A stretch of DNA of 61,259 nucleotides from Armatimonadota bacterium. GTDB lineage: Bacteria > Armatimonadota > Armatimonadia > Armatimonadales > Capsulimonadaceae. Within the stretch, counting starts at the first letter, position 1; each line of letters begins with the position of its first letter. Of the stretch, positions 1 to 61,259 are shown one piece after another. The notes beneath the pieces were generated by a model. It had not been told where the DNA came from, did no database searches, and saw nothing but the letters and a program-made list of their open reading frames with translations. Location of the stretch: NCBI GenBank assembly GCA_019239955.1, contig JAFAZD010000303.1:1-61259 (forward strand), read 5' to 3'. Both the position numbers and the translations under genes were made by a program.

Positions 1-1476
1 GACGGCGAGGGGTTTGCCGTTCACGGACACCCGGTAGCCGACGGCCCAGTACGGGACGTGCAGGTGTAGCGTTATCTGGGTAGGGCGGGCGGCGTGGACG
101 ACAAACGTGGAACCCGGCTCCTCCGGAAAGCGCGTCCGCTGGGTGAGGCGCACGCCCTTCTGCGGCCAATTGACCTCGGAGGGGACGTACAGGTTGACAT
201 AGAGCCCGTCGGCGTCGTGGAAGTAGATGCTGTCGTTCAGCTTGGCGAAGGACTCGACGCCCGTGCCGTAGCAGCACCAGAAACTGTCGTTTGGCGTGCC
301 CCAATTCTTGACGTTGCCCGCCGCCAGCGGCAGGTAGTAGATCATCATGCCGGTCTGCGGGTCCTGGGCGGGCAGGATGCCGTTGAAGTAGGCGCGCTCG
401 TAGAAGTCCGCGTAGCGTGGATCGGCGGTCCAGCGAATGAGGTGGCGCGTGACCTTCAGGATGTTGTAGGTCGTGCAGGTCTCCTGGTTGTTGCCGACCA
501 GCGTGTGCGCCAGGTCGTCGGGGTCGCCCCAGTATTCGCCCCGGTTGCTGCCGCCTGTGGCGTAGGAGCGGTGATTCGCCACGCGGTCCCAGAAGTAGGC
601 GACAACGGTGTGGTAGTCCGGGTCCTCCAGCAATTCGTAGCGCCGGGCCGCGCCGAGAATCTTGGGCAGGTGCGTGTTGGCATGGATGCCGGTCAGGTCG
701 TCGTGGCGCAGGGCGAGGGGGCCGAGGAAGGAGGCCTGGTCGAACCGATGCGCCAGGGCCAGGTCGGCGGGGCGGCGGCGAGCGGCGTAGAGGTCGTACA
801 GCACGTTCGCCATGCCGCCGAACTCGTTACGCATCATGGCGTCGAACTGCACGTCGGTCAGCCGGGCCGTGCGCCGCTGGAAGTAGTCGGCCATGTTCTC
901 GGCGACTTGCAGGGCCTGCGTGTTGCCGCAGTACTGGTACATGTCCACCAGCCCGGCCATGATCTTATGGATCGTGTAGTAGGGCGCCCAGACCGGCCGG
1001 CCGGCTTCGAGGCGGTCAAAGAAGGAGGTCGGGAAGGCGGAGAGATATTTGCCGCCGAGCGCCCGCTGACATTTGGCGAGTTCCGCGACGATGTAATCCC
1101 CCTTGGCCTTCAACTCTTTGTCTCCGGCGCTGCGGGACATCAGGGCGCAGGCGGAGAGATAGTGGCCGACGAAGTGGCCGCGCACCTCGCAATCGGGGGC
1201 CTCCCAGCCGCCCAGCGGCCTGCCGGGAGCGGGCAGGCCGGCGTTCTTGCGGAAGTTGTACAGCAGGCGGTCGGCGTCCAGGGCGTGCAGGTAGCGCCGG
1301 TCGGCCTGTTGCTCGGCCCGCTCCGGGCCATCTGACAGGCGCACCTGGGCCAGATCAAACGGCTGCACGGCGGTCGGGATGACGGTCTTCAAAGACGGGA
1401 TCGGCGGGGGCGACGCGGCTTGGGCGGCATTGCCCAGCGTGAGCAGCAGGCCGAGCGAAAAGGCGAAGGGCTTCAT
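1..1476 (-). CDS. GH127/GH146-type beta-L-arabinofuranosidase, exported, partial at window edge
   Basis: The minus strand is open from an ATG at 1476 to base 1, giving 492 residues without a stop; the C-terminus lies outside the window. The start has a GGAG ribosome site and opens a signal peptide (MKPFAFSLGLLLTLG, cleavage after AQA near residue 20). The family is recognised from the N-terminal WEAPDCEVRGHFVGHY segment, from QETC (E332, C334) and from the paired cysteines of FWCCYGTG (C401, C402). In characterised GH127 enzymes the equivalent Glu and three Cys hold zinc and supply the cysteine nucleophile. The expected activity is removal of beta-L-arabinofuranosyl groups in the periplasm or outside. 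It lies upstream of the AraR-like regulator on the same strand. GH127 versus GH146 cannot be decided by eye. Confidence 0.9.
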   Translation of the reverse strand, partial: MKPFAFSLGLLLTLGNAAQAASPPPIPSLKTVIPTAVQPFDLAQVRLSDGPERAEQQADRRYLHALDADRLLYNFRKNAGLPAPGRPLGGWEAPDCEVRGHFVGHYLSACALMSRSAGDKELKAKGDYIVAELAKCQRALGGKYLSAFPTSFFDRLEAGRPVWAPYYTIHKIMAGLVDMYQYCGNTQALQVAENMADYFQRRTARLTDVQFDAMMRNEFGGMANVLYDLYAARRRPADLALAHRFDQASFLGPLALRHDDLTGIHANTHLPKILGAARRYELLEDPDYHTVVAYFWDRVANHRSYATGGSNRGEYWGDPDDLAHTLVGNNQETCTTYNILKVTRHLIRWTADPRYADFYERAYFNGILPAQDPQTGMMIYYLPLAAGNVKNWGTPNDSFWCCYGTGVESFAKLNDSIYFHDADGLYVNLYVPSEVNWPQKGVRLTQRTRFPEEPGSTFVVHAARPTQITLHLHVPYWAVGYRVSVNGKPLAV

Positions 1477-1519
1477 TGTGTTCTCCAACAAGGGCAAGAA
1501 ACAAGGGCAAGAAACGGAA

Positions 1520-1637
1520 CCTGGCCCTGAACGGCCAGGCTAAGCGGACCGAACCCGCTTCGCGGCTAAAGAGGAGCCTTTCCCAGCTCCGAAGGGGGTT
1601 CTCTCCGATTAGCCTGGGGGCTTGGCCCCGGGTCCTC
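1520..1637. repeat. GC-rich hairpin spacer (GGCC-CTGAAC-GGCC type)
   Basis: The spacer holds short self-complementary stretches such as GGCCCTGAACGGCC. It resembles the longer imperfect element at 54165-54320 (CGGCCCTGAAGGGCCG). It probably belongs to a dispersed intergenic repeat family. No gene or T-tailed terminator is visible. Confidence 0.4.
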
Positions 1638-2090
1638 TCATCCCGGCTTCCTGTCCTGGCCGTCCTGCAATTCGCGCACCCGCCGCCGCATCCGGGCCAG
1701 CGCGTCGGCGAGGTGGGCCTCGTCCTCAAGGGCCAATCGGCCGTACCGCGCGCCGCGCTTGGGTTCCAGGTCCGCCAGCACGTTCTGGTCGAGCTCGCGC
1801 AGCAGCAGGGACAGGTGGTAGCGCGTCGCCTCCACCGGCTGAATCTGCGCGCTGCGGGCGGCCTCCTCCGGCGCGAGGGCCGCCACGAGGGCGTCGGCCT
1901 CCGCCAGAAGCGCGTCCAGCCCCTGGCGCAGACGGTGCCACTCGGCCTCCGGGAGCGGCGTCAGCGGCGTCCCCGCCGACCCGCTGGGCGACTGGCCGGC
2001 CGCCGCGATGCGCTCTATCTTGGCGATGGTGGCCCGGAGCACGGACCGGGTGGAAAGCAGGTGGTTCGTCCAGCCGACGTTCAGTGCCAT
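1638..2090 (-). CDS. hypothetical protein, helical, 150 aa
   Basis: A 150-residue reading frame with a GAGG ribosome site seven bases before its ATG. The protein looks almost wholly alpha-helical and charged. Residues 50-75 and 90-145 could form coiled coils (repeated Leu/Ala with Glu/Arg). There is no signal peptide or membrane segment. It lies between the GH127 gene and the AraR-like regulator gene in the same direction and is probably co-transcribed. I do not recognise the family and no function can be assigned. Other long frames cross this GC-rich stretch, but this one has the most protein-like composition and a ribosome site. Confidence 0.65.
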   Translation of the reverse strand: MALNVGWTNHLLSTRSVLRATIAKIERIAAAGQSPSGSAGTPLTPLPEAEWHRLRQGLDALLAEADALVAALAPEEAARSAQIQPVEATRYHLSLLLRELDQNVLADLEPKRGARYGRLALEDEAHLADALARMRRRVRELQDGQDRKPG

Positions 2091-2109
2091 AGATATGCCT
2101 CGGTGCTGT

Positions 2110-3123
2110 TCACGGGGTCCAGTGGAGCGGGTAGAAGACGGCGCGGCCCACGGAGGCCGGGGAACGGCCCAGGCGGCGCAGCTCGGCGACGGCGTCCTCG
2201 GCGATGGCCTCGATGGGAACGGCGAGCGAGCGGATGCCGAGCGCCGGGTCGGCGGCGAGCGGCAGGCCGTCGAAGCTGACCAGAGGGATGTCGTGCGCGC
2301 GGGGGGACTCGTGCCGGAGCAGGCCCGCGTGCAGGCCGACGGCCAGCCAGTCGTTGGCGGCGACCACGCCGAGCGGCCCGTCGCCGCCCGGCAGGGGCAG
2401 CCCGCGGCCCAGTGCCAGGCCGGCGGAATAGTTCAGGGGGGAGTCCCGAAAGTGCGGGCGCGCCCCCTGGGCCATGACCGCCTCGGCCACGCCCGCCCAG
2501 CGCTCACGGGAGGCGGGGATGTCGCGGCGTCCCACGAAGACGATGTCGCGGCACCCACGCGCCAGCAGGGACTCGCCGGCGGCCCGGCCGGCGGCCCGGT
2601 CTTCCAGCCCGAAGACGCTGGCGCGGCGGCCCGGTGGGGTCTCCGGCGGCAGCAGCAGGCCGACCATCGGCGGGTCGTCGGGCCGCTGCCTCTCGATGAG
2701 AGAGCGCCCCGCCAGGCCCAGCGTCAGCGCGCCGTCCTCCAGCGTGGGCGGGCCGCCCCGGCCGTCCACGCGCTCGATCAGGCAGCGCGCCCCGGCCGCC
2801 TGCAAGGCCGTCAGCAGGCACTCCAGCAGGTGCGAGAAGAACGGGTCGTCCCCCAGCTTGAGGCCCTCGTCAATCAACAGCGCGACGCGGCGCAGGGAAT
2901 GGCCGTCCGGCGCGACGGCGTAGGTGCCGCTGCCCGGACGCGGCTCGATCAGGCCCTCCGCGCGCAGGTCGGCCAGCACCGCGCGCAGGCGGGGCCGGGA
3001 GACGTGCAGCCGTGCCGCCAGGTCGCGCTCGCTCGGCAGCCGCCGGCCCGCCATCTGCCGCGCCAGCTGCCGGACGGCCTGTTCGGTGTCCTGGTGCTCG
3101 GAGACTGTCTCGATGTTCGTCAT
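2110..3123 (-). CDS. GntR/LacI chimeric transcriptional regulator, AraR-like
   Basis: 337 residues. The N-terminus (about 12-72) is a GntR-type winged helix-turn-helix, seen in LPSERDLAARLHVSRPRLR and the wing GLIEPRPGSGTY. Residues 78-337 are a LacI/GalR-type sugar-binding domain (VGRRDIPASRERWAG, GVVAANDWLAVGL, IPLVSFDG). This architecture is that of Bacillus AraR, which represses arabinose genes and is released by L-arabinose. The segment before the recognition helix is a few residues shorter than in many GntR proteins. It is transcribed away from the GH51-to-glutaminase gene run, and a good operator candidate lies in the shared spacer, so local repression with arabinose as inducer is the natural inference. 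The ligand is not provable from sequence. Confidence 0.85.
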   Translation of the reverse strand: MTNIETVSEHQDTEQAVRQLARQMAGRRLPSERDLAARLHVSRPRLRAVLADLRAEGLIEPRPGSGTYAVAPDGHSLRRVALLIDEGLKLGDDPFFSHLLECLLTALQAAGARCLIERVDGRGGPPTLEDGALTLGLAGRSLIERQRPDDPPMVGLLLPPETPPGRRASVFGLEDRAAGRAAGESLLARGCRDIVFVGRRDIPASRERWAGVAEAVMAQGARPHFRDSPLNYSAGLALGRGLPLPGGDGPLGVVAANDWLAVGLHAGLLRHESPRAHDIPLVSFDGLPLAADPALGIRSLAVPIEAIAEDAVAELRRLGRSPASVGRAVFYPLHWTP

Positions 3124-3139
3124 TCCCCATTGCGCCCTC

Positions 3140-3168
3140 TTGACAGCGCACGGCTCCCTTTGTATAAT
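3140..3168 (+). promoter_or_regulatory. consensus sigma-70 promoter of the arabinan operon
   Basis: TTGACA at 3140-3145 and TATAAT at 3163-3168 are both perfect consensus hexamers with an ideal 17-bp spacer. Transcription should begin near 3175, about 60 bases before the GH51 start codon. So strong a promoter fits a gene held off by a repressor. Confidence 0.85.
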
Positions 3169-3178
3169 ACCACCTCAT

Positions 3179-3207
3179 ACCAATCTTTGCAATTGGTTCC
3201 GATTGGT
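3179..3207. promoter_or_regulatory. candidate operator of the AraR-like regulator
   Basis: ACCAAT (3179-3184) and ATTGGT (3192-3197) form an inverted repeat with a 7-bp gap. A third half-site, ATTGGT, follows at 3202-3207. The block sits just downstream of the expected transcription start, where bound repressor would block initiation or early elongation. Assignment to the adjacent regulator is inference. Confidence 0.6.
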
Positions 3208-3233
3208 CAGGAACCGGTTGCCCAGGAGTCTTC

Positions 3234-4763
3234 ATGGACACCACGCAGCGCGTCCTCGTTCTGCCGCAGGAGCCGATCGGGACGATCAACCCCTACCTGC
3301 ACGGCCACTTCGCCGAGCACCTCGGCGAGCTGGTCTACCCCGGCGTCTGGGTCGGGGAGGACAGCCCGATCCCCAACACCGGCGGCATCCGCAACGACGT
3401 CGTGGACGCCCTGAGGCCGCTGGAGATCCCCGTGCTGCGCTGGCCCGGCGGCTGCTTCGCGGACACCTATCATTGGCGCGACGGCATCGGGCCGCGCGAG
3501 AAGCGCCCGATGCGGATCAACGTCCACTGGGGCATGGCCGAGGAGGCGAACCAGTTCGGGACACACGAGTTCGTCGCATTCTGCCGCGCCCTCGGGGCGG
3601 AGCCGTACTTCGCCGCCAACATCGGCTCCTCCGCGCCGGAGGAGATGCGGGACTGGATCGAGTACTGCAACTTCGCCGGCAACTCGACCCTGGCCGGGGA
3701 GCGCCGGGCCAACGGCGCGGCCGAGCCGTTCCACGTCCAGCACTGGGGCGTCGGCAACGAGAACTGGGGCTGCGGCGGCAACATGAGCCCGGAAGAGTAC
3801 GCCGCCGCCTTCGCCCGCTTCCGCACCTTCGTCTTCCCGTACTCCGGCACGCCGCTGGACGGCATCGCCTGCGGCCCGAACGGTCCGGACTGGAGATGGA
3901 CCCGGCGCGTCCTCGAGACCCTGGGGCCCGGCCGGCGCAGACTGATGAAGGGCTTCGCCGCCCACTACTACTGCGGCACGGCCGGCACGGCGACGGAGTA
4001 CACGGAGGCGCAGTGGCTGGAGCTGCTCGCCAAGGCCGCCGCGATGGAGGGCATGGTCATCGGGCACCGCGCCGTCATGGACGAGTTCGACCCGGAGCGC
4101 AAGATCGGCCTGATCTTTGACGAGTGGGGCGCGTGGCATCCCGTGGAGCCGGGCAAGCCGAGGGGCGGCCTCTATCAGCAGAACACGGTCCGCGATGCCT
4201 GCGTGGCGGCGCTGACGCTGGACGTGTTCCACAACCACGCCGACAAGCTGTACATGGCGAACGTCGCCCAGCTCATCAACGTCCTGCAATCCCTGCTGCT
4301 GGTGGAGGAGGACAGGTGCCTCAAGACGCCGACCTACCACGTCTTCGACCTGTACCGCCCGCACAAGGGCGCGCGGGCCGTGCGCCTCATCTCCGAGGCG
4401 GAGACGGTCAGCGACGGCGGTGCGGCCCGCGACCAGTGCCGCGCCTGCTACCTGGACAAGCGGCCCTTCGCGCTGCGCGCCGTGCAGGGGTCGGCGTCGG
4501 TGCGCGACGGGAAGCTGTGCGTCACCGCCGTCAACTCCCACCCGACGCAGGCGGTCGAGCTGGAACTGGAGGTCCGGCAGGCGAGGCTGGAGACGCTGGA
4601 GGTCGTCACGCTGGCGGCGGACGACATCCATGCCCACAACACGTTCGCCCGCCCCGATGTCGTGCGCCTCTCGAAGCCGGCGACCGTGCAGGCGGACGGC
4701 CCGCGCGTCCGTGTCCCGCTGCCGCCTGGAGGCGTCGTCCGCCTGCGCGGCCCGCTGGGTTAG
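3234..4763 (+). CDS. GH51 alpha-L-arabinofuranosidase, intracellular
   Basis: 509 residues, the usual length of GH51 enzymes, with no signal peptide. It should therefore act in the cytoplasm, clipping terminal alpha-L-arabinofuranosyl residues from imported arabino-oligosaccharides. The acid/base glutamate is E176 in WGVGNENWG and the nucleophile is E297 in LIFDEWGAWH. RWPGGCFAD and NQFGTHEF are further GH51 hallmarks. The start is fixed by an AGGAG ribosome site eight bases upstream. It is the first gene after the consensus promoter and operator candidate, and is followed 46 bases later by the sugar-binding lipoprotein. Confidence 0.94.
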   Translation: MDTTQRVLVLPQEPIGTINPYLHGHFAEHLGELVYPGVWVGEDSPIPNTGGIRNDVVDALRPLEIPVLRWPGGCFADTYHWRDGIGPREKRPMRINVHWGMAEEANQFGTHEFVAFCRALGAEPYFAANIGSSAPEEMRDWIEYCNFAGNSTLAGERRANGAAEPFHVQHWGVGNENWGCGGNMSPEEYAAAFARFRTFVFPYSGTPLDGIACGPNGPDWRWTRRVLETLGPGRRRLMKGFAAHYYCGTAGTATEYTEAQWLELLAKAAAMEGMVIGHRAVMDEFDPERKIGLIFDEWGAWHPVEPGKPRGGLYQQNTVRDACVAALTLDVFHNHADKLYMANVAQLINVLQSLLLVEEDRCLKTPTYHVFDLYRPHKGARAVRLISEAETVSDGGAARDQCRACYLDKRPFALRAVQGSASVRDGKLCVTAVNSHPTQAVELELEVRQARLETLEVVTLAADDIHAHNTFARPDVVRLSKPATVQADGPRVRVPLPPGGVVRLRGPLG

Positions 4764-4809
4764 AATGCCCGGCCCCACAATGGGGTATAATGGTCGCAAT
4801 CGGCCCATT

Positions 4810-6132
4810 ATGTCAACCCTGAGGACAACCCGGCGTCTTCTGCGCGCGCTGCTGACCGCGGCCGCCGTCGTCTGGCTGGCGCTGGCCGGCGGCTGCGGCC
4901 AGCGCCCCGGCTCGCGGGCCGTGGAGCGCGACGCCGCGGGCCATATCGTCATTGACTTCTGGAACGGCTTCACCGGGCCGGACGGCGTGACCATGACCAA
5001 GATGGTGAACCAGTTCCAGAAGGAGAACCCCGACATTGACGTGCGGATGCAGATCATCCCCTGGGGCACCTACTATGACAAGCTCACCCTCTCGATGGCC
5101 TACGGCGGCACGCCCGACGTCTTCATCCTCCAGGCCGCGCGCTTCCCGGAGTTCGCCTCGTTCCACACGCTCCGCCCGCTGACCGACCTGTACGCAAGCG
5201 ACAGGAGGCCCCTGCGGGCGTCGGACTTCGCCCCCGTCCCCTGGCATGAGTCTTTTTATGGGGGCGCCCAGTACGCGCTGCCCCTGGACACGCACCCCCT
5301 CGGCCTGTATTACAACACCAAGCTCTTTCAGGAGGCCGGCATCGTGGACGCGCGGGGCCGGGCGAAGCCGCCGACGAACCTGGCCGAGTTCCTGGCGGAC
5401 GCGAAGAAGCTGACCAAAGAGACGGCCGGCCGGGGGCGTCCCGATCAGTACGGGCTTGTCTTCACCAACGAGCACAGCAACTGGCTGACCTTCGCGCATC
5501 AGTTCGGCGGCGACATCGTCACGCCCGACGGCAAGGAGGGCGCCATGGAGTCCCCGGCCTGCCTGCAGGCCACGCACCTGATGTGCGACCTGATCTACCG
5601 GTATCGGATCGCGCCGAAGCCGGAGGGCGTGGACCCCTGGCTGTTGTTCCGGCAGGGCCGGGCCGCCATGGCGATGGAGGGCATCTACATGCTGCACTCG
5701 CTCCAGGAGGAGCCGGGACTGAAGTTCTCGGGGGCGCCGGCGCCGCAGTTCGGCCCGCGTCAGGGCGTGTGGGGCGGATCGCACCTGCTCTGCCAGCCCG
5801 TAGGGCTCGCGCCGGAGCGCGCGCGGGCCGCGTGGCGCCTGATGCGATTCCTGTCCGACGACAGCCTGCAGTGGGGCATCGGCGGTCAGGTGCCGGCCCG
5901 GCTGTCCGTGGAGCGTTCGCCGCAGTTCCAGACGAGCCGGGAAACGGCGGTCCAGGCGCAGTTCGCCAGGGAACTGCCCTCCGTCATCTACGACCCGCAG
6001 ATTCCGCAGGCGAACGCGCTGAACCAGTTCGTGGACCCGGCGATTGACGACTGCCTGAACCAACTGGACACGCCGGAGCACGCCATGCGCGACGCCGACC
6101 GCCGCATTGACCAACTCTTGAGCCGCCCATGA
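4810..6132 (+). CDS. CUT1 ABC transporter sugar-binding lipoprotein
   Basis: Family 1 extracellular solute-binding protein, 440 residues from the chosen ATG. The start is placed here because it opens a clean signal peptide (basic MSTLRTTRRLL, hydrophobic core, lipobox LAGGC) that anchors the protein as a lipoprotein. In-frame ATGs further upstream would only lengthen the leader. IDFWNGFTGPDG near the mature N-terminus and TPDVFILQA are typical of the family. No clear ribosome site precedes it. It overlaps the first permease gene by 4 bp and should capture arabino-oligosaccharides, judged from context only. Confidence 0.88.
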   Translation: MSTLRTTRRLLRALLTAAAVVWLALAGGCGQRPGSRAVERDAAGHIVIDFWNGFTGPDGVTMTKMVNQFQKENPDIDVRMQIIPWGTYYDKLTLSMAYGGTPDVFILQAARFPEFASFHTLRPLTDLYASDRRPLRASDFAPVPWHESFYGGAQYALPLDTHPLGLYYNTKLFQEAGIVDARGRAKPPTNLAEFLADAKKLTKETAGRGRPDQYGLVFTNEHSNWLTFAHQFGGDIVTPDGKEGAMESPACLQATHLMCDLIYRYRIAPKPEGVDPWLLFRQGRAAMAMEGIYMLHSLQEEPGLKFSGAPAPQFGPRQGVWGGSHLLCQPVGLAPERARAAWRLMRFLSDDSLQWGIGGQVPARLSVERSPQFQTSRETAVQAQFARELPSVIYDPQIPQANALNQFVDPAIDDCLNQLDTPEHAMRDADRRIDQLLSRP

Positions 6133-7097
6133 GTACCATCACCAAACCCATCGCCGCCCCGACCGGCGCGAAGTCCCTCATCGTCCGCCGCCGCGACGAC
6201 GGCTGGAGCGGCTGGCTGTTCGCCCTGCCGCACCTGGTCCTGTTCGCCGTGTTCCTGCTCATCCCGACGCTGTACGGCTTCTTCATCTCCCTGCACCGGT
6301 GGCACGTGCTGGCGAAGACCCACCCGTTCATCGGGCTGGGCAACTACGGCGCGGCCCTATCCGACGACATCTTCTGGCTGGCGCTGCGCAACACGGTCTA
6401 TTTCGTCGTCCTGGTCGTGCCGCTGGGGAACCTCGTCTCGCTGCTGCTCGCGCTGGGCCTCTCCGGGGTGCGGGCGCTGGCGACGTTCTACAAGGTCGCC
6501 TTCTACCTGCCGGTCATCATCTCCATCGCCGTGGTGGCCGTGCTCTGGCAGTGGCTCTACAACACGCAGGTCGGGCTGCTCAACCTGTACCTACAGGCGG
6601 CGGTGGACGGCCTGCGGCAACTCGGCCTGCCGCTGCCGCCGTTCCAGCCGATCCCGTGGCTGAACGACCCGCGCCTGGTCATGCCGTCCATCGCCCTGAT
6701 GTCCATCTGGTGGGGCGCGGGCGGCAACATGATTTTGTATCTGGCCGGGATCAACAACATCCCGCCGGACTATTATGAGGCGGCGACGATTGACGGGGCG
6801 AACGGCTGGCAGCGGTTCTGGGCCATCACCTGGCCCCTGCTGAGGCCCACGACCCTGTTCTGCCTGGTGTTCTCGGTGCTGGGGGCGTTCCAGATCTTCG
6901 GGCAGTCCTACGTGCTCTTCGGGGGCGCCGCCGGGCCGCACCGCGCCGGGCTGACGCTGGTATTATACATGTACCAGCAGGGCTTCAGCGAGTACGAGAT
7001 CGGCTACGGCACCGCCGTCGCCTACCTGCTGTTCGCCATCGTGCTGCTGCTCACGGCGGCCCAATTCCGCCTGCTCAGAGATCGGGAGGCCTCATGA
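6129..7097 (+). CDS. CUT1 sugar ABC transporter permease, MalF/UgpA-like
   Basis: 322 residues with six predicted membrane segments (first about 28-50). The cytoplasmic EAA loop that contacts the ATPase reads EAATIDGANGWQRFWAIT, followed by the conserved WPLLRPT. It starts in an ATGA overlap with the binding-protein gene and ends in another ATGA overlap with the second permease, which indicates translational coupling. No ATPase gene of the MsmK/UgpC type accompanies the set, so a shared ATPase encoded elsewhere is probably used, as is common for CUT1 importers. Confidence 0.9.
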   Translation: MSTITKPIAAPTGAKSLIVRRRDDGWSGWLFALPHLVLFAVFLLIPTLYGFFISLHRWHVLAKTHPFIGLGNYGAALSDDIFWLALRNTVYFVVLVVPLGNLVSLLLALGLSGVRALATFYKVAFYLPVIISIAVVAVLWQWLYNTQVGLLNLYLQAAVDGLRQLGLPLPPFQPIPWLNDPRLVMPSIALMSIWWGAGGNMILYLAGINNIPPDYYEAATIDGANGWQRFWAITWPLLRPTTLFCLVFSVLGAFQIFGQSYVLFGGAAGPHRAGLTLVLYMYQQGFSEYEIGYGTAVAYLLFAIVLLLTAAQFRLLRDREAS

Positions 7098-7936
7098 AAT
7101 TCCTGCGCCGGACCCAGATCGGGCTGCATCTGCCCATGCTCGTTCTCGCCTGCCTGTTTCTCGCGCCGCTGCTGTGGATGCTGTCCACGGCGCTGAAGAC
7201 ACCGGAGGACATCGTCAACGGCCTGGGCGCGCTGCGCTGGTGGCCCCACCCTGTCACGCTGCTCAATTTTGCGACGGTGCTGACCAACGTGGAGGAATTC
7301 CCCGTCTGGCGCTGGACGGGCAACAGCCTGCTCATCTCGCTGGCGGTGACTCTGCTGGTGCTGACGGTGGATTCCCTGGCCGCGTTTGCCTATTCGCGCC
7401 TGCGCTGGCGGGCGCGCGACAAGGTCTTCGCGGTCTTGGTGGCGACCATGCTGGTGCCGGGGCAGGTGCTGCTGATTCCGACCTACCTGCTCATCCGCGG
7501 CCTGCACTGGTTCGACACCTACTGGGCGCTGATCGTCCCGGCGGGCGCGGGCGCGTTCGGGGTCTTCCTGCTGCGGCAGTTCTTCATGACGATCCCCGTG
7601 GAGCTGGAGGAGGCGGCCCGGCTGGATGGATGCGGCCCGCTCGGCGTCTTCCGGCACGTGATCCTGCCGCTCTCCAAGCCCGCGCTGGCGACCCTGGGCA
7701 TCTTCACGTTCATGGCGACGTGGAACGCCTTTGAGGGGCCGCTGATCTACACCGGCAGCCTGGAGATGCGGACGCTGCCCATCGGCATCACCATCTTCCA
7801 GGGCCACTACAGCACCGAGTACGGCCAGATGATGGCCGCCGCCGCGCTGGCGGCCATCCCTGTCACAATCGCGTTCCTGCTGTTTCAAAAGCACATCATC
7901 AAGGGCATTTCTCTGACAGGACTAGCTGGCCGATGA
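7094..7936 (+). CDS. CUT1 sugar ABC transporter permease, MalG/UgpE-like
   Basis: 280 residues with six predicted membrane helices. Its EAA motif is EEAARLDGCGPLGVFRHVI followed by PLSKPAL. It pairs with the preceding permease to form the channel of the oligosaccharide importer. It overlaps the downstream DUF6785 gene by 4 bp, so three membrane genes in a row are translationally coupled. Confidence 0.9.
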   Translation: MKFLRRTQIGLHLPMLVLACLFLAPLLWMLSTALKTPEDIVNGLGALRWWPHPVTLLNFATVLTNVEEFPVWRWTGNSLLISLAVTLLVLTVDSLAAFAYSRLRWRARDKVFAVLVATMLVPGQVLLIPTYLLIRGLHWFDTYWALIVPAGAGAFGVFLLRQFFMTIPVELEEAARLDGCGPLGVFRHVILPLSKPALATLGIFTFMATWNAFEGPLIYTGSLEMRTLPIGITIFQGHYSTEYGQMMAAAALAAIPVTIAFLLFQKHIIKGISLTGLAGR

Positions 7937-9942
7937 ACACAACTTCCACCACCGAGTCGTCCGAGTCATCCGTCGCCGCGCCGCTCGGCGGGATGGAGGC
8001 CCATCCGCGCGGGGTGACGGCGCGGGCGGTGATCCTGGGCATCCTGCTCGCCCCCGCCTCCTGCTACTGGGTCGCCTACACCCAGATCCGCGCCAACTCC
8101 ACCGACCTGACCATGATGTCTCTCATGGCGGCGGCCTTCTTCCCCCTGATCGTCCTGATGGGGCTGAATGGGGCGCTGGGGCGCTACGCGCCGCGCCGGG
8201 CGCTGGCGCGCGGCGAACTGCTGACGGTCTACGGGATGCTCGCCACCACCGTCGGCCTGGCCGGCGGCGGCTTCATCCCGTTCCTCGCCTGCACCATGCC
8301 GGCCCCGACCTACTTCGGGACGCCGGAGAACCACTGGGCGAACTGGTTCCGCTTCCTGAAGCCCTTCGTCAACGTCACGGATAAAGAGTCCGTGACGTCG
8401 TTCTACGAGGGCCAGAGCCAGTTCTTCACGCCGAACCACCTGCAGGTCTGGGCGATGCCGATCCTGTTCTGGTCCGCCTTCCTGCTTGTCATGCTGTTCT
8501 GGGGCTACTGCGTCAACACCCTGCTGCGCCGCTCCTGGATGGACGAGGAGAAGCTGATCTTCCCCATCGCCCAGATTCCCCTGGAGATCACGCGCGACGA
8601 CGTCCCGTTCTGGCACAACCGGATGTTCCACCTCGGCATCGCCGTGCCGGTCGTCATCGAGTCCATCAACTCGCTGCACTTCACGTTCTTCCCGACGATG
8701 CCGTTCTTCCACATCAAGCCGGACGACGTGCTCAACATCATGCAGTACCTGACCCAGCCGCCGTGGAACTCGCTGGGCTACTTCTCCCTGGCGTTCTACC
8801 CGATCGCCATCGGGCTGACGTTCCTGCTCCCGACGGAGATCAGCTTCTCGTGCTGGTTCTTCTATTTTCTGTGCAAGGCCGAGCTGCTCTTTGCGACGGC
8901 CTACGGCTTCCACGACCCCGGCGCCCCGCCGGCCACGGCCCGCGTGCCGTACTTATGGGAGCAGGCGACGGGCGCGTGGCTGGGACTGGCGCTGCTGTCG
9001 CTGTACGCCTCGCGCCGCCACCTGACCGCCGCCCTGCGCAAGGCCCTCACCGGGCGGGGATTGGACGACCGGGACGAGCCGCTCTCCTACCGCACGGCGT
9101 ACATCGGGCTGGCCCTGACCTCGGTGCTGCTGGTCGGCTTCGCCGTGGCGATGGGGATGGCCTGGCACGTCGCCCTGCTCTTCTTCGCGGTGTACCTGCT
9201 GTTCCTGGTCACCTACACCCGCATCCGCGCCGAGGCGGGCCTGCCCTGGGTGTTCGCGCCCCCCTTCGTCGCCCACGGCGTCCTGCTGGACTTCGGCGGG
9301 TTCAGCCACTACAACACGCAGGACCTGACGGCGCTCTCCCGCTTCCAGTGGTTCGAGCAGGACTACCGCAGCCACATGATGCCCAACCAGATGGACGCCA
9401 TGAAGTACGCCCGCAACAGCGGAATTAGCCTGCGGGGGCTGTCCCTGGCGCTGGGGCTGGCGACGGTGTCCGCCCTGATCGGCTCGTGGCTGTCCTGTCT
9501 GCACATCTTCTACACCTACGGGGCCACGTCGGCCCGGGTCAACCACTGGTACTCGGACGTGGGCCGCTCGGCCTTCGACGGGCTGCAGGGCTGGATCAAC
9601 AACGCCACTCAGCCGACCGACGTGCCGCGCTTCTGGGCGGGGGGCGTCGGCGTGCTGATCACCTGGCTGCTGGTGCTGATGCGCGCGCGCTTCGTCTGGT
9701 GGCCGCTGCACCCCATCGGCTACCTGGTCGCCAACACGTTCACGATGGACTGGCTGTGCTTCCCTGTGATGATCGGATGGGCCTGCAAGGCGCTGATCCT
9801 GCGCTACGGCGGCCTGCGCTCCTACCGCGCCGCCCTGCCGTTCTTCGTCGGCCTGGTCGTCGGCGACATCGTCATTTCCTCGCTGTGGACCCTGCTGTTC
9901 CTGGCGCTGAACATCCCCGGCTACCGGACTTATCCGATCTAG
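7933..9942 (+). CDS. DUF6785/DUF6784-type polytopic membrane protein
   Basis: 669 residues with about twelve to fourteen hydrophobic segments after a Ser/Thr-rich N-terminal tail of some 25 residues. From recall it matches the DUF6785/DUF6784 proteins, distantly related to oligopeptide (OPT) transporters and common in Armatimonadota, Planctomycetota and Verrucomicrobiota; no function is established for them. Recognisable stretches are RANSTDLTMMSLMAAAFFP, AEAGLPWVFAPP and a cytosolic-loop QMDAMKYARNSG. The ATGA overlap with the CUT1 permease and its place between two sugar importers argue for a role in uptake of the same substrates, perhaps an alternative or auxiliary transporter. This is inference. 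Confidence 0.75.
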   Translation: MNTTSTTESSESSVAAPLGGMEAHPRGVTARAVILGILLAPASCYWVAYTQIRANSTDLTMMSLMAAAFFPLIVLMGLNGALGRYAPRRALARGELLTVYGMLATTVGLAGGGFIPFLACTMPAPTYFGTPENHWANWFRFLKPFVNVTDKESVTSFYEGQSQFFTPNHLQVWAMPILFWSAFLLVMLFWGYCVNTLLRRSWMDEEKLIFPIAQIPLEITRDDVPFWHNRMFHLGIAVPVVIESINSLHFTFFPTMPFFHIKPDDVLNIMQYLTQPPWNSLGYFSLAFYPIAIGLTFLLPTEISFSCWFFYFLCKAELLFATAYGFHDPGAPPATARVPYLWEQATGAWLGLALLSLYASRRHLTAALRKALTGRGLDDRDEPLSYRTAYIGLALTSVLLVGFAVAMGMAWHVALLFFAVYLLFLVTYTRIRAEAGLPWVFAPPFVAHGVLLDFGGFSHYNTQDLTALSRFQWFEQDYRSHMMPNQMDAMKYARNSGISLRGLSLALGLATVSALIGSWLSCLHIFYTYGATSARVNHWYSDVGRSAFDGLQGWINNATQPTDVPRFWAGGVGVLITWLLVLMRARFVWWPLHPIGYLVANTFTMDWLCFPVMIGWACKALILRYGGLRSYRAALPFFVGLVVGDIVISSLWTLLFLALNIPGYRTYPI

Positions 9943-10021
9943 CAGGAAAATCATACGAGAAAGGCGAACATGGCCCCGGCAATCGTTCTGCGATACCCCC
10001 GACACCTCAAAGGAGAACACG

Positions 10022-11062
10022 ATGAACTTTAAACCTCAAGCCGCCCTGCTCCCCCTGGCGCTCGCCGGCCTGCTGCTGGCGGGCTGCCACAACGACAACG
10101 AGAATAACCCGGCCAATACCCAGGGCGTTCCGACCACGAATGTGCCCGACAGCGCCAAGTCCGGCGGCGGGGGCGGCGGCCAGGCCATGCTGGCGTTCGT
10201 GACCAACAACCCGTCCGATTACTGGACCATCTGCCACAAGGGCGTGGATAAGGCGGCCAGCGATCTGCACATCCCGACGCCCCAGTTCATCATGCCTGAC
10301 GATGGCACCGCTGCCACCCAGAAGCGCGACGTGGACGACCTGATTGCCAAGGGCGTCCAGGGCATCGCCATCAGCCCGGTGGACCCGACCAACGAGACCA
10401 ACGACATCAACACCTGGGCCGCCAAGGTCCCCCTGATCACCTCGGACAGCGACGCCGCCAACTCCAACCGCCTCTGCTACATCGGCACCGACAACCACGC
10501 CGCCGGGCTGATGGCGGGCGGGCTGATCAAGGAGGCCATCCCGAACGGCGGCAAGATCATGCTGTTCGTCGGCAAGAGCGACGCCCAGAACGCCAAGGAC
10601 CGCATCCAGGGCATCCGGGACGCCCTGAAGAGCGACTCCAAGTACCAGATCATTGACGTCCGCACCGACGATACCGACCACGCCCGCGCCAAGGCCAATG
10701 CCTCCGACGCCCTGGTCAAGTACCCCGATCTCGCCTGCCTGGTCGGCATCTGGAGCTACAACGGGCCGCAGATCTACAATGCCGTGAAGGAAGCCGGCAA
10801 GGCCGGTAAGGTCCAGATCGTCTCCTTCGATCAGGAGCAGGGCACGATGGACGGCATCAAGGCCGGCGCGATCTATGCCACCGTCGTCCAGGACCCGTAC
10901 ACGTTCGGCTACAAGTCCGTCACTCTCCTGAACCAGCTCGCCAAGGGCGACAAGAAGGGCATACCCACCAACAAGATGATGATTGTCCCGACCCAGGCCA
11001 TCAAGAAGGGCAACCTGGACACCTACCTGGCGGACTACAACAAGAAACTGGGAGGCGGCTGA
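10022..11062 (+). CDS. CUT2 ABC transporter sugar-binding lipoprotein
   Basis: 346 residues of the ribose/galactose/arabinose-type periplasmic binding family. The leader ends in the lipobox LLAGC, followed by an Asn/Gly-rich tether to about residue 50. Family signs are NPSDYWTICHKGVDKAA, the repeated domain boundary IAISPVDPT and IVSFDQEQGTMDGIKAGAI. An AAGGAG site precedes the ATG. Its stop overlaps the ATPase start by one base. With the next two genes it makes a complete importer. In an arabinan locus L-arabinose is the likeliest cargo, but ribose-type pentoses are equally possible from sequence. Confidence 0.9.
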   Translation: MNFKPQAALLPLALAGLLLAGCHNDNENNPANTQGVPTTNVPDSAKSGGGGGGQAMLAFVTNNPSDYWTICHKGVDKAASDLHIPTPQFIMPDDGTAATQKRDVDDLIAKGVQGIAISPVDPTNETNDINTWAAKVPLITSDSDAANSNRLCYIGTDNHAAGLMAGGLIKEAIPNGGKIMLFVGKSDAQNAKDRIQGIRDALKSDSKYQIIDVRTDDTDHARAKANASDALVKYPDLACLVGIWSYNGPQIYNAVKEAGKAGKVQIVSFDQEQGTMDGIKAGAIYATVVQDPYTFGYKSVTLLNQLAKGDKKGIPTNKMMIVPTQAIKKGNLDTYLADYNKKLGGG

Positions 11063-12582
11063 TGGCCCAGACGGTGCCTGTGCTGGAGATGCAGGGCATT
11101 AGCAAGCGCTTCGCCGGCGTCCAGGCCCTCCAGAACGTCAGCCTGGAGGTGGGGCGCGGCGAGGTGGTCGCGCTGATCGGCGAGAACGGGGCCGGCAAGA
11201 GCACCCTGATGAAGATTCTCGGCGGCGTCCACCAGCCCGATGCGGGCGAGATACGGATCAACGGCCAGCCGACCGTGATTCGCGGCGTCTCCGACGCCAT
11301 CAAGGCCGGCGTCAGCTTCATCCACCAGGAGCTGAACGTGCTGGACAACTTGGACGCGGCGGGCAACGTCTTCCTGGGGCGCGAGCCGCTCACGGGCGGC
11401 CCGCTGCGCCTGGTGGACCGCGCCCGGATGCGGGAAGAGGCCCAGCCGTACCTGGACCGGCTGGGCCTGGGCATCGCGGCGGACACGCCGCTGGACCGGC
11501 TCTCCCTCGCCCAGCAGCAGATGGTGGAGATCGCCAAGGCGCTGTCGCTCAACGCGCAGATTCTAATCATGGACGAGCCGACCTCCAGCCTGACGCTGGC
11601 CGAGACCGAGCGGCTGATCCATGTGGTGCAGGACCTGCGCGCGCACGGCGTCAGCATCGTCTACATCTCGCACCGGCTGGGCGAGGTCAAGACGCTGGCG
11701 GACCGCGTCGTCGGCCTGCGCGACGGCAAGAACGCGGGCGGGCTGTCCAAAGAGGAGATCACCCACGAGCGCATGGTCAAGCTGATGGTCGGGCGGGACC
11801 TGGAGAAGTTCCAGGCCGCGCCCCCCGAGGCCGGCCGTGCCGTGCGCCTCTCCGTGCGTGGCCTGCGCACCCGCCGCTATCCCGACCGCGAGGTGAGCTT
11901 CGACATCCATGGCGGCGAGATTCTGGGCATGGCCGGGCTGGTCGGCGCGGGCCGGTCGGAGGTGGCGCAGGCCATCTTCGGCGTGGACGCGCCGCTGGGC
12001 GGGGCGCTGACGCTGGACGGGCAGGCGCTGACTGTCCGCTCGGCCCAGGACGCCATCCGGCACGGCATCTACCTGGCCCCGGAGGACCGCCGCCGCTCCG
12101 GCGTGATCGTGGACATGTCCATCCGCGACAACATCACGCTGCCCGCCCTGGGCCGCTATGCGTCGGTGGGCCTGATCCGGCGGGGCGCGGAGGAGCGGGG
12201 GGCGGAGGCGGCCAGCCGGTCGCTGCGCGTCAAGGCCCCCACAACCGACTTCCTGGTCCGCAACCTCTCCGGCGGCAACCAGCAGAAGGTCGTACTCGCC
12301 AAGTGGCTGTCGCTGGGGCCGAAGGTGCTGATCTTTGATGAGCCGACGCGCGGCATTGACGTCGGCGCCAAGGCCGAGATCTATGACCTGATGCGCGGGC
12401 TGGCCAAGGAGGGCGTCGCCCTCCTGATGATCAGCAGCGACATGGAGGAAGTGCTCAACCTGAGCGACCGGGTCGCGGTCATGCACGAGGGCCGCATCAG
12501 CGGCTTCCTGTCCCGCCAGGAGGCAAGTGAAGAGTCCATCATGCAGCTCGCCGTCGGCGGCGCGGGAAAGGGAACCAGATGA
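11062..12582 (+). CDS. CUT2 sugar ABC transporter ATPase, RbsA/AraG-like
   Basis: 506 residues made of two fused nucleotide-binding domains, as is standard for RbsA, MglA and AraG. Domain 1 has Walker A GENGAGKST (residues 40-48), signature LSLAQQQMVEIAKAL and Walker B ILIMDEPTS. Domain 2 has the degenerate Walker A GLVGAGRSE normal for this family, signature LSGGNQQKVVLAKWL and DEPTRGIDVGAKAEI. It drives uptake by the permease that follows with an ATGA overlap. Confidence 0.94.
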   Translation: MAQTVPVLEMQGISKRFAGVQALQNVSLEVGRGEVVALIGENGAGKSTLMKILGGVHQPDAGEIRINGQPTVIRGVSDAIKAGVSFIHQELNVLDNLDAAGNVFLGREPLTGGPLRLVDRARMREEAQPYLDRLGLGIAADTPLDRLSLAQQQMVEIAKALSLNAQILIMDEPTSSLTLAETERLIHVVQDLRAHGVSIVYISHRLGEVKTLADRVVGLRDGKNAGGLSKEEITHERMVKLMVGRDLEKFQAAPPEAGRAVRLSVRGLRTRRYPDREVSFDIHGGEILGMAGLVGAGRSEVAQAIFGVDAPLGGALTLDGQALTVRSAQDAIRHGIYLAPEDRRRSGVIVDMSIRDNITLPALGRYASVGLIRRGAEERGAEAASRSLRVKAPTTDFLVRNLSGGNQQKVVLAKWLSLGPKVLIFDEPTRGIDVGAKAEIYDLMRGLAKEGVALLMISSDMEEVLNLSDRVAVMHEGRISGFLSRQEASEESIMQLAVGGAGKGTR

Positions 12583-13622
12583 TCAATCAAGAGACGAGCC
12601 AGGGGGAGAAGGGGCAGAACACGCCGCGCCTGCCCGGCCCGGAGACGCGGCGGCTGCCGCTCGGCAATGCGCGCAAGGAATTGGGCATCTTCGGCCTGCT
12701 GGTCGTGTTGTGCCTCTTCACCGGCATTCGTAACCCGCAGTTCTTCGGCGTGTATAACTTGCAGGATCTGGCCCGCCTGGTCGGCATCTATGGCATCTTC
12801 AGCATCGGCGCGGGCATCGTCATCATCACCGGCGGCATTGATCTGTCCGTCGGCTCCGTCTTCGCGCTGGAGGGCGTGCTGGCGGCGATGATGCTGGACG
12901 AGAGCCATTGGCCCGCCCTGCTGGCCGTGATCGCCTGTCTGGCCGTGACAATGGGCCTGGGACTGTTCCACGGCCTGCTCATCACGCGCGTTCCCTTGCA
13001 GCCGTTCATCGTCACCCTCTGCGGCCTGCTGTTCTACCGCGGCCTGGCCCGGTTTATCGCCAATGATCAGACCAAGGGCTTCGGGAGCGGCGAGGGCTTC
13101 GAGGGGCTGATGAACCTGGCGACCGGGAAGCTCCTGGGCGTCCCCGCGCCGTTCATCGTGATGATCGTGATCGCCGTCATCATGTGGATCGTCCTGCATC
13201 GGTCCATCTACGGGCGCTACCTGTACGCCGTCGGGCGCAACGAGGAGGCCGCGCGCTACTCCGGCATCAACTCGCAGCGCGTCATCGCCAGCGCCTACGT
13301 CGTCTCCGGCGCGCTGGCCGGCATCACGGGGCTGCTGCTGGCCTTCTACACCAACTCCATCTCCCCCAGCTCGCACGGCAACTCCTACGAGCTGTACGGC
13401 ATCGCGGCGGCGGTCTTGGGCGGGTGCAGCCTGCGCGGCGGCGAGGGAAGCATCATCGGCATCCTCATCGGCACGGCCTTGCTGCAAGTGCTGCAGAACC
13501 TGGTCAACCTGCTGGGCATCCCCTCCTCGCTCAACTTCGCCGTCGTCGGGGCCGTGATCCTGCTCGGCGTCATCACCGACGAGGTCATCAAGCGCCGCTC
13601 CGCCCGCAAGGTGAAGGCGTAG
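12579..13622 (+). CDS. CUT2 sugar ABC transporter permease, RbsC/AraH-like
   Basis: 347 residues with eight to ten hydrophobic helices after a polar N-terminal segment of about 35 residues. Family motifs include the stretch IVIITGGIDLSVGSVFALEG (ITGGIDLSVGS is the RbsC signature) and YAVGRNEEAARYSGI. It forms the membrane part of the importer with the preceding ATPase. The next gene, a secreted hydrolase, follows after six bases, so the operon continues. Confidence 0.93.
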   Translation: MINQETSQGEKGQNTPRLPGPETRRLPLGNARKELGIFGLLVVLCLFTGIRNPQFFGVYNLQDLARLVGIYGIFSIGAGIVIITGGIDLSVGSVFALEGVLAAMMLDESHWPALLAVIACLAVTMGLGLFHGLLITRVPLQPFIVTLCGLLFYRGLARFIANDQTKGFGSGEGFEGLMNLATGKLLGVPAPFIVMIVIAVIMWIVLHRSIYGRYLYAVGRNEEAARYSGINSQRVIASAYVVSGALAGITGLLLAFYTNSISPSSHGNSYELYGIAAAVLGGCSLRGGEGSIIGILIGTALLQVLQNLVNLLGIPSSLNFAVVGAVILLGVITDEVIKRRSARKVKA

Positions 13623-13628
13623 ACGGGG

Positions 13629-15554
13629 ATGACACAATTCTCCGTGGGCCGGCGGCTCGTCCGGACGTTTTTCGCCGCCCTCGTCCTGGGAGGTGCGGCC
13701 CCCCTCATGGCTGATTCGGTCGCCGTCGCCGCCGACTTCGCCGCCCCCGCGGACTACCCGCTGGTCAAGGACAAGTTCGGCGTCTACAACTCCGGGGTCG
13801 TACCCGTCGCGCACTACCGGCGGGACGCCCCCCTGCTGGACGAGGTCCGCCCGGAGTCACTGCGGATTGACTTGGCATGGGGGACCCCCTGGGCCGGGTG
13901 GGCCGCGCCGCCCGTGGCGGGGACGGCGGCTGACCCGCAGTATCACTTCGGCGAGATGGACGAGATCGCGGCGCTCCTCAGCGCCCACGACGTCCGGCCC
14001 CAGTGGTCCTACTGCTACGTTCCCGACCCTCTGCAAAAGCGCCCTGGCCGCTACCGCGATGTTCCCACCGATCTTCCGGCCTGGGGACACGTCCTCGGCG
14101 TGTTCGCCCGCCGCTACCGCGCAAGCCGTCCGCCTCTCTCCCACGAAATTTACAATGAGCCGGACAACGGCGACTTCTTTCATGGCACGGAGGCAGACTA
14201 CCTGGAGATGTACCGGCAGGGCGCGCGCGGCATCCGCGCCGCCGACCCGGATGCCGCCATCGGCGGCCCGGCGCTCGCATTCAGCGACGACTGGGTGGAC
14301 CCCTTCCTGGACTTCGTGACCCGGCAGCGCTTGCCGCTGGACTACTTCTCCTTTCACTTCTACCCCGGCGTTCCCTACCGGGAGCCGGACATCGCCGGGG
14401 TCCTCACCAGCCTCCGTGACCGCCTGGACCGCCACCCGGAGCTGGCCGCCACGGCGATGCACCTGGACGAGTACAATTCCTATCCCATTGACTACCCCCC
14501 GGGCGGGCGGCAGGATCGGTTCGGCCTGGCCTCCGCCCTGCTGCACGACTACCGATACTTCCTCTCGCAGCCGTATCTGACGGAGGTGAACTGGGCGCAG
14601 TTCATGGACACGGGCGGCGGCAACTGGTCCGGCATGGTGAGCCGGGACGGACACCGCAAGGCCGTGTTCAACGCTTATAGCCTTTACGCCCGAATGCCGG
14701 TGGACCGCCGGCGGGTCTCGATCACCGGCCCCGACGGAGTCGAGGGCCTGGCCTCAACGGACGGCCACCGGGCGTCTCTGGCGCTCTGGAACCGCTCCGG
14801 CCAGGACCGGATGCTGTCGGTCGTGCTGGCCCATCTCCCCTTCGCCCGTGGCCGCTTCCAGGTGTTCCGCATTGACGCGGCCCATGCGAGTTGGGGAGAC
14901 GATCCTGCCCAGGAGCGGCTGTCTCCCGTGGAGGCGCACGCGGATGTCCCGACCCACGACCTGGCCTGGTCGGGACCTCTCCCGAACGAGGGCGTGGTCT
15001 TTCTGGAGGCCAATGACGAGACGGGCCTCTCCGAACTGACTCCCAATCCAGTCGCCACGGTCGTGCGCGTTCTGCACTACTCCCCGGATCGGACCAAGGC
15101 CTGCTACGCCGACTTCGACCGCCGGACGTGGATCGCCCGGTTGGGCATGGCGCAGGAACAGCAGGGAACGGCCGCCGTCGGCGTCGTCGCGGCTGGCCTC
15201 CCGCCCGCTCTGACCGTCTCCACCGAGATGGGCGGCCCGCTGCGCCGCATTGACGGGGACAGCCTGCTGGGCCTGCGGATGGATTACGAGGCCGACGGCG
15301 CTTACGTCAAGGGCATCCTGTTCCATGGCCCGTGTCAGGGCGGCGCTGACCTGTATGCCCCACGCCGACCGTCGCCGATGCCGTGGGGGACGCATCGCCC
15401 GCCCGAACGTGTTGTCCGCGTTCCCGATCTGGCCCGCTTCCAGATCGCCCCGGCGGACTTCGCCCCCCGGCACTGGTCGGGGCGGGTGCAGATCACGTTT
15501 CTGATGCGGAACGCGGGGCCGCACGCCCGGGCCAAGATTTCCCTCTCCCGCTGA
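13629..15554 (+). CDS. secreted GH39-like glycoside hydrolase (clan GH-A)
   Basis: 641 residues with a Sec signal peptide (MTQFSVGRRLVRTFFAALV..., cleavage around residues 28-36). A TIM barrel spans about 50-380. Putative acid/base is E177 in HEIYNEPDNGDFF and putative nucleophile E281 in MHLDEYNS, both in the context seen in GH39 beta-xylosidases. The C-terminal 260 residues are beta-rich and probably form accessory sandwich domains. GH39 also contains alpha-L-arabinopyranosidase and other activities, so the substrate is open; in this operon an arabinose- or xylose-containing side chain is likely. Confidence 0.75.
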   Translation: MTQFSVGRRLVRTFFAALVLGGAAPLMADSVAVAADFAAPADYPLVKDKFGVYNSGVVPVAHYRRDAPLLDEVRPESLRIDLAWGTPWAGWAAPPVAGTAADPQYHFGEMDEIAALLSAHDVRPQWSYCYVPDPLQKRPGRYRDVPTDLPAWGHVLGVFARRYRASRPPLSHEIYNEPDNGDFFHGTEADYLEMYRQGARGIRAADPDAAIGGPALAFSDDWVDPFLDFVTRQRLPLDYFSFHFYPGVPYREPDIAGVLTSLRDRLDRHPELAATAMHLDEYNSYPIDYPPGGRQDRFGLASALLHDYRYFLSQPYLTEVNWAQFMDTGGGNWSGMVSRDGHRKAVFNAYSLYARMPVDRRRVSITGPDGVEGLASTDGHRASLALWNRSGQDRMLSVVLAHLPFARGRFQVFRIDAAHASWGDDPAQERLSPVEAHADVPTHDLAWSGPLPNEGVVFLEANDETGLSELTPNPVATVVRVLHYSPDRTKACYADFDRRTWIARLGMAQEQQGTAAVGVVAAGLPPALTVSTEMGGPLRRIDGDSLLGLRMDYEADGAYVKGILFHGPCQGGADLYAPRRPSPMPWGTHRPPERVVRVPDLARFQIAPADFAPRHWSGRVQITFLMRNAGPHARAKISLSR

Positions 15555-15605
15555 CGCCGTCGCGAGGCCGATGTTGGCATAAAGCGAGGATAATAACTCT
15601 ACGCG

Positions 15606-17189
15606 ATGAAGCTTTTCCCGTCTCTGCTTGTTGTCGCCCTCCTGCTTGGACCGGCAGCGTCTCCTGCCCCCGCCGATCCGGCGGGGCCGTTCGTCTGGGG
15701 CGAGAAGACCCATGTGGCCGACGCGGGGTGGGGGCGCATGACTCGCCTCACCGACGGCCGCTGGCTCTGCGTCAACAACCTCTACCCCCGCCCGAACAGC
15801 GTCCTGCAACTGGAGATCAGCGCGGACAACGCCCGCACCTGGACGCCCCTCGCCACCGTCGCCGAGGCCGGGCGTAATCTGGACAACGGCGAGGTCATTC
15901 CACTGCCCGGCGGGGCCATCCTGCTGACCTGCCGCTCGGTGGTCAACGGCAGGTCCTACCACCTGCCCGTCTATCGGAGCGCGGACGGCGGGAAGACCTG
16001 GACATTTCTGAGCCAGGTTGACACGAGCGACAGCCCCGTCAACGGCAACCGGCCCAGCCAGGGACTGTGGGAGCCGCACTTTTTCCTGCTGCCCGATGGC
16101 CGCATCGCCGTCGCCTACGCCAACGAGAAGCACTCGGTCGAGAATCCCGCCTACAGCCAGGTCTGCTCGGAAAAGGTTTCCTCGGACGGCGGGAAGACCT
16201 GGGGGCCGGAGGTTCGGCTGGCGGCGCAGATCGGCGGGGGCGGGCAGCGTCCGGGGATGCCGGTCGTGACCCGGATGACCAACGGCCAGTACATCGCCGT
16301 CTACGAAGTCGTCGGGGTCGGGAACGCCGACGTGTACGAGAAAACGTCGCGTGACGGCGTTCACTGGCCGCCGGGCATCGGGGTTCCCGTTCCCGGCCAG
16401 CACGCCGGGCCGTGCGTAACGTCGCTGAAGGACGGGCGGCTCGTCGCCAGCTCCTGCTCCAACCAGATTTCGTACAGCGACGACTTCGGCGCGACCTGGC
16501 TGCGGGCCGCGCCGCCGGCCTGGGACTACGGCCAGGTCTACACCTGGCCCGCCCTCTGCCAGACGGGGCCGGACGAGATCGCCGCGATGACCACCCGGCA
16601 TGGCGTCGAGATCCGCTGGGGCCGCGTCCTTCCCCGCCGCCCGTGGCCGGCCGCCTACTCGGACGACTTCGCCGCCGGAAGCGATTCCGGCTGGGCGCGC
16701 TACGGGGGCCGTTACGCCTTTGCAGACGGTGCGTACCTTCTGCAGAACGCCGGCGCCACCGGCAAGGCGCTCACCGGGAGCGAATTCTGGGCCGATGGCA
16801 CGTTGGAGGCCGACGTGATGCTGACCTCGGCGGGCAACGCCGGCCTGCTGCTGCGCGTCACCAACGCGGACGACACGGGGCCGGACGCCATGTTCGGCTA
16901 CTACATCGGCCTGGACTCCGATGGCCGCCTGTTTCTCAGCCGGAGCGCCGATGATTATGTCCCACTGGCAAGCGTGCCGATGGCCGTGGCACTGAATACC
17001 TGGCTTCACGTCAAGGTCGTGGCGAAAGGCAGCGTGCTGCGAGTCTACGCGGGCGATGCGCCGACGCCCCGGCTCGTCGTCAACGACAGTTTCTTCCGGC
17101 GCGGGCAGATCGGCGTCCGGGCGCACCTGTGCAGCGCCGAATTCCGCCACGTCCGCTATCGGGATGCTTCTCCTGCGAGGCCGCAATAA
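15606..17189 (+). CDS. secreted six-bladed propeller glycosidase, GH93/sialidase-like, with C-terminal lectin-type domain
   Basis: 527 residues with a signal peptide (cleavage near residue 23). Four Asp-box repeats lie at about residues 72 (SADNARTW), 125 (SADGGKTW), 192 (SSDGGKTW) and 291 (SDDFGATW), defining a sialidase-fold propeller. Automatic annotation would probably say exo-alpha-sialidase. WEPHFFLLPDGRIAVAYANE and the arabinan context instead recall GH93 exo-1,5-alpha-L-arabinanases, which share the fold and release arabinobiose. No sialic acid genes are nearby. Residues about 355-520 form a concanavalin-like domain of the LamG/DUF1080 type. GH93 is my preferred but unproven reading. 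Confidence 0.65.
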   Translation: MKLFPSLLVVALLLGPAASPAPADPAGPFVWGEKTHVADAGWGRMTRLTDGRWLCVNNLYPRPNSVLQLEISADNARTWTPLATVAEAGRNLDNGEVIPLPGGAILLTCRSVVNGRSYHLPVYRSADGGKTWTFLSQVDTSDSPVNGNRPSQGLWEPHFFLLPDGRIAVAYANEKHSVENPAYSQVCSEKVSSDGGKTWGPEVRLAAQIGGGGQRPGMPVVTRMTNGQYIAVYEVVGVGNADVYEKTSRDGVHWPPGIGVPVPGQHAGPCVTSLKDGRLVASSCSNQISYSDDFGATWLRAAPPAWDYGQVYTWPALCQTGPDEIAAMTTRHGVEIRWGRVLPRRPWPAAYSDDFAAGSDSGWARYGGRYAFADGAYLLQNAGATGKALTGSEFWADGTLEADVMLTSAGNAGLLLRVTNADDTGPDAMFGYYIGLDSDGRLFLSRSADDYVPLASVPMAVALNTWLHVKVVAKGSVLRVYAGDAPTPRLVVNDSFFRRGQIGVRAHLCSAEFRHVRYRDASPARPQ

Positions 17190-17197
17190 CTCTCACC

Positions 17198-20100
17198 ATG
17201 AGCAACGTTTCTCTTCTCCGTCGCCTGTTCGGCTTGCTGTCTGTCCTGGCCCTGTTGCCGCTCCCGGCTATCGCCTCGCCGAACCCGGTTGTGGTCGGCC
17301 ATGCCCGCTTCACCGTCATCACGCCGCACTGCGTCCGCATGGAATACGCGCCAAGCGGCAAATTCGTGGACAACCCTTCCCTGTTCGCCGCCGACCGCCG
17401 GGCGCGCCTCAACGCCTTCCGGCTTAGATCGGCTGGCGGGGTAACGGTCATTGACACCGGCGTCATCCGCCTGAGCTACGGGCCCGACGGCCGGCCATTC
17501 TCCCCCGCAAACCTTCAGGCCGCCATTCATAACGGCAGCGTGATAGCGCGCTGGACGCCGGGCGCGGCCAACCCCGGCAACCTGGGCGGCACCCTCCGCA
17601 CCCTGGACGGCGCGGACGGGCCGGAGGACTTGGGCCAGGGCCTGCTCTCGCGCGATGGCTGGTTCCTGCTGGACGACTCGCGCACGCCCCTGCTGACGCG
17701 CGACTGGGTGGAGTCACGGCCGCAAACCGCCGGCACGGACTGGTACCTGTTCGGCTACGGCGACGACTACAAGGCGGCGCTGAAGTCTTTGGCCGCCATC
17801 GGCGGCCCCGTCCCGCTGCCCCGCCGATACGCCCTGGGGGCCTGGTACTCGCGCTACTGGCCCTACACCAGCGCTGACTACCGCCAGATCGTCCAGGAGT
17901 ACCAGCAGCACGATTTCCCACTTGATAACATGGTCATGGACATGGACTGGCACCGAGAAGGCTGGACCGGCTGGTCCTGGAACCGCAAATTGCTGCCCGA
18001 CGCCGAGCAATTGCTTCAATGGGATCACCGGCAGGGGCTGCACGTCACCCTGAACCTGCACCCCGCCGACGGCGTCGGTCCGCAGGAGGACCAGTACGCC
18101 GCCTTCATGCGCGACAGGGGCGCGGACCCGGCCACCGAGCGGACCTTGCCCTTTGACGCCGGCAGCAAAAAATATATGGACACGCTGTTCCAAGATGTTT
18201 TCGCCCCGTTGGAAAAAGACGGCGTGGACTTCTGGTGGCTGGACTGGCAGCAGTACCCGTACACGCGCTCCGTCCCCGACCTGACGAATTTGTTCTGGCT
18301 CAACACCCTGCTTTATGACCGCACCGGGCGGGGCGGGATGCGCGGCCTCTCGTTCTCCCGCTGGGCGGGGTGGGGCGACCACCGGCACCCGATCCACTTC
18401 AGCGGCGACGCCAGCACGAGCTGGCGGATGCTGGCCTTTGAGGTCCCCTTCACCAGCACGGCGGGCAACGTCGGCTGCTTCTTCTGGTCGCACGACATCG
18501 GCGGCCACAACCGGGGCCGCAACGAGGAGTCCTACACGCGCTGGGTGCAGTTCGGCGCGACCAGTCCCGTCCTGCGCTCGCACTCCACCCGCGACCCGAA
18601 CATGGACCGCCGCCCCTGGCTGTATCCCCGCTGGGCCACGGACTCCATGCGTGTCTCCTTCCACCTGCGCGATGTGCTGTTCCCCTACATCTACTCCAGC
18701 GCCTGGGAGACGACTCAAAACACCGTCCCGCTGGATCGGCCCCTCTACATTGACTATCCGCGCTGGGAGCAGCCGTACCACAACGCCCAGGAGTATCTGT
18801 TTGGCGATGACCTCCTGGCCGCGCCCATCGTTACGCCCGGCGTCGGGCCGGGCCGTGTCTCGCATCAGACCGTCTGGTTCCCACCGGGCGAATGGTACAA
18901 TTACTTCACCGGCGAGCGTTATGCCAGCAACGGCAACACCGAGCAACTGGTCTCGGCGAACATCAACGAGTTCCCGCTGTACGTGCGGGGCGGCGTCCCG
19001 ATCCCCATGCAGCCCTACACCCCGCGCATGGCGACCACGCCCCTGACGCGCCTGGTCGTGCGCTGCTACCCCGGCCCCGAGGGCCAAACGGGCCGCTTCA
19101 CGCTCTACGAAGATGACGGGCAGACGACGGCCTACCAGCGCGGCCAGCTCGCCACCACGCCGCTCTCCTACGTCCGGCATGGCAACACCGTTACCGTGAT
19201 GGTTGGCGCGGCGAGGGGCCGCTATGCGGGCCAGCCTTCGCAACGCAGCATTATTGTGGAACTGCCCGACACCGGGCGCGCGTCTAGGGCGACAGCGGAT
19301 GGGAAACCTGTCACCGTCACCGATGACGCGGCGAACTTCGTCAATCGCATCACGCTTCCCGCCGGTCCCATCACTCGCCCCGCGACGGTGGTTGTCCAGG
19401 TCGCTCCGGCGGTTGCCGCCGTGCTGCATCAGCGCGCCGTTGCCCGCCGCATGGCTGGCGTCCTGGGGCGGCCCGTGACGGGCCAGGGCGTCAAGGCCAT
19501 GTTGACCGCCGCCCTCTCGCAGACCGAAGACTCGGCGGAGCAGAACGAGCTGCTGGCCGCCGCCGGGGTGGGGCTGGTGCATCATAACGAGGAGCCGTAC
19601 CTCTACGGCAACGCCTCACGCGATTACTTCTACGCGCCTACGGGCCTGCTGGATGGCCCGCCGACACTGCTCTCCGGCGGGGTGGCGCTGGTCCAATCGG
19701 GCCAGGAGGGCCTCAACATCGGCGACCCCCGGCAAAGGGCGAGCGTCTCCTTCCGATTCCGTGGGCAGGAATTCCGGCAGCCGTCCGGCAGTCTGCTCAG
19801 TGATGACAACGTGGCGCTCAAGGCCAAGGCGACGGCTAGCGGCTCCGAGGGCGGCTACGCGCCGCAGGGGGCCGTAGATGGCATCGTGGGAGGCTATCCC
19901 GGCGATAAGAGCAACGAATGGTCCGCCGGCCAGAACGAGGGCGCGTGGCTGCGGCTGGACTGGGATGCGCCGCAGACCGTGGACCGGATCGTTCTCTATG
20001 ACCGGCCCAATCTGGACGACCAGGTCACAAGTGGCACCCTCACCTTCAGCGACGGCACGACCCTCTCCGTCGGCGCGCTGCCCGACGACGCCGCGCGCGG

Positions 20101-20227
20101 CCTGACTCTGGCCTTCCCGCCCAAGACCATCACCTGGCTGAAGTTCACCGTCACCGGCGTCAAGCCCGGCACGCAGAACGCCAGCCTGTCCGAGATCGCC
20201 GTTTTCCGCACGAAGACGACACGCTAA
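17198..20227 (+). CDS. secreted GH31 glycosidase with C-terminal carbohydrate-binding-like domain
   Basis: 1009 residues from the ATG at 17198, chosen because it starts a proper signal peptide (MSNVSLLRRLFGLLSV..., cleavage after AIA). The GH31 barrel shows the nucleophile D349 in DFWWLDWQQ and the acid/base D404 in HFSGDASTSW. A DUF5110-like beta-sandwich follows (residues 560-680). After a linker, residues about 870-1005 resemble an F5/8 type C or CBM32-like domain (VDRIVLYDRP, SGTLTFSDGT). GH31 includes alpha-glucosidases, alpha-xylosidases and alpha-galactosidases; which of these applies is not visible. The gene follows the propeller gene after eight bases. Confidence 0.88.
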   Translation: MSNVSLLRRLFGLLSVLALLPLPAIASPNPVVVGHARFTVITPHCVRMEYAPSGKFVDNPSLFAADRRARLNAFRLRSAGGVTVIDTGVIRLSYGPDGRPFSPANLQAAIHNGSVIARWTPGAANPGNLGGTLRTLDGADGPEDLGQGLLSRDGWFLLDDSRTPLLTRDWVESRPQTAGTDWYLFGYGDDYKAALKSLAAIGGPVPLPRRYALGAWYSRYWPYTSADYRQIVQEYQQHDFPLDNMVMDMDWHREGWTGWSWNRKLLPDAEQLLQWDHRQGLHVTLNLHPADGVGPQEDQYAAFMRDRGADPATERTLPFDAGSKKYMDTLFQDVFAPLEKDGVDFWWLDWQQYPYTRSVPDLTNLFWLNTLLYDRTGRGGMRGLSFSRWAGWGDHRHPIHFSGDASTSWRMLAFEVPFTSTAGNVGCFFWSHDIGGHNRGRNEESYTRWVQFGATSPVLRSHSTRDPNMDRRPWLYPRWATDSMRVSFHLRDVLFPYIYSSAWETTQNTVPLDRPLYIDYPRWEQPYHNAQEYLFGDDLLAAPIVTPGVGPGRVSHQTVWFPPGEWYNYFTGERYASNGNTEQLVSANINEFPLYVRGGVPIPMQPYTPRMATTPLTRLVVRCYPGPEGQTGRFTLYEDDGQTTAYQRGQLATTPLSYVRHGNTVTVMVGAARGRYAGQPSQRSIIVELPDTGRASRATADGKPVTVTDDAANFVNRITLPAGPITRPATVVVQVAPAVAAVLHQRAVARRMAGVLGRPVTGQGVKAMLTAALSQTEDSAEQNELLAAAGVGLVHHNEEPYLYGNASRDYFYAPTGLLDGPPTLLSGGVALVQSGQEGLNIGDPRQRASVSFRFRGQEFRQPSGSLLSDDNVALKAKATASGSEGGYAPQGAVDGIVGGYPGDKSNEWSAGQNEGAWLRLDWDAPQTVDRIVLYDRPNLDDQVTSGTLTFSDGTTLSVGALPDDAARGLTLAFPPKTITWLKFTVTGVKPGTQNASLSEIAVFRTKTTR

Positions 20228-20248
20228 TGTCTGGTTAAGGAGCAAGCC

Positions 20249-23125
20249 ATGCCTCACTCTTTCCTGTCCGCGAAGGCGGACATTCGGCCGAGGGCCACCC
20301 GGCGGCGAATTCATTCGCTGATCCTCGTGTTCGTCGCACTCGTGTTCGCCGCCCCCGCGACCCCGGCGCAGACGCCCACGCCGTCCGGCGGGAAGATGAC
20401 GCCCGTTCGGCCTCCGGCGACGCCGCTGATCGTGCGCCAGCCGTATGTCAGCGTCTGGCAGCCCGCCGACGCCCTGCCGGGCCACTGGCCCGCCTTCTGG
20501 ACGGGCGCGCCCCGAAGCATGACCGGCATCGCCCGCATTGACGGCACCCCCTATGTCTTCCTGGGAGCGCCCGAAAATGTCGGTTCGCCCATGACTCAGA
20601 CCTCGCTGACGGTGACGCCCACGCAGTCGCGTTACGAGCTGCAGGCTGGCGGCGTCACCGTCTCATTGAACTTCCTCTCGCCGGTTGAGCCGGACGACTT
20701 GCGCCGGCAGTCCGTCCCCTTCGGCTACATCCTCGCCGGGGCGCGCAGCGCCGACGGCAGGCCGCACGCCGTCAGCCTCTACTTCGACATCTCCGGCCAG
20801 TGGGCGCACAACGACGAGAAGACGCTCATCACGTGGCGCAGCGACAAGATCACCGGCGGCAAGGAGCCGCTGACGGCCTTCACTGTCGAGCCGGCCGAAC
20901 CCAGGGTGCTGGGCGAGAACCGTGATTACCCGACCTGGGGGCAGGCGGTGTTCGCCACCGCGTCCGGGCCGGGCGTGACCGCCCAGGCGGGGCCGGAGGC
21001 CGATGTGCGCGCCGCGGCGGCCACGCAGGGGCGCCTGGACAACTCGGTGGATCAAAATCGGCCCCGCGCCATCAACGACCGCTCGCCCGTCTTCGGCTTC
21101 AACTTCGACCTGGGCCGGATCGGAAAGCGGGCCGGAAAGCCGGTCGTGCTGGCGCTGGGCCAAGTTCGGGATCCCTCGGTCAGTTACCTGGGCCAGCCCG
21201 CGCCGCCGCTGTGGCGCTCCTACTGGCCGGACTGGCCGCAGATGCTGTCATTCTTCTATGACGATGCCGACAACGCGCTGAAGACGGCTGACCGGCTGGA
21301 CAGGCGCGTCACCGCCGACGCCACCCGCGCCGGCGGGCCCAAGTACGCCGCCCTGTGCGCGCTGGCCTTGCGCCAGGCGTTCGGGGCGACGGAACTGGTC
21401 GGCACGAGTGAGCGGCCGTGGATGTTCATGAAGGAGATCAGCAGCGACGGCAATATCTCCACGGTGGACGTCGTCTACCCCGCCTTTCCCGTCTTCCTGT
21501 ACGCCAACCCGTATTTATTGCGCCTCCAACTCGACCCACTGCTGGCCTACGCCGAGACCGGCGGCTGGCCCAAACCCTTCGCCGAGCACGACATCGGCGC
21601 GTCCTATCCCAACGCCGCCGGACACAACGATGGCCGGGAGGAGGACATGCCGGTCGAAGAGTCGGCCAACATGCTCATCATGGCCGCCGCCTACCTGCGC
21701 TACGCGCCCAAGGCCGACGCCCAGGCCTATGCCAAGCAGCACTACAAAATCCTCAAGCAGTGGGCGGACTACGAAGTCGAGAACGGCCTGGACCCGGCCA
21801 GCCAGAACCAGACCGACGACTTCACCGGCTTCATTGCCCACAGCGTCAACCTCGCCCTCAAGGGCATCCTCGGCGTCGGCGCGATGGGCCAGATCGCCGG
21901 CTACGCCGGCAACAAGGACGATGCGGCCCGCTACACCGCTGCCTCCCGCGACATGATTGCCAAGTGGGCGCAGATCGCCCAGTCCAAGACGGGGCCACAC
22001 CTGACCCTGCAATACGTTGAGCCGGACACGGCGCAGACCTCCGCCTGGACCCGGGGCATCGTCGGCCCGCACGCGCTCCGCCTGCGCGGCGCGGGCGACG
22101 CCGAGGTGCCCGCGCCGGTCGTGGACACGACCCGCAGCTACACGGTCGCCGCCTGGGTCCGGCCGGGCAGCACCAACGGCTTCCAGACCTTCGTGAGCAT
22201 TGACGGCAGCAAGATCAGCGGCTTCTTCCTCGGGCTGCGCGGCGGCACCGGCAGGTTCGCCCTGTCCGCGCCGGCCCGCGACGACGCCGAGCCGGGACAA
22301 CTCTCCTCCGCCAACTCCAACGATGCGGCCGCCGCCGGCACCTGGTATCACCTCGCGGGCGTCTACGACGCCGACGCCGGGACGCTCTCGCTGTACGTCA
22401 ACGGCCAACTCCAGCAGACGGTGCCCTGCAAGACCGTGTTCCATGCGGGCGGTCACACCGCCATCGGCCGGGGCCTCTTCGGGGGCAACCCCGCGGCCTT
22501 CGCCAACGCCTCCATTGACGACGTGCGACTCTATCAGGCGGCCCTGCCTGCTGCGGACATCCTGGCGGTCGCCCGAGACGGCGGCACGGCGCTGCCGGAA
22601 GCGGGTTCGGCCCCGCCATCGGTCGTCCAGCCCGGCCCGCAGTCTCCCGCCGCCTACTGGACGTTCGATGAGGGGACCGGCGCCACCGCCGCCGACTCCT
22701 CCGGCGGCGGCCACACGGCGACTCTGCAGGGCGTCAGCTTGGATCCGAACAATGCCTGGAGCCTGAAGTACAACGCCTTCCCCGACAAGGTGCTGGGCCT
22801 GGACCTCGTCCCCCAGTCCGTCTTGCAGGAGGAGGCGAAATTCTACATGACCCGCCTGAACGAGTTCGGCGTCCCGCTGGACAACCGGCACACGTACACC
22901 AAGACGGACTGGGAGCTGTGGACGGCGGCCTCGACGGACGACGGGGCGCTGCGGCAGGCGTTTGTGGATGCCATCTACAAGTTCGCCGACACGTCCCGCT
23001 TCCGGGGCGCGTTCACGGACTGGTACGACACCGTGAGCGGCCAGCAGGTCGGCTTCGTCGCCCGCCCCGTCATCGGCGGCGTCTTCGCCATCCTGGACAG
23101 GACGGCACTGAAGGCCGGCCGCTGA
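20249..23125 (+). CDS. exported DUF4965/DUF5127/DUF1793 glutaminase-like protein with LamG insertion
   Basis: 958 residues, last gene of the operon, with an AAGGAG ribosome site and a hydrophobic leader at about residues 21-40. The N-terminal half (50-400) matches DUF5127 and the alpha-toroid (400-600) matches DUF4965/DUF1793, the so-called glutaminase family: RPWMFMKEISSDGN, EESANMLIMAAAYLRYA, WADYEVENGLDP. The toroid is interrupted at about residue 600 by a complete LamG/concanavalin-like domain (SYTVAAWVRPGS, LYVNGQLQQTVP) and resumes near 833 with AWSLKYNAFPDKVLGLDL. In relatives that motif directly follows the preceding helix. The enzymatic role of bacterial members is poorly known; glycosidase activity is as plausible as glutaminase. 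Confidence 0.75.
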   Translation: MPHSFLSAKADIRPRATRRRIHSLILVFVALVFAAPATPAQTPTPSGGKMTPVRPPATPLIVRQPYVSVWQPADALPGHWPAFWTGAPRSMTGIARIDGTPYVFLGAPENVGSPMTQTSLTVTPTQSRYELQAGGVTVSLNFLSPVEPDDLRRQSVPFGYILAGARSADGRPHAVSLYFDISGQWAHNDEKTLITWRSDKITGGKEPLTAFTVEPAEPRVLGENRDYPTWGQAVFATASGPGVTAQAGPEADVRAAAATQGRLDNSVDQNRPRAINDRSPVFGFNFDLGRIGKRAGKPVVLALGQVRDPSVSYLGQPAPPLWRSYWPDWPQMLSFFYDDADNALKTADRLDRRVTADATRAGGPKYAALCALALRQAFGATELVGTSERPWMFMKEISSDGNISTVDVVYPAFPVFLYANPYLLRLQLDPLLAYAETGGWPKPFAEHDIGASYPNAAGHNDGREEDMPVEESANMLIMAAAYLRYAPKADAQAYAKQHYKILKQWADYEVENGLDPASQNQTDDFTGFIAHSVNLALKGILGVGAMGQIAGYAGNKDDAARYTAASRDMIAKWAQIAQSKTGPHLTLQYVEPDTAQTSAWTRGIVGPHALRLRGAGDAEVPAPVVDTTRSYTVAAWVRPGSTNGFQTFVSIDGSKISGFFLGLRGGTGRFALSAPARDDAEPGQLSSANSNDAAAAGTWYHLAGVYDADAGTLSLYVNGQLQQTVPCKTVFHAGGHTAIGRGLFGGNPAAFANASIDDVRLYQAALPAADILAVARDGGTALPEAGSAPPSVVQPGPQSPAAYWTFDEGTGATAADSSGGGHTATLQGVSLDPNNAWSLKYNAFPDKVLGLDLVPQSVLQEEAKFYMTRLNEFGVPLDNRHTYTKTDWELWTAASTDDGALRQAFVDAIYKFADTSRFRGAFTDWYDTVSGQQVGFVARPVIGGVFAILDRTALKAGR

Positions 23126-23133
23126 GCGGGGCG

Positions 23134-24066
23134 TCACCGCTCGGCGGCGATCCCCAGGGCTTTGCGCAGGAAGCCGCCGGTCTGGGCGAGCAGGCGGCGG
23201 GACTCGTCGGGGGCGCGGCCCGTCTCCAGGTGGACGATGGCGACCTTGGCCGAGCCGCCGCACTGCGCCAGCGCGGCCTCGGCCTGCTCCGGCGTCGCCC
23301 CCGTCACCTGGCAGACGATGCGGACGGCGCGGGCGCGCAGCTTGGCGTTGGTCGCCCGCACGTCCACCATCAGGTTGCCGTAGGTCTTGCCGATCTCCAT
23401 CATCGTGCCGGTGGAGATCATGTTCAGCACCATCTTCTGGGCCGTGCCGCTCTTGAGGCGGGTCGAGCCGGCCAGCACCTCCGGACCGACGAGGGGGGCG
23501 ATGGCGATGTCGGCCAGGGTCTCGATCTCGGACGGGCGGTTGTTGGCGAGCGAGACGGTCGCGGCGTTCCGCTTCCGCGCCTGCCGCAGGGCGCCCACCA
23601 CGAAGGGGGCGCGGCCCGACGCGGAGATGCCGACCACCGTGTCGTTCTCGTTCACGTCGGCGTCAATGATGGCCGCCACGCCGAGGGCGGGGTCGTCCTC
23701 CGCGCCCTCCACGGCCCGGAACATGGCGTCGCGCCCGCCGGCCAGAAGACCCTGCACCCACTCCGGCGGGACGCCGAAGGTCGGGGGGCACTCCACGGCG
23801 TCCAGGACGCCCAGCCGCCCGCTCGTGCCCGCGCCGACGTAGATCAGGCGTCCCCCGGCGCGCAGCGAATGGGCGGCCCGGTGGACCGCGCGGGCGATCT
23901 GGGGAATCTCCTGGCCGACGGCGGCGGCGACCTTGGCGTCCTCCTGGTTGATGAGGCGCAGCCGGGCCTGCGTGTCCAGCGCGTCAATGTCCGCCATCTG
24001 CGGCGCGATGGCCTCCGTGATTAGATTTTCCAGCGCTTGCGACTCGCGGCGAATCTCCTGGGACAT
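23134..24066 (-). CDS. murQ: N-acetylmuramic acid 6-phosphate etherase
   Basis: 310 residues, full family length. It cleaves the D-lactyl ether of MurNAc 6-phosphate to give GlcNAc 6-phosphate in the cytoplasm, for cell-wall recycling. Diagnostic stretches are GRLIYVGAGTSGRLGVLDA, ECPPTFG, GISASGRAPFV and AGSTRLKSGTAQKMVLNM. It converges on the arabinan operon with only eight bases between stop codons. No MurNAc kinase, MurP or AnmK gene is next to it, so the 6-phosphate must be made by an enzyme encoded elsewhere. Confidence 0.96.
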   Translation of the reverse strand: MSQEIRRESQALENLITEAIAPQMADIDALDTQARLRLINQEDAKVAAAVGQEIPQIARAVHRAAHSLRAGGRLIYVGAGTSGRLGVLDAVECPPTFGVPPEWVQGLLAGGRDAMFRAVEGAEDDPALGVAAIIDADVNENDTVVGISASGRAPFVVGALRQARKRNAATVSLANNRPSEIETLADIAIAPLVGPEVLAGSTRLKSGTAQKMVLNMISTGTMMEIGKTYGNLMVDVRATNAKLRARAVRIVCQVTGATPEQAEAALAQCGGSAKVAIVHLETGRAPDESRRLLAQTGGFLRKALGIAAER

Positions 24067-24097
24067 GGCGGGGAACTTCCCTTCCGGCAGAATCGGT

Positions 24098-24103
24098 TAT
24101 AAT
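24098..24103 (+). promoter_or_regulatory. -10 box (TATAAT) upstream of the first FmdB-type gene
   Basis: A perfect TATAAT about 40 bases before the start codon of the zinc-ribbon gene, standing out in GC-rich DNA. No convincing -35 hexamer is seen at 16-18 bp. Confidence 0.5.
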
Positions 24104-24142
24104 AAGGCGGAAATTTTCACACTTAGCAGCGAGGGAGAGAGT

Positions 24143-24475
24143 ATGCCGACGTATGGCTATGAGTGCTTGTCGTGCGACAGCCAGTTTGAAGTGTTCCAGA
24201 GCATCAAGGACGACCCGCTGACGACCTGCGAGTCCTGCGGCGGGGCCTTACGTAAGCGAGTCTATCCGGTCGGGATCGCCTTCAAAGGCTCCGGATTCTA
24301 CGTCAATGACTACGCCCGCAAATCCGAGGCAAAAGCCGAGAAGTCCGACGCCACGCCGGAGGCGGGCGGCGCGTCCCAGAGCAAGACCGAGTCAAAGTCA
24401 GAACCAAAGTCCGAGGCCAAGCCGGAGACGCCCAAAGCCGAGGCCAAGAGCGAAGCCGCGACTTCGGCGGCATAG
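24143..24475 (+). CDS. FmdB-family zinc-ribbon protein with Lys/Glu/Ala tail
   Basis: 110 residues. The N-terminal 60 residues are an FmdB-type zinc ribbon (MPTYGYECLSCDSQFE, TCESCGGALRKRVYP) with two CxxC pairs, ending in FKGSGFYVNDY. The tail from residue 62 is low-complexity, built of K, S, E, A and P in loose SEAK/SEPK repeats, and probably disordered. The start is set by GAGGGAGAGAG just upstream; the longer upstream frame runs into murQ. FmdB-like proteins are small putative regulators of unknown mechanism. A strong terminator follows. Confidence 0.88.
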   Translation: MPTYGYECLSCDSQFEVFQSIKDDPLTTCESCGGALRKRVYPVGIAFKGSGFYVNDYARKSEAKAEKSDATPEAGGASQSKTESKSEPKSEAKPETPKAEAKSEAATSAA

Positions 24476-24483
24476 GCCGAAAG

Positions 24484-24514
24484 AAAACCCCGCGCTCCCG
24501 GGCGCGGGGTTTTT
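24484..24514 (+). terminator. rho-independent terminator after the FmdB-type gene
   Basis: CCCCGCGC (24488-24495) pairs with GCGCGGGG (24502-24509) across a six-base loop and is followed by TTTTT. A-rich bases on the other side suggest it may also end the convergent gene that stops at 24533. Confidence 0.9.
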
Positions 24515-24532
24515 CTGTGACGGGATGCGGCG

Positions 24533-26272
24533 TCAGTGGTTGCTCGTGATCCGCAGGTGGCCCGTGACGGGGTCGTACTGCACGGTGGCGTCCATCGCCG
24601 TGGAGAGGAACGAGACCGGGATCATGGTGCGGCCCGAATTCAGGTAGGGCGCGCCGTCGAGTGTGACCTTGTGGGCGTTGACGAGGGCGTGCTTGTCGCC
24701 GATGGTCAGGTGGATGTCCCGGGCATGGCTCTGGGCGCGGACGACGCCGGTGCGGGCGTTCCACTGCAGCGATCCGCCGCCGTGCTCGAATATCTGGCGC
24801 AGCGGGCCGAACAGCACGCTCTGCCGGGCGGCGAGGGGCCGTTCCAGGGGGAGTTTCACGCTGTTGAACAGCACCTGCCTCTGGCCGGCGCTTCGCAATA
24901 GGGCGGACTCCAGGGCGAGGTGCGGCCTGACCGCCGGGGCGCGCAGGGACAGTTGCGGCAGGTGAACCTGAAGGCGCGGCATGGGCAGGGCCAGCCGCGT
25001 CGAGCGCGGCGCGGCGGCGGGCAGGGCGGGCGCGGACAGGAAGGGCGACGAGAGGCCGCTCTCGCCCAGCGGCCCGGCTTTCGCCAGGCGCGCAGCCGGA
25101 TGGCCCTGCTTGCCGCGCGGCGACACGGCGGCCGTGACCGACTTGGTCGTCCGGGACTTAAAGCCGGACAGCGGCGGCGCCTGCTGGGTGCCGTCCTTCG
25201 AGGTGGCCGGCTCGGACGCGCGCAGGTTCGGCAGGAAGGGATCGGAGAGGCCCCGCTGCTCCGTGGGCAGGGTCAGACCGTCCCAGGAAAGGGCTTCCTC
25301 CGCCATTGGGAGGGAGGCCGATTTCTGGTGTCGCGAGGCCAGCACCGGGGCGGCTTGCAGCGCCTCACCGTGGGGCCGTCGAGCCTGGGGGCGCGCAACG
25401 GCGGTCTTGCGGGCCGGGACCGCCTTCGCCGGGGCGGGCCGGACCGGCATGGGCTTGATGTCCTGCAGGTCGTGGCGGATGGCGGTCGCGCCGCCGGGGT
25501 TGTTGACGAAAACGCGGATCGGCTTCAGGTGCGCGGCGGCCTGGGCGTCCCCGTCGAACGTCTCGGTGACGGCGATGGTGTGCCAGCCGTTGGGCACGGC
25601 GCTGGTGTCCCACACGTACTCGAACGGGCGGTAGTTCACCAGCGTCTTGAACTCGCCGTCAATGAAGATGGAGACGTAGGGCGTCTTGCCGCCCGCATCC
25701 GAGGCGCCGACCTGGATCTGCACCGTGCCCTGGACGTGGCTGTTCGGGGAGGGGGTGAGCAGGCGCATCTCGGGGGCCGCGCCGGCCGGGACGTTGTCCT
25801 CCGGCGATGCGACAGGCGGCGCGGGCCGGCTCAGCGTGTCTGCCCCGTCGCTGCCGGCGGCGTAGACGAACATGCCCTTGGCGGAGCGCACCTCGGCGTC
25901 GGCGGCGGTGGCGCGGACCACGACCCGGTGCGGGCCGGGCGTCAGTAGCGAGGCGTCCACCAGGAACGAGACGATGCCTTTGGCCTCCGGCGCGTCCAGC
26001 GTCTTGGAGTTGGCCTTGACGCCGTCGATGTAAAGCTCCAGGCCGACGATGCCGTTGTTGGCAGTGCCCTTGTAGAAGGCGGAGATCTCCACGGGCTTGA
26101 CGCCGCTGAAGGTGGCGTGGGGGGCCGGAGTGAGCAAAGTGACGAGGGGGCCGTCGTCGGCCACCACCGGGGAGGGGGCGGCATCGCCGCGGTGCGCGCC
26201 GGTCAGCCAGAGGCCGAGGGCGGCGGCCAGCGCGACCGCTTTGGGTGAAAAGCCACGTGCCGAAATTTTCAT
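24533..26272 (-). CDS. exported protein with two Ig-like domains and a C-terminal stalk (copper amine oxidase N-terminal-like) domain
   Basis: 579 residues with a signal peptide (cleavage after GDA near 31). Residues about 40-135 (VTLLTPAPHATFSGVKPVEI) and 165-262 (MRLLTPSPNSHVQGTVQIQ) are two similar Ig-like repeats. A long Pro/Arg/Ala/Ser-rich linker follows (about 262-490). The last 90 residues (LFGPLRQIFEHGGGSLQWN, DGAPYLNSGRTMIPVSFL) have the shape of the stalk domain found in Firmicutes and Armatimonadota surface proteins. Probably an envelope or surface structural protein. The GGAG ribosome site and a good promoter upstream support the start. Confidence 0.7.
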   Translation of the reverse strand: MKISARGFSPKAVALAAALGLWLTGAHRGDAAPSPVVADDGPLVTLLTPAPHATFSGVKPVEISAFYKGTANNGIVGLELYIDGVKANSKTLDAPEAKGIVSFLVDASLLTPGPHRVVVRATAADAEVRSAKGMFVYAAGSDGADTLSRPAPPVASPEDNVPAGAAPEMRLLTPSPNSHVQGTVQIQVGASDAGGKTPYVSIFIDGEFKTLVNYRPFEYVWDTSAVPNGWHTIAVTETFDGDAQAAAHLKPIRVFVNNPGGATAIRHDLQDIKPMPVRPAPAKAVPARKTAVARPQARRPHGEALQAAPVLASRHQKSASLPMAEEALSWDGLTLPTEQRGLSDPFLPNLRASEPATSKDGTQQAPPLSGFKSRTTKSVTAAVSPRGKQGHPAARLAKAGPLGESGLSSPFLSAPALPAAAPRSTRLALPMPRLQVHLPQLSLRAPAVRPHLALESALLRSAGQRQVLFNSVKLPLERPLAARQSVLFGPLRQIFEHGGGSLQWNARTGVVRAQSHARDIHLTIGDKHALVNAHKVTLDGAPYLNSGRTMIPVSFLSTAMDATVQYDPVTGHLRITSNH

Positions 26273-26365
26273 GGGGACGTCTCCAGGCGAATGTGATCTA
26301 AGTTGGATCCGACGGTTTTGGACTGAAAAACAGAATTGCTGTGCAGGAGAGCGTAGCGCGTCCCT

Positions 26366-26394
26366 ACTTTAACACAAGTGCCCGGAAAAGTCAA
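26366..26394 (-). promoter_or_regulatory. promoter of the stalk-domain protein gene
   Basis: Read on the minus strand, TTGACT (26394-26389) and TAAAGT (26371-26366) are separated by exactly 17 bases. They lie about 95 bases before the ATG at 26272. Confidence 0.65.
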
Positions 26395-26719
26395 GCGTTT
26401 TTTGTAAAAAGCGGCGGGAGACGTGGAAACAGCGAGGCTATACGCGCTCCGCCTCACGGCGGCGACGCGAAACGCCTCGCTGTTGTGCTGTTTCGGCAGG
26501 GCCGAGGCCCTGCATCTTCAGGCTTCAGGGTGGGCAGATGGCAAAGGCGCGCCATTCATGACCCGCAGGCGACAACGTCACCCGAAGGAGAGGCCGACCC
26601 GAAGGCTAAAAAAGCTCAGCCTTCGCCACCGCCCTGTAAACTATGATCCAAATCTATGTACCTCCTTTGTGTGTGGGATAATTGATTATACCACACCGGA
26701 GGCCAATTTTGTGCCGAAC
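26395..26719. other. intergenic region with nested inverted repeats, no gene recognised
   Basis: This 325-base stretch shows no credible coding frame. It contains an 11-bp inverted repeat AACAGCGAGGC / GCCTCGCTGTT (26428-26438 and 26474-26484), a tight hairpin CAGGGCC-GA-GGCCCTG (26497-26512) and GAAGGCT/AGCCTTC near 26602-26626. It may be a structured RNA leader or remnants of intergenic hairpin repeats. It ends with an AT-rich segment (26680-26710). Confidence 0.5.
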
Positions 26720-27805
26720 TCAGATAACCTCCAGGCAGTCCCGGTCCGGCAGCGGCGGGAACGGGGCGGTCGGCAGCGTCTGGTACCAGAATGCCACCGA
26801 GGCGATATCGTCCTGCAGCGGCAGGTAGCGGCCCCCGGAGCGCCACCCCAGGGCCTGGATCGTCACCCGCAGATCCTGCCGGAAGCGCACCGGGTCCATG
26901 ACGTGCCAGCGGTACAGCCCGAACCGCGTCTGCGAGGCGTACAGGCCGTCCGGGCGCAGCACCTGCGGCAGCCCGGCGTAGGGCGTCGTGAACTCCCGGT
27001 AGCCGCCGTTCTCCCGGCCCACGTCGAAGTTGTACGAGCCGCAAAAGTAATCTTCGGTCCCGGTGCCGCAGATCGTGGGGAACTCGCCGTCGCCGTCCAG
27101 GTAGAATTTGATCTCGCCCTCGCCCCACCAGCCGGAGTTGTTGACCCCCCACGCCATGTAGGTTCCCACGTACTGACCCTGCCCCCGCACCCCGTCCAGC
27201 AGGGTGTAGACGTGCTTGTAGGGCAGCGGGTTGACCCGCCGGAACTGGGCGTGGAAGTAGGCAGCGTCCTCGGGAACCTCCGTCAAGGTATAGTTGATCT
27301 GGTAGTAGAGGGTCACCGCGTCATCGGCGATGTTGGTGAGCGTGATGCGGCACCGGCGACGGAACGGCATCTCCCAGTAGCAGTTGAAGGCGCTGCCGGG
27401 GTTGACGCAGACCGCCAGCGACGACACCTGGGCGTACCGGCCCCAGCCGCAGGCGAAGAAGTCGCCCACCGGGCACTCCACCGAGGGCTGCTCCTGGTCG
27501 TCCCAGTAGACGCGCAGGATCGCGTGGCGCCAGTGCCCGCTCGGCGTCATCCAGACCTGCTGGATCGCCCCCGGCCCGGCGATGTCCGCCAGCGTGCGCG
27601 CCTCCCCCGGCGCGATGCGGATGGAGGGGGATATCTTCCAGCCGACGCCGAGATCGCGGGCGCAGCCCGCCCCGGTCCCCTCGGTCGCCCTGCCGCCCCC
27701 GCCCTTCTCCCCCGTGAAATTCTCCGGCGAGATGGACCGTGTTTGGGCGGGCGACACGCGGGACAGGTTGCCCAGGTGCAGGCCCAGGCCATTAAATTCT
27801 GCCAT
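26720..27805 (-). CDS. DUF2961 / GH172-type protein
   Basis: 361 residues, the usual length of DUF2961 proteins, now in part classed as GH172 (difructose-anhydride enzymes and, in some members, D-arabinofuranosidases). Family marks are PGAIQQVWMTPSGHWRHAIL, VECPVGDFFACGWG, QVNY-type sheet residues and the active-site loop CGTGTEDYFCGSYNF with E251. There is no signal peptide, so it should be cytoplasmic. AAGGAG precedes the ATG. No obvious operon partner is adjacent. Activity on a furanoside is the family-based guess; an arabinose role would suit the window but is not shown. Confidence 0.85.
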   Translation of the reverse strand: MAEFNGLGLHLGNLSRVSPAQTRSISPENFTGEKGGGGRATEGTGAGCARDLGVGWKISPSIRIAPGEARTLADIAGPGAIQQVWMTPSGHWRHAILRVYWDDQEQPSVECPVGDFFACGWGRYAQVSSLAVCVNPGSAFNCYWEMPFRRRCRITLTNIADDAVTLYYQINYTLTEVPEDAAYFHAQFRRVNPLPYKHVYTLLDGVRGQGQYVGTYMAWGVNNSGWWGEGEIKFYLDGDGEFPTICGTGTEDYFCGSYNFDVGRENGGYREFTTPYAGLPQVLRPDGLYASQTRFGLYRWHVMDPVRFRQDLRVTIQALGWRSGGRYLPLQDDIASVAFWYQTLPTAPFPPLPDRDCLEVI

Positions 27806-27824
27806 GCGTTCTCCTTAAAAGGCC

Positions 27825-27963
27825 GTCAGCGAATGAACAAGTCAGCGAATGAATTCGCCGCTGATGGCCTTCGGCCGATTGTCCGCCTTCGCGGACACCA
27901 GAAACGTCTCCGCGTAGGCGGAGACTCGGCGTCCTCGCCCGGAGCGGCGAATTTATTCGGTGG
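27825..27963. repeat. composite palindromic intergenic element
   Basis: Outer arms CGAATGAATTCGCCGCT (27846-27862) and its near-perfect complement (27943-27959, one mismatch) enclose two small hairpins, GTCCGC-CTTC-GCGGAC and GTCTCCGC-GTAG-GCGGAGAC. A direct repeat GTCAGCGAATGAA precedes the left arm. The element fills the spacer between the GH172 gene and its upstream neighbour. The layout suggests a dispersed hairpin repeat rather than a terminator, because no T tract follows. Confidence 0.75.
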
Positions 27964-28290
27964 CTACTTGGTCACGGGCACGATCTTCCACTGCGGTTGC
28001 TGTGGCTGCGTGGGCTGTTGGAGGCCGGGGCCGAAGCCATTGCCGCCCAAGCCGTTGCCGGGCGTGATGATGCTCACCGGGCGCGTCTTGAGTTCCCGGA
28101 CGTCTGACTCCAGCGCATTGACCCGACTTTCCAAGCGTTGCAGCCGCGCCGCCAGAATCGGGTCCGCCGAGATCGCCGTGCCGGACGACTGGGCCTGCGT
28201 GCGCGGCAGCCCCGTCCCGATCAACAATCCGGCCACCCCGCCCAGCGCGAGGAGGGCAGCCAACGAAAAACGCGATGTGCGGTGTTTCAT
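27964..28290 (-). CDS. small exported or membrane-anchored protein with a coiled coil
   Basis: 108 residues from the ATG at 28290, which has an AGAGGAAG ribosome site. It starts with a signal peptide or anchor (MKHRTSRFSLAALLALGG..., residues 1-34). A short coiled coil follows (ARLQRLESRVNALESDVREL, residues 46-65) and then a Gly/Gln/Pro-rich tail. I do not recognise a family. It may be a small envelope protein. It lies 28 bases downstream of the next unknown gene and could be co-transcribed with it. Confidence 0.65.
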   Translation of the reverse strand: MKHRTSRFSLAALLALGGVAGLLIGTGLPRTQAQSSGTAISADPILAARLQRLESRVNALESDVRELKTRPVSIITPGNGLGGNGFGPGLQQPTQPQQPQWKIVPVTK

Positions 28291-28318
28291 GGTCTTCCTC
28301 TTTCTTGATAGGGAGGTG

Positions 28319-28786
28319 CTAGATGTCCATTGCGAAGTGGAAACGCACCTCTTGCTCCTGGGCGAGCAGCAGCACCCGCTCAACTGCCTCCAGGTCGCTG
28401 ATGACCCACTCGACCCGATTCTTCCGCGTGTTCAGTCCTGCTGTAACGGACGCGGGAGCCTCGCGCAATGCCCTCAGCGCCTCGCGCACCGCGTTCAACC
28501 CTGCCGTCGGCTCGTACCACGCTTCGGCGGGCGGTTGAAAGTCGGGTGGGGCTGGCTTTCGTCCCGCCGCCCCGCCTTCGCCCTCCTCCGCATCTTCGTC
28601 CCCTGGCAGGTAGTAGCCCGCCAGCGATGCGACTTCCTCCGGGCTGACGCTGAAGAAGTCACCAAGCGCCACCAGTGCGGGTATGGGCCAATTGTATACC
28701 GCATGGGCGAATGCCTTCCCGACCACAGCCGTAGCATCGTATCCGGCGACCTCATGTTCCAGGACAGGGTAAAGGCTGACGCCCAT
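28319..28786 (-). CDS. hypothetical cytoplasmic protein, 155 aa
   Basis: 155 residues from the ATG at 28786, chosen for its AGGAAAC ribosome site; the frame extends further upstream without one. The N-terminal MGVSLYPVLEHEV and the C-terminal RVLLLAQEQEVRFHFAMDI look like a folded single domain with an acidic Gly-rich loop in the middle (about residues 77-95). No signal peptide, membrane segment or known motif is seen. Base composition is slightly less GC-rich than the neighbours. Confidence 0.6.
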   Translation of the reverse strand: MGVSLYPVLEHEVAGYDATAVVGKAFAHAVYNWPIPALVALGDFFSVSPEEVASLAGYYLPGDEDAEEGEGGAAGRKPAPPDFQPPAEAWYEPTAGLNAVREALRALREAPASVTAGLNTRKNRVEWVISDLEAVERVLLLAQEQEVRFHFAMDI

Positions 28787-28936
28787 AAGTTTCCTCACAT
28801 ACAGGCCGAAGAATCCCCCCGCAGGCCAAGCTTGAGCCGCCCTGCGGCGGGTGGGAGTGTGTGCCACTCCCGATGTCCAATACGCGCCGCAAGCCTGTTT
28901 TCCTCCATGCTTGGGGGGCGATTGTGCGGTGGGGGG

Positions 28937-30958
28937 TCAGTGTTCCAGGAAGTAGCGGACGTTGGTGACGATGACGTCACGGCGGTGGGCGAGGGCGAAG
29001 CGGATCAGGGGGCCCGCCTGGTTGTGCAGGAGCTGGTGCCACCACTTGCGCGAGACCAACTCCGGGAGGACGATGGTGATGACGTCGTCGGTGCGCTCGC
29101 GCTGCACGGCGTCAATGTAGCGCATCAGGGGGCCGATCAGCGAGCGGAAGGGCGACTCCATGATGACCAGCGGGATAGTGCCGGCCCAATGCTCCCAGTC
29201 GCGCTTGAGACCGGGCGTGGCGTCCGGGTTGGTCTCGATGTAGATGGCGCGCACATCGGCGCTGACCAGGCGGGCGTAGTTGAGCGCGTCAATGATGCCC
29301 CGGTGCAGGCGCGGCACCAGCACCAGCACCACGTTGCGCGCCGGCGTGGCGGGCAGCGGCTGGTCCAATGACAACTCCCGGCGCATCTCCGCGTAGTGCC
29401 GGTGAATCTTCAGGAACGTCGCCACCATCAGCGGCACCAGCACGATCACGAGCCACGCGCCGTAGTGGGGGTACATCCGGTGGAAATGGTGCGCGCCGAT
29501 GTGAAAGGCCGGCGTGTGGAAGTAGTCGCTGATCTTCTGGCCGTCGGCGAATTTGGACACAGCGATGATGCCCGTCACCGCCCCCGTCGCCAGAGCGCCC
29601 AGGCCGTTGATCGCCATGCTGCCCTGCCAGCCGCGCTCGCGGGTGCGCCGCCAGCGGAGCACCATGCCGATCTGCGCCAGCGTGAATGAGGTGAAGACGC
29701 CGATGGCGTACAGCGAGAGCAGGTCGTCCACGATGCCCTTGAAGATGTAGATCAGTCCGCAGGCGGCGGCGGCGAGGACGACGATGCCGTTGGAGTAGGA
29801 GAGCCGGTCGCCGACGTTGGCGAGCTGGCGGGGCAGGAAGTTGTCCCGCGCCAGCATGGAGCCGAGTTGTGGGAAACCGGCGAAGGCGGCGTTGGCGGCG
29901 ATCACCAGGATCAGCGCCGTGGAGAACTGCACCACCCAAAACATCCAGTGCAGCGGCCCCGCCCAGGCCGTGTCGGCGATCTGCCCGACCAGGCTCCGGT
30001 AGTCCTCGGCGTCCTGGTTCAGGTGCTCGTGGACGCCGAACTGCACGGTCAGGTAGGACAGGCCGAAGAACATGACCACGGCCAGAAAGGCCATGATCCC
30101 GGTGGTCTTGACAGCGTTCTGGGCGTGCGGCTCCTTGAAGAGCGGCGTCGTGTTGGAGATGGCCTCCACGCCGGTCAAGGCGGTGCAGCCCATCGAGAAG
30201 GCGCGCAGGACGGCGTACAGGCCGACCGTCCCCAGTCCCGCCGCCGCGGCCTGGAAGCTCTGGCCGGCCTGCACGGCCTCGGAGACGCGGGGGGCGTGGG
30301 TCGCCATGCCGATCAGGCCCGCCGCGATGGTGGCGAGGATGGAGCCGATGAACACGTAAGACGGCCCCGCGAAGGCCCACCCGGCCTCGCGGACGCCGCG
30401 CAGATTCAGCAGCATGATGAGCAGGATGCCGGCATAGCACATCATCACCAGGTGCTCGTGCAGGGTGGGCACGGCGGTGATGACGGCGGCCACGCCCGAC
30501 GCCACTGAGGTCGCCACGGTCAGCACGTAGTCCACCAGCAGCGACGCCGCCGCGACTAGCGAGGCCAGCGTACCCAGGTTATCGCGTGTCACCGGGTAGG
30601 CCCCGCCGCCGTCCGGGTAGGCGTGGATGATCTGCATGTAGGAGGCCGACACGGTGATCAGCAGCAGACAGATGCTGATAGCGATGGGGATGACGAAGTG
30701 CAGTCCGCCCGTCGCCGCCGCGGTCGCCAGCAGCACGCCCAGGATCGCCTCGGTCGCGTAGGCGTTGGACGAGAGTGCGTCGCTGGAGAAGATGGGCAGG
30801 GCGAGGAAGACGGGCAGCTTGATGTGCCCGGCCTGCGAGGTCGCCAGCGCGCGCCCGAACAGGATGTGGCGCAGGCGGCCCAGGGCACTGTCATACTTGT
30901 GCGCCGCCGGCAGCCGCGGCGACTCGGCCGGCTGGGACCCGCCATTGGGTGAGGTCAT
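28937..30958 (-). CDS. APC-superfamily permease, KimA-like (putative potassium or amino acid transporter)
   Basis: 673 residues: a cytosolic N-terminus, about twelve membrane helices to residue 500, and a C-terminal soluble domain of about 150 residues. LALPIFSSDALSSNAYATEAIL near residues 52-73 is close to the start of KimA/YdaO proteins, whose Bacillus member is a proton-coupled potassium importer. The soluble part (VVLVLVPRLHRGIIDALNYA) has the universal-stress-like fold typical of KimA. Generic annotation as an amino acid permease is equally defensible by sequence. It is divergent from the secreted hydrolase at 31115. Confidence 0.8.
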   Translation of the reverse strand: MTSPNGGSQPAESPRLPAAHKYDSALGRLRHILFGRALATSQAGHIKLPVFLALPIFSSDALSSNAYATEAILGVLLATAAATGGLHFVIPIAISICLLLITVSASYMQIIHAYPDGGGAYPVTRDNLGTLASLVAAASLLVDYVLTVATSVASGVAAVITAVPTLHEHLVMMCYAGILLIMLLNLRGVREAGWAFAGPSYVFIGSILATIAAGLIGMATHAPRVSEAVQAGQSFQAAAAGLGTVGLYAVLRAFSMGCTALTGVEAISNTTPLFKEPHAQNAVKTTGIMAFLAVVMFFGLSYLTVQFGVHEHLNQDAEDYRSLVGQIADTAWAGPLHWMFWVVQFSTALILVIAANAAFAGFPQLGSMLARDNFLPRQLANVGDRLSYSNGIVVLAAAACGLIYIFKGIVDDLLSLYAIGVFTSFTLAQIGMVLRWRRTRERGWQGSMAINGLGALATGAVTGIIAVSKFADGQKISDYFHTPAFHIGAHHFHRMYPHYGAWLVIVLVPLMVATFLKIHRHYAEMRRELSLDQPLPATPARNVVLVLVPRLHRGIIDALNYARLVSADVRAIYIETNPDATPGLKRDWEHWAGTIPLVIMESPFRSLIGPLMRYIDAVQRERTDDVITIVLPELVSRKWWHQLLHNQAGPLIRFALAHRRDVIVTNVRYFLEH

Positions 30959-31114
30959 AGGAGCATCCCCTGACGCAGACGGAGTGGATGAAATTTCTGC
31001 TCATTCTACCACCGGGGCGTGGGGAAGTCAATCATGAATTCCGCCGCGTGTGTCATAATGGCGATGACAGCGCCCTGGCGGAGCTCAGCCCTGACGCTGA
31101 GGAGAAAGTTCACC

Positions 31115-33715
31115 ATGAGAAAGACCGCACTTGCCATCGCGGCATTGGCGCTCGCGCTGGCGGGTACTGACCGGGCGCAGACGCCCGCCGCCCCCGCTGC
31201 TTCCCCATCCATGTTCCCGTTCGTGATCCCCTGGGACGACGCGACGCCGGGGACGGCGACGGACGTGTCGTTCCTGAACACCAAGCCCGCCGGGGCGCAC
31301 GGCTACATCGTGCCGAGGGGCGGCCACTTCGTCGAGTCGGGGATCGGCAAGCGTGTGCGCTTTTTAGCCGTCAACCTGGCCGCCGGCTCCGCCTTCCCCG
31401 ACCACGCCGACGCCGAAAAAGTGGCCGCGCGCCTCGCCAAGTACGGCGTCAACCTCGTGCGCCTGCACCACATGGACAACGTCGACTGGGGGCCGACACA
31501 GCACATCTGGGACGACTCGTACAAAGACCGCCGGCACATCAGCCCGGCGCAGCTCGACAAGCTGGACTACCTGATCGCCCAGCTCAAGAAGAACGGCGTC
31601 TACGCCAACATCAACCTGCACGTCAGCCGCCAGTTCTCCGCCGCCGATGGCTTCCCGCCGAGCGTGGAGAAAATCCCCTTCGGATATGACAAGCGCGTGG
31701 ACAACTACGACCGCCGCATGATCGCCCTGCAAAAAGAGTACGCGCGGCAGCTGCTGACCCATGTGAACCCCTACACCCATCTGTCCTACGCCAGTGACCC
31801 CTGCGTGGCGGTGGTGGAGATCAACAACGAGAACTCGCTGATGGGCGACCCATGGGGGCCGGGCTTCGGGTCAGATCTGGACGCGCTGCCGGAGCCGTTC
31901 CGGGGCGAATTGGTCGGCCTGTGGAACGACTGGCTGACCAAGAAGTACGGCACGGACGCGCGGCTGCGGGCGGCCTGGCTCAAAGGCGTCACCCCGCCCG
32001 GCCCCGCCATCAACACCTATGCGTCCTGGACGATTGAACACCAGGGCACGTCCGAGGCCGCACTGTCCCCGCAGCCGCAGGCTGGCGGGTCTCCCGATGC
32101 GATCATCACTGTCACCCAGATCGATGATACGGGCTGGCACGTGCAGGCGCACCAGACGGGGCTGAATTTTCGGGACGGCGCGACCTATACTGTCTCCTTC
32201 CGGGCGAAGGCCGACGCGCCGCGCGCGATGAACGTCGCCGCCGGGCTGGATCAGGCCGACTGGCACAACATCGGCCTCAGCGCCGACGCCGACCTCACGA
32301 CGGACTGGAAGACGTTCCGCTACGTCTTTACGGCGCACGAGCCGGTTCCCCGGCACGGGCGCGTCGCCTTCCAACTAGGGGACAAGACAGGAACCGTCTG
32401 GATTTCGGATTTGCAGGTGCGGCCGGGTGCGGAGGGCGCGGGCCTGCTGCCGGGCCAGTCGCTGGCGGCGCGAACCGTGGACATGCCCGTCTCGACCACA
32501 CGCAATCAGCACGAGGACTGGCTGCTGTTCCTGGCCGACACCGAGCGCGCCTACGCCGACGGGATGCGCGACTATCTGAAACACGACCTGCACGTCCACG
32601 CCAACGTGATCGACTCGCAATTGGGCTTCGGCGGGCTGTCGTCCGTTAACCGCGAGGCGGGCAGCGACTTCGCCGACGCCCACGCCTACTGGCAGCACCC
32701 GTCGTTCCCGCATCGCGCCTGGGACCCCGTGGACTGGAACATCCCCAACACGCCGATGGTGGCCGACCTGGCCAGCGGCGGCGGGGGTACGCTGCGCGAC
32801 CTGGCCGCGTATCGTATCGCCGGCAGGCCCTACAGCGTCAGCGAGTACAACCACCCCGCGCCCAACGACTATCAGGCGGAGACGGTCCCAGTCCTGGCGA
32901 GCTTTGCCGCGTTTCAGGACTGGGACATGATCTACCTGTTTGACTACGGCGCTTACGGCGCCCAAGCGGCCAACGACAAGATTCAGGGCTACTTCGGCGT
33001 CGGCTCCAACCCCGCCAAGATGGCCTTCTTCCCCGCCGCCGCCCTGATCTTCCGCGCGGGCGAGATGCCCCCGGCGGTCGGCGCGTCGGTGCTCGGCGCG
33101 GGGCCATCGGGCTGGAAGGTGAAGTTCGCGCAGGGCGTCCCGGACGCGGCCCGCGCCTGGCAGGCCAGCGGCAGGCCCCCCGCCTTCCTCAACGGCCGGC
33201 TGGCCCTTGGCCTGACCCGCTCCACCTCAGTGACTCAGGGGAATACCCATCCGGCCACCGTTCTCAAAACCGTCAAGACCTCCGCCGGCGCGCGGTACGT
33301 CGCCGATAGCCCCAACGCCGTCGCCATCGTCGGGTTCGTCGGCGGGCAGACGGTGACGACCCACGAGGCGCAGTTCCTCTTCCGGCCGTTCGGGAACAAC
33401 TTCGTCGCCGTGACCCTGACGCCGCTGGACGGCAGACCAATCGCGCAGTCCCGCCACATGCTGCTGACGCTGGCGGGCAAGGTGGAGAACCAGGACATGC
33501 GCTGGAACGCCGCCCGCACCAGCGTCGGCGACCGGTGGGGCCACGGCCCGACGATGGCCGAGGGCATCCCCGCCACCGTGACCCTGCCCCACATGCAGGT
33601 CCGGCGCGTCTACGCGCTGGACGCCACCGGCCGTCGCACCCAGGAGGTGGGCCCCGCCCGCGTCTTCGATGTCGGCCCCCAATACAAGACGGTCTGGTAT
33701 GAATTGACGGAGTGA
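31115..33715 (+). CDS. secreted clan GH-A glycoside hydrolase (GH5-like) with internal CenC-type CBM
   Basis: 866 residues from the ATG at 31115, which follows GAGGAGAAAG and starts a clear signal peptide (MRKTALAIAALALALAG). The TIM barrel begins near residue 45 (VNLVRLHHMDNVDWG). Putative acid/base is E239 in VEINNENSL and putative nucleophile E577 in YSVSEYNHPAPND. Between them, at about 310-450, sits a beta-sandwich resembling CBM4/9 (CenC) domains (GATYTVSFRAKAD, GKTGTVWISDLQV-like). A C-terminal sandwich occupies about 680-866. The 338-residue gap between catalytic residues is explained by the insertion. The substrate is unknown. Confidence 0.75.
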   Translation: MRKTALAIAALALALAGTDRAQTPAAPAASPSMFPFVIPWDDATPGTATDVSFLNTKPAGAHGYIVPRGGHFVESGIGKRVRFLAVNLAAGSAFPDHADAEKVAARLAKYGVNLVRLHHMDNVDWGPTQHIWDDSYKDRRHISPAQLDKLDYLIAQLKKNGVYANINLHVSRQFSAADGFPPSVEKIPFGYDKRVDNYDRRMIALQKEYARQLLTHVNPYTHLSYASDPCVAVVEINNENSLMGDPWGPGFGSDLDALPEPFRGELVGLWNDWLTKKYGTDARLRAAWLKGVTPPGPAINTYASWTIEHQGTSEAALSPQPQAGGSPDAIITVTQIDDTGWHVQAHQTGLNFRDGATYTVSFRAKADAPRAMNVAAGLDQADWHNIGLSADADLTTDWKTFRYVFTAHEPVPRHGRVAFQLGDKTGTVWISDLQVRPGAEGAGLLPGQSLAARTVDMPVSTTRNQHEDWLLFLADTERAYADGMRDYLKHDLHVHANVIDSQLGFGGLSSVNREAGSDFADAHAYWQHPSFPHRAWDPVDWNIPNTPMVADLASGGGGTLRDLAAYRIAGRPYSVSEYNHPAPNDYQAETVPVLASFAAFQDWDMIYLFDYGAYGAQAANDKIQGYFGVGSNPAKMAFFPAAALIFRAGEMPPAVGASVLGAGPSGWKVKFAQGVPDAARAWQASGRPPAFLNGRLALGLTRSTSVTQGNTHPATVLKTVKTSAGARYVADSPNAVAIVGFVGGQTVTTHEAQFLFRPFGNNFVAVTLTPLDGRPIAQSRHMLLTLAGKVENQDMRWNAARTSVGDRWGHGPTMAEGIPATVTLPHMQVRRVYALDATGRRTQEVGPARVFDVGPQYKTVWYELTE

Positions 33716-34170
33716 GGAAGGCCCCCACCCGCCGGCAAGCCGGCTACCCTCCCCCGTCGGAACGGGAGAGGGTCCGGTGGCGAGGGTCATCTGCCGCTTG
33801 ACCGGAGGCACAGCACCGTAGTTACCAGACCCTCTCCCGCTTGCGGGGGACGGGGTGCCCGAAGGGCGGGGTAGGGGTGCAGTATGCTGCTCCCCCTCTG
33901 TTTTTGCCTGGTCAAAATTTCAGCCCTGGGCTGGTTTCATTAGTCCTTGCATCGGGTACACCATGTCTCCCCGCAAAAATGTGGGGCCAACAAGGTCATG
34001 TTCTCCCGCCGGGGTGTTCTCCCATGGTCGCCCAGCCCCGGCGGTGTCAGTGGCGAATCCAGCCTTGTGAATTGCCCCGCAGGAGCAATCTCGGTGGGCG
34101 GGGCATTCGTCCGGGCCATCCTGCGTGTCTGGCTCTCTCAACGGCATCTTCTGTAGAAAGGGAACACATC
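33716..34170. other. long intergenic region: hairpin repeat plus untranslated leader of the PEP-CTERM gene
   Basis: The first 170 bases are a GC-rich repeat with CGCCGGCAAGCCGGC and facing CCCTCTCCC/GGGAGAGGG tracts, akin to the spacers at 39637 and 41406. The rest (33890-34170) is lower in GC and contains the hairpin CCCCGC-AAAAAT-GTGGGG (about 33970-33987). No coding frame is convincing. I compared it mentally with common riboswitch cores (TPP, cobalamin, c-di-GMP-I, fluoride) and found no match. Confidence 0.5.
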
Positions 34171-35218
34171 ATGCAATTCTCACTGCCACGCGCTGCCACG
34201 CGCTAAATCGGTAGCGGCTCAGGCCACCCTGCTAGCGCTCGCCACGGCCGCCTCTCTCATCGCGGCCCGGCCCGCCCAAGCCGATCTCACCCTCACCCCG
34301 GCGGGCATCGTCGACGGCTTTTCCCTCTCCACCTTTGCAACTGGCTTCCCCAACGCCTTCAACAATGGTCCCAACGGCATCACGTTTGTCAACGGGGGAG
34401 TACTGGTTACGGACTTTCCCGGCAATGTGCGTTTCTTCCCGACGGATGTGGATGGACAAAGCGCCGCGTCAGCGACGGTCGGCAAGAACTACAGTCAGCC
34501 TAACGCCCTCGGCCTAGCCCAGTTGAACGGCAACATCTACATGACCCAGCAGGGGATTGGGGATGTCGTACAGATCAACTCGGATGGCACATTTAATCAA
34601 GTCATCGCCAGCGGCTTCCCATACGCTACGGGCATTTTGGCAGATTCGTTCAATAACAGCCTCTATGTTTCTAATACATCCCACGGCCCCATCTACAAAG
34701 TGAACCCCGTCACCAAGGTGAAGACTCCGTTCGTCAACGCCGAAGTAGACGGTTTGGCTCTGTCGGCCGATGGCTCAATCTTGTATGGTGCTGTAGATGC
34801 CGGTGCCCTTGACGGTCATGTCCTCGGCTTTAGCACGGCGACCGGGGCGCAGGTGTTCGACTCCGGCTTCATTCCCGGTGACATTGACGGCTCGGCACTT
34901 GGCACTGGGACTTTGACGGGCAACCTGTTCGTGAACACCAACGGCGGCACGGTGTACGAGGTCAACCTGGCGACGGACGCGCAGACACTGATTGCCTCCG
35001 GCGGCTCGCGCGGCGACTTCGTGACGGTGGACCCGAACACCTCCCTGCTGCTGACGCAGACGGACCGCATCATCCGATTGACGCCGGGGAACGGCGGCGG
35101 CTTCGTCGGCGGGACTGCCGTGCCGGAGGCTTCCTCTCTTGCCCTGTTGGGCCTGAGCCTACCAGGGCTGGTCGGGCTGACGCTACGGGCCCGTAAGCGC
35201 CGTGCCCACGCCGCCTGA
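34171..35218 (+). pseudogene. PEP-CTERM-sorted beta-propeller protein, frame broken by a 10-bp tandem duplication
   Basis: The ATG at 34171 encodes only 11 residues before TAA at 34204. Removing one copy of a 10-bp duplication joins it in frame to a typical signal peptide (MQFSLPRAKSVAAQATLLAL... ending RPAQA) and to an otherwise intact protein of 345 residues. The mature part has NHL/SMP-30-like propeller repeats (NGITFVNGGVLVTDF, YATGILADSFNNSLYVS, DGLALSADGSILYG). It ends in a PEP-CTERM signal: VPEASSLALLGL, a hydrophobic helix and RARKRR. A later in-frame ATG (34427) would lack the export signal. GC content is visibly lower than in neighbours. Treat as a disrupted or phase-switchable gene. 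Confidence 0.85.
34183..34204 (+). repeat. 10-bp tandem duplication causing the frameshift
   Basis: CTGCCACGCG occurs twice head to tail (34183-34192, 34193-34202) followed by a partial third unit CT. The extra ten bases shift the frame by one and bring TAA into phase directly afterwards. Confidence 0.9.
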
Positions 35219-35281
35219 TTGTTTCGTCTCGCCCCAGTGGCAGAATGGCCGCTTCCACTCCCGGAGGCGGCCTTCCTGCGC

Positions 35282-35287
35282 TATAAT
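35282..35287 (+). promoter_or_regulatory. -10 box directly before the second FmdB-type gene
   Basis: TATAAT ends seven bases before the ATG at 35294, so the predicted transcription start falls on or beside the A of the start codon. There is no ribosome site. This suggests a leaderless message. No good -35 hexamer is visible. Confidence 0.5.
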
Positions 35288-35293
35288 GATTCC

Positions 35294-35632
35294 ATGCCAC
35301 TCTACGAATACACCTGTGACCACTGCCGCAAGCGCTTCACCGTGCTGGTCGGCATGACCGCCGCCGCCGACTCCAACGTCTGTCCGCACTGCGGCTTTGA
35401 CCAGGCGACCAAACGCATTACCCGCTTCGCGCGGGGGCGCAGCGAGGACGACCTGATGGACGACCTGGCCGACCCGGACAAGATCGGCGACATGGACGAC
35501 CCGAAGGCGATGCGCCGCTGGGCAAAAGAGATGGGCCGGGAGATGGGCGAGGATCTGGGGGATGACTTCGACGAATACCTGGATGCCGCCGAGAGCGGTG
35601 AGGAGGACGGGGAAGAGCCGCCCTTGGAGTGA
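35294..35632 (+). CDS. FmdB-family zinc-ribbon protein with acidic tail
   Basis: 112 residues. The ribbon occupies residues 1-45 (MPLYEYTCDHCRKRFTVLVG, VCPHCGFDQATKRITRF) with two CxxC pairs. The rest is strongly acidic (DDLMDDLADPDKIGDMDD, EYLDAAESGEEDGEEPP). A longer upstream frame exists but would start inside the promoter; the chosen ATG matches the family N-terminus MPLYEY. It is a paralogue of the gene at 24143 with an unrelated tail. Function unknown; members are thought to be regulatory. A strong terminator follows. Confidence 0.88.
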   Translation: MPLYEYTCDHCRKRFTVLVGMTAAADSNVCPHCGFDQATKRITRFARGRSEDDLMDDLADPDKIGDMDDPKAMRRWAKEMGREMGEDLGDDFDEYLDAAESGEEDGEEPPLE

Positions 35633-35646
35633 CGCTCTCTCAGGAA

Positions 35647-35678
35647 CGGCCCTGCCGCAAACGGCAGGGCCGCTTTTT
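35647..35678 (+). terminator. rho-independent terminator after the second FmdB-type gene
   Basis: A perfect 11-bp stem CGGCCCTGCCG / CGGCAGGGCCG (35647-35657, 35662-35672) with loop CAAA is followed by CTTTTTG. Confidence 0.92.
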
Positions 35679-35760
35679 GTTGGAGAACTGCGGGCGTTTT
35701 GCCGAAGATAGAACAATATCCCGTGCGTACGCCGCGTGACGAGGACATGACGACAGCACC

Positions 35761-37413
35761 ATGAGAGCCGAAATTCATCCGCTATATGGCCGTAACCGCA
35801 TGACCGCGTCCATCGGCGGGAGCTTGAGGCGCCTCCAGCCGCCGGAGTGGGCCGCACTGGCATTTAACCTCCTGTTTCTCGCCTGGATCATCGTGCGGCC
35901 CCTCTCGGCATTCGCGTTCAAAGGCGTCGCCGATGTCTTTGAGGCCGCCGGCCCGATGCTGGCCGCCGCCTGGTGCCTGGGGTGGGGGAGGCGCGCCCAC
36001 GGGCCGCGCCTCCCCGTGATCTGCCTGGCGCTGGGCACGCTGAGTTGGGGCATCGGCCAGGCGGTCTGGACCTGGTACGAGATTATCCTGCGGCGCGACT
36101 GCCCCTTTCCCTCCTGGGCCGACGCGGGGTACCTGGGCGCTTACCCGTTCCTGCTGGCGGGCATTCTGCTGCTGCCCCGCAGGCCGCTGGCGCCCGCGCT
36201 GCGCGGGCGGGTTGTGTTGGACGGCCTAATGACCATGACCGGCATGGTCACGTTCAGCTGGTACTTCGTCCTCGGCCCGACGCTGATGCAGGGCGGCGGG
36301 ACTCTGCTGGGCAAGGTGTTGGGGGCCGCCTACCCGCTCTCCGACCTGGTGCTGCTGTTCTGCCTGCTGGCCCTCGCGGCGCACAGCGGCTCCTCCGCGC
36401 GGCGGGAGACGAGGCTGATCTCACTGGGGCTGGTGAGCATCATCGTCGCGGACACGGTGTTTGCCTACAAGACTCTGCACAACACTTATCACACCGGGGG
36501 CTGGTCCGACCTGTGCTGGCCGCTGGGCTATATGCTGGTCGGCGCGGGCGGCTGCGCACTGGCGCGGGCCGGGGCGGCGGGGGAGGCGATGCCGGAGGCG
36601 TGGGCGGAGCAGAATCCGATCCTGTGGCGGTCGCTGGGTCCCTACGCGCTCGTCCCGGCGGTCGGCGCGCTGCTGGCGTACACCTTCTGGAAGCGCGGGG
36701 ACGAGGCGCTGGAGTCGGGAGTCTGGCTCGGCTCGGCACTGCTGATCGGCCTGCTGCTACTGCGCCAGGTGTTCGCCATTCTGGAAAACGGCAAGCTGTA
36801 CCGATTTTTGCAGGAGGCATACCGGGAACTGGAGATCAAGAACCGGTCCCTGGCGGCGGCGAACGCACGCCTGGAGGGGCTGGCGACCACCGACGGCCTG
36901 ACCGGCCTCAAGAACCACCGCGCATTTTACGAACGCCTACAGGCCGAATGGTCGCGCTGCGCCGCCGCCGGGGGGACCCTGGCGCTGGTGTTGCTGGACG
37001 TGGACCACTTCAAGCGGTACAATGACGCCTACGGCCACCCCGCCGGCGACACGGTGCTTAAGGCCGTCGCCCGTGTGCTTGAGGAAAACTGCCGCGACGA
37101 GGATCTGGCGGCGCGGTACGGCGGCGAGGAGTTCGTGGTGATCCTGCCACAGACCGGGGCGGACGCGGCGGCCGTCCTGGCGGAGCGGCTCCGCGCGGCC
37201 ATTGCCGCACAGGCCGGGGTGAGACGCCCGGTCACCGCTTCCTTCGGCGTGGCGGCGTCCTCGTCCACCACCGGCGGGCCGGAGGTGCTGATCGCGGCGG
37301 CCGACCGCGCCCTATACTCCTCCAAGGCAGGTGGCCGTGACCGTGTGACCTTCGCCGCCGACTGGGAAAACGCCTCCCACGGCGCTCTGCCTGCCGGACG
37401 GCTGGCCGCCTAA
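35761..37413 (+). CDS. membrane diguanylate cyclase (GGDEF)
   Basis: 550 residues. About ten hydrophobic helices span residues 25-345 and form a large membrane sensor. A coiled coil follows (FLQEAYRELEIKNRSLAAAN) and leads into the GGDEF domain (about 372-535). The active-site loop is GGEEF (454-458), expected to be competent for making cyclic di-GMP. The inhibitory site RxxD is present as R445-D448, so product inhibition is likely. LATTDGLTGLKNHRAFYERL is the standard GGDEF start. A second possible start lies 13 codons downstream. The signal sensed is unknown. Confidence 0.92.
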   Translation: MRAEIHPLYGRNRMTASIGGSLRRLQPPEWAALAFNLLFLAWIIVRPLSAFAFKGVADVFEAAGPMLAAAWCLGWGRRAHGPRLPVICLALGTLSWGIGQAVWTWYEIILRRDCPFPSWADAGYLGAYPFLLAGILLLPRRPLAPALRGRVVLDGLMTMTGMVTFSWYFVLGPTLMQGGGTLLGKVLGAAYPLSDLVLLFCLLALAAHSGSSARRETRLISLGLVSIIVADTVFAYKTLHNTYHTGGWSDLCWPLGYMLVGAGGCALARAGAAGEAMPEAWAEQNPILWRSLGPYALVPAVGALLAYTFWKRGDEALESGVWLGSALLIGLLLLRQVFAILENGKLYRFLQEAYRELEIKNRSLAAANARLEGLATTDGLTGLKNHRAFYERLQAEWSRCAAAGGTLALVLLDVDHFKRYNDAYGHPAGDTVLKAVARVLEENCRDEDLAARYGGEEFVVILPQTGADAAAVLAERLRAAIAAQAGVRRPVTASFGVAASSSTTGGPEVLIAAADRALYSSKAGGRDRVTFAADWENASHGALPAGRLAA

Positions 37414-37444
37414 CGCCCCGAAAGCACGAACCGTCCCCTCCCCA

Positions 37445-37885
37445 CTAGGGAACGCCTTCCCCTAAGAGACTGTAGAGCAGCACGACCAGCACAAAGATCG
37501 TGAACCAGGTATAGAGGCGGTCGTTCTCGTACAGGTAGATGACGACGGAGAAGGCGACGCGCACGACCGGCGTGAGAATCAGCAGCACCAGGCCCAGGTT
37601 GATCAGGTCGCGCGGTGCGTGTCGGCGCAGGTCGCGCTCGAAGACGCCCAAAAGGCCGTGCGTGATGGGCTGGGGGCGCGGGTGGAACTCCGTAAAGTAG
37701 TTCGCGCGGCCCCCCTGGTGCAGCGCCAGCAGCACAAGGAGGCCGAGCGCGACCAACGCGCCCGCGACGAGTACGCCGGCGCCCAGCACCCGCGCGATGA
37801 GCACGGTCAACTGGCCCTCGCGCGAGGGCGGCACGCCCTCCATGGAGTCCAACGAGTCTAGTGATTCGGGTGCAGTCCATTCCAT
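37445..37885 (-). CDS. DUF1634 membrane protein, partner of TauE/SafE permease
   Basis: 146 residues with three hydrophobic helices (about 20-48, 85-105 and 118-140) and the DUF1634 stretch PITHGLLGVFERDLRRH. DUF1634 genes are habitually found next to TauE/SafE permease genes, as here. The start at 37885 overlaps the permease stop by 28 bases; an alternative ATG at 37843 would remove the overlap. The mechanism of the pair is not known. It converges on the diguanylate cyclase gene. Confidence 0.85.
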   Translation of the reverse strand: MEWTAPESLDSLDSMEGVPPSREGQLTVLIARVLGAGVLVAGALVALGLLVLLALHQGGRANYFTEFHPRPQPITHGLLGVFERDLRRHAPRDLINLGLVLLILTPVVRVAFSVVIYLYENDRLYTWFTIFVLVVLLYSLLGEGVP

Positions 37886-38700
37886 AACATCATCACGCCC
37901 AGGGCGGCCAAGACAGCGGCGAACAGGCGGCGCAGAGTCGGGGTGCGCCAGCGGACCAAACAGTGCGCGCCGACCGTCGCGCCGGCCAGCACGCCCAGCA
38001 TCACCGGCCCGGCGATCAGCGGGTTGATGAAGCCCTTGGCGAAGTAGACGCCCGCCGAGGCCGCCGCCGTCACGCCGATCATGAAGTTGCTGGTCGTGGT
38101 GGAGACCTTGAACGGGATGCCCATCGCCCGGTCCATTGCCAGCACCTTGAACGCGCCGGAGCCGATGCCGAGCAGGCCCGACAGCGCGCCGGCCAGGGCC
38201 ATCAGCGCGAAGCCCGCCGGGACTCGCCGCACCCCGTAGGGTACCGGATGACCCTCCGGCCCCGGAAAACGTCCCGGCAGCCGCAGCCGCCGCGCCAGCC
38301 GGTCCGACTGGGCCAGCGGCTGCTCGTCGTGCGCCTGCGACCGGCCGGACGACGCCGCCGAATATAGCAGCACCAGGCCGAACAGGGCCGACAGCCATTC
38401 CGTCTTCAGGTGTGCCGCCAGCAGCGCGCCGCCCAGCGCCCCCAGCGTCGTGGCGATCTCCAGGAACATCCCGATCCGCAGGTTGGTGTAGCCCTCCTTC
38501 ACGTAGGCCGAGGCGGCGGCGCTGGAGGTGGCGATGACCGAGATGATGCTGGCCCCCGCGGCGTATCGGAAGTCCACGTGAAAGGCGAAGGTCAGCATCG
38601 GCACGATGACCACGCCGCCGCCCAGCCCCGTCAATGCGCCGACCAGGCCGGCCGCCACCGACCCGGCGAACACGATCAGGGCGAAGGCGGCTTCCGGCAT
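37858..38700 (-). CDS. TauE/SafE-family permease (sulfite/organosulfonate exporter type)
   Basis: 280 residues from the ATG at 38700; the frame extends upstream into repeat sequence without a better start. Two homologous halves of four helices each show the family repeats GALTGLGGGVVIVPMLTFAF and AGALSGLLGIGSGAFKVLAM. A basic loop joins them (SDRLARRLRLPGRFPGPEGH, residues 148-167). The permease probably moves sulfur-containing or other small organic anions. It works with the DUF1634 protein translated just after it. Confidence 0.88.
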   Translation of the reverse strand: MPEAAFALIVFAGSVAAGLVGALTGLGGGVVIVPMLTFAFHVDFRYAAGASIISVIATSSAAASAYVKEGYTNLRIGMFLEIATTLGALGGALLAAHLKTEWLSALFGLVLLYSAASSGRSQAHDEQPLAQSDRLARRLRLPGRFPGPEGHPVPYGVRRVPAGFALMALAGALSGLLGIGSGAFKVLAMDRAMGIPFKVSTTTSNFMIGVTAAASAGVYFAKGFINPLIAGPVMLGVLAGATVGAHCLVRWRTPTLRRLFAAVLAALGVMMLWNGLHPNH

Positions 38701-38704
38701 GATG

Positions 38705-38791
38705 CCCCCCGTCCCCCGATTCTGGGGGAATCCGATGTCAACGGCCCTGCCCCTTCTGACTCCCCCAGAATTGGGGGACGGGGGGCGATCC
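38705..38791. repeat. double palindrome repeat, copy A
   Basis: Two C5/G5 palindromes, CCCCCGATTCTGGGGG (38713-38728) and CCCCCAGAATTGGGGG (38762-38777), are followed by CGGGGGGCGATCC. The second half matches the element at 55245-55315 almost base for base (CTGAC, then the palindrome, then CGGGGGGCGATCC). Confidence 0.85.
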
Positions 38792-38808
38792 TGCTTTTTC
38801 AAACGCGC

Positions 38809-39567
38809 TCAGGCGTAGCCTTTGGCCTTGAGGTTGTCGTAGGAGATTTTGACCGACTCCAGCGGCGGGCGCTTGCAGACGTCCTGTTCCACGATCAGCC
38901 ATTCCGTGCCGACCTCGGGGGCGGCGGCGATCAGGGCGTCCAGCGGCAGGTCGCCCGTGCCGACCTCGGCGAACGAGCCGTCCGCCCGGTCCCGGTCCTT
39001 GAGGTGCATCAGCGGGACGCGGCCCCTGTGCTTCTGGACGAAGGCGACGGGGTCCTGGCCGCCCACCAGCACCCAGTAGGTGTCCACCTCGGCCTTGACC
39101 AGCATCGGGTCGGTGTTGTCCAGCAGGATGTCCATGCCGATCTGCCCGCCTTCCAGCGGCTCGAACTCGAAGGCGTGATTGTGGTAGCACAGGGTCAGGC
39201 CCTGGGTACGCAGCGTCTCGCCCAGGCCGTTCAGAGTCTCCGCCGTCCTCTTGTAGCCGTCCGCGCCCCGCCGCCGGTCCTCACTCAGATAGGGCACGAC
39301 GATGCGCGTGTTGCCGAGTTCCAGGTTCTCCGCGACGACCTGGGCCGGATTGTTCTCGATCTGGTCAATGCCGATGTGGCTGCCGCAGACGCGCAGGCCG
39401 GCCTCGCCCAGCACGTCGCGCAGCTCGCGCACGGAGAGGCTGCCGCGCCCGGCCAGCTCGACTCCGGCGTAGCCGATCTGGGCGACCTGGCGCACGACGC
39501 CGGCGAAGTCGCGGGCCGTGTCGTCGCGCACGGTATACATTTGCAGGGCAATGGGAAGCTTGGGCAT
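38809..39567 (-). CDS. sugar phosphate isomerase/epimerase-like TIM barrel protein
   Basis: 252 residues of the xylose isomerase-like (AP endonuclease 2) superfamily, starting MPKLPIALQMYTVRDD. Metal-site stretches are GSHIGID, LCYHNHAFEFEP, KAEVDTYWVLVGG and LMHLKDRD. There is no signal peptide, so it is cytoplasmic. Relatives isomerise or epimerise keto-sugars, inositols or related polyols; the substrate cannot be read from sequence. It lies upstream of TauE in the same direction but is separated from it by repeat copy A. The AraC gene upstream runs the same way. Confidence 0.85.
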   Translation of the reverse strand: MPKLPIALQMYTVRDDTARDFAGVVRQVAQIGYAGVELAGRGSLSVRELRDVLGEAGLRVCGSHIGIDQIENNPAQVVAENLELGNTRIVVPYLSEDRRRGADGYKRTAETLNGLGETLRTQGLTLCYHNHAFEFEPLEGGQIGMDILLDNTDPMLVKAEVDTYWVLVGGQDPVAFVQKHRGRVPLMHLKDRDRADGSFAEVGTGDLPLDALIAAAPEVGTEWLIVEQDVCKRPPLESVKISYDNLKAKGYA

Positions 39568-39636
39568 GAGATGTCCTTCTTGGAAGTGATACGGGAAGGT
39601 TCGCCGTCGGGGACGCGGATTCCTTGACCGGGTGCG

Positions 39637-39705
39637 AACCTACCCCTGGCGGCAAGCCGCCTGTCCCCTCCCTGCCAGGGAAGGGATCGCCGCGAAGCGG
39701 CAGGG
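39637..39705. repeat. hairpin spacer with GGCGGCAAGCCGCC
   Basis: GGCGGC-AA-GCCGCC and CCCTGCCAGGG-type hairpins lie between the AraC regulator stop and the isomerase start. The GGCAAGCC core recurs at 33728-33743 and 41415-41430. Confidence 0.6.
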
Positions 39706-40533
39706 TTAGGTCTCCTGCCGCCGCCGGTACTCGGCGGGGCTGCACCCCATGCGGCGGGTGAAGACGCGGTGGAACTGCGGGTAGGAGCCGAAGCCCGCTT
39801 CCAGGGCGGCCTCCAGGACCGACAGCCGGCGGCCCCGGCCCCAGAGGCGCAGGAACCGCTCCAGGCGCTGTGCGTTGCGGAAGTCCGCCAGCGACACGCC
39901 CGTCTGCTGCCGGAACAGGCGGGAGAGGCGCGACGCGCTCAGGCCCACCCGAAGCGCCAGCGCGGCCAGCGTCTCCGGGGCGTCGGCCCCGCGCAGCAGA
40001 CGCACGGCGCACTCCACCGCCGGATGCACGTCCGCGCCGCCCGGCGCGTCGCCCGCCCGGCCGTAGGCCGCCCAGGCGGAGAGCACGGCGTAGCCCAGGC
40101 CGGCATTGTGGCGGGCCGTGTCCTCCCGCGCTTCGGCGATCTCCCGCAGCAACGCCTCCAACTGCCGGGCGTCCTCCTCGGGCAGCGGCTTGCAGTACCA
40201 GCCGGCGGGGTCGGCCTCGCACAGCGCCCGCGTCTCCGGGGTCGTGCAGACGCGGTGCAGCAGGGACGGCGTGAAGACCCCGATCCACATCCCGTGATCG
40301 GGCGACTGGTCCAGCAGGACATGCTCCTGGGCCGGGAACAGCCAGACCAGGGTGTTGCGGCGCAGGTCGTAGCGGCGGTCGCCCAACAGGTAAGCCGCCT
40401 TGCCCTGAGTCACTAGATTGATCTCCAGCTCGTCGTGGTGGTGCGGCAGGTGCCGGAGGCCCGCAAAGGCGTAGTGCCAGACGAGGCCATCATGGGCAGC
40501 CGGCAGCCCCAGGTCATCTTTGTCGGTAGGCAT
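39706..40533 (-). CDS. AraC-family transcriptional regulator
   Basis: 275 residues. An N-terminal cupin-like sensor (about 20-110: HHHDELEINLVTQGKAAYLLG, VWLFPAQEHVLL) precedes an AraC/XylS double helix-turn-helix (about 175-272: LALRVGLSASRLSRLFRQQTG, LEAGFGSYPQFHRVFTRRMG, CSPAEYRRR). The ATG at 40533 is used; a TTG three codons upstream is possible. It diverges from the first PhyH gene across about 100 bases containing a good promoter for itself. Regulation of the dioxygenase genes by a small carbohydrate-like ligand is the natural inference. Confidence 0.9.
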   Translation of the reverse strand: MPTDKDDLGLPAAHDGLVWHYAFAGLRHLPHHHDELEINLVTQGKAAYLLGDRRYDLRRNTLVWLFPAQEHVLLDQSPDHGMWIGVFTPSLLHRVCTTPETRALCEADPAGWYCKPLPEEDARQLEALLREIAEAREDTARHNAGLGYAVLSAWAAYGRAGDAPGGADVHPAVECAVRLLRGADAPETLAALALRVGLSASRLSRLFRQQTGVSLADFRNAQRLERFLRLWGRGRRLSVLEAALEAGFGSYPQFHRVFTRRMGCSPAEYRRRQET

Positions 40534-40598
40534 CGGCGGCAAAAAATGAGAGAAAGTTGCCTGGAAACGAGAAGACTTATCTCGGAAGCGTCAGTAAA

Positions 40599-40627
40599 AT
40601 GATAACACAAGATTTCATTCTTGACAA
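40599..40627 (-). promoter_or_regulatory. promoter of the AraC-family gene
   Basis: On the minus strand TTGTCA (40627-40622) and TATCAT (40604-40599) are spaced by 17 bases. They overlap the region just upstream of the divergent PhyH start codon, so the two transcription units may exclude one another. Confidence 0.6.
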
Positions 40628-40637
40628 GGGGGGAATA

Positions 40638-41405
40638 GTGAGCGCAACTCTCACCAAGACCGTAGAAATTACCGACGCCCAGAAGCGGCAGTACGAGGAC
40701 GCGGGGTTCTTTGTGCTGGAGCGGGTCATCCCGCCCGAACACCTGACCCTGCTGCGCGAGGAATGCGCGCGGCTGATGCGGCTCCAGGACGAGGAGATGG
40801 ACCGGCGCGGCACGGACCACCTGGGGCTGTCGTTCAAGGGCCGCCGCTACTTCCTCTCCGCCTGGCATCAGAGCGAGCGAGTCAAGGAGTTCATGTTCAG
40901 CCCAGTGATGGCCGACATCTGCCGGGCGTTGCTGGGCGACACGGCCTTTCTGGCCTTCGAGCAGTTCGTGGTCAAGGGGCCGGAGCAGGGCATGAGCTTC
41001 GCCTGGCACCAGGACTCCGGATATGTCAACCGGCCCCACCGGCCCTACCTGACCTGCTGGTGCATGCTGGACGACGTGACCGAGGAAAACGGCACCGTTT
41101 ACATGCTGCCCTACGACCGGGCCGGCACGCGGGAGCGCGTGGAGCACGTCAAGGACGAGGCGAAGGGCGACCTGATCGGCTACTTCGGGGACGACCCCGG
41201 CGTGCCGGTGGTCGCCCCGGCGGGCAGCATCGCCTGCTTCGCCTCCACGGTCTTCCACCGCAGCGGCCCGAATATCACGGACAAATTCCGGCGCATCTTC
41301 CTCCCCCAGTATTCGGCGGAGCCGATCCTGAAGCCCGACGGCAGCGGCCCGTACTACCTCGCCGAGCCATTCCTGCGGGACGGAAGGATCGTCGCGGGGT
41401 ATTGA
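40638..41405 (+). CDS. phytanoyl-CoA dioxygenase (PhyH) family protein 1
   Basis: 255 residues from a GTG start at 40638, chosen because AAGGGGGG lies just upstream and because the product then aligns end to end with the 254-residue paralogue next door (SATLTKTVEITDAQKRQYE against TTTPTEAVKITGAQKQQYR). It is an Fe(II)/2-oxoglutarate oxygenase of the PhyH type. The HxD iron ligands are in FAWHQDSGYV, the distal His in VFHRSGPN, with DDVTEENGTVYMLP on the core strand. The substrate is unknown; bacterial members hydroxylate varied small molecules. Confidence 0.85.
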   Translation: MSATLTKTVEITDAQKRQYEDAGFFVLERVIPPEHLTLLREECARLMRLQDEEMDRRGTDHLGLSFKGRRYFLSAWHQSERVKEFMFSPVMADICRALLGDTAFLAFEQFVVKGPEQGMSFAWHQDSGYVNRPHRPYLTCWCMLDDVTEENGTVYMLPYDRAGTRERVEHVKDEAKGDLIGYFGDDPGVPVVAPAGSIACFASTVFHRSGPNITDKFRRIFLPQYSAEPILKPDGSGPYYLAEPFLRDGRIVAGY

Positions 41406-41544
41406 TTCCCCCTCACCCCGTCGGCAAGCCGCCGACCCTCTCCCTCGCGGGGAGAGGGTTGTTCCGACCCCCCTTCGCCCCTCTGGGGGAGAAGGGGCCG
41501 GGGGATGAGGGGACGACGCCACAGCCGCAATTGAGGAGAAACCC
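41406..41544. repeat. hairpin-rich spacer between PhyH paralogues
   Basis: It contains CGTCGGCAAGCCGCCG, CCCTCTCCC-TCGC-GGGGAGAGGG and CGCCCCT/GGGGAGAAGGGG tracts. It resembles the spacer at 33716 and lacks a terminator T run. The last bases hold the GAGGAG ribosome site of the next gene. Confidence 0.65.
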
Positions 41545-42309
41545 ATGACCACCACACCCACCGAGGCCGTTAAGATCACCGGCGCCCAGAAGCAGCAGTA
41601 TCGGGAGCAGGGCTATTTCCTGCTGGAGAGCGTCATCCCGCCCCGCCACCTCGCGGCCCTGCGCGGCGAGTGCCGGCGCTTCATGGACGAGATGGACGCG
41701 GAGATGGACCGGCAGGGCGTCACGACTCTGGGGATCAACCACAAGGGCAGCCGCTACTTCGTGCCGTTCGGGGCCGAGCGGAGCGCCCCGCTGCACGACT
41801 TCGTGTTCTCGCCTCTGATGGCCGACATCTGCCGCGCCACGGTCGGCGAGGACGCCTTCCTGTTCCTGGACCAGTACGTGGTCAAGGCCGCCGAGCGGGG
41901 CATGACGTTCTCCTGGCACCAGGACGAGGGCTACATCGGCTACCCCAACCCGCCCTACGTCGGCTGCTGGTGCGCGCTGGACGACGTGACCGAGGAGAAC
42001 GGCACGATCTACGTCCTGCCCTGCGAGCGCGCGGGCACGAGGACCAAGATGAAGCACGTCAAGGACGAGGCGACCAACGACATGGTGGGCTACCACGGCG
42101 ATGACCCCGGCATTCCGATCATCGCCCCCGCTGGGAGCATCGCCGTCTTCTCGTCCACCACGTTCCATCGCAGCGGCCCGAATCTGACGGATAAGATGCG
42201 CCGCGTTTATCTGGTGCAGTATTCCGGCGAGCCGATCACCAAGCCGGATGGCTCACTGCACCTGCGCGCCGTGCCGTTTTTGAAGGGCGGCGAGATCGCG
42301 GCGACGTAG
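41545..42309 (+). CDS. phytanoyl-CoA dioxygenase (PhyH) family protein 2
   Basis: 254 residues, a close paralogue of the preceding gene product; the two share long blocks such as CRATVGEDAF/CRALLGDTAF and DDVTEENGTIYVLP. Iron ligands are in FSWHQDEGYI and TFHRSGPNLT. GAGGAGAAA precedes the ATG. The pair looks like a tandem duplication whose copies have diverged mainly in the substrate-facing loops (YIGYPNPPYVGCW against YVNRPHRPYLTCW). Confidence 0.88.
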   Translation: MTTTPTEAVKITGAQKQQYREQGYFLLESVIPPRHLAALRGECRRFMDEMDAEMDRQGVTTLGINHKGSRYFVPFGAERSAPLHDFVFSPLMADICRATVGEDAFLFLDQYVVKAAERGMTFSWHQDEGYIGYPNPPYVGCWCALDDVTEENGTIYVLPCERAGTRTKMKHVKDEATNDMVGYHGDDPGIPIIAPAGSIAVFSSTTFHRSGPNLTDKMRRVYLVQYSGEPITKPDGSLHLRAVPFLKGGEIAAT

Positions 42310-42342
42310 GAAGGCCCCTGCCCCGGAAAGGAAACATGATCT

Positions 42343-43281
42343 ATGCTCACCCCAGAACAAGTGCAGTTCTTCCGTGACAATGGCTATCTGAAGGTCGAAG
42401 GTGCGGTGCGGGGACAGGAACTGACCGACTTGCAGGCCATCACCCAGGCGCTGATTGACGTCGGGCCGTCGCCGGATATGGCGCCCGGCGAGATCAAGGA
42501 CTACCAGTACGGAACGGTGCGCGGGCTGGACCGGCCCGTGCTGCGCCGCATCGAGTACGTCTACGGCAAGGGCGATCCGTTCCTGAAGCTGCTCGCCCAC
42601 CCCGTCCTGCTGGACGCGGTGCAGAAGGTGGTCGGCGAGCAGTTCGTGCCGACCTACGACTCGATGGTGGTCAAGATGCCAGGCAACGGCGTCGAAGTGC
42701 CCTGGCACCGCGACGGCGGCGGGCCGACCCTGTTCTACGACGACCCGCAGACCGGCCGCCGCTTCCCCGCCGTCAACTTCGACATCTATCTGGACCGCGC
42801 CGACGAGACCAACGGCGCGCTCTGGGTGATCCCCGGCTCCAACAAGGACACGGTCAATCGCGCCCCGCGTCTGGCGGAAAAGTCCGAATACGCTGCCGTG
42901 CCGGGGGCCGTGCTGGTCCCGATGAATGCCGGCGACCTGCTGCTGCATGACGTGACGCTGTATCATGGCTCGCCCGAGACCCACGGCGGCGCGTTGCGCC
43001 GCGTACTCTACTACGAGTTCCGCGACATGCGCTTCATCAACGCCGTCCACCGGCCCGGACCCGGCGAGGTCGCGCCCCACAAATGGCCCGATACCTGGAC
43101 TCGCGCGCGCCTCGCCATTTTGCAGAAGGCGCTGGACACTCGCCGCGCCGCCGGCTGGGAGGTCCCGTTCGCGCAGCATCCCGACCCGGCCCTGCGTGTC
43201 CGCGCCGAGGAGGTCGCCCACGCCCCAACCCGCGTCCCACACCCGACCTGGGACGAGGCTGCCGCCAAAGCCGCCGCTTGA
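42343..43281 (+). CDS. phytanoyl-CoA dioxygenase (PhyH) family protein 3
   Basis: 312 residues and more distant from the first two. The family core is visible: N-terminal LTPEQVQFFRDNGYLKVEGA, iron ligands in EVPWHRDGGGPTLFY, DETNGALWVIPGS, distal His in LYHGSPETHGGALRRVLYYE. The C-terminal 60 residues (WPDTWTRARLAILQKAL) are an extension. It follows its paralogue by 33 bases with AAGGAAAC upstream and is ended by a good terminator, closing the AraC-linked unit. Confidence 0.85.
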   Translation: MLTPEQVQFFRDNGYLKVEGAVRGQELTDLQAITQALIDVGPSPDMAPGEIKDYQYGTVRGLDRPVLRRIEYVYGKGDPFLKLLAHPVLLDAVQKVVGEQFVPTYDSMVVKMPGNGVEVPWHRDGGGPTLFYDDPQTGRRFPAVNFDIYLDRADETNGALWVIPGSNKDTVNRAPRLAEKSEYAAVPGAVLVPMNAGDLLLHDVTLYHGSPETHGGALRRVLYYEFRDMRFINAVHRPGPGEVAPHKWPDTWTRARLAILQKALDTRRAAGWEVPFAQHPDPALRVRAEEVAHAPTRVPHPTWDEAAAKAAA

Positions 43282-43291
43282 ACAAAGGTAT

Positions 43292-43325
43292 GCCCCCGCC
43301 TCACTCTTGAGGTGGGGGCTTTTCT
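43292..43325 (+). terminator. rho-independent terminator after the PhyH genes
   Basis: GCCCCCGCCTCA (43292-43303) pairs with TGAGGTGGGGGC (43308-43319), with one G-T mismatch, and is followed by TTTTCTG. Confidence 0.88.
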
Positions 43326-43329
43326 GTAC

Positions 43330-43357
43330 GTCAGACTGACGCCGATCATGGTATAAT
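43330..43357 (+). promoter_or_regulatory. promoter and operator candidate of the toxin-antitoxin pair
   Basis: TATAAT at 43352-43357 lies 19 bases before the antitoxin ATG. A perfect 5-1-5 palindrome GTCAGACTGAC (43330-43340) covers the -35 position. Ribbon-helix-helix antitoxins normally bind such palindromes and repress their own promoter. Confidence 0.6.
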
Positions 43358-43376
43358 AAGGCTGGAGAATGTCACC

Positions 43377-43679
43377 ATGATCACTACATCCGAAAAACAT
43401 GATGCCCGACTGGGCTTTCGCCTGAGCCGGGTGCAGAAAGAAATGATCGAGCGGGCCGCGTCACTCTCCGGGCAGAGCGTCAGCGATTTCGTAGCTTCCA
43501 CTTCGCTGACCGCCGCATCCGAGGTGGTCGAGCGGCATAATAGGATCGTTCTCTCTCAGGGCGATTGGGAACTTTTCCGGAGGCTGCTTGATGCCGAGAC
43601 GGAGCCGACGGAAGCGGCGAAACAGGCCGCCGCCCGATATAATCAAGGCCACGTCAGTGGAACGACTTACGAATGCTGA
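43377..43679 (+). CDS. DUF1778 antitoxin, TacA-like
   Basis: 100 residues. The N-terminal ribbon-helix-helix (DARLGFRLSRVQKEMIERAA, residues 9-28) is of the DUF1778/TacA type and should bind the promoter palindrome. The C-terminal part (LFRRLLDAETEPTEAAKQAA) would wrap and neutralise the acetyltransferase toxin encoded next. A TGGAGA ribosome site lies just upstream. The gene overlaps the toxin gene by 7 bp, the usual coupling in this family. Confidence 0.9.
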   Translation: MITTSEKHDARLGFRLSRVQKEMIERAASLSGQSVSDFVASTSLTAASEVVERHNRIVLSQGDWELFRRLLDAETEPTEAAKQAAARYNQGHVSGTTYEC

Positions 43680-44188
43680 TCCAGCCGCTCACCCGTGCCC
43701 ACGATCGAAGCGGCTTCGATTGCGGTAACGAGTCATTAAATCGCTATTTGCGTGAACTCGCCCGGCAGGACGCGGGGCGCGATCTGGGCATCACCTTTGT
43801 CGCGGTCGGGGGCCCCGGCGAAACACGCATTCTTGGCTACTACATGCTGACGATGAGCAAAGTGAATCCGCTGGGTGTTCCTGACAAGAGCCTGCCGCCT
43901 GCGCGTGATGTGCCGGTGGCGTTGCTGGGACGCTTGGCGGTGGATCGGGGCAGCCAGGGGCAAGGGGTGGGGGAGCGCCTGCTGTTTGATGGTTTGTTCC
44001 GCATCCAGCAGATCGCGTCGCAGATGGGAAGTTTTGCCGTTGTCGTGGACGCGCTGGATCAAGCGGCAGCCCGGTTCTATGCGAAGTATGGCTTCAAACC
44101 CCTCAATGACGACCCGCTCCATCTGTACCTGTCCATGAAAGAGGCACGGAAGATGGGTTTGAGGCCGCACGGCATCGAAGGTTCCTGA
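43673..44188 (+). CDS. GNAT-family toxin, TacT-like
   Basis: 171 residues of the GNAT acetyltransferase fold. The acetyl-CoA loop is VDRGSQGQGVGERLLFDGL. Motifs shared with TacT toxins are FDCGNESLNRYLRELARQD near the N-terminus and ARFYAKYGFKPLNDDPLHLY near the C-terminus. TacT enzymes block translation by acetylating the amino group of aminoacyl-tRNAs. The catalytic Tyr of the family is matched by the YAKYGF segment. Lower GC than neighbours suggests horizontal acquisition. Confidence 0.9.
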   Translation: MLIQPLTRAHDRSGFDCGNESLNRYLRELARQDAGRDLGITFVAVGGPGETRILGYYMLTMSKVNPLGVPDKSLPPARDVPVALLGRLAVDRGSQGQGVGERLLFDGLFRIQQIASQMGSFAVVVDALDQAAARFYAKYGFKPLNDDPLHLYLSMKEARKMGLRPHGIEGS

Positions 44189-44220
44189 TACTCCCGCCGC
44201 TAAAGCACGAAAGGGATGTG

Positions 44221-44838
44221 TCAGGACTCCACACTTTGCACGGTGTCCAGGAAGCGGGTGAAGAAGCCCAGGCGGCGGCCGCCGTGCTGGCGCAGGATTT
44301 CCTGGTAGTGGGGTGCGTTGCCGCTGGAGGACAGCACCGTCACCAGCGTCTTGCCGCGCTGCACCTGCACATGGTAGGCCTGCGCTGCCTCCGGGGGGAT
44401 GCCGCCCGACGTCAAAGCGCCGAAGGCCGCCCCGATCACGCCGCCGATGAGTCCGGCGCCGAGCTGTAGGATCAGGGCGTTGTGGCCCTGGCTGATGAGG
44501 GCCCGCAGGCTGTCCTGGAAGACCAGCAGGGACGCCAGCAGCGAGAACACGGTCGCGCCGATCACCAGCCCGACCGCGGCGCGCGGCAGCGCCTCGTCCG
44601 CCGTGTTGATGGGCCGCTCGACGTCGTGCTCCTCGACCTCGCGCACGGCCGAGGTGAGGTACTCCGCGTCCTTCTGCTCCGGCGCGTCGCCCTCGACCTG
44701 GGGCGCGCCGGCCTCGCCGCCCGCGCCCCGGAAAACCAGCGTCACATCCGCCAGCGGCACCCCGTCGTCCAGCAGGGCCTGCGCGGCCTCCTCGGCCTGC
44801 CGGTTGCTGTCGAATACCGCCACCACTGTTCCCGCCAT
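44221..44838 (-). CDS. DUF1269-like / general stress protein 17M-type membrane protein
   Basis: 205 residues. The N-terminal MAGTVVAVFDSNRQAEEAAQ and the C-terminal VQVQRGKTLVTVLSSSGNAP form a small split alpha/beta domain. Between them, residues 87-145 hold two hydrophobic, glycine-rich helices (AAVGLVIGATVFSLLASLLV, LGAGLIGGVIGAAFGAL) of glycine-zipper character. The arrangement resembles YflT/DUF1269-type stress proteins. It probably sits in the cytoplasmic membrane. Function unknown; a role in stress response is a family-level guess. Confidence 0.65.
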   Translation of the reverse strand: MAGTVVAVFDSNRQAEEAAQALLDDGVPLADVTLVFRGAGGEAGAPQVEGDAPEQKDAEYLTSAVREVEEHDVERPINTADEALPRAAVGLVIGATVFSLLASLLVFQDSLRALISQGHNALILQLGAGLIGGVIGAAFGALTSGGIPPEAAQAYHVQVQRGKTLVTVLSSSGNAPHYQEILRQHGGRRLGFFTRFLDTVQSVES

Positions 44839-44924
44839 TCAGATGTTCTCCTCAAAGTCGTCGCTCAAAGATCGCGCTGGCGCTATTTTACCCCAAGACG
44901 CCGCTTCGGCAACCCGGCCGGCGC

Positions 44925-46907
44925 TCAAGAGCGCGGCTTGCCGATCTTGAGCAGGACGCAGCCGTGGGCGGGGACCTCCACGCTGTAGGAGCCGTCAAAG
45001 TCACCAACGTCCCGGTGCAGCCACAGGTCGCGGACGGGCTGGCGGCCCTTGATCCCGATGTCGGCCCAGCGCACCGTGATCGTCTGCGGCTCCGCGCCGG
45101 CGTTGGTCAGGCCGACGGCGCGGGTGCCGTCGAAGAGCGGGCGCGCCCACACGTCGGCGTCGCCGTCCCGTGCCACTCGCCCTGCGGGTTTGCCCAGCGG
45201 GTCCTGGTTGATGTCCAGCGCCTCATCGTTGGACAGCAGGGCCAGGGTGAACTTGTCCAATCGCGTCATGTCGCAGCCGATCAGCAGCGGCGCGGAGAGC
45301 AGGCACCACATCGAGATGTGCAGTATCTGCTCGTTCGGCTTGAGATGGGTCGGGTGGGGGTTGCCGAAGCCGACATAGCCGACCTCCAGCATGTCCGGGT
45401 CGTTCCAGTGGCCTGGTCCCGCGTAGACTTCATGCCCGGCCTGGCTCTCGTAGATGCCGTGCAGACTGCCCCAGGAGTCGTTGATGTCCCCCGTCGTGCG
45501 CCAGGTGTTGCCGCCGGTCTGCGCGCCCCACTTCCACACGTCGCCCATGCCGTACTGGCAGAACGAATAGAGGATGTCCCGGTTCACCTTGTCCAAAGAG
45601 GCGCGCATCACGGCGTAGGGATGTTGGAAATACTCCACGCCCGACCCGTGGACGACGCTGCCGTAGGAGCACCAGTCGTACTTGAGGTAGTCCACGCCCC
45701 AGTCGGCGTAGGACTGGGCGTCCTGGTCCTCGTGCCGATACGAGGCCGTGAAGCCGGCGCAGGTGGTGGGGCCGGGCGAGGAGTAGATGCCGAATTTCAG
45801 GCCCTGACCGTGGATGTAGTCCGCCAGCGCCTTCATATCGGGGAACTTGTTGTTGGTCTGGATGCGGCCCTGGGCGTCGCGCCCGGCCTCCCAGGTGTCG
45901 TCAATGTTGACGTACTGGAAGCCGTGGCGGGCCAGGCCGGTGGCGATCAGCTCGTCCGCCGCCGCCCGCACCTTGCCCTCGTCCACCGCGCCGGCCCAGA
46001 CGTTCCAGGAGTTCCAGCCCATCGGCGGGGTCTGAGCCAGCACGTGGTCGCCGCCGAGGATCGTCAGGTCGCGTCGGGCTGTGCCGCGCGGCCCGCGCAC
46101 CGTCAGTTGGACGCGGCTCCGGCCCGCCTTCCGCAAGCTCCCGGAGATGATGCCGGTGCGGGAGTCGAGCGTCAGGCCGGCGGGAAGGCCCCGCGCCGAG
46201 TAGGTCAGCGGGCCGTCGCCGGTGGCGGGGATCAGGAACAGGAAGGGCCGTCCGGGCGTCGCGCCGACGACGCGCGGACCGTGGAAGGCAGGGCGCGGGT
46301 CCGGCACCGGGTAGGTCAGGCGGGGCGGCTCGGCCGGGACGATGGCCGCCGTCGGCCGTGGGCTGGCATCGGAGGCCAGGACGATCTGGGCCCCGGCCCA
46401 GTCGGCGTGGTCGCTGTCAATGCCGTCGCCGCCGTCGCCGACGCGCAGGGTCATCGTCCGGGCGCCCGTCAGATCCACCGAGATCACCTGCGGCGCGCCG
46501 CCGCCGTGCAGCACGGGCGTCTCCACCTTCGGCCTGCCGTCCACCAGCACAGTGAACGTGACGGAGCCGTGCCCCTTCTTCTCGTCGTCCACGCCGACCA
46601 TCGCCTCGAAGCGGGTCGCCGCGCCGTGCAGGCTAATCGCCATGTCGCTGTTGGCGTGGGTGCCGACGCCGTGGGGATAGACACGCCCGTTCAGGGCCAG
46701 CGGGTTGCCGTCTATGGACTTGCCGGCCTGCGGATGGCCGTAGTCTGCGGTCATCTGGCCCAGATCCAGCGTCTCCAGCCAGACCGCATGAGGGCCGGGA
46801 TCAGTGGCGCTCAATGCGTCCTCGTCAACCTGCGCCCGCGCCGGCAGGATCGCCGTCAGCAGCGACGCCGCCAGCAGCAGGCCGGTTATCATTCGGGAAG
46901 GTGTCAT
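44925..46907 (-). CDS. secreted GH27 alpha-galactosidase / beta-L-arabinopyranosidase with N-terminal NPCBM domain
   Basis: 660 residues with a signal peptide (cleavage after ARA near 25). Residues about 40-180 are an NPCBM/CBM51-like domain (YPHGVGTHANSDMAI, LRVGDGGDGIDSDHADWA). A putative Ig-like domain covers 198-285. The GH27 catalytic domain starts at TPPMGWNSWN (294). The nucleophile is D411 in DYLKYDWCS and the acid/base D474 in WRTTGDINDSW; GHWNDPDML is another hallmark. GH27 contains alpha-galactosidases and beta-L-arabinopyranosidases. It diverges from the GH127 gene and probably serves the same plant polymer. Confidence 0.92.
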   Translation of the reverse strand: MTPSRMITGLLLAASLLTAILPARAQVDEDALSATDPGPHAVWLETLDLGQMTADYGHPQAGKSIDGNPLALNGRVYPHGVGTHANSDMAISLHGAATRFEAMVGVDDEKKGHGSVTFTVLVDGRPKVETPVLHGGGAPQVISVDLTGARTMTLRVGDGGDGIDSDHADWAGAQIVLASDASPRPTAAIVPAEPPRLTYPVPDPRPAFHGPRVVGATPGRPFLFLIPATGDGPLTYSARGLPAGLTLDSRTGIISGSLRKAGRSRVQLTVRGPRGTARRDLTILGGDHVLAQTPPMGWNSWNVWAGAVDEGKVRAAADELIATGLARHGFQYVNIDDTWEAGRDAQGRIQTNNKFPDMKALADYIHGQGLKFGIYSSPGPTTCAGFTASYRHEDQDAQSYADWGVDYLKYDWCSYGSVVHGSGVEYFQHPYAVMRASLDKVNRDILYSFCQYGMGDVWKWGAQTGGNTWRTTGDINDSWGSLHGIYESQAGHEVYAGPGHWNDPDMLEVGYVGFGNPHPTHLKPNEQILHISMWCLLSAPLLIGCDMTRLDKFTLALLSNDEALDINQDPLGKPAGRVARDGDADVWARPLFDGTRAVGLTNAGAEPQTITVRWADIGIKGRQPVRDLWLHRDVGDFDGSYSVEVPAHGCVLLKIGKPRS

Positions 46908-47031
46908 GCGTTCCTCGTAACATCAGTTGCTGAAAAAGGGATTGTGGCAGCCGCCTATTCTCCAACGCCGACGGCAAATCCTCCTCACGGCAGGGTTTTC
47001 GGCTGACAATGGAGAATATATCCGTATCGCC

Positions 47032-48909
47032 ATGACACTTCAAGCCATCCCCTTCACGCAGGTGCAGATTCGTGATGCCTTCTGGGCGCCGCGCCGCGAG
47101 GCCAACCGCCGGATTTCGCTGCCGCTCAGCCTGGACAAATTGGCCGAGGCGGGCAACCTGCGGAACCTCGAACTCGCGGCGGCGGGGGCGACCGAGGGCT
47201 TTGTCGGCCCGGTGTTCGCCGATTCCGATGTATACAAGGCGCTGGAGGCCGTCGCCTACTCGCTCGCCACCGACCCCGACCCGGAACTGGAACGGCGCGT
47301 GGACGAGATCATCGCCCAGATCGCGGCGGCGCAGCGGCCAGACGGCTACCTGAACACCGCGTACCAGGTCAAGATCGGTCTAAAAAGGCGCTGGACCAAC
47401 CTGCGCGACAATCACGAATTGTACTGCGCCGGCCATCTGTTTGAGGCCGCCGTGGCTCACTTTCAGGCGACCGGCAAGCGGACGCTGCTGGAGGTCGCCA
47501 CGAAGTTCGCCGACCACATTGACTCGGTTTTCGGCGACGCGCCCGGCGAGCGTATGGGCTACCCCGGCCACCCGGAGATCGAGCTGGCGCTGGTCAAGCT
47601 GTGGCGCGTCACCGGCGAGCGACGCTACTTTGACCTGGCGCGCTTCTTCGTCGTCAACCGGGGACGGAAGTTCTTCGCCGACGAGCACGGGACGCCGCAC
47701 GAGGAATACCGGGGCGAATACTGGCAGGATCACCTGCCGATCCGCGAGCACGCGGCCATCGTCGGGCACGCCGTCCGGGCCGGCTATCTGTATTCCGCCG
47801 TGGTGGACGTGGCGGCGGAGACGGGCGACGCCGAGCTGCTCCAGATGGCGGAGCGGGTGTGGGACAACACCACAAACCGGCGGATGTACGTCACCGGCGG
47901 CATCGGCTCATCGGCGCATAACGAGGGCTTCACGGGCGACTACGACCTGCCCAACCTGACGGCCTATCAGGAGACCTGCGCGTCCGTCGCCATGATGATG
48001 TGGAATCAGCGCCTGAATCTGATCACGGGCGACTCGAAGTACGCCGACATCTTGGAGTTGGCCCTCTACAACGGGTTCCTGGCGGGCGTCTCGCTGGACG
48101 GGCGGCGCTACTTCTACGTCAACCCGCTGGCGAGCGAGGGCGGGCACCACCGCCAGGAGTGGTTCGGCTGCGCCTGCTGCCCGCCCAACGTGACGCGCAC
48201 GCTGGCGTCTCTGGGCGGCTACGCCTACGCCGCGTCCGACCGGGGACTGTGGGTGAACCTCTACATCCGGGGCGGCGCGCGGGCGCAGGTCGGCGGCCAG
48301 AACGTCGCCCTGGACGTGATGACGGAGTATCCGTGGGACGGCAAGGTTCAGATCACCGTCACGCCGGATGCGGAGGCGGCGTTCGCGCTGCATCTGCGCG
48401 TGCCCGGTTGGTGCGAGGGCGCGTCCGTCCGGGTGAATGGCTTGCTGGTGTCGGACGCGCCCCTGGAGAAAGGCTACTTCGTCCTGGACCGGGCTTGGAA
48501 GCCTGGCGACGCCGTGGAGATGGACCTGCCGATGCCCGTGCGGCGCATCGGGGCCGACCCGCGAGTGGCGGAGGACCGGGGCTGCCTCGCCCTCGCGCGC
48601 GGCCCGCTGGTTTACTGCGTGGAGGACTGCGACCTGGACGCGCCGGTCGCCGCGCTGGCCCTGCCGGCGGCGGCCGAATTCACGGCAGGTCCGGAACTGC
48701 TCGGCGGCATCGTCACCCTTGTGGGCAACGGCGAGACGGGCGCGGAGCCGGAGTGGCGCGGCGGGCTGTATCGGACGGCGGCCCCGCTGGTCCCCGTGGC
48801 CGTCACGGCCGTTCCCTATTACGCCTGGGACAACCGCGCGCCCGGCGGGATGCGCGTCTGGATTCCCACAATACCCCCGCCGCCCGCGACCAGGGAGAGG
48901 GGCGAATGA
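47032..48909 (+). CDS. GH127 beta-L-arabinofuranosidase, intracellular
   Basis: 625 residues with no signal peptide. Zinc and catalytic residues match the Bifidobacterium HypBA1 pattern: E314 and C316 in YQETCASV, then C382 (nucleophile) and C383 in FGCACCPPNVTR. HypBA1 removes beta-1,2-linked L-arabinofuranose from hydroxyproline-bound oligosaccharides. The start at 47032 fits the family N-terminus (QVQIRDAFWAPRREANRRIS); a longer leader upstream is not needed. Its stop overlaps the start of the M24 peptidase gene in an ATGA, so the two proteins are made together, which is the key contextual clue in this cluster. Confidence 0.93.
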   Translation: MTLQAIPFTQVQIRDAFWAPRREANRRISLPLSLDKLAEAGNLRNLELAAAGATEGFVGPVFADSDVYKALEAVAYSLATDPDPELERRVDEIIAQIAAAQRPDGYLNTAYQVKIGLKRRWTNLRDNHELYCAGHLFEAAVAHFQATGKRTLLEVATKFADHIDSVFGDAPGERMGYPGHPEIELALVKLWRVTGERRYFDLARFFVVNRGRKFFADEHGTPHEEYRGEYWQDHLPIREHAAIVGHAVRAGYLYSAVVDVAAETGDAELLQMAERVWDNTTNRRMYVTGGIGSSAHNEGFTGDYDLPNLTAYQETCASVAMMMWNQRLNLITGDSKYADILELALYNGFLAGVSLDGRRYFYVNPLASEGGHHRQEWFGCACCPPNVTRTLASLGGYAYAASDRGLWVNLYIRGGARAQVGGQNVALDVMTEYPWDGKVQITVTPDAEAAFALHLRVPGWCEGASVRVNGLLVSDAPLEKGYFVLDRAWKPGDAVEMDLPMPVRRIGADPRVAEDRGCLALARGPLVYCVEDCDLDAPVAALALPAAAEFTAGPELLGGIVTLVGNGETGAEPEWRGGLYRTAAPLVPVAVTAVPYYAWDNRAPGGMRVWIPTIPPPPATRERGE

Positions 48910-50249
48910 CCGCCGCCTGTTTCCCGCCGGAGGAGTTCGCCGCCCGCCGCGCGAGGGTCTTTGATGGGATCGGCCCGTCACACGCCCTGCTGCAAGGGGC
49001 GGGGCCGGTGCGGGGATTTGAATTCCCCCGGCAGACCAACGAGTTCTTCTACCTGACGGGCCTGGGGACCCCGCAGGCGTATCTGCTGCTGGACGGCGCG
49101 CGCCGGGTATCGTCCCTGTACCTGCCCCACCGCGACCCGTACGGCGATGATGACGGGCCGACCGCCGACGAGCCGGACGAGGTCCGGCGGTTGACGGGGG
49201 TGGATGCCGTGCATGGCCTGGAGGAACTGGCCGCCCATCTGCCTGCGGCGTCCGTGCTGTACCTGCCTCATGCGCCGGCGGAGGGGAAATGGGAATGCCG
49301 TGACGTGCTCCGGCACTCGGCCAAGCAGACCGCCGCCGACCCCTGGGATGGCCTGCCGTCGCGGGACGCGCATTTCCGCGAATTCGTCCGGGCACGCTGC
49401 CCCGATGCTGAGACCCGCGACCTGACGCCCCTCCTGGACGGGCTGCGGCTCGTCAAGTCGCCGCGCGAGCTGGACGTGATGCGCCGGACGGGGCGGCTCA
49501 GCGCATGGGCGGTCGCCGAGGCGATGCGCTCCACGCGGCCCGGCGTGTACGAGTACCAGCTGGGCGCGGTCGCCGACTACGTCTTCCGCGTCAACGGCGC
49601 GCGGGGTGAGGGCTACCGGCCCATCATCGCCGCCGGCCCCAACATCTGGCACATCCACTACTATCGCAATGACAGCATCCTGCAAGACGGCGACCTGGTG
49701 CTGATGGACTACGCGCCCGACCTGTGCAACTACACCAATGACATCGGGCGGATGTGGCCGGTCAGCGGCCGCTATAGCCGGGTGCAGCGCGAACTGTACG
49801 GCTTCATGGTGGAGTACCACAAGGCCGTGCTGGCGCGCATCCGCCCCGGCGTCCTGCCGCGGCAGGTGCTGGACGAGGCGGCGGACGTGATGCGCCCTCT
49901 GATCGAGAAGACGGCGTTCTCCAGGACGATCTACGAACAGGCGGCGCGGCGCACACTGGACTTCCAGGGCCACCTCTCACACCCGGTCGGCATGGCGGTG
50001 CATGATGTCGGCGAGTATTTTCAGGCGCCGATGCCACCGGGCCTGGTCATCTCGGTGGATCCGCAGATGTGGGTGCCCGAGGAACAACTCTATGTCCGCG
50101 TGGAGGATACGGTCGTGGTCACGCAGGAGGGGGTGGAGGTGCTCACGCGGGACGCGCCGCTGGAACTGGACGACGTAGAAGCCCTGATGCGAGAGCCGGG
50201 GCTGATTGACCATCTGCCGCCGATTCCCGCGGCAGGAGGAAGGGGTTGA
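48906..50249 (+). CDS. M24-family Xaa-Pro aminopeptidase/prolidase-like metallopeptidase
   Basis: 447 residues from the ATG at 48906, preceded by GAGAGGGG. The N-terminal creatinase-like domain (1-170) contains RQTNEFFYLTGL. The pita-bread domain carries the metal ligands: Asp pair in MDYAPDLCNYTNDIGRMW, His in GHLSHPVGMAVHDVG, Glu in VRVEDTVVVT. The remaining ligand, Glu in most aminopeptidase P enzymes (the EPG position), reads VDPQMW here. The enzyme should cleave bonds before or after proline or hydroxyproline in small peptides. It is translationally coupled to GH127 upstream and abuts GH43 downstream. Confidence 0.88.
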   Translation: MTAACFPPEEFAARRARVFDGIGPSHALLQGAGPVRGFEFPRQTNEFFYLTGLGTPQAYLLLDGARRVSSLYLPHRDPYGDDDGPTADEPDEVRRLTGVDAVHGLEELAAHLPAASVLYLPHAPAEGKWECRDVLRHSAKQTAADPWDGLPSRDAHFREFVRARCPDAETRDLTPLLDGLRLVKSPRELDVMRRTGRLSAWAVAEAMRSTRPGVYEYQLGAVADYVFRVNGARGEGYRPIIAAGPNIWHIHYYRNDSILQDGDLVLMDYAPDLCNYTNDIGRMWPVSGRYSRVQRELYGFMVEYHKAVLARIRPGVLPRQVLDEAADVMRPLIEKTAFSRTIYEQAARRTLDFQGHLSHPVGMAVHDVGEYFQAPMPPGLVISVDPQMWVPEEQLYVRVEDTVVVTQEGVEVLTRDAPLELDDVEALMREPGLIDHLPPIPAAGGRG

Positions 50250-51158
50250 ATGTCGGTCAGGCACGTCCACGATCCCTGCATGGCGAAGGCGGACGGCCAC
50301 TACTATGTCTACAGCACGGGCGCCGGCATCCCCATCCGCCGCTCGCCGGACCTGATCCATTGGGAGAGGATCGGGCGCGTTTTCACCGAGGACGTGCCTG
50401 CCTGGGCGAGAGAGGTCGTGCCGGGCAGTCGCGGCATCTGGGCGCCCGACATCGCCTTTTTCCGGGGCCGCTTCCACCTGTATTACGCGGTCTCCACGTT
50501 CGGGAGCAACCGGTCGGTGATTGGCCTGGCGACCAACACGACGCTGGATCCCTCCTGTGCCGAGTACGACTGGGTGGACGAGGGCGAGGTGCTGCGATCC
50601 GACCACGATGACGGTTACAATGCGATTGACCCGAACCTGGTATTCGTGAGCCATGATCAAGTTGCGCTGGCATTCGGCTCGTTCTGGTCCGGGATCAAGA
50701 TGATTCGGCTGGACCATCGGACAGGCAAGCCGGAACCGGGCGCGGTTCTCGTGTCCCTGGCGCGGCACCCGCCCAGCACGGCGATTGAGGCCCCGTTCCT
50801 CATGCGGCGCGGCCCGTACTTCTACCTGTTCGTCTCGTGGGACTTCTGCTGCCGGGGCGCGGGCAGCACCTATAACATCCGGGTGGGCCGGGCGCGGCAG
50901 GCGGCGGGGCCGTATCGGGACCGGGAAGGGAAGCCGATGCTGGACGGCGGCGGGACGCTCGTGCTGGGGACGGAGGGGGACATGATCGGGCCCGGCGGCT
51001 GCTCCGTCTATCAGGGCGCGGCGGACGACCTGCTGGTGCATCACTTCTACGACGGCGGGCAAAACGGCGTCCCAACGCTGCAAATCCGGCCGCTGATCTG
51101 GACACCGGACGGCTGGCCGGTCGCCGGCCGTCCCCTGGCTCAAGCCACAGGAGAATAA
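50250..51158 (+). CDS. GH43 arabinanase, intracellular
   Basis: 302 residues, a single five-bladed propeller without signal peptide. Catalytic residues of GH43 are in place: base D8 (HVHDPCMA), pKa-modulating D127 (NAIDPNLV) and acid E180 (AIEAPFLM). HDPC, GIWAPDIAFF and AFGSFWSGI are typical of endo-1,5-alpha-L-arabinanase subfamilies. The ATG directly follows the peptidase stop. It would degrade short alpha-1,5-arabino-oligosaccharides in the cytoplasm. An exo-activity or arabinofuranosidase activity cannot be excluded. Confidence 0.9.
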   Translation: MSVRHVHDPCMAKADGHYYVYSTGAGIPIRRSPDLIHWERIGRVFTEDVPAWAREVVPGSRGIWAPDIAFFRGRFHLYYAVSTFGSNRSVIGLATNTTLDPSCAEYDWVDEGEVLRSDHDDGYNAIDPNLVFVSHDQVALAFGSFWSGIKMIRLDHRTGKPEPGAVLVSLARHPPSTAIEAPFLMRRGPYFYLFVSWDFCCRGAGSTYNIRVGRARQAAGPYRDREGKPMLDGGGTLVLGTEGDMIGPGGCSVYQGAADDLLVHHFYDGGQNGVPTLQIRPLIWTPDGWPVAGRPLAQATGE

Positions 51159-51162
51159 CAGG

Positions 51163-52488
51163 ATGACGCGAAGACAGGCAATCAAGACCGCCGCCATGAC
51201 GGCGGGCGCGGCGGCGCTCCCGGAGGCGGCTTTGGGGGCGGCCGCCTCGCCGCCGCTGGCCGGGGCGCTCAACGTGCGGCAGGCCCCGTTCGGGGCGAAG
51301 GGCGATGGCAAGACGGACGACACCGCGGCGTTCCAGCGGGCGCTGGACACCTGCGGGGCCGCCGGGGGCGGGGCTGTCTTCGCCCCGGCGGGCAACTACT
51401 TTTTCGCCGGTGTGCTGAACGTTCCGAATGAGGTGGCGCTGGTCGGCGTGGCGCGCGGCCCAATCTCCCACAACGGCCTGCGCGATGCCGGCCTGCCCAA
51501 GCCGACCGATGGCGGCACGACGTTCCTGGTCACGGCGGGCGCGGGCGACGACGGGGGCAAGTCGCCGGCGTTCCTGACGCTGAACACCAACAGTTATCTG
51601 GGCGGCGTCGCCTTGTACTACCCCACGCAGCCGCACGACGCCCCCGTACCCACATCGTTCCCCTACGCCGTCCACATGCAGGGCAAGAACCCGACGGTGG
51701 AGAACGTCGAGCTGCTCAACCCGTACCAGGGCATCCTCGCGGCGGGCAACGAGCGGCACACCATCCGCAACGTCACCGGCCAGCCGCTGTACCGGGGCAT
51801 CTACATTGACGGCGTGGTGGACGTGGGCCGGGTGGAGAACGTCCACTTCAACCCCTGGTGGAGTGGGGGGGACGGCCCGTTCGCGTGGCAGCAGGCGCAC
51901 GGGCAGGCGTTCGTCATCGCCCGCACGGACTGGCAGAATTTCACCAACTCCTTCGCCTTCGGCTACGCGGTCGGCTTCCTGTTCACGCAGGCGGGGATGG
52001 GCGGCTGCAACGGCACGTTTTTGGGCTGCGGCATTGACGCCGCCAACCAGGCCGTGCGCGTCGAGCACTGCCAGCCCTATGGCCTGCTGTTCGGCGAGTG
52101 CAACTTCACGGCCTTCAAGGGCGACAATCCGTCCCATCTGGTCTGCGCCCCGACGTTCGACGGCGCGCTGAAGATGTCCAACTGCGCCTTCTGGGGCCCG
52201 ACCCGCCAGGCCGCGCGCATCCAGGGCACCGGCTCGGTCTATCTCAGCGGTTGCGACTTCTACGACCTGCAAGGGCCGTCCGCCGCCCTGACACTCGACG
52301 GTACGGGCGGCGACGCCAGCCCCCTGCGCGCCCGCATCCTCGGCTGCGAGTTCTGGCGCGACGCCCCGCAGATCGAAGTCACCGGCGCCGTCAAGGGCGT
52401 CGCCTCCTCCAACGTCTTCCGGGGCCAGGCCCGCATCACCAACAACTCCACCCGCCAATTCGTCGTCGGCGACAACGTGGCGGACTGA
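51163..52488 (+). CDS. Tat-exported right-handed beta-helix protein (pectate lyase superfamily)
   Basis: 441 residues with a twin-arginine leader (MTRRQAIKTAAMTAGAAAL), so it is folded before export. The N-terminus of the mature protein has FGAKGDGKTDDTAAFQRALD, the pectate_lyase_3 / GH55-like opening motif. The rest is a series of short beta-strand turns (GILAAGNERHTIRNVTGQPL, YRGIYIDGV, GCDFYDLQGPSAALTL) forming a parallel helix. Such proteins are lyases, glycosidases or polymer-binding proteins; no catalytic triad can be pointed to. It sits four bases after GH43 in the same operon. Confidence 0.75.
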   Translation: MTRRQAIKTAAMTAGAAALPEAALGAAASPPLAGALNVRQAPFGAKGDGKTDDTAAFQRALDTCGAAGGGAVFAPAGNYFFAGVLNVPNEVALVGVARGPISHNGLRDAGLPKPTDGGTTFLVTAGAGDDGGKSPAFLTLNTNSYLGGVALYYPTQPHDAPVPTSFPYAVHMQGKNPTVENVELLNPYQGILAAGNERHTIRNVTGQPLYRGIYIDGVVDVGRVENVHFNPWWSGGDGPFAWQQAHGQAFVIARTDWQNFTNSFAFGYAVGFLFTQAGMGGCNGTFLGCGIDAANQAVRVEHCQPYGLLFGECNFTAFKGDNPSHLVCAPTFDGALKMSNCAFWGPTRQAARIQGTGSVYLSGCDFYDLQGPSAALTLDGTGGDASPLRARILGCEFWRDAPQIEVTGAVKGVASSNVFRGQARITNNSTRQFVVGDNVAD

Positions 52489-52498
52489 GAGAGGAACG

Positions 52499-53068
52499 AT
52501 GTCTCAGGCGCTGGACGCCATTCTGGGGGAGCCTGACCCGGCGCTCGCCTTCCTGCGCCTGGAAGAGCATTACCGGCTGTCTGGACCCAACGAGCGCGCG
52601 GCGATCCGTGCCGGCTGGGACTTTGGCCGCCGGTGGAGCATCCCCGGCCTGGACTACTCGGACTATGACCGCATCATCTTCGCTCCGTTGACGGGCGAAG
52701 ACGCTCATGGCCTTGACGCCGAAGCAAGGATTGAGGCGAGGCTGACATATCATGCCATTGAGAACGCGCGCTCCGACTTCCGGGACACCGGAATGGACAT
52801 CTGCCTTTGCTACCATGCTGCGTTGCGTGCTGGATTAGATGTGGTGCGGCTCTTTCAGGAGGCAGCAGCGGTCTCCGAGGACTCAATGGCGGCCCAATTG
52901 CGCGGCATCTTTCGGTGGAAACCTGAAGTTAAGAGTTTGTGGGCCATGGGCTTCCGTGAAGTGCTGATTGAGAACGGCATCGTCTTTGAATGGATTGGCA
53001 ACCGCGACGACTACTACGACCTCAAACCAGGCCATCTCGATCACTGGGGGCGCGAGGTAAGGGACTGA
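52499..53068 (+). CDS. hypothetical protein, 189 aa
   Basis: 189 residues, soluble, with no signal peptide or membrane segment. The start is ten bases after the previous stop, with GAGAGGAACG as ribosome site. Sequence marks are GWDFGRRWSIPGLDYSDYDR and FRWKPEVKSLWAMGFREVL. The composition is less GC-rich than the flanking sugar genes. I do not recognise the family. Its position inside the operon may be accidental, because a repeat spacer follows it. Confidence 0.7.
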   Translation: MSQALDAILGEPDPALAFLRLEEHYRLSGPNERAAIRAGWDFGRRWSIPGLDYSDYDRIIFAPLTGEDAHGLDAEARIEARLTYHAIENARSDFRDTGMDICLCYHAALRAGLDVVRLFQEAAAVSEDSMAAQLRGIFRWKPEVKSLWAMGFREVLIENGIVFEWIGNRDDYYDLKPGHLDHWGREVRD

Positions 53069-53140
53069 GGCTTTCGCCACCCTTCCTCTCCCGGTACGGG
53101 GGAGGTGGCGAGCCTGAGCGAGCTGGAGAGGGTTCTTTAC
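53069..53140. repeat. CCTC/GAGG hairpin spacer before the alcohol dehydrogenase gene
   Basis: CCACC, CCTCTCCCG and CGGGGGAGG, GGTGG tracts face each other around GTA. It is related in style to the spacers at 33716 and 41406. An in-frame ATG within it (53105) is rejected as the dehydrogenase start. Confidence 0.55.
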
Positions 53141-54157
53141 ATGAAAAAAGCGGCCATTCTCGGTGAGCGCCGGGCGGGACTGGTGGACGCCCAGGAGCCT
53201 CGTCCTGTGGAGGACTGGGCGCTGGTCAAGGTCCACGCCGCGCCGATGTGCGCCGAGTACAAGCAGTTCGTCGCCGGGCAGCCGACGGCGTTCCTGGGCC
53301 ATGAGGCGGCGGGCGAGCTGGTCGCCGTGGCGCAGCCGGGGCGGGTGCAGGTCAGCGACCGCGTGGTGGTGATGCCGTCCTACCCGTGCGGCTGGTGCGC
53401 GCTGTGCGTCTCCGGCGACTACATTCATTGCGAGCATCCTTACGACTTCGTCGCCTTCACCGGCTCGCCGGAGGGGAGCGCGACGATGGCGCAGTATCTG
53501 CTCAAGCCGTCCTGGCTGCTGCCGCGCATCCCCGATGATGTGTCTTACGAACGCGCGTCGCTGGCCTGCTGCGCCCTGGGGCCGTCGTTCAACGCGCTGG
53601 ACGCGATGGGGGTGAGCGCCCATGACACCGTGCTGGTCACGGGGGCCGGCCCGGTCGGGCTGGGAGCGGTCGTCAACGCCCGCTTCCGGGGCGCGCGGGT
53701 CGTCGTGGTCGAGTCCGCCCCATGGCGCGTCGAGCGGGCGCGGCAGATGGGTGCGGCGGCGGTGCTGGACCCCCGCGACAGCGATCTCGTGCCGCAGATC
53801 AAGGCGCTGACCGGCGGCCTCGGCGCGGACGCCGCGCTGGATACCTCCGGCGTCGTGGCGGCGCAGCGGCTCTGCCTGAACGCCACGCGGCGCAAAGGGC
53901 AGGTCGCCCTGGTCGGCGAGTGCGGCAACCCTTTGGAGATTCGGGCCAGTCCCGACTTCATTCGCACCGGGCTGACCCTGCGCGGCTGCTGGCACTACAA
54001 CCTGGCGGACTTCCCGAAGATCATGGCCGTGATCCAGCGGTCGCCGCTGATTGACCTGCTCATCAGCCACGTCCTGCCGATGAGCCGCATTCAAGAAGCG
54101 TTTGAACTCTGCGCCGCGCAACAGACCGCCAAAGTGATTCTGAATCCATGGGAGTAG
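53141..54157 (+). CDS. zinc-dependent alcohol/sugar dehydrogenase (medium-chain family)
   Basis: 338 residues. The catalytic-domain motif FLGHEAAGELV and structural-zinc cysteines in PCGWCALCVSGDYIHC (CxxCxxCx7C) are complete. The Rossmann fold shows VLVTGAGPVGLGAVV, preceding the acidic residue in VVVES that favours NAD(H). The start is the ATG at 53141, the family N-terminus (MKKAAILGERRAG), not the in-frame ATG inside the repeat. A polyol or sugar such as L-arabinose or an L-arabitol-like compound is a reasonable substrate in this cluster, but that is inference. Confidence 0.88.
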   Translation: MKKAAILGERRAGLVDAQEPRPVEDWALVKVHAAPMCAEYKQFVAGQPTAFLGHEAAGELVAVAQPGRVQVSDRVVVMPSYPCGWCALCVSGDYIHCEHPYDFVAFTGSPEGSATMAQYLLKPSWLLPRIPDDVSYERASLACCALGPSFNALDAMGVSAHDTVLVTGAGPVGLGAVVNARFRGARVVVVESAPWRVERARQMGAAAVLDPRDSDLVPQIKALTGGLGADAALDTSGVVAAQRLCLNATRRKGQVALVGECGNPLEIRASPDFIRTGLTLRGCWHYNLADFPKIMAVIQRSPLIDLLISHVLPMSRIQEAFELCAAQQTAKVILNPWE

Positions 54158-54164
54158 ACGTCGG

Positions 54165-54320
54165 CGAACCCGGCCCTGAAGGGCCGGGCTACAGCCAAGC
54201 AAAGCCTGCTGAAGCAGGCTGCAGGGCGCGAACCTTGTGTTCGCCCCTCCCTCGGCAGCCCCCTTCAGGGGGCTTCTCCTGGCCCTAGTCCGGCCCTTCA
54301 GGCCGGGAACCTGGTCTGAT
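54165..54320. repeat. imperfect long inverted repeat with internal hairpins
   Basis: CCCGGCCCTGAAGGGCCGGG near 54170 is itself a palindrome and pairs imperfectly with CCGGCCCTTCAGGCCGGG near 54290-54307. Between them are AGCCTGC-TGA-AGCAGGCT and GCCCCC-TTCA-GGGGGC hairpins. It fills the spacer between the dehydrogenase and DapA-family genes. Confidence 0.7.
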
Positions 54321-54334
54321 ACAGAGAACCATCC

Positions 54335-55285
54335 ATGAAGCCTGGTTGGAAAGGCGTCTTCCCCGCCGTCACCACGCAACTCAAGCGAGACCAGTCGCTG
54401 GACCTGGACGCCACGGCGCGGCACCTGGACGTGCTGCTGGAATCGGGCGTGCAAGGCGTCGTCATGCTCGGCTCGCTCGGCGAGAACAACTCCCTGGAGC
54501 CGGAGGAGAAGCGCCGGGTCATGGAGATGGCCGTCAAGACGATGAGCGGCCGTGTGCCGGTCCTGAGCGGCGTCTCCGAATACAGCACCGCCGCCGCCTG
54601 CCGCTACGCGCACGACATGGAGCGCCTCGGCGCGGACGGCCTGATGCTGCTGCCGGCGATGGCCTACAAGGCTGACCCGCGCGAGACGATGGCCCACTTC
54701 CGCACGGTCGCCCGCGCCTCCGGCCTGCCCATCATCTGCTACAACAACCCCCTCGCCTACCATGTGGACATCACGCCGGAGATGTTTGCAGAACTCGCGG
54801 ATGAGGAGACGTTGGTGGCGATCAAAGAGTCGTCCGGCAACGTGCGGCGCATCACGGACATCATCAACGCCCTCGGCGACCGCTACACGATCTTCACCGG
54901 CGTGGACGACCTGGCGCTGGAGAGCGCGCTGCTGGGGGCCGAGGGCTGGATCGCGGGCGTCGGCCTGGCCTTCCCGCGCGAGAACCAGTCCCTGTGGGAC
55001 CTGGCGACGGGCGGACAGTGGGAGAAGGCGCGCGAGCTCTACCGCTGGTATATGCCGCTGCTGCATTTGGACATCCCGATCAAGTTCGTGCAGTACATCA
55101 AGCTGGCGATCCAGGAGGTCGGCCTGGGGGCGGAGTGGGTGCGCGCGCCCCGCCTGCCTTTGGAGGGCGCGGAGCGCGAGGCCGTGCTGACCATCATCCG
55201 CCGGGGCATCGAGACCCGCCCGCAACTTCCCGCGCCCGAAGGCCCCCTAGCCCCCAATTCTGGGGGAACCGGATTCCCGGTCTGA
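54335..55285 (+). CDS. DapA-family (dihydrodipicolinate synthase-like) lyase/dehydratase
   Basis: 316 residues of the class I pyruvate-dependent aldolase superfamily. The Schiff-base lysine is K164 in LVAIKESSGN; the pyruvate-binding loop is GSLGENNSLEPEEK and the Tyr motif is IICYNNPLAYH. Members include 2-keto-3-deoxy-arabonate dehydratase and 1-pyrroline-4-hydroxy-2-carboxylate deaminase. Either would fit: the first for arabinose oxidation with the preceding dehydrogenase, the second for hydroxyproline breakdown with the epimerase at 57398. The last 13 or so residues (PLAPNSGGTGFPV) are encoded by an intergenic palindrome repeat that also supplies the stop. Confidence 0.85.
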   Translation: MKPGWKGVFPAVTTQLKRDQSLDLDATARHLDVLLESGVQGVVMLGSLGENNSLEPEEKRRVMEMAVKTMSGRVPVLSGVSEYSTAAACRYAHDMERLGADGLMLLPAMAYKADPRETMAHFRTVARASGLPIICYNNPLAYHVDITPEMFAELADEETLVAIKESSGNVRRITDIINALGDRYTIFTGVDDLALESALLGAEGWIAGVGLAFPRENQSLWDLATGGQWEKARELYRWYMPLLHLDIPIKFVQYIKLAIQEVGLGAEWVRAPRLPLEGAEREAVLTIIRRGIETRPQLPAPEGPLAPNSGGTGFPV

Positions 55286-55315
55286 CTCCCCCAGAATTGG
55301 GGGCGGGGGGCGATC
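55245..55315. repeat. double palindrome repeat, copy B, invading the 3' end of the DapA-family gene
   Basis: CCCCCAATTCTGGGGG (55251-55266) and CCCCCAGAATTGGGGG (55288-55303) are followed by CGGGGGGCGATCC. This is the same order as copy A at 38705. The DapA-family stop codon (55283-55285) lies between the two palindromes. Confidence 0.9.
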
Positions 55316-55348
55316 CGGGCGCTCTCTCTACGCGCTTTAAGAAAACCT

Positions 55349-57385
55349 ATGCCACACCGAAGCCGCAACGCTGTCGTCCTGCTGACGGCAATCGTGTCCC
55401 TCGCCTCCCCCTCGCTGGCGGCCGCGCAGGCGCTCGCGCCCGCGACCTCCACCCGTACGCTGTCCCGCTATCATCGGGATGATGCCGCATCCGTCACCCG
55501 AATTCGCATCAACGCTACCCACGTCGGCGATACCCCGCTGTCGCCGTTCACGATGGGCAACTTCCTGGAGCACCTGGGCCAACTGGTGGACCGGACGCTC
55601 GGCGCGAACCTGCTCATCAACCCCAACCTGGAGCGCACGGATCCCGGCGAGGCGATGCCGCCGTACTGGGACGATGCCGGCGCCGCCGCCTGGCGCGAGG
55701 ACGGCGGCTATCAGTCGCCGGACTGTGTCCGCCTGTCCGCCCCCGATGGGACCCTCAGCCAGCGTCTCTACCTCCCCGTCCAGCGCGAGCGCCGTTACAC
55801 GCTAACCTTCTTCACGCGCGGGTCGGGCCAGGTGACGGCGGCCATCCATGCGGGCGACGACCTGCAAGGCCCGGCAGTCGTCCAGACGCCGCTGACGGTC
55901 GCGGGGACGGACTGGCGCAAGCAGACGGTGCATTGGACCATTCCCGCAGGCGCTCTCGCCGCCGGCCAGCGGGCGCGGTTCGCCCTCGCCCACGCGGGCG
56001 GCGGCCCGGTGGACGTGGACTGGGTGCGGCTGATGCCCGACGACGCCGTGGACGGCATGGACCCGGACGTGCTGCGGCTCGCCAGGGCCTGGGACATCCC
56101 CGTGCTCCGCATGGCGGGCAACTTCGAGAGCCAGTACCACTGGCGCGACGGGGTCGGCCCGCTCTACGGCCGCCCGACCCAGCGCAACGCTGCCTGGGGC
56201 GGCCCCGAGTCCAACCAGTTCGGCACCGACGAGTTCCTGGACCTATGCCGACGCATCGGCGCGGCGCCCCAGATCGGGGCCAATGCCGGCAACGGGACGG
56301 CCGACGAGGCTGCCGCCTGGGTCCGCTACTGCAACGGTAAGAGGGAGCAAGTGCCGATCTGGGAGATCGGCAACGAGCTGTACGGCGGCTGGCAGATCGG
56401 CCACACGGACGCCCCCGGCAACGCCGCACGCTTCGTCGCCTTCCGCGATGCCATGCTTCAGGCCGACCCCCACATCAAGCTGATCGCCACCGGCAAGGGT
56501 GACGAGACTTCGCCCGGCGGCCTCCAACGCGACCGCGACTGGAATCTGGCCGTACTTCATGCCGCCGCCGGCAACAACGGGCGGGTGCCGGATTGGCTCT
56601 CCATCCACCCGCTGGTCGGCCTGCCGGGCGGCATGCGCGACACGCCCTACGCGCAGGAATGGCAGAGTGCGATGGCGCATCCGGCCTTCCTGGATCAGAC
56701 GGAGATTCCGCAGCTCAGGGACCAGATCACGAGCGTGGAGGGGCCGAACGCCCGGACGCGCATCGCCCCGACGGAATGGGGGATCATCATCGGCGGCCGC
56801 GGCTGGGAGGACGGGCCGAACCACAATGTCGAGGCGGGGGCGGTTTACAATGCGCTGGCCCTCAACACGTTCCTACGCAACGGGGATTGGGTGACGCTCG
56901 CCAACGCCACCGCCCTGCTGCACGGCGGCGACATCGCCAAAGATCACGGCGTCGCCTTCGTGACGCCGGAGTATTATGCCGAGCAGCTCTACGCCCGTGC
57001 GGCCCCGCGCCTGGCCGTGGAGACCGACTGGTCCGGGCCGGGGGCCGACGTCCCGGCGCGCGGCGGCCTGCCAGCGGCGACGGACGTGCCGGACGTGGAC
57101 ATCTTCAGCGCCTTGACCCAGGATCGCAAGGCGCTGGTCGTCTTCGCCGTCAACCGCAGCCTGAACGACTCCAAGCCGGTCTCCGTGAGCCTGGCGGGAT
57201 TCCCGGCCGGCCCTGCGTCCGCCACCATCCTGACCGCGGCCGACCCGCAGGTGAGCAATTCCTGGGACCACCCCGACAATGTCGCGCCCCGTCCGTTCCC
57301 CGTGCCGCCGGGCGATTCGCGCGCTGGCTGGACGGTGACGCTGCCGCCGCACGCGCTGGTCGTCTTCACCTTCACGCGCAGATAG
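55349..57385 (+). CDS. secreted GH51 alpha-L-arabinofuranosidase with CBM-like insertion
   Basis: 678 residues with a signal peptide (cleavage after AAA or AQA near residues 26-28). GH51 start FTMGNFLEHLGQLV is followed by a CenC/CBM4-like sandwich (about 90-225: ANLLINPNLERTDPGE, VDVDWVRLMPDD), then the barrel. The acid/base is E343 in WEIGNELYGG and the nucleophile E476 in IAPTEWGIIIGG. The extracellular enzyme complements the cytoplasmic GH51 at 3234. It lies between the DapA-family and epimerase genes in the second arabinoside cluster. Confidence 0.9.
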   Translation: MPHRSRNAVVLLTAIVSLASPSLAAAQALAPATSTRTLSRYHRDDAASVTRIRINATHVGDTPLSPFTMGNFLEHLGQLVDRTLGANLLINPNLERTDPGEAMPPYWDDAGAAAWREDGGYQSPDCVRLSAPDGTLSQRLYLPVQRERRYTLTFFTRGSGQVTAAIHAGDDLQGPAVVQTPLTVAGTDWRKQTVHWTIPAGALAAGQRARFALAHAGGGPVDVDWVRLMPDDAVDGMDPDVLRLARAWDIPVLRMAGNFESQYHWRDGVGPLYGRPTQRNAAWGGPESNQFGTDEFLDLCRRIGAAPQIGANAGNGTADEAAAWVRYCNGKREQVPIWEIGNELYGGWQIGHTDAPGNAARFVAFRDAMLQADPHIKLIATGKGDETSPGGLQRDRDWNLAVLHAAAGNNGRVPDWLSIHPLVGLPGGMRDTPYAQEWQSAMAHPAFLDQTEIPQLRDQITSVEGPNARTRIAPTEWGIIIGGRGWEDGPNHNVEAGAVYNALALNTFLRNGDWVTLANATALLHGGDIAKDHGVAFVTPEYYAEQLYARAAPRLAVETDWSGPGADVPARGGLPAATDVPDVDIFSALTQDRKALVVFAVNRSLNDSKPVSVSLAGFPAGPASATILTAADPQVSNSWDHPDNVAPRPFPVPPGDSRAGWTVTLPPHALVVFTFTRR

Positions 57386-57397
57386 AGGCCCGTAGCC

Positions 57398-58363
57398 ATG
57401 TCCGACGTTCAAAGAGTGCAGGTGGTTGACTCACACACCGGGGGCGAGCCGACGCGGGTTGTGGTCGGCGGCGGCCCGGATCTCGGCGGCGGCAGCGCCG
57501 CCGACCGGCTGCGCGTGCTGCGGCGGGAGCACGACGGCTTCCGCACCGCCGTCGTCGGCGAGCCGCGCGGCTCGGACGTGCTGGTCGGCGCGCTGCTGAT
57601 CCCGCCGGCGGACACGTCCTGCGCCGCCGGCGCGATCTTCTTCAACAACGTCGGGTACCTGGGTATGTGCGGGCACGGAACCATCGGGCTGATGGCGACA
57701 CTGGCGCACCTGGGCCGCATTGGGCTGGGCGAACATAAAATTGAGACGCCCGTGGGCGTCGTGACGGCACGGCAACAGGAGGACGGCGCGGTCTCGGTCC
57801 GAAACGTCTCCTGCTACCGCTACGAGGCCGCCGTCTGTGTCCCGGTGGACGGATACGGCACGGTCTGCGGCGATGTCGCCTGGGGCGGCAACTGGTTCTT
57901 CCTCGCCCACGTCCCCGACCAGGAACTGTCCCTGCGGCGGGTGGGGGAACTGACGGAGCTGACATGGCGCATCCGGCGGTCCCTGACGGAGCACGAGATC
58001 ACGGGGCGCGACGGCGAGGGGATTGACCACATCGAGCTGTACGGCCCCTCGCCGACGCCGGGCGTCCACAGCCGCAACTTCGTGCTCTGCCCCGGAGGGG
58101 CCTACGACCGCTCCCCCTGCGGCACCGGCACGAGCGCGAAGCTGGCCTGCCTGTACGCCGACGGCAAATTGAAGGAGGGCGACGTCTGGCGGCAGGAGGG
58201 CATCACCGGCAGCGTCTTCGAGGGCAGCCTGCAGCGCGCCGGCGAGGACCTGATTCCCACCATCACGGGCCGCGCCTTTGTCACCGCCGAGTCAGCCCTG
58301 CTCCTCGACCCCGCCGACCCGCTCCGCTGGGGGATACGCCAAAATCGGATCAATTCGCCATGA
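57398..58363 (+). CDS. proline racemase / 4-hydroxyproline 2-epimerase family protein
   Basis: 321 residues. Both catalytic cysteines are present: C91 in MCGHGTIGLM and C241 in DRSPCGTGTSAK. Together they mark a true two-base racemase or epimerase rather than the hydroxyproline dehydratase branch with Thr or Ser at one site. DSHTGGEPTRVV is the family start. The usual reaction is trans-4-hydroxy-L-proline to cis-4-hydroxy-D-proline, the first step of hydroxyproline catabolism. It follows secreted GH51 after 12 bases. The D-hydroxyproline oxidase and the ketoglutarate semialdehyde dehydrogenase expected next are not in the window. Confidence 0.9.
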   Translation: MSDVQRVQVVDSHTGGEPTRVVVGGGPDLGGGSAADRLRVLRREHDGFRTAVVGEPRGSDVLVGALLIPPADTSCAAGAIFFNNVGYLGMCGHGTIGLMATLAHLGRIGLGEHKIETPVGVVTARQQEDGAVSVRNVSCYRYEAAVCVPVDGYGTVCGDVAWGGNWFFLAHVPDQELSLRRVGELTELTWRIRRSLTEHEITGRDGEGIDHIELYGPSPTPGVHSRNFVLCPGGAYDRSPCGTGTSAKLACLYADGKLKEGDVWRQEGITGSVFEGSLQRAGEDLIPTITGRAFVTAESALLLDPADPLRWGIRQNRINSP

Positions 58364-58478
58364 GCATGCCGCATGGCGCACGCGAAAGGACCTCGGCGTC
58401 AATGATACGCCGCCGCGCGCATCGGGTAAGATAACGAACAAGCAGACTTGAGAAAGCGCCCGCGAGGAGGGGCAAGCC

Positions 58479-60065
<1,587 letters not shown>

Positions 60066-60190
60066 ACGGCCACTACCCTGTCCCGGCGGGTTTGGGCCCG
60101 TGCCGGATGATGGTACATATGAAAACCATCCGAGACAAGGGGAGGACGCCCTCCCCCGGCCCTCCGGCGATGGAGGTTTGCATAAGCACG

Positions 60191-60460
60191 ATGAGCACAC
60201 CCAACGCCAAAATTTGCCCGCGCTGCGGCCAAGTTGTCCCGGCGGAGCGGGGCGTCTGTGAACGCTGCGGCCGCCTGTTCCGCACACCGTTCGGCGAGGC
60301 GTTTGACCCGAACAAGACGCAGATGTTCTACAACGGGGCCTTCCCCGTCCTGTCCCCTCCGCCCGCGCCGCCCCTCCCGCGCGTGCTCCGCGTCCGACGA
60401 TGGATGCAGCGCCTGCGGCAGCGGGCGCGCCATTTCTTGAGCCATTTCGCGCGGACGTGA
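60191..60460 (+). CDS. small zinc-ribbon protein
   Basis: 89 residues from the ATG at 60191, with GGAGG about 14 bases upstream. A single zinc ribbon is formed by ICPRCGQVVPAERGVCERCG (two CxxC pairs). A Pro-rich linker (VLSPPPAPPLPRVLRV) and a strongly basic C-terminal helix (RRWMQRLRQRARHFLSHF) follow, suggesting nucleic acid or membrane-surface binding. Family unknown. Confidence 0.65.
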   Translation: MSTPNAKICPRCGQVVPAERGVCERCGRLFRTPFGEAFDPNKTQMFYNGAFPVLSPPPAPPLPRVLRVRRWMQRLRQRARHFLSHFART

Positions 60461-60482
60461 CCGCAGGGCCGCCTGTGCCGGC

Positions 60483-60881
60483 CTAGACGTGCGGGAAGCG
60501 GGGGTTCCAGGCCACCTCCCACAGAAACCCATCTGGGTCGGCGAAATAACCGGAATAGCCGCCCCAGTCGGCGCGACGCCCCGGCTTGATGATTTGACCC
60601 CCACCGGCCGTCACCCGTTCCAAGAGGCCGTCCACCTCCGCCTCGGAGCGGACGTTATGGGCCAGCGTGAACCCCGAAAAGCCGGACCCCGTTGCCGGTA
60701 CCCCGGCATCCGCCGCCAGGAGGTCTCGCGGGTAGAGTGCCAGCCAGATCTGGCCCATCTCGAAGAAGCGGACGACCGAGGGGGATGGCAGTTGCGGCAG
60801 CCCCAGCACCTCGCGGTAGAAATGCGTTGAGCGCTCCAGGTCGCCCACGCCCAGAGTTACAAAGCTGATTCGTGGCTCCAT
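60483..60881 (-). CDS. VOC-superfamily (glyoxalase/bleomycin resistance-like) protein
   Basis: 132 residues from the ATG at 60881, supported by a GGGAGGTC ribosome site. Two beta-alpha-beta-beta-beta modules are seen: ISFVTLGVGDLERSTHFYRE and the metal-site end YFADPDGFLWEVAWNP. It is often annotated as glyoxalase; the actual substrate is unknown. It converges on the zinc-ribbon gene with a gap of 22 bases. Confidence 0.88.
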   Translation of the reverse strand: MEPRISFVTLGVGDLERSTHFYREVLGLPQLPSPSVVRFFEMGQIWLALYPRDLLAADAGVPATGSGFSGFTLAHNVRSEAEVDGLLERVTAGGGQIIKPGRRADWGGYSGYFADPDGFLWEVAWNPRFPHV

Positions 60882-61012
60882 CCAGACCTCCCATTGCGGC
60901 CTCACGCCCAGTCCGTCCCGGCGCACCTTCAGCACCGCTGCTCTGTCCGCTTTTTCACCCTCCACCCGGCCCAGCCCTGCGGCCCGAAGGGGAATCCCGG
61001 TTCCGAGCAGGG

Positions 61013-61207
61013 TCATTCCGTTCTCGCCTGGCGACTGAGGAGCCTGGCGACTGAAGTCGCGGCTATCCGAGGCGCTGTCGGCCTGCGCCGACGCAGACCC
61101 GGCCTGCCCCGCACGCAGGGCCAGAACGTCCCCGGAGGGGGACAGTGCTCTGAATAGCCGCGACTTCAGTCGCCAGGCTCCTCAGTCGCCAGGCGAGAAC
61201 GGAATGA
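61013..61207. repeat. perfect 54-bp inverted repeat with 87-bp spacer
   Basis: Bases 61013-61066 are exactly complementary to 61154-61207. Each arm itself holds two copies of GCCTGGCGACTGA. The spacer (61067-61153) has smaller hairpins (CTGTCGGC/GCCGACGCAG, GTCCCCGGAGGGGGAC) and no coding frame. As RNA it would form a very stable stem. Confidence 0.92.
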
Positions 61208-61230
61208 TCCTGCACCGGGCCAGTCTTGCT

Positions 61231-61246
61231 CCCCCAGAATTGGGGG
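61231..61246. repeat. C5/G5 palindrome, copy C (partial at window edge)
   Basis: CCCCCAGAATTGGGGG is the same core as at 38762 and 55288, followed by CTAGGGGG. The element may continue beyond the window. Confidence 0.8.
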
Positions 61247-61259
61247 CTAGGGGGTGGTC

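Follow-up and report, generated by a model that had tools for sequence, protein, structure and literature searches.

Among the closest described relatives of the repeat studied here is the REPIN/RAYT system (Bertels & Rainey 2011, PMC3116915; Nunvar 2010, PMC2817692), in which two inverted REP palindromes with a short spacer form a hairpin, copies with compensating changes are dispersed in large number and a Y1 transposase gene is flanked by the same hairpins. Quentin et al. 2018 (PMC6006769) listed subclass 1.2 of the TnpA-Y1 transposases without REP and generally without terminal hairpins, mostly in Cyanobacteria and Bacteroidetes; their REP search accepted only GT[AG]G feet. REP dimers located in outer palindromes were reported from A. 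variabilis (GTAG-15), H. neapolitanus (CGTC-1) and T. roseum (GTAG-23) (Di Nocera 2013, PMC3733652). The repeat described here shares with these nested dimers a hairpin pair within an outer palindrome; the outer palindrome was left unexplained there, whereas here it consists of DDE transposon ends. The palindrome-associated elements (PATE) of Haloquadratum may be a parallel.

The window, i.e. the whole stretch of 61,259 bases that was analysed, is the entire contig C237 of a 5.0-Mb draft genome in 409 contigs, and the repeat stops 52 bases short of the contig edge. The genome belongs to the Capsulimonadaceae (Armatimonadota), the family that also includes Capsulimonas sp. RYN_270. We propose, at a probability of about 80%, that this feature is a 205-bp nested non-autonomous element (61008..61212, no strand assigned, delimited with the help of its genome copies) without a gene of its own, in which the shell of an ISAs1 MITE encloses a Y1-derived REPIN-like core. 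The original prediction missed this nesting of two element types. As it had stated, the arm at 61013-61066 is matched in reverse complement by the one at 61154-61207 at every base (54/54). The repeat extends outward to 61008 and 61212 and, with mismatches, inward to 61093 and 61127, and the full extent of the imperfect repeat is 61007-61093 and 61127-61213 (87 nt, 87%).

From outside to inside, each side consists of a 19-bp end, a duplicated half-unit, a REP-like palindrome (H1) and a second hairpin (H2). The left end CAGGGTCATTCCGTTCTCG (61008..61026, + strand) was assigned as an ISAs1-type terminal inverted repeat using a genome end search and the 1.2-kb ISAs1 elements of a same-order genome (G014), and the right end CAGGATCATTCCGTTCTCG (61194..61212, - strand), with one mismatch, using the end search and flank comparison. 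The unit GCCTGGCGACTGA does occur twice in each arm (61026-61038 and 61042-61054; 61166-61178 and 61182-61194), and no other mismatch-free copy was found in the whole window. The outermost copies (61026..61038, + strand; 61182..61194, - strand) are extra half-units, each of which duplicates one half of the inner palindrome. H1 GCCTGGCGACTGAAGTCGCGGC with the inner foot CTAT (61042..61063, + strand) and H1' in the opposite orientation (61157..61178, - strand) were located by a search with the pattern GGCGANTNAANTCGCGG, the latter also by pairing analysis. H2 GTCGGCCTGCGCCGAC (61077..61092, + strand), which has a counterpart within Y1 transposase gene flanks, is the partner of H2' GTCCCCGGAGGGGGAC (61128..61143, - strand). 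H2' is the C/G palindrome that had been placed 24 bases further on; it actually lies 62 bases beyond the left arm and 10 bases ahead of the right arm. The loop of the hairpin is asymmetric.

When the element was searched against its own draft, as the original prediction had suggested, about 18 other places carried copies at E < 1e-10. The best copy, on contig C77, was 94% identical over 208 bp, and the copies on C77, C251, C316 and C368 had a layout like that of the window. Flanks, loop and half-unit number varied among copies, the C368 copy having additional degenerate half-units. An assembly foldback or chimera at the contig end could be suspected from the perfect arms and from the 52 bases between the repeat and the contig edge. 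However, many contigs share the layout in differing flanks, the loop is asymmetric, and the contig end itself lies within another short repeat, CTCCCCCAGAATTGGGGG, which is also present at 38746 and 55272. Since the copies differ in flanks, loops and half-unit numbers, foldback is not the explanation, its chance being next to negligible, and the window repeat belongs to a dispersed family. Recent origin or gene conversion, which had been read from the identity of the arms, may have occurred, but the identity between arms (54/54) barely exceeds that between copies (53/55). In a region of C77 (locus L139, 13500-14300), hairpin arms with tandem GCCGGGCGAGCAATGAGA-like units were observed on both sides at about 170-470; these arms seem to grow symmetrically.

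Further repeats were observed in the window. Another family of short repeats, built on the unit CCCCCAGAATTGGGGG, forms inverted pairs at 38704-38786 and 55232-55322, and a single unit at 61225-61259 makes up the contig end. A tandem duplication with 910-bp spacing (40887-41342 and 41797-42252, about 75% identical) probably represents duplicated genes.

The outer end CAGGGTCATTCCGTTCTCG, with up to 3 mismatches, was found at 31 sites in the own genome, compared with 2 for the reversed pattern. Terminal inverted repeat matches numbered 18 in this genome and 19 in G014, and at most 1 in every other one of the 291 genomes sampled from the same phylum. In G014, inverted pairs of the shell ends about 1.2 kb apart enclose frameshifted (broken) ISAs1-family transposase genes, the proteins of which exceed the cut-offs of the ISAs1 model NF033564 and of PF13808. 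The 18-bp ends are common to the own shell and the G014 elements with 1-2 differences. Target-site duplications of 9-10 bp (score ≥7) were detected at 8 sister elements in the own genome and at 4/4 G014 elements, while mispaired-flank controls gave 0/182. The own copies concerned are on C64 (GGAATGCAGG), C77 (GAACCGGCAG), C103 (GGCGGATGTG/GGCGGACGTG), C238 (GGACTAAAGA), C251 (GATGGCGCGC), C316 (GGATCGCCCC), C368 (one mismatch) and C401 (GCAAAAGCA); on C390, GCGGGCCTCT was seen by eye on either side of a copy with a decayed left end. The C84 copy was without a target duplication, and its right end was unrecognisable. The duplication search thus succeeded for the sister elements and failed for the window copy, where the best candidate was 9 bp with 3 mismatches; the flank of this copy may be rearranged. 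Because individual copies of real MITEs can lose the target duplication, its lack at the window copy does not exclude the ISAs1-type MITE family.

Given the same ends on the ISAs1 elements of G014 and the duplications at sister copies, the outer shell is, as judged from its sequence, that of an ISAs1-type MITE. The element resembles the G014 ISAs1-type elements in its ends and 9-10 bp duplications and differs from them in that it codes for no protein and its interior is a REP-like pair. Of the three earlier suggestions, that of a non-autonomous mobile element was borne out by the dispersed copies, the transposon-like ends and the duplications at sister copies. In the own draft, the only ISAs1 sequences were remnants on C405, which share 39% identity with the protein of G014 and have no shell ends, and no intact ISAs1 gene with shell ends was found in its 409 contigs, drafts being liable to miss repeats. 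An empty shell without the core was not found in the own genome either. The PF01609 transposases of the own genome were rejected, none having shell ends in its flanks, and so was a single end on C245, which has no adjoining transposase.

Two other readings were weighed. The 19-bp shell might be a palindrome that served the hairpin pair as its insertion target, given that Di Nocera et al. 2013 (PMC3733652) describe REP dimers within long palindromes of A. variabilis and H. neapolitanus. The 9-10 bp duplications at the outer edges of the shell and the presence of the same ends around ISAs1-family genes in G014 both speak against this, and we regard it as quite improbable; the core could have landed in a shell-only palindrome inside a true MITE. 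Retention for function as a structured RNA, which was also suggested originally, or as a terminator would fit the paired changes between the arms and the very stable predicted RNA fold of the whole imperfect repeat (-184 kcal/mol, z = -20.2 against shuffles). But no Rfam family reached its gathering cut-off, the weak matches to eukaryotic hairpins (MIR5534 and TUC338) staying below the gathering score and being ascribed to the long hairpin, and dispersal with target duplications accounts for the copies, so the chance of this reading is slim. Separately, a short element with ISAs1-like ends, GCAGAAACGT/GTAGAAACGT flanks and an unrelated inner hairpin GCGCCCTACGCAGAGGCGC was observed in another genome (L143, G036:C20, 1501-1660); ISAs1-like shells may carry other hairpins too.

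Inside the ISAs1-type shell, the core is built like a REPIN. The H1 pattern GGCGANTNAANTCGCGG, with one mismatch allowed, matched 93 genome sites against 2 in the control. Among H1 sites no more than 250 bp apart, 27 adjacent pairs pointed inward (tail-inside) and 0 outward, and the variable arm cores were identical in 24/27 pairs, where random pairing gave 8.5 as expectation and 17 as maximum in 10,000 trials. The variable base pair within the H1 arm was complementary in 83/93 sites. Inward of each H1 lies a second hairpin, giving the plan H1-H2...H2'-H1'. As in a REPIN, the REP-like palindromes form a hairpin from two inverted copies separated by a short spacer, and both C203 and C63 carry a cognate Y1 gene with this type of REP on its flanks. 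The core differs from described REPINs in the second hairpin at each end and in the hairpin foot, which in the own copies is ATAG, AGAG, ACAG, AAAG or CAAG, the canonical GT[AG]G being absent; for this reason we call it REPIN-like rather than a REPIN. Many relatives from Cyanobacteria, Chloroflexota and Gemmatimonadota have a GTAG foot. The exact H1 23-mer occurred in Chloroflexota, Cyanobacteria, Gemmatimonadota and Armatimonadota, and at 23/29 places a hairpin lay within the following 40 bases, versus 20/145 in the control.

The shell encloses cores of type A (GACTGAAGTC) in some copies and of type B (GAATGAATTC) in others, and type A is also found free of a shell. The whole repeat might be an ordinary MITE whose inner palindromes are degenerate arm sequence with no Y1 link, and ISAs1 alone can indeed explain the shell copies with target duplications. 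This reading is unlikely and already disfavoured, as the inner pair is also shell-free (C63:2596, C155, C341, C344) and bounds Y1 genes. In a tree of the A cores, 7/9 A-type shell copies clustered (92/85), which suggests that a single core, once captured, probably spread together with its shell; the AU test rejected a single origin of the shell copies (p = 5e-5), so that, on this tree, core capture or exchange is placed more than once. A third type of REP-like inverted pair (CCGGCCCTGAAGGGCCGGGCTAC..., with a GTAG foot) was observed in the window at 54170-54307, and a decayed shell at C282:4827 (L053) contains it as well. At 20265-20297 and 27865-27897 of the window, TGTCCGCGAAGGCGGACATTCGGCC occurs in opposite orientations and resembles H2 alone.

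The statement that no transposase is present held for the element itself, but an inner-hairpin-flanked transposase gene is located elsewhere in the genome, on C203. Among the Y1_Tnp genes of the own genome, those of C203 (TnpA of about 146 aa) and C63 are bounded by H1/H2 hairpins of type A and type B, respectively. Their proteins gave scores of 65.5 and 81.6 bits with the IS200 model NF033573 (cut-off 55), and relatives matched at E ≤ 0.001 in 8/8 cases. With the RAYT model NF047646 the score was 25.3 against a cut-off of 80; unlike in the REPIN/RAYT system, the transposase here does not score as a RAYT (TnpA-REP). Transposases with DH[VI]H, WQ and Y---Q--HH are shared with TnpA-Y1 subclass 1.2 (PMC6006769). 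The C203 and C63 proteins carry DHVH, WQ and Y---Q--HH or Y---Q--YH, the C63 signature YIHSQEEHHRN being exact and the C203 signature YIHNQEEYHRN having Y in place of the first H; they therefore appear to carry the subclass 1.2 signature, by motif match and not by the published class profile.

For Y1 relatives from the protein search in Armatimonadota and other phyla, a locus was counted as positive when the 330 bases flanking the gene on each side gave an inverted repeat with a score of at least 18. Such repeats were present at 30/42 loci with Y---Q--HH, a count in which a few are doubtful as H1-H2 (e.g. L229, L271) since the test accepts any inverted repeat, and at 0/7 loci without the signature; random positions passed in 18/3370 cases (0.5%). 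Most of the 30 positive loci, a Gemmatimonadota gene (L224) among them, showed the two-hairpin plan, the sequence being specific to each gene. In other phyla, plasmid-borne genes had the flank repeat in 2/2 cases with the signature (Bacteroidota) versus 0/3 without it. In contrast to the published description of subclass 1.2, most such genes here have paired inverted ends, and they occur in many Armatimonadota. The GT[AG]G requirement may explain why the hairpin link of this subclass was overlooked, the own copies having NNAG. A DNA partner for subclass 1.2 appears to be new, and so does the nesting of a hairpin pair in an ISAs1 shell; among the open-licence papers searched, none dealt with ISAs1 MITEs that carry REPs, and an earlier description may exist elsewhere.

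The layout, the copy number, the duplications at sister copies and the same-ended ISAs1 elements (in a relative) and Y1 elements (in the own genome) were observed directly, and from this anatomy we infer transposition by ISAs1 and Y1 enzymes, which enzyme moves which part, the nesting order and present activity. The core matches the ends bounding IS200-like Y1/HUH genes (C203 for this core type, C63 for the second) and would most likely be an internal-deletion or REPIN-type derivative of a Y1 element. It would then have entered a MITE that belongs to an ISAs1-family DDE transposon and moves in double-stranded form, duplicating 9-10 bp of its target, and the composite would afterwards have been spread by ISAs1 transposase in trans. 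We lean, with some reserve, towards the wider view that subclass 1.2 Y1 transposases have their own two-hairpin REPIN-like ends in several phyla and that these ends were repeatedly captured by ISAs1-type MITEs.

Two questions are touched here, namely the way in which REPs spread and the DNA substrate of subclass 1.2, for which none had been described. With a defined set of hairpin ends assigned to particular small transposases of about 146 aa, both become directly testable. If our reading is true, one element would be movable by two unrelated chemistries, single-strand HUH and double-strand DDE, and earlier REP dimers inside unexplained palindromes could be accounted for; through nesting, short hairpins would be able to hitch-hike on a DDE transposon.
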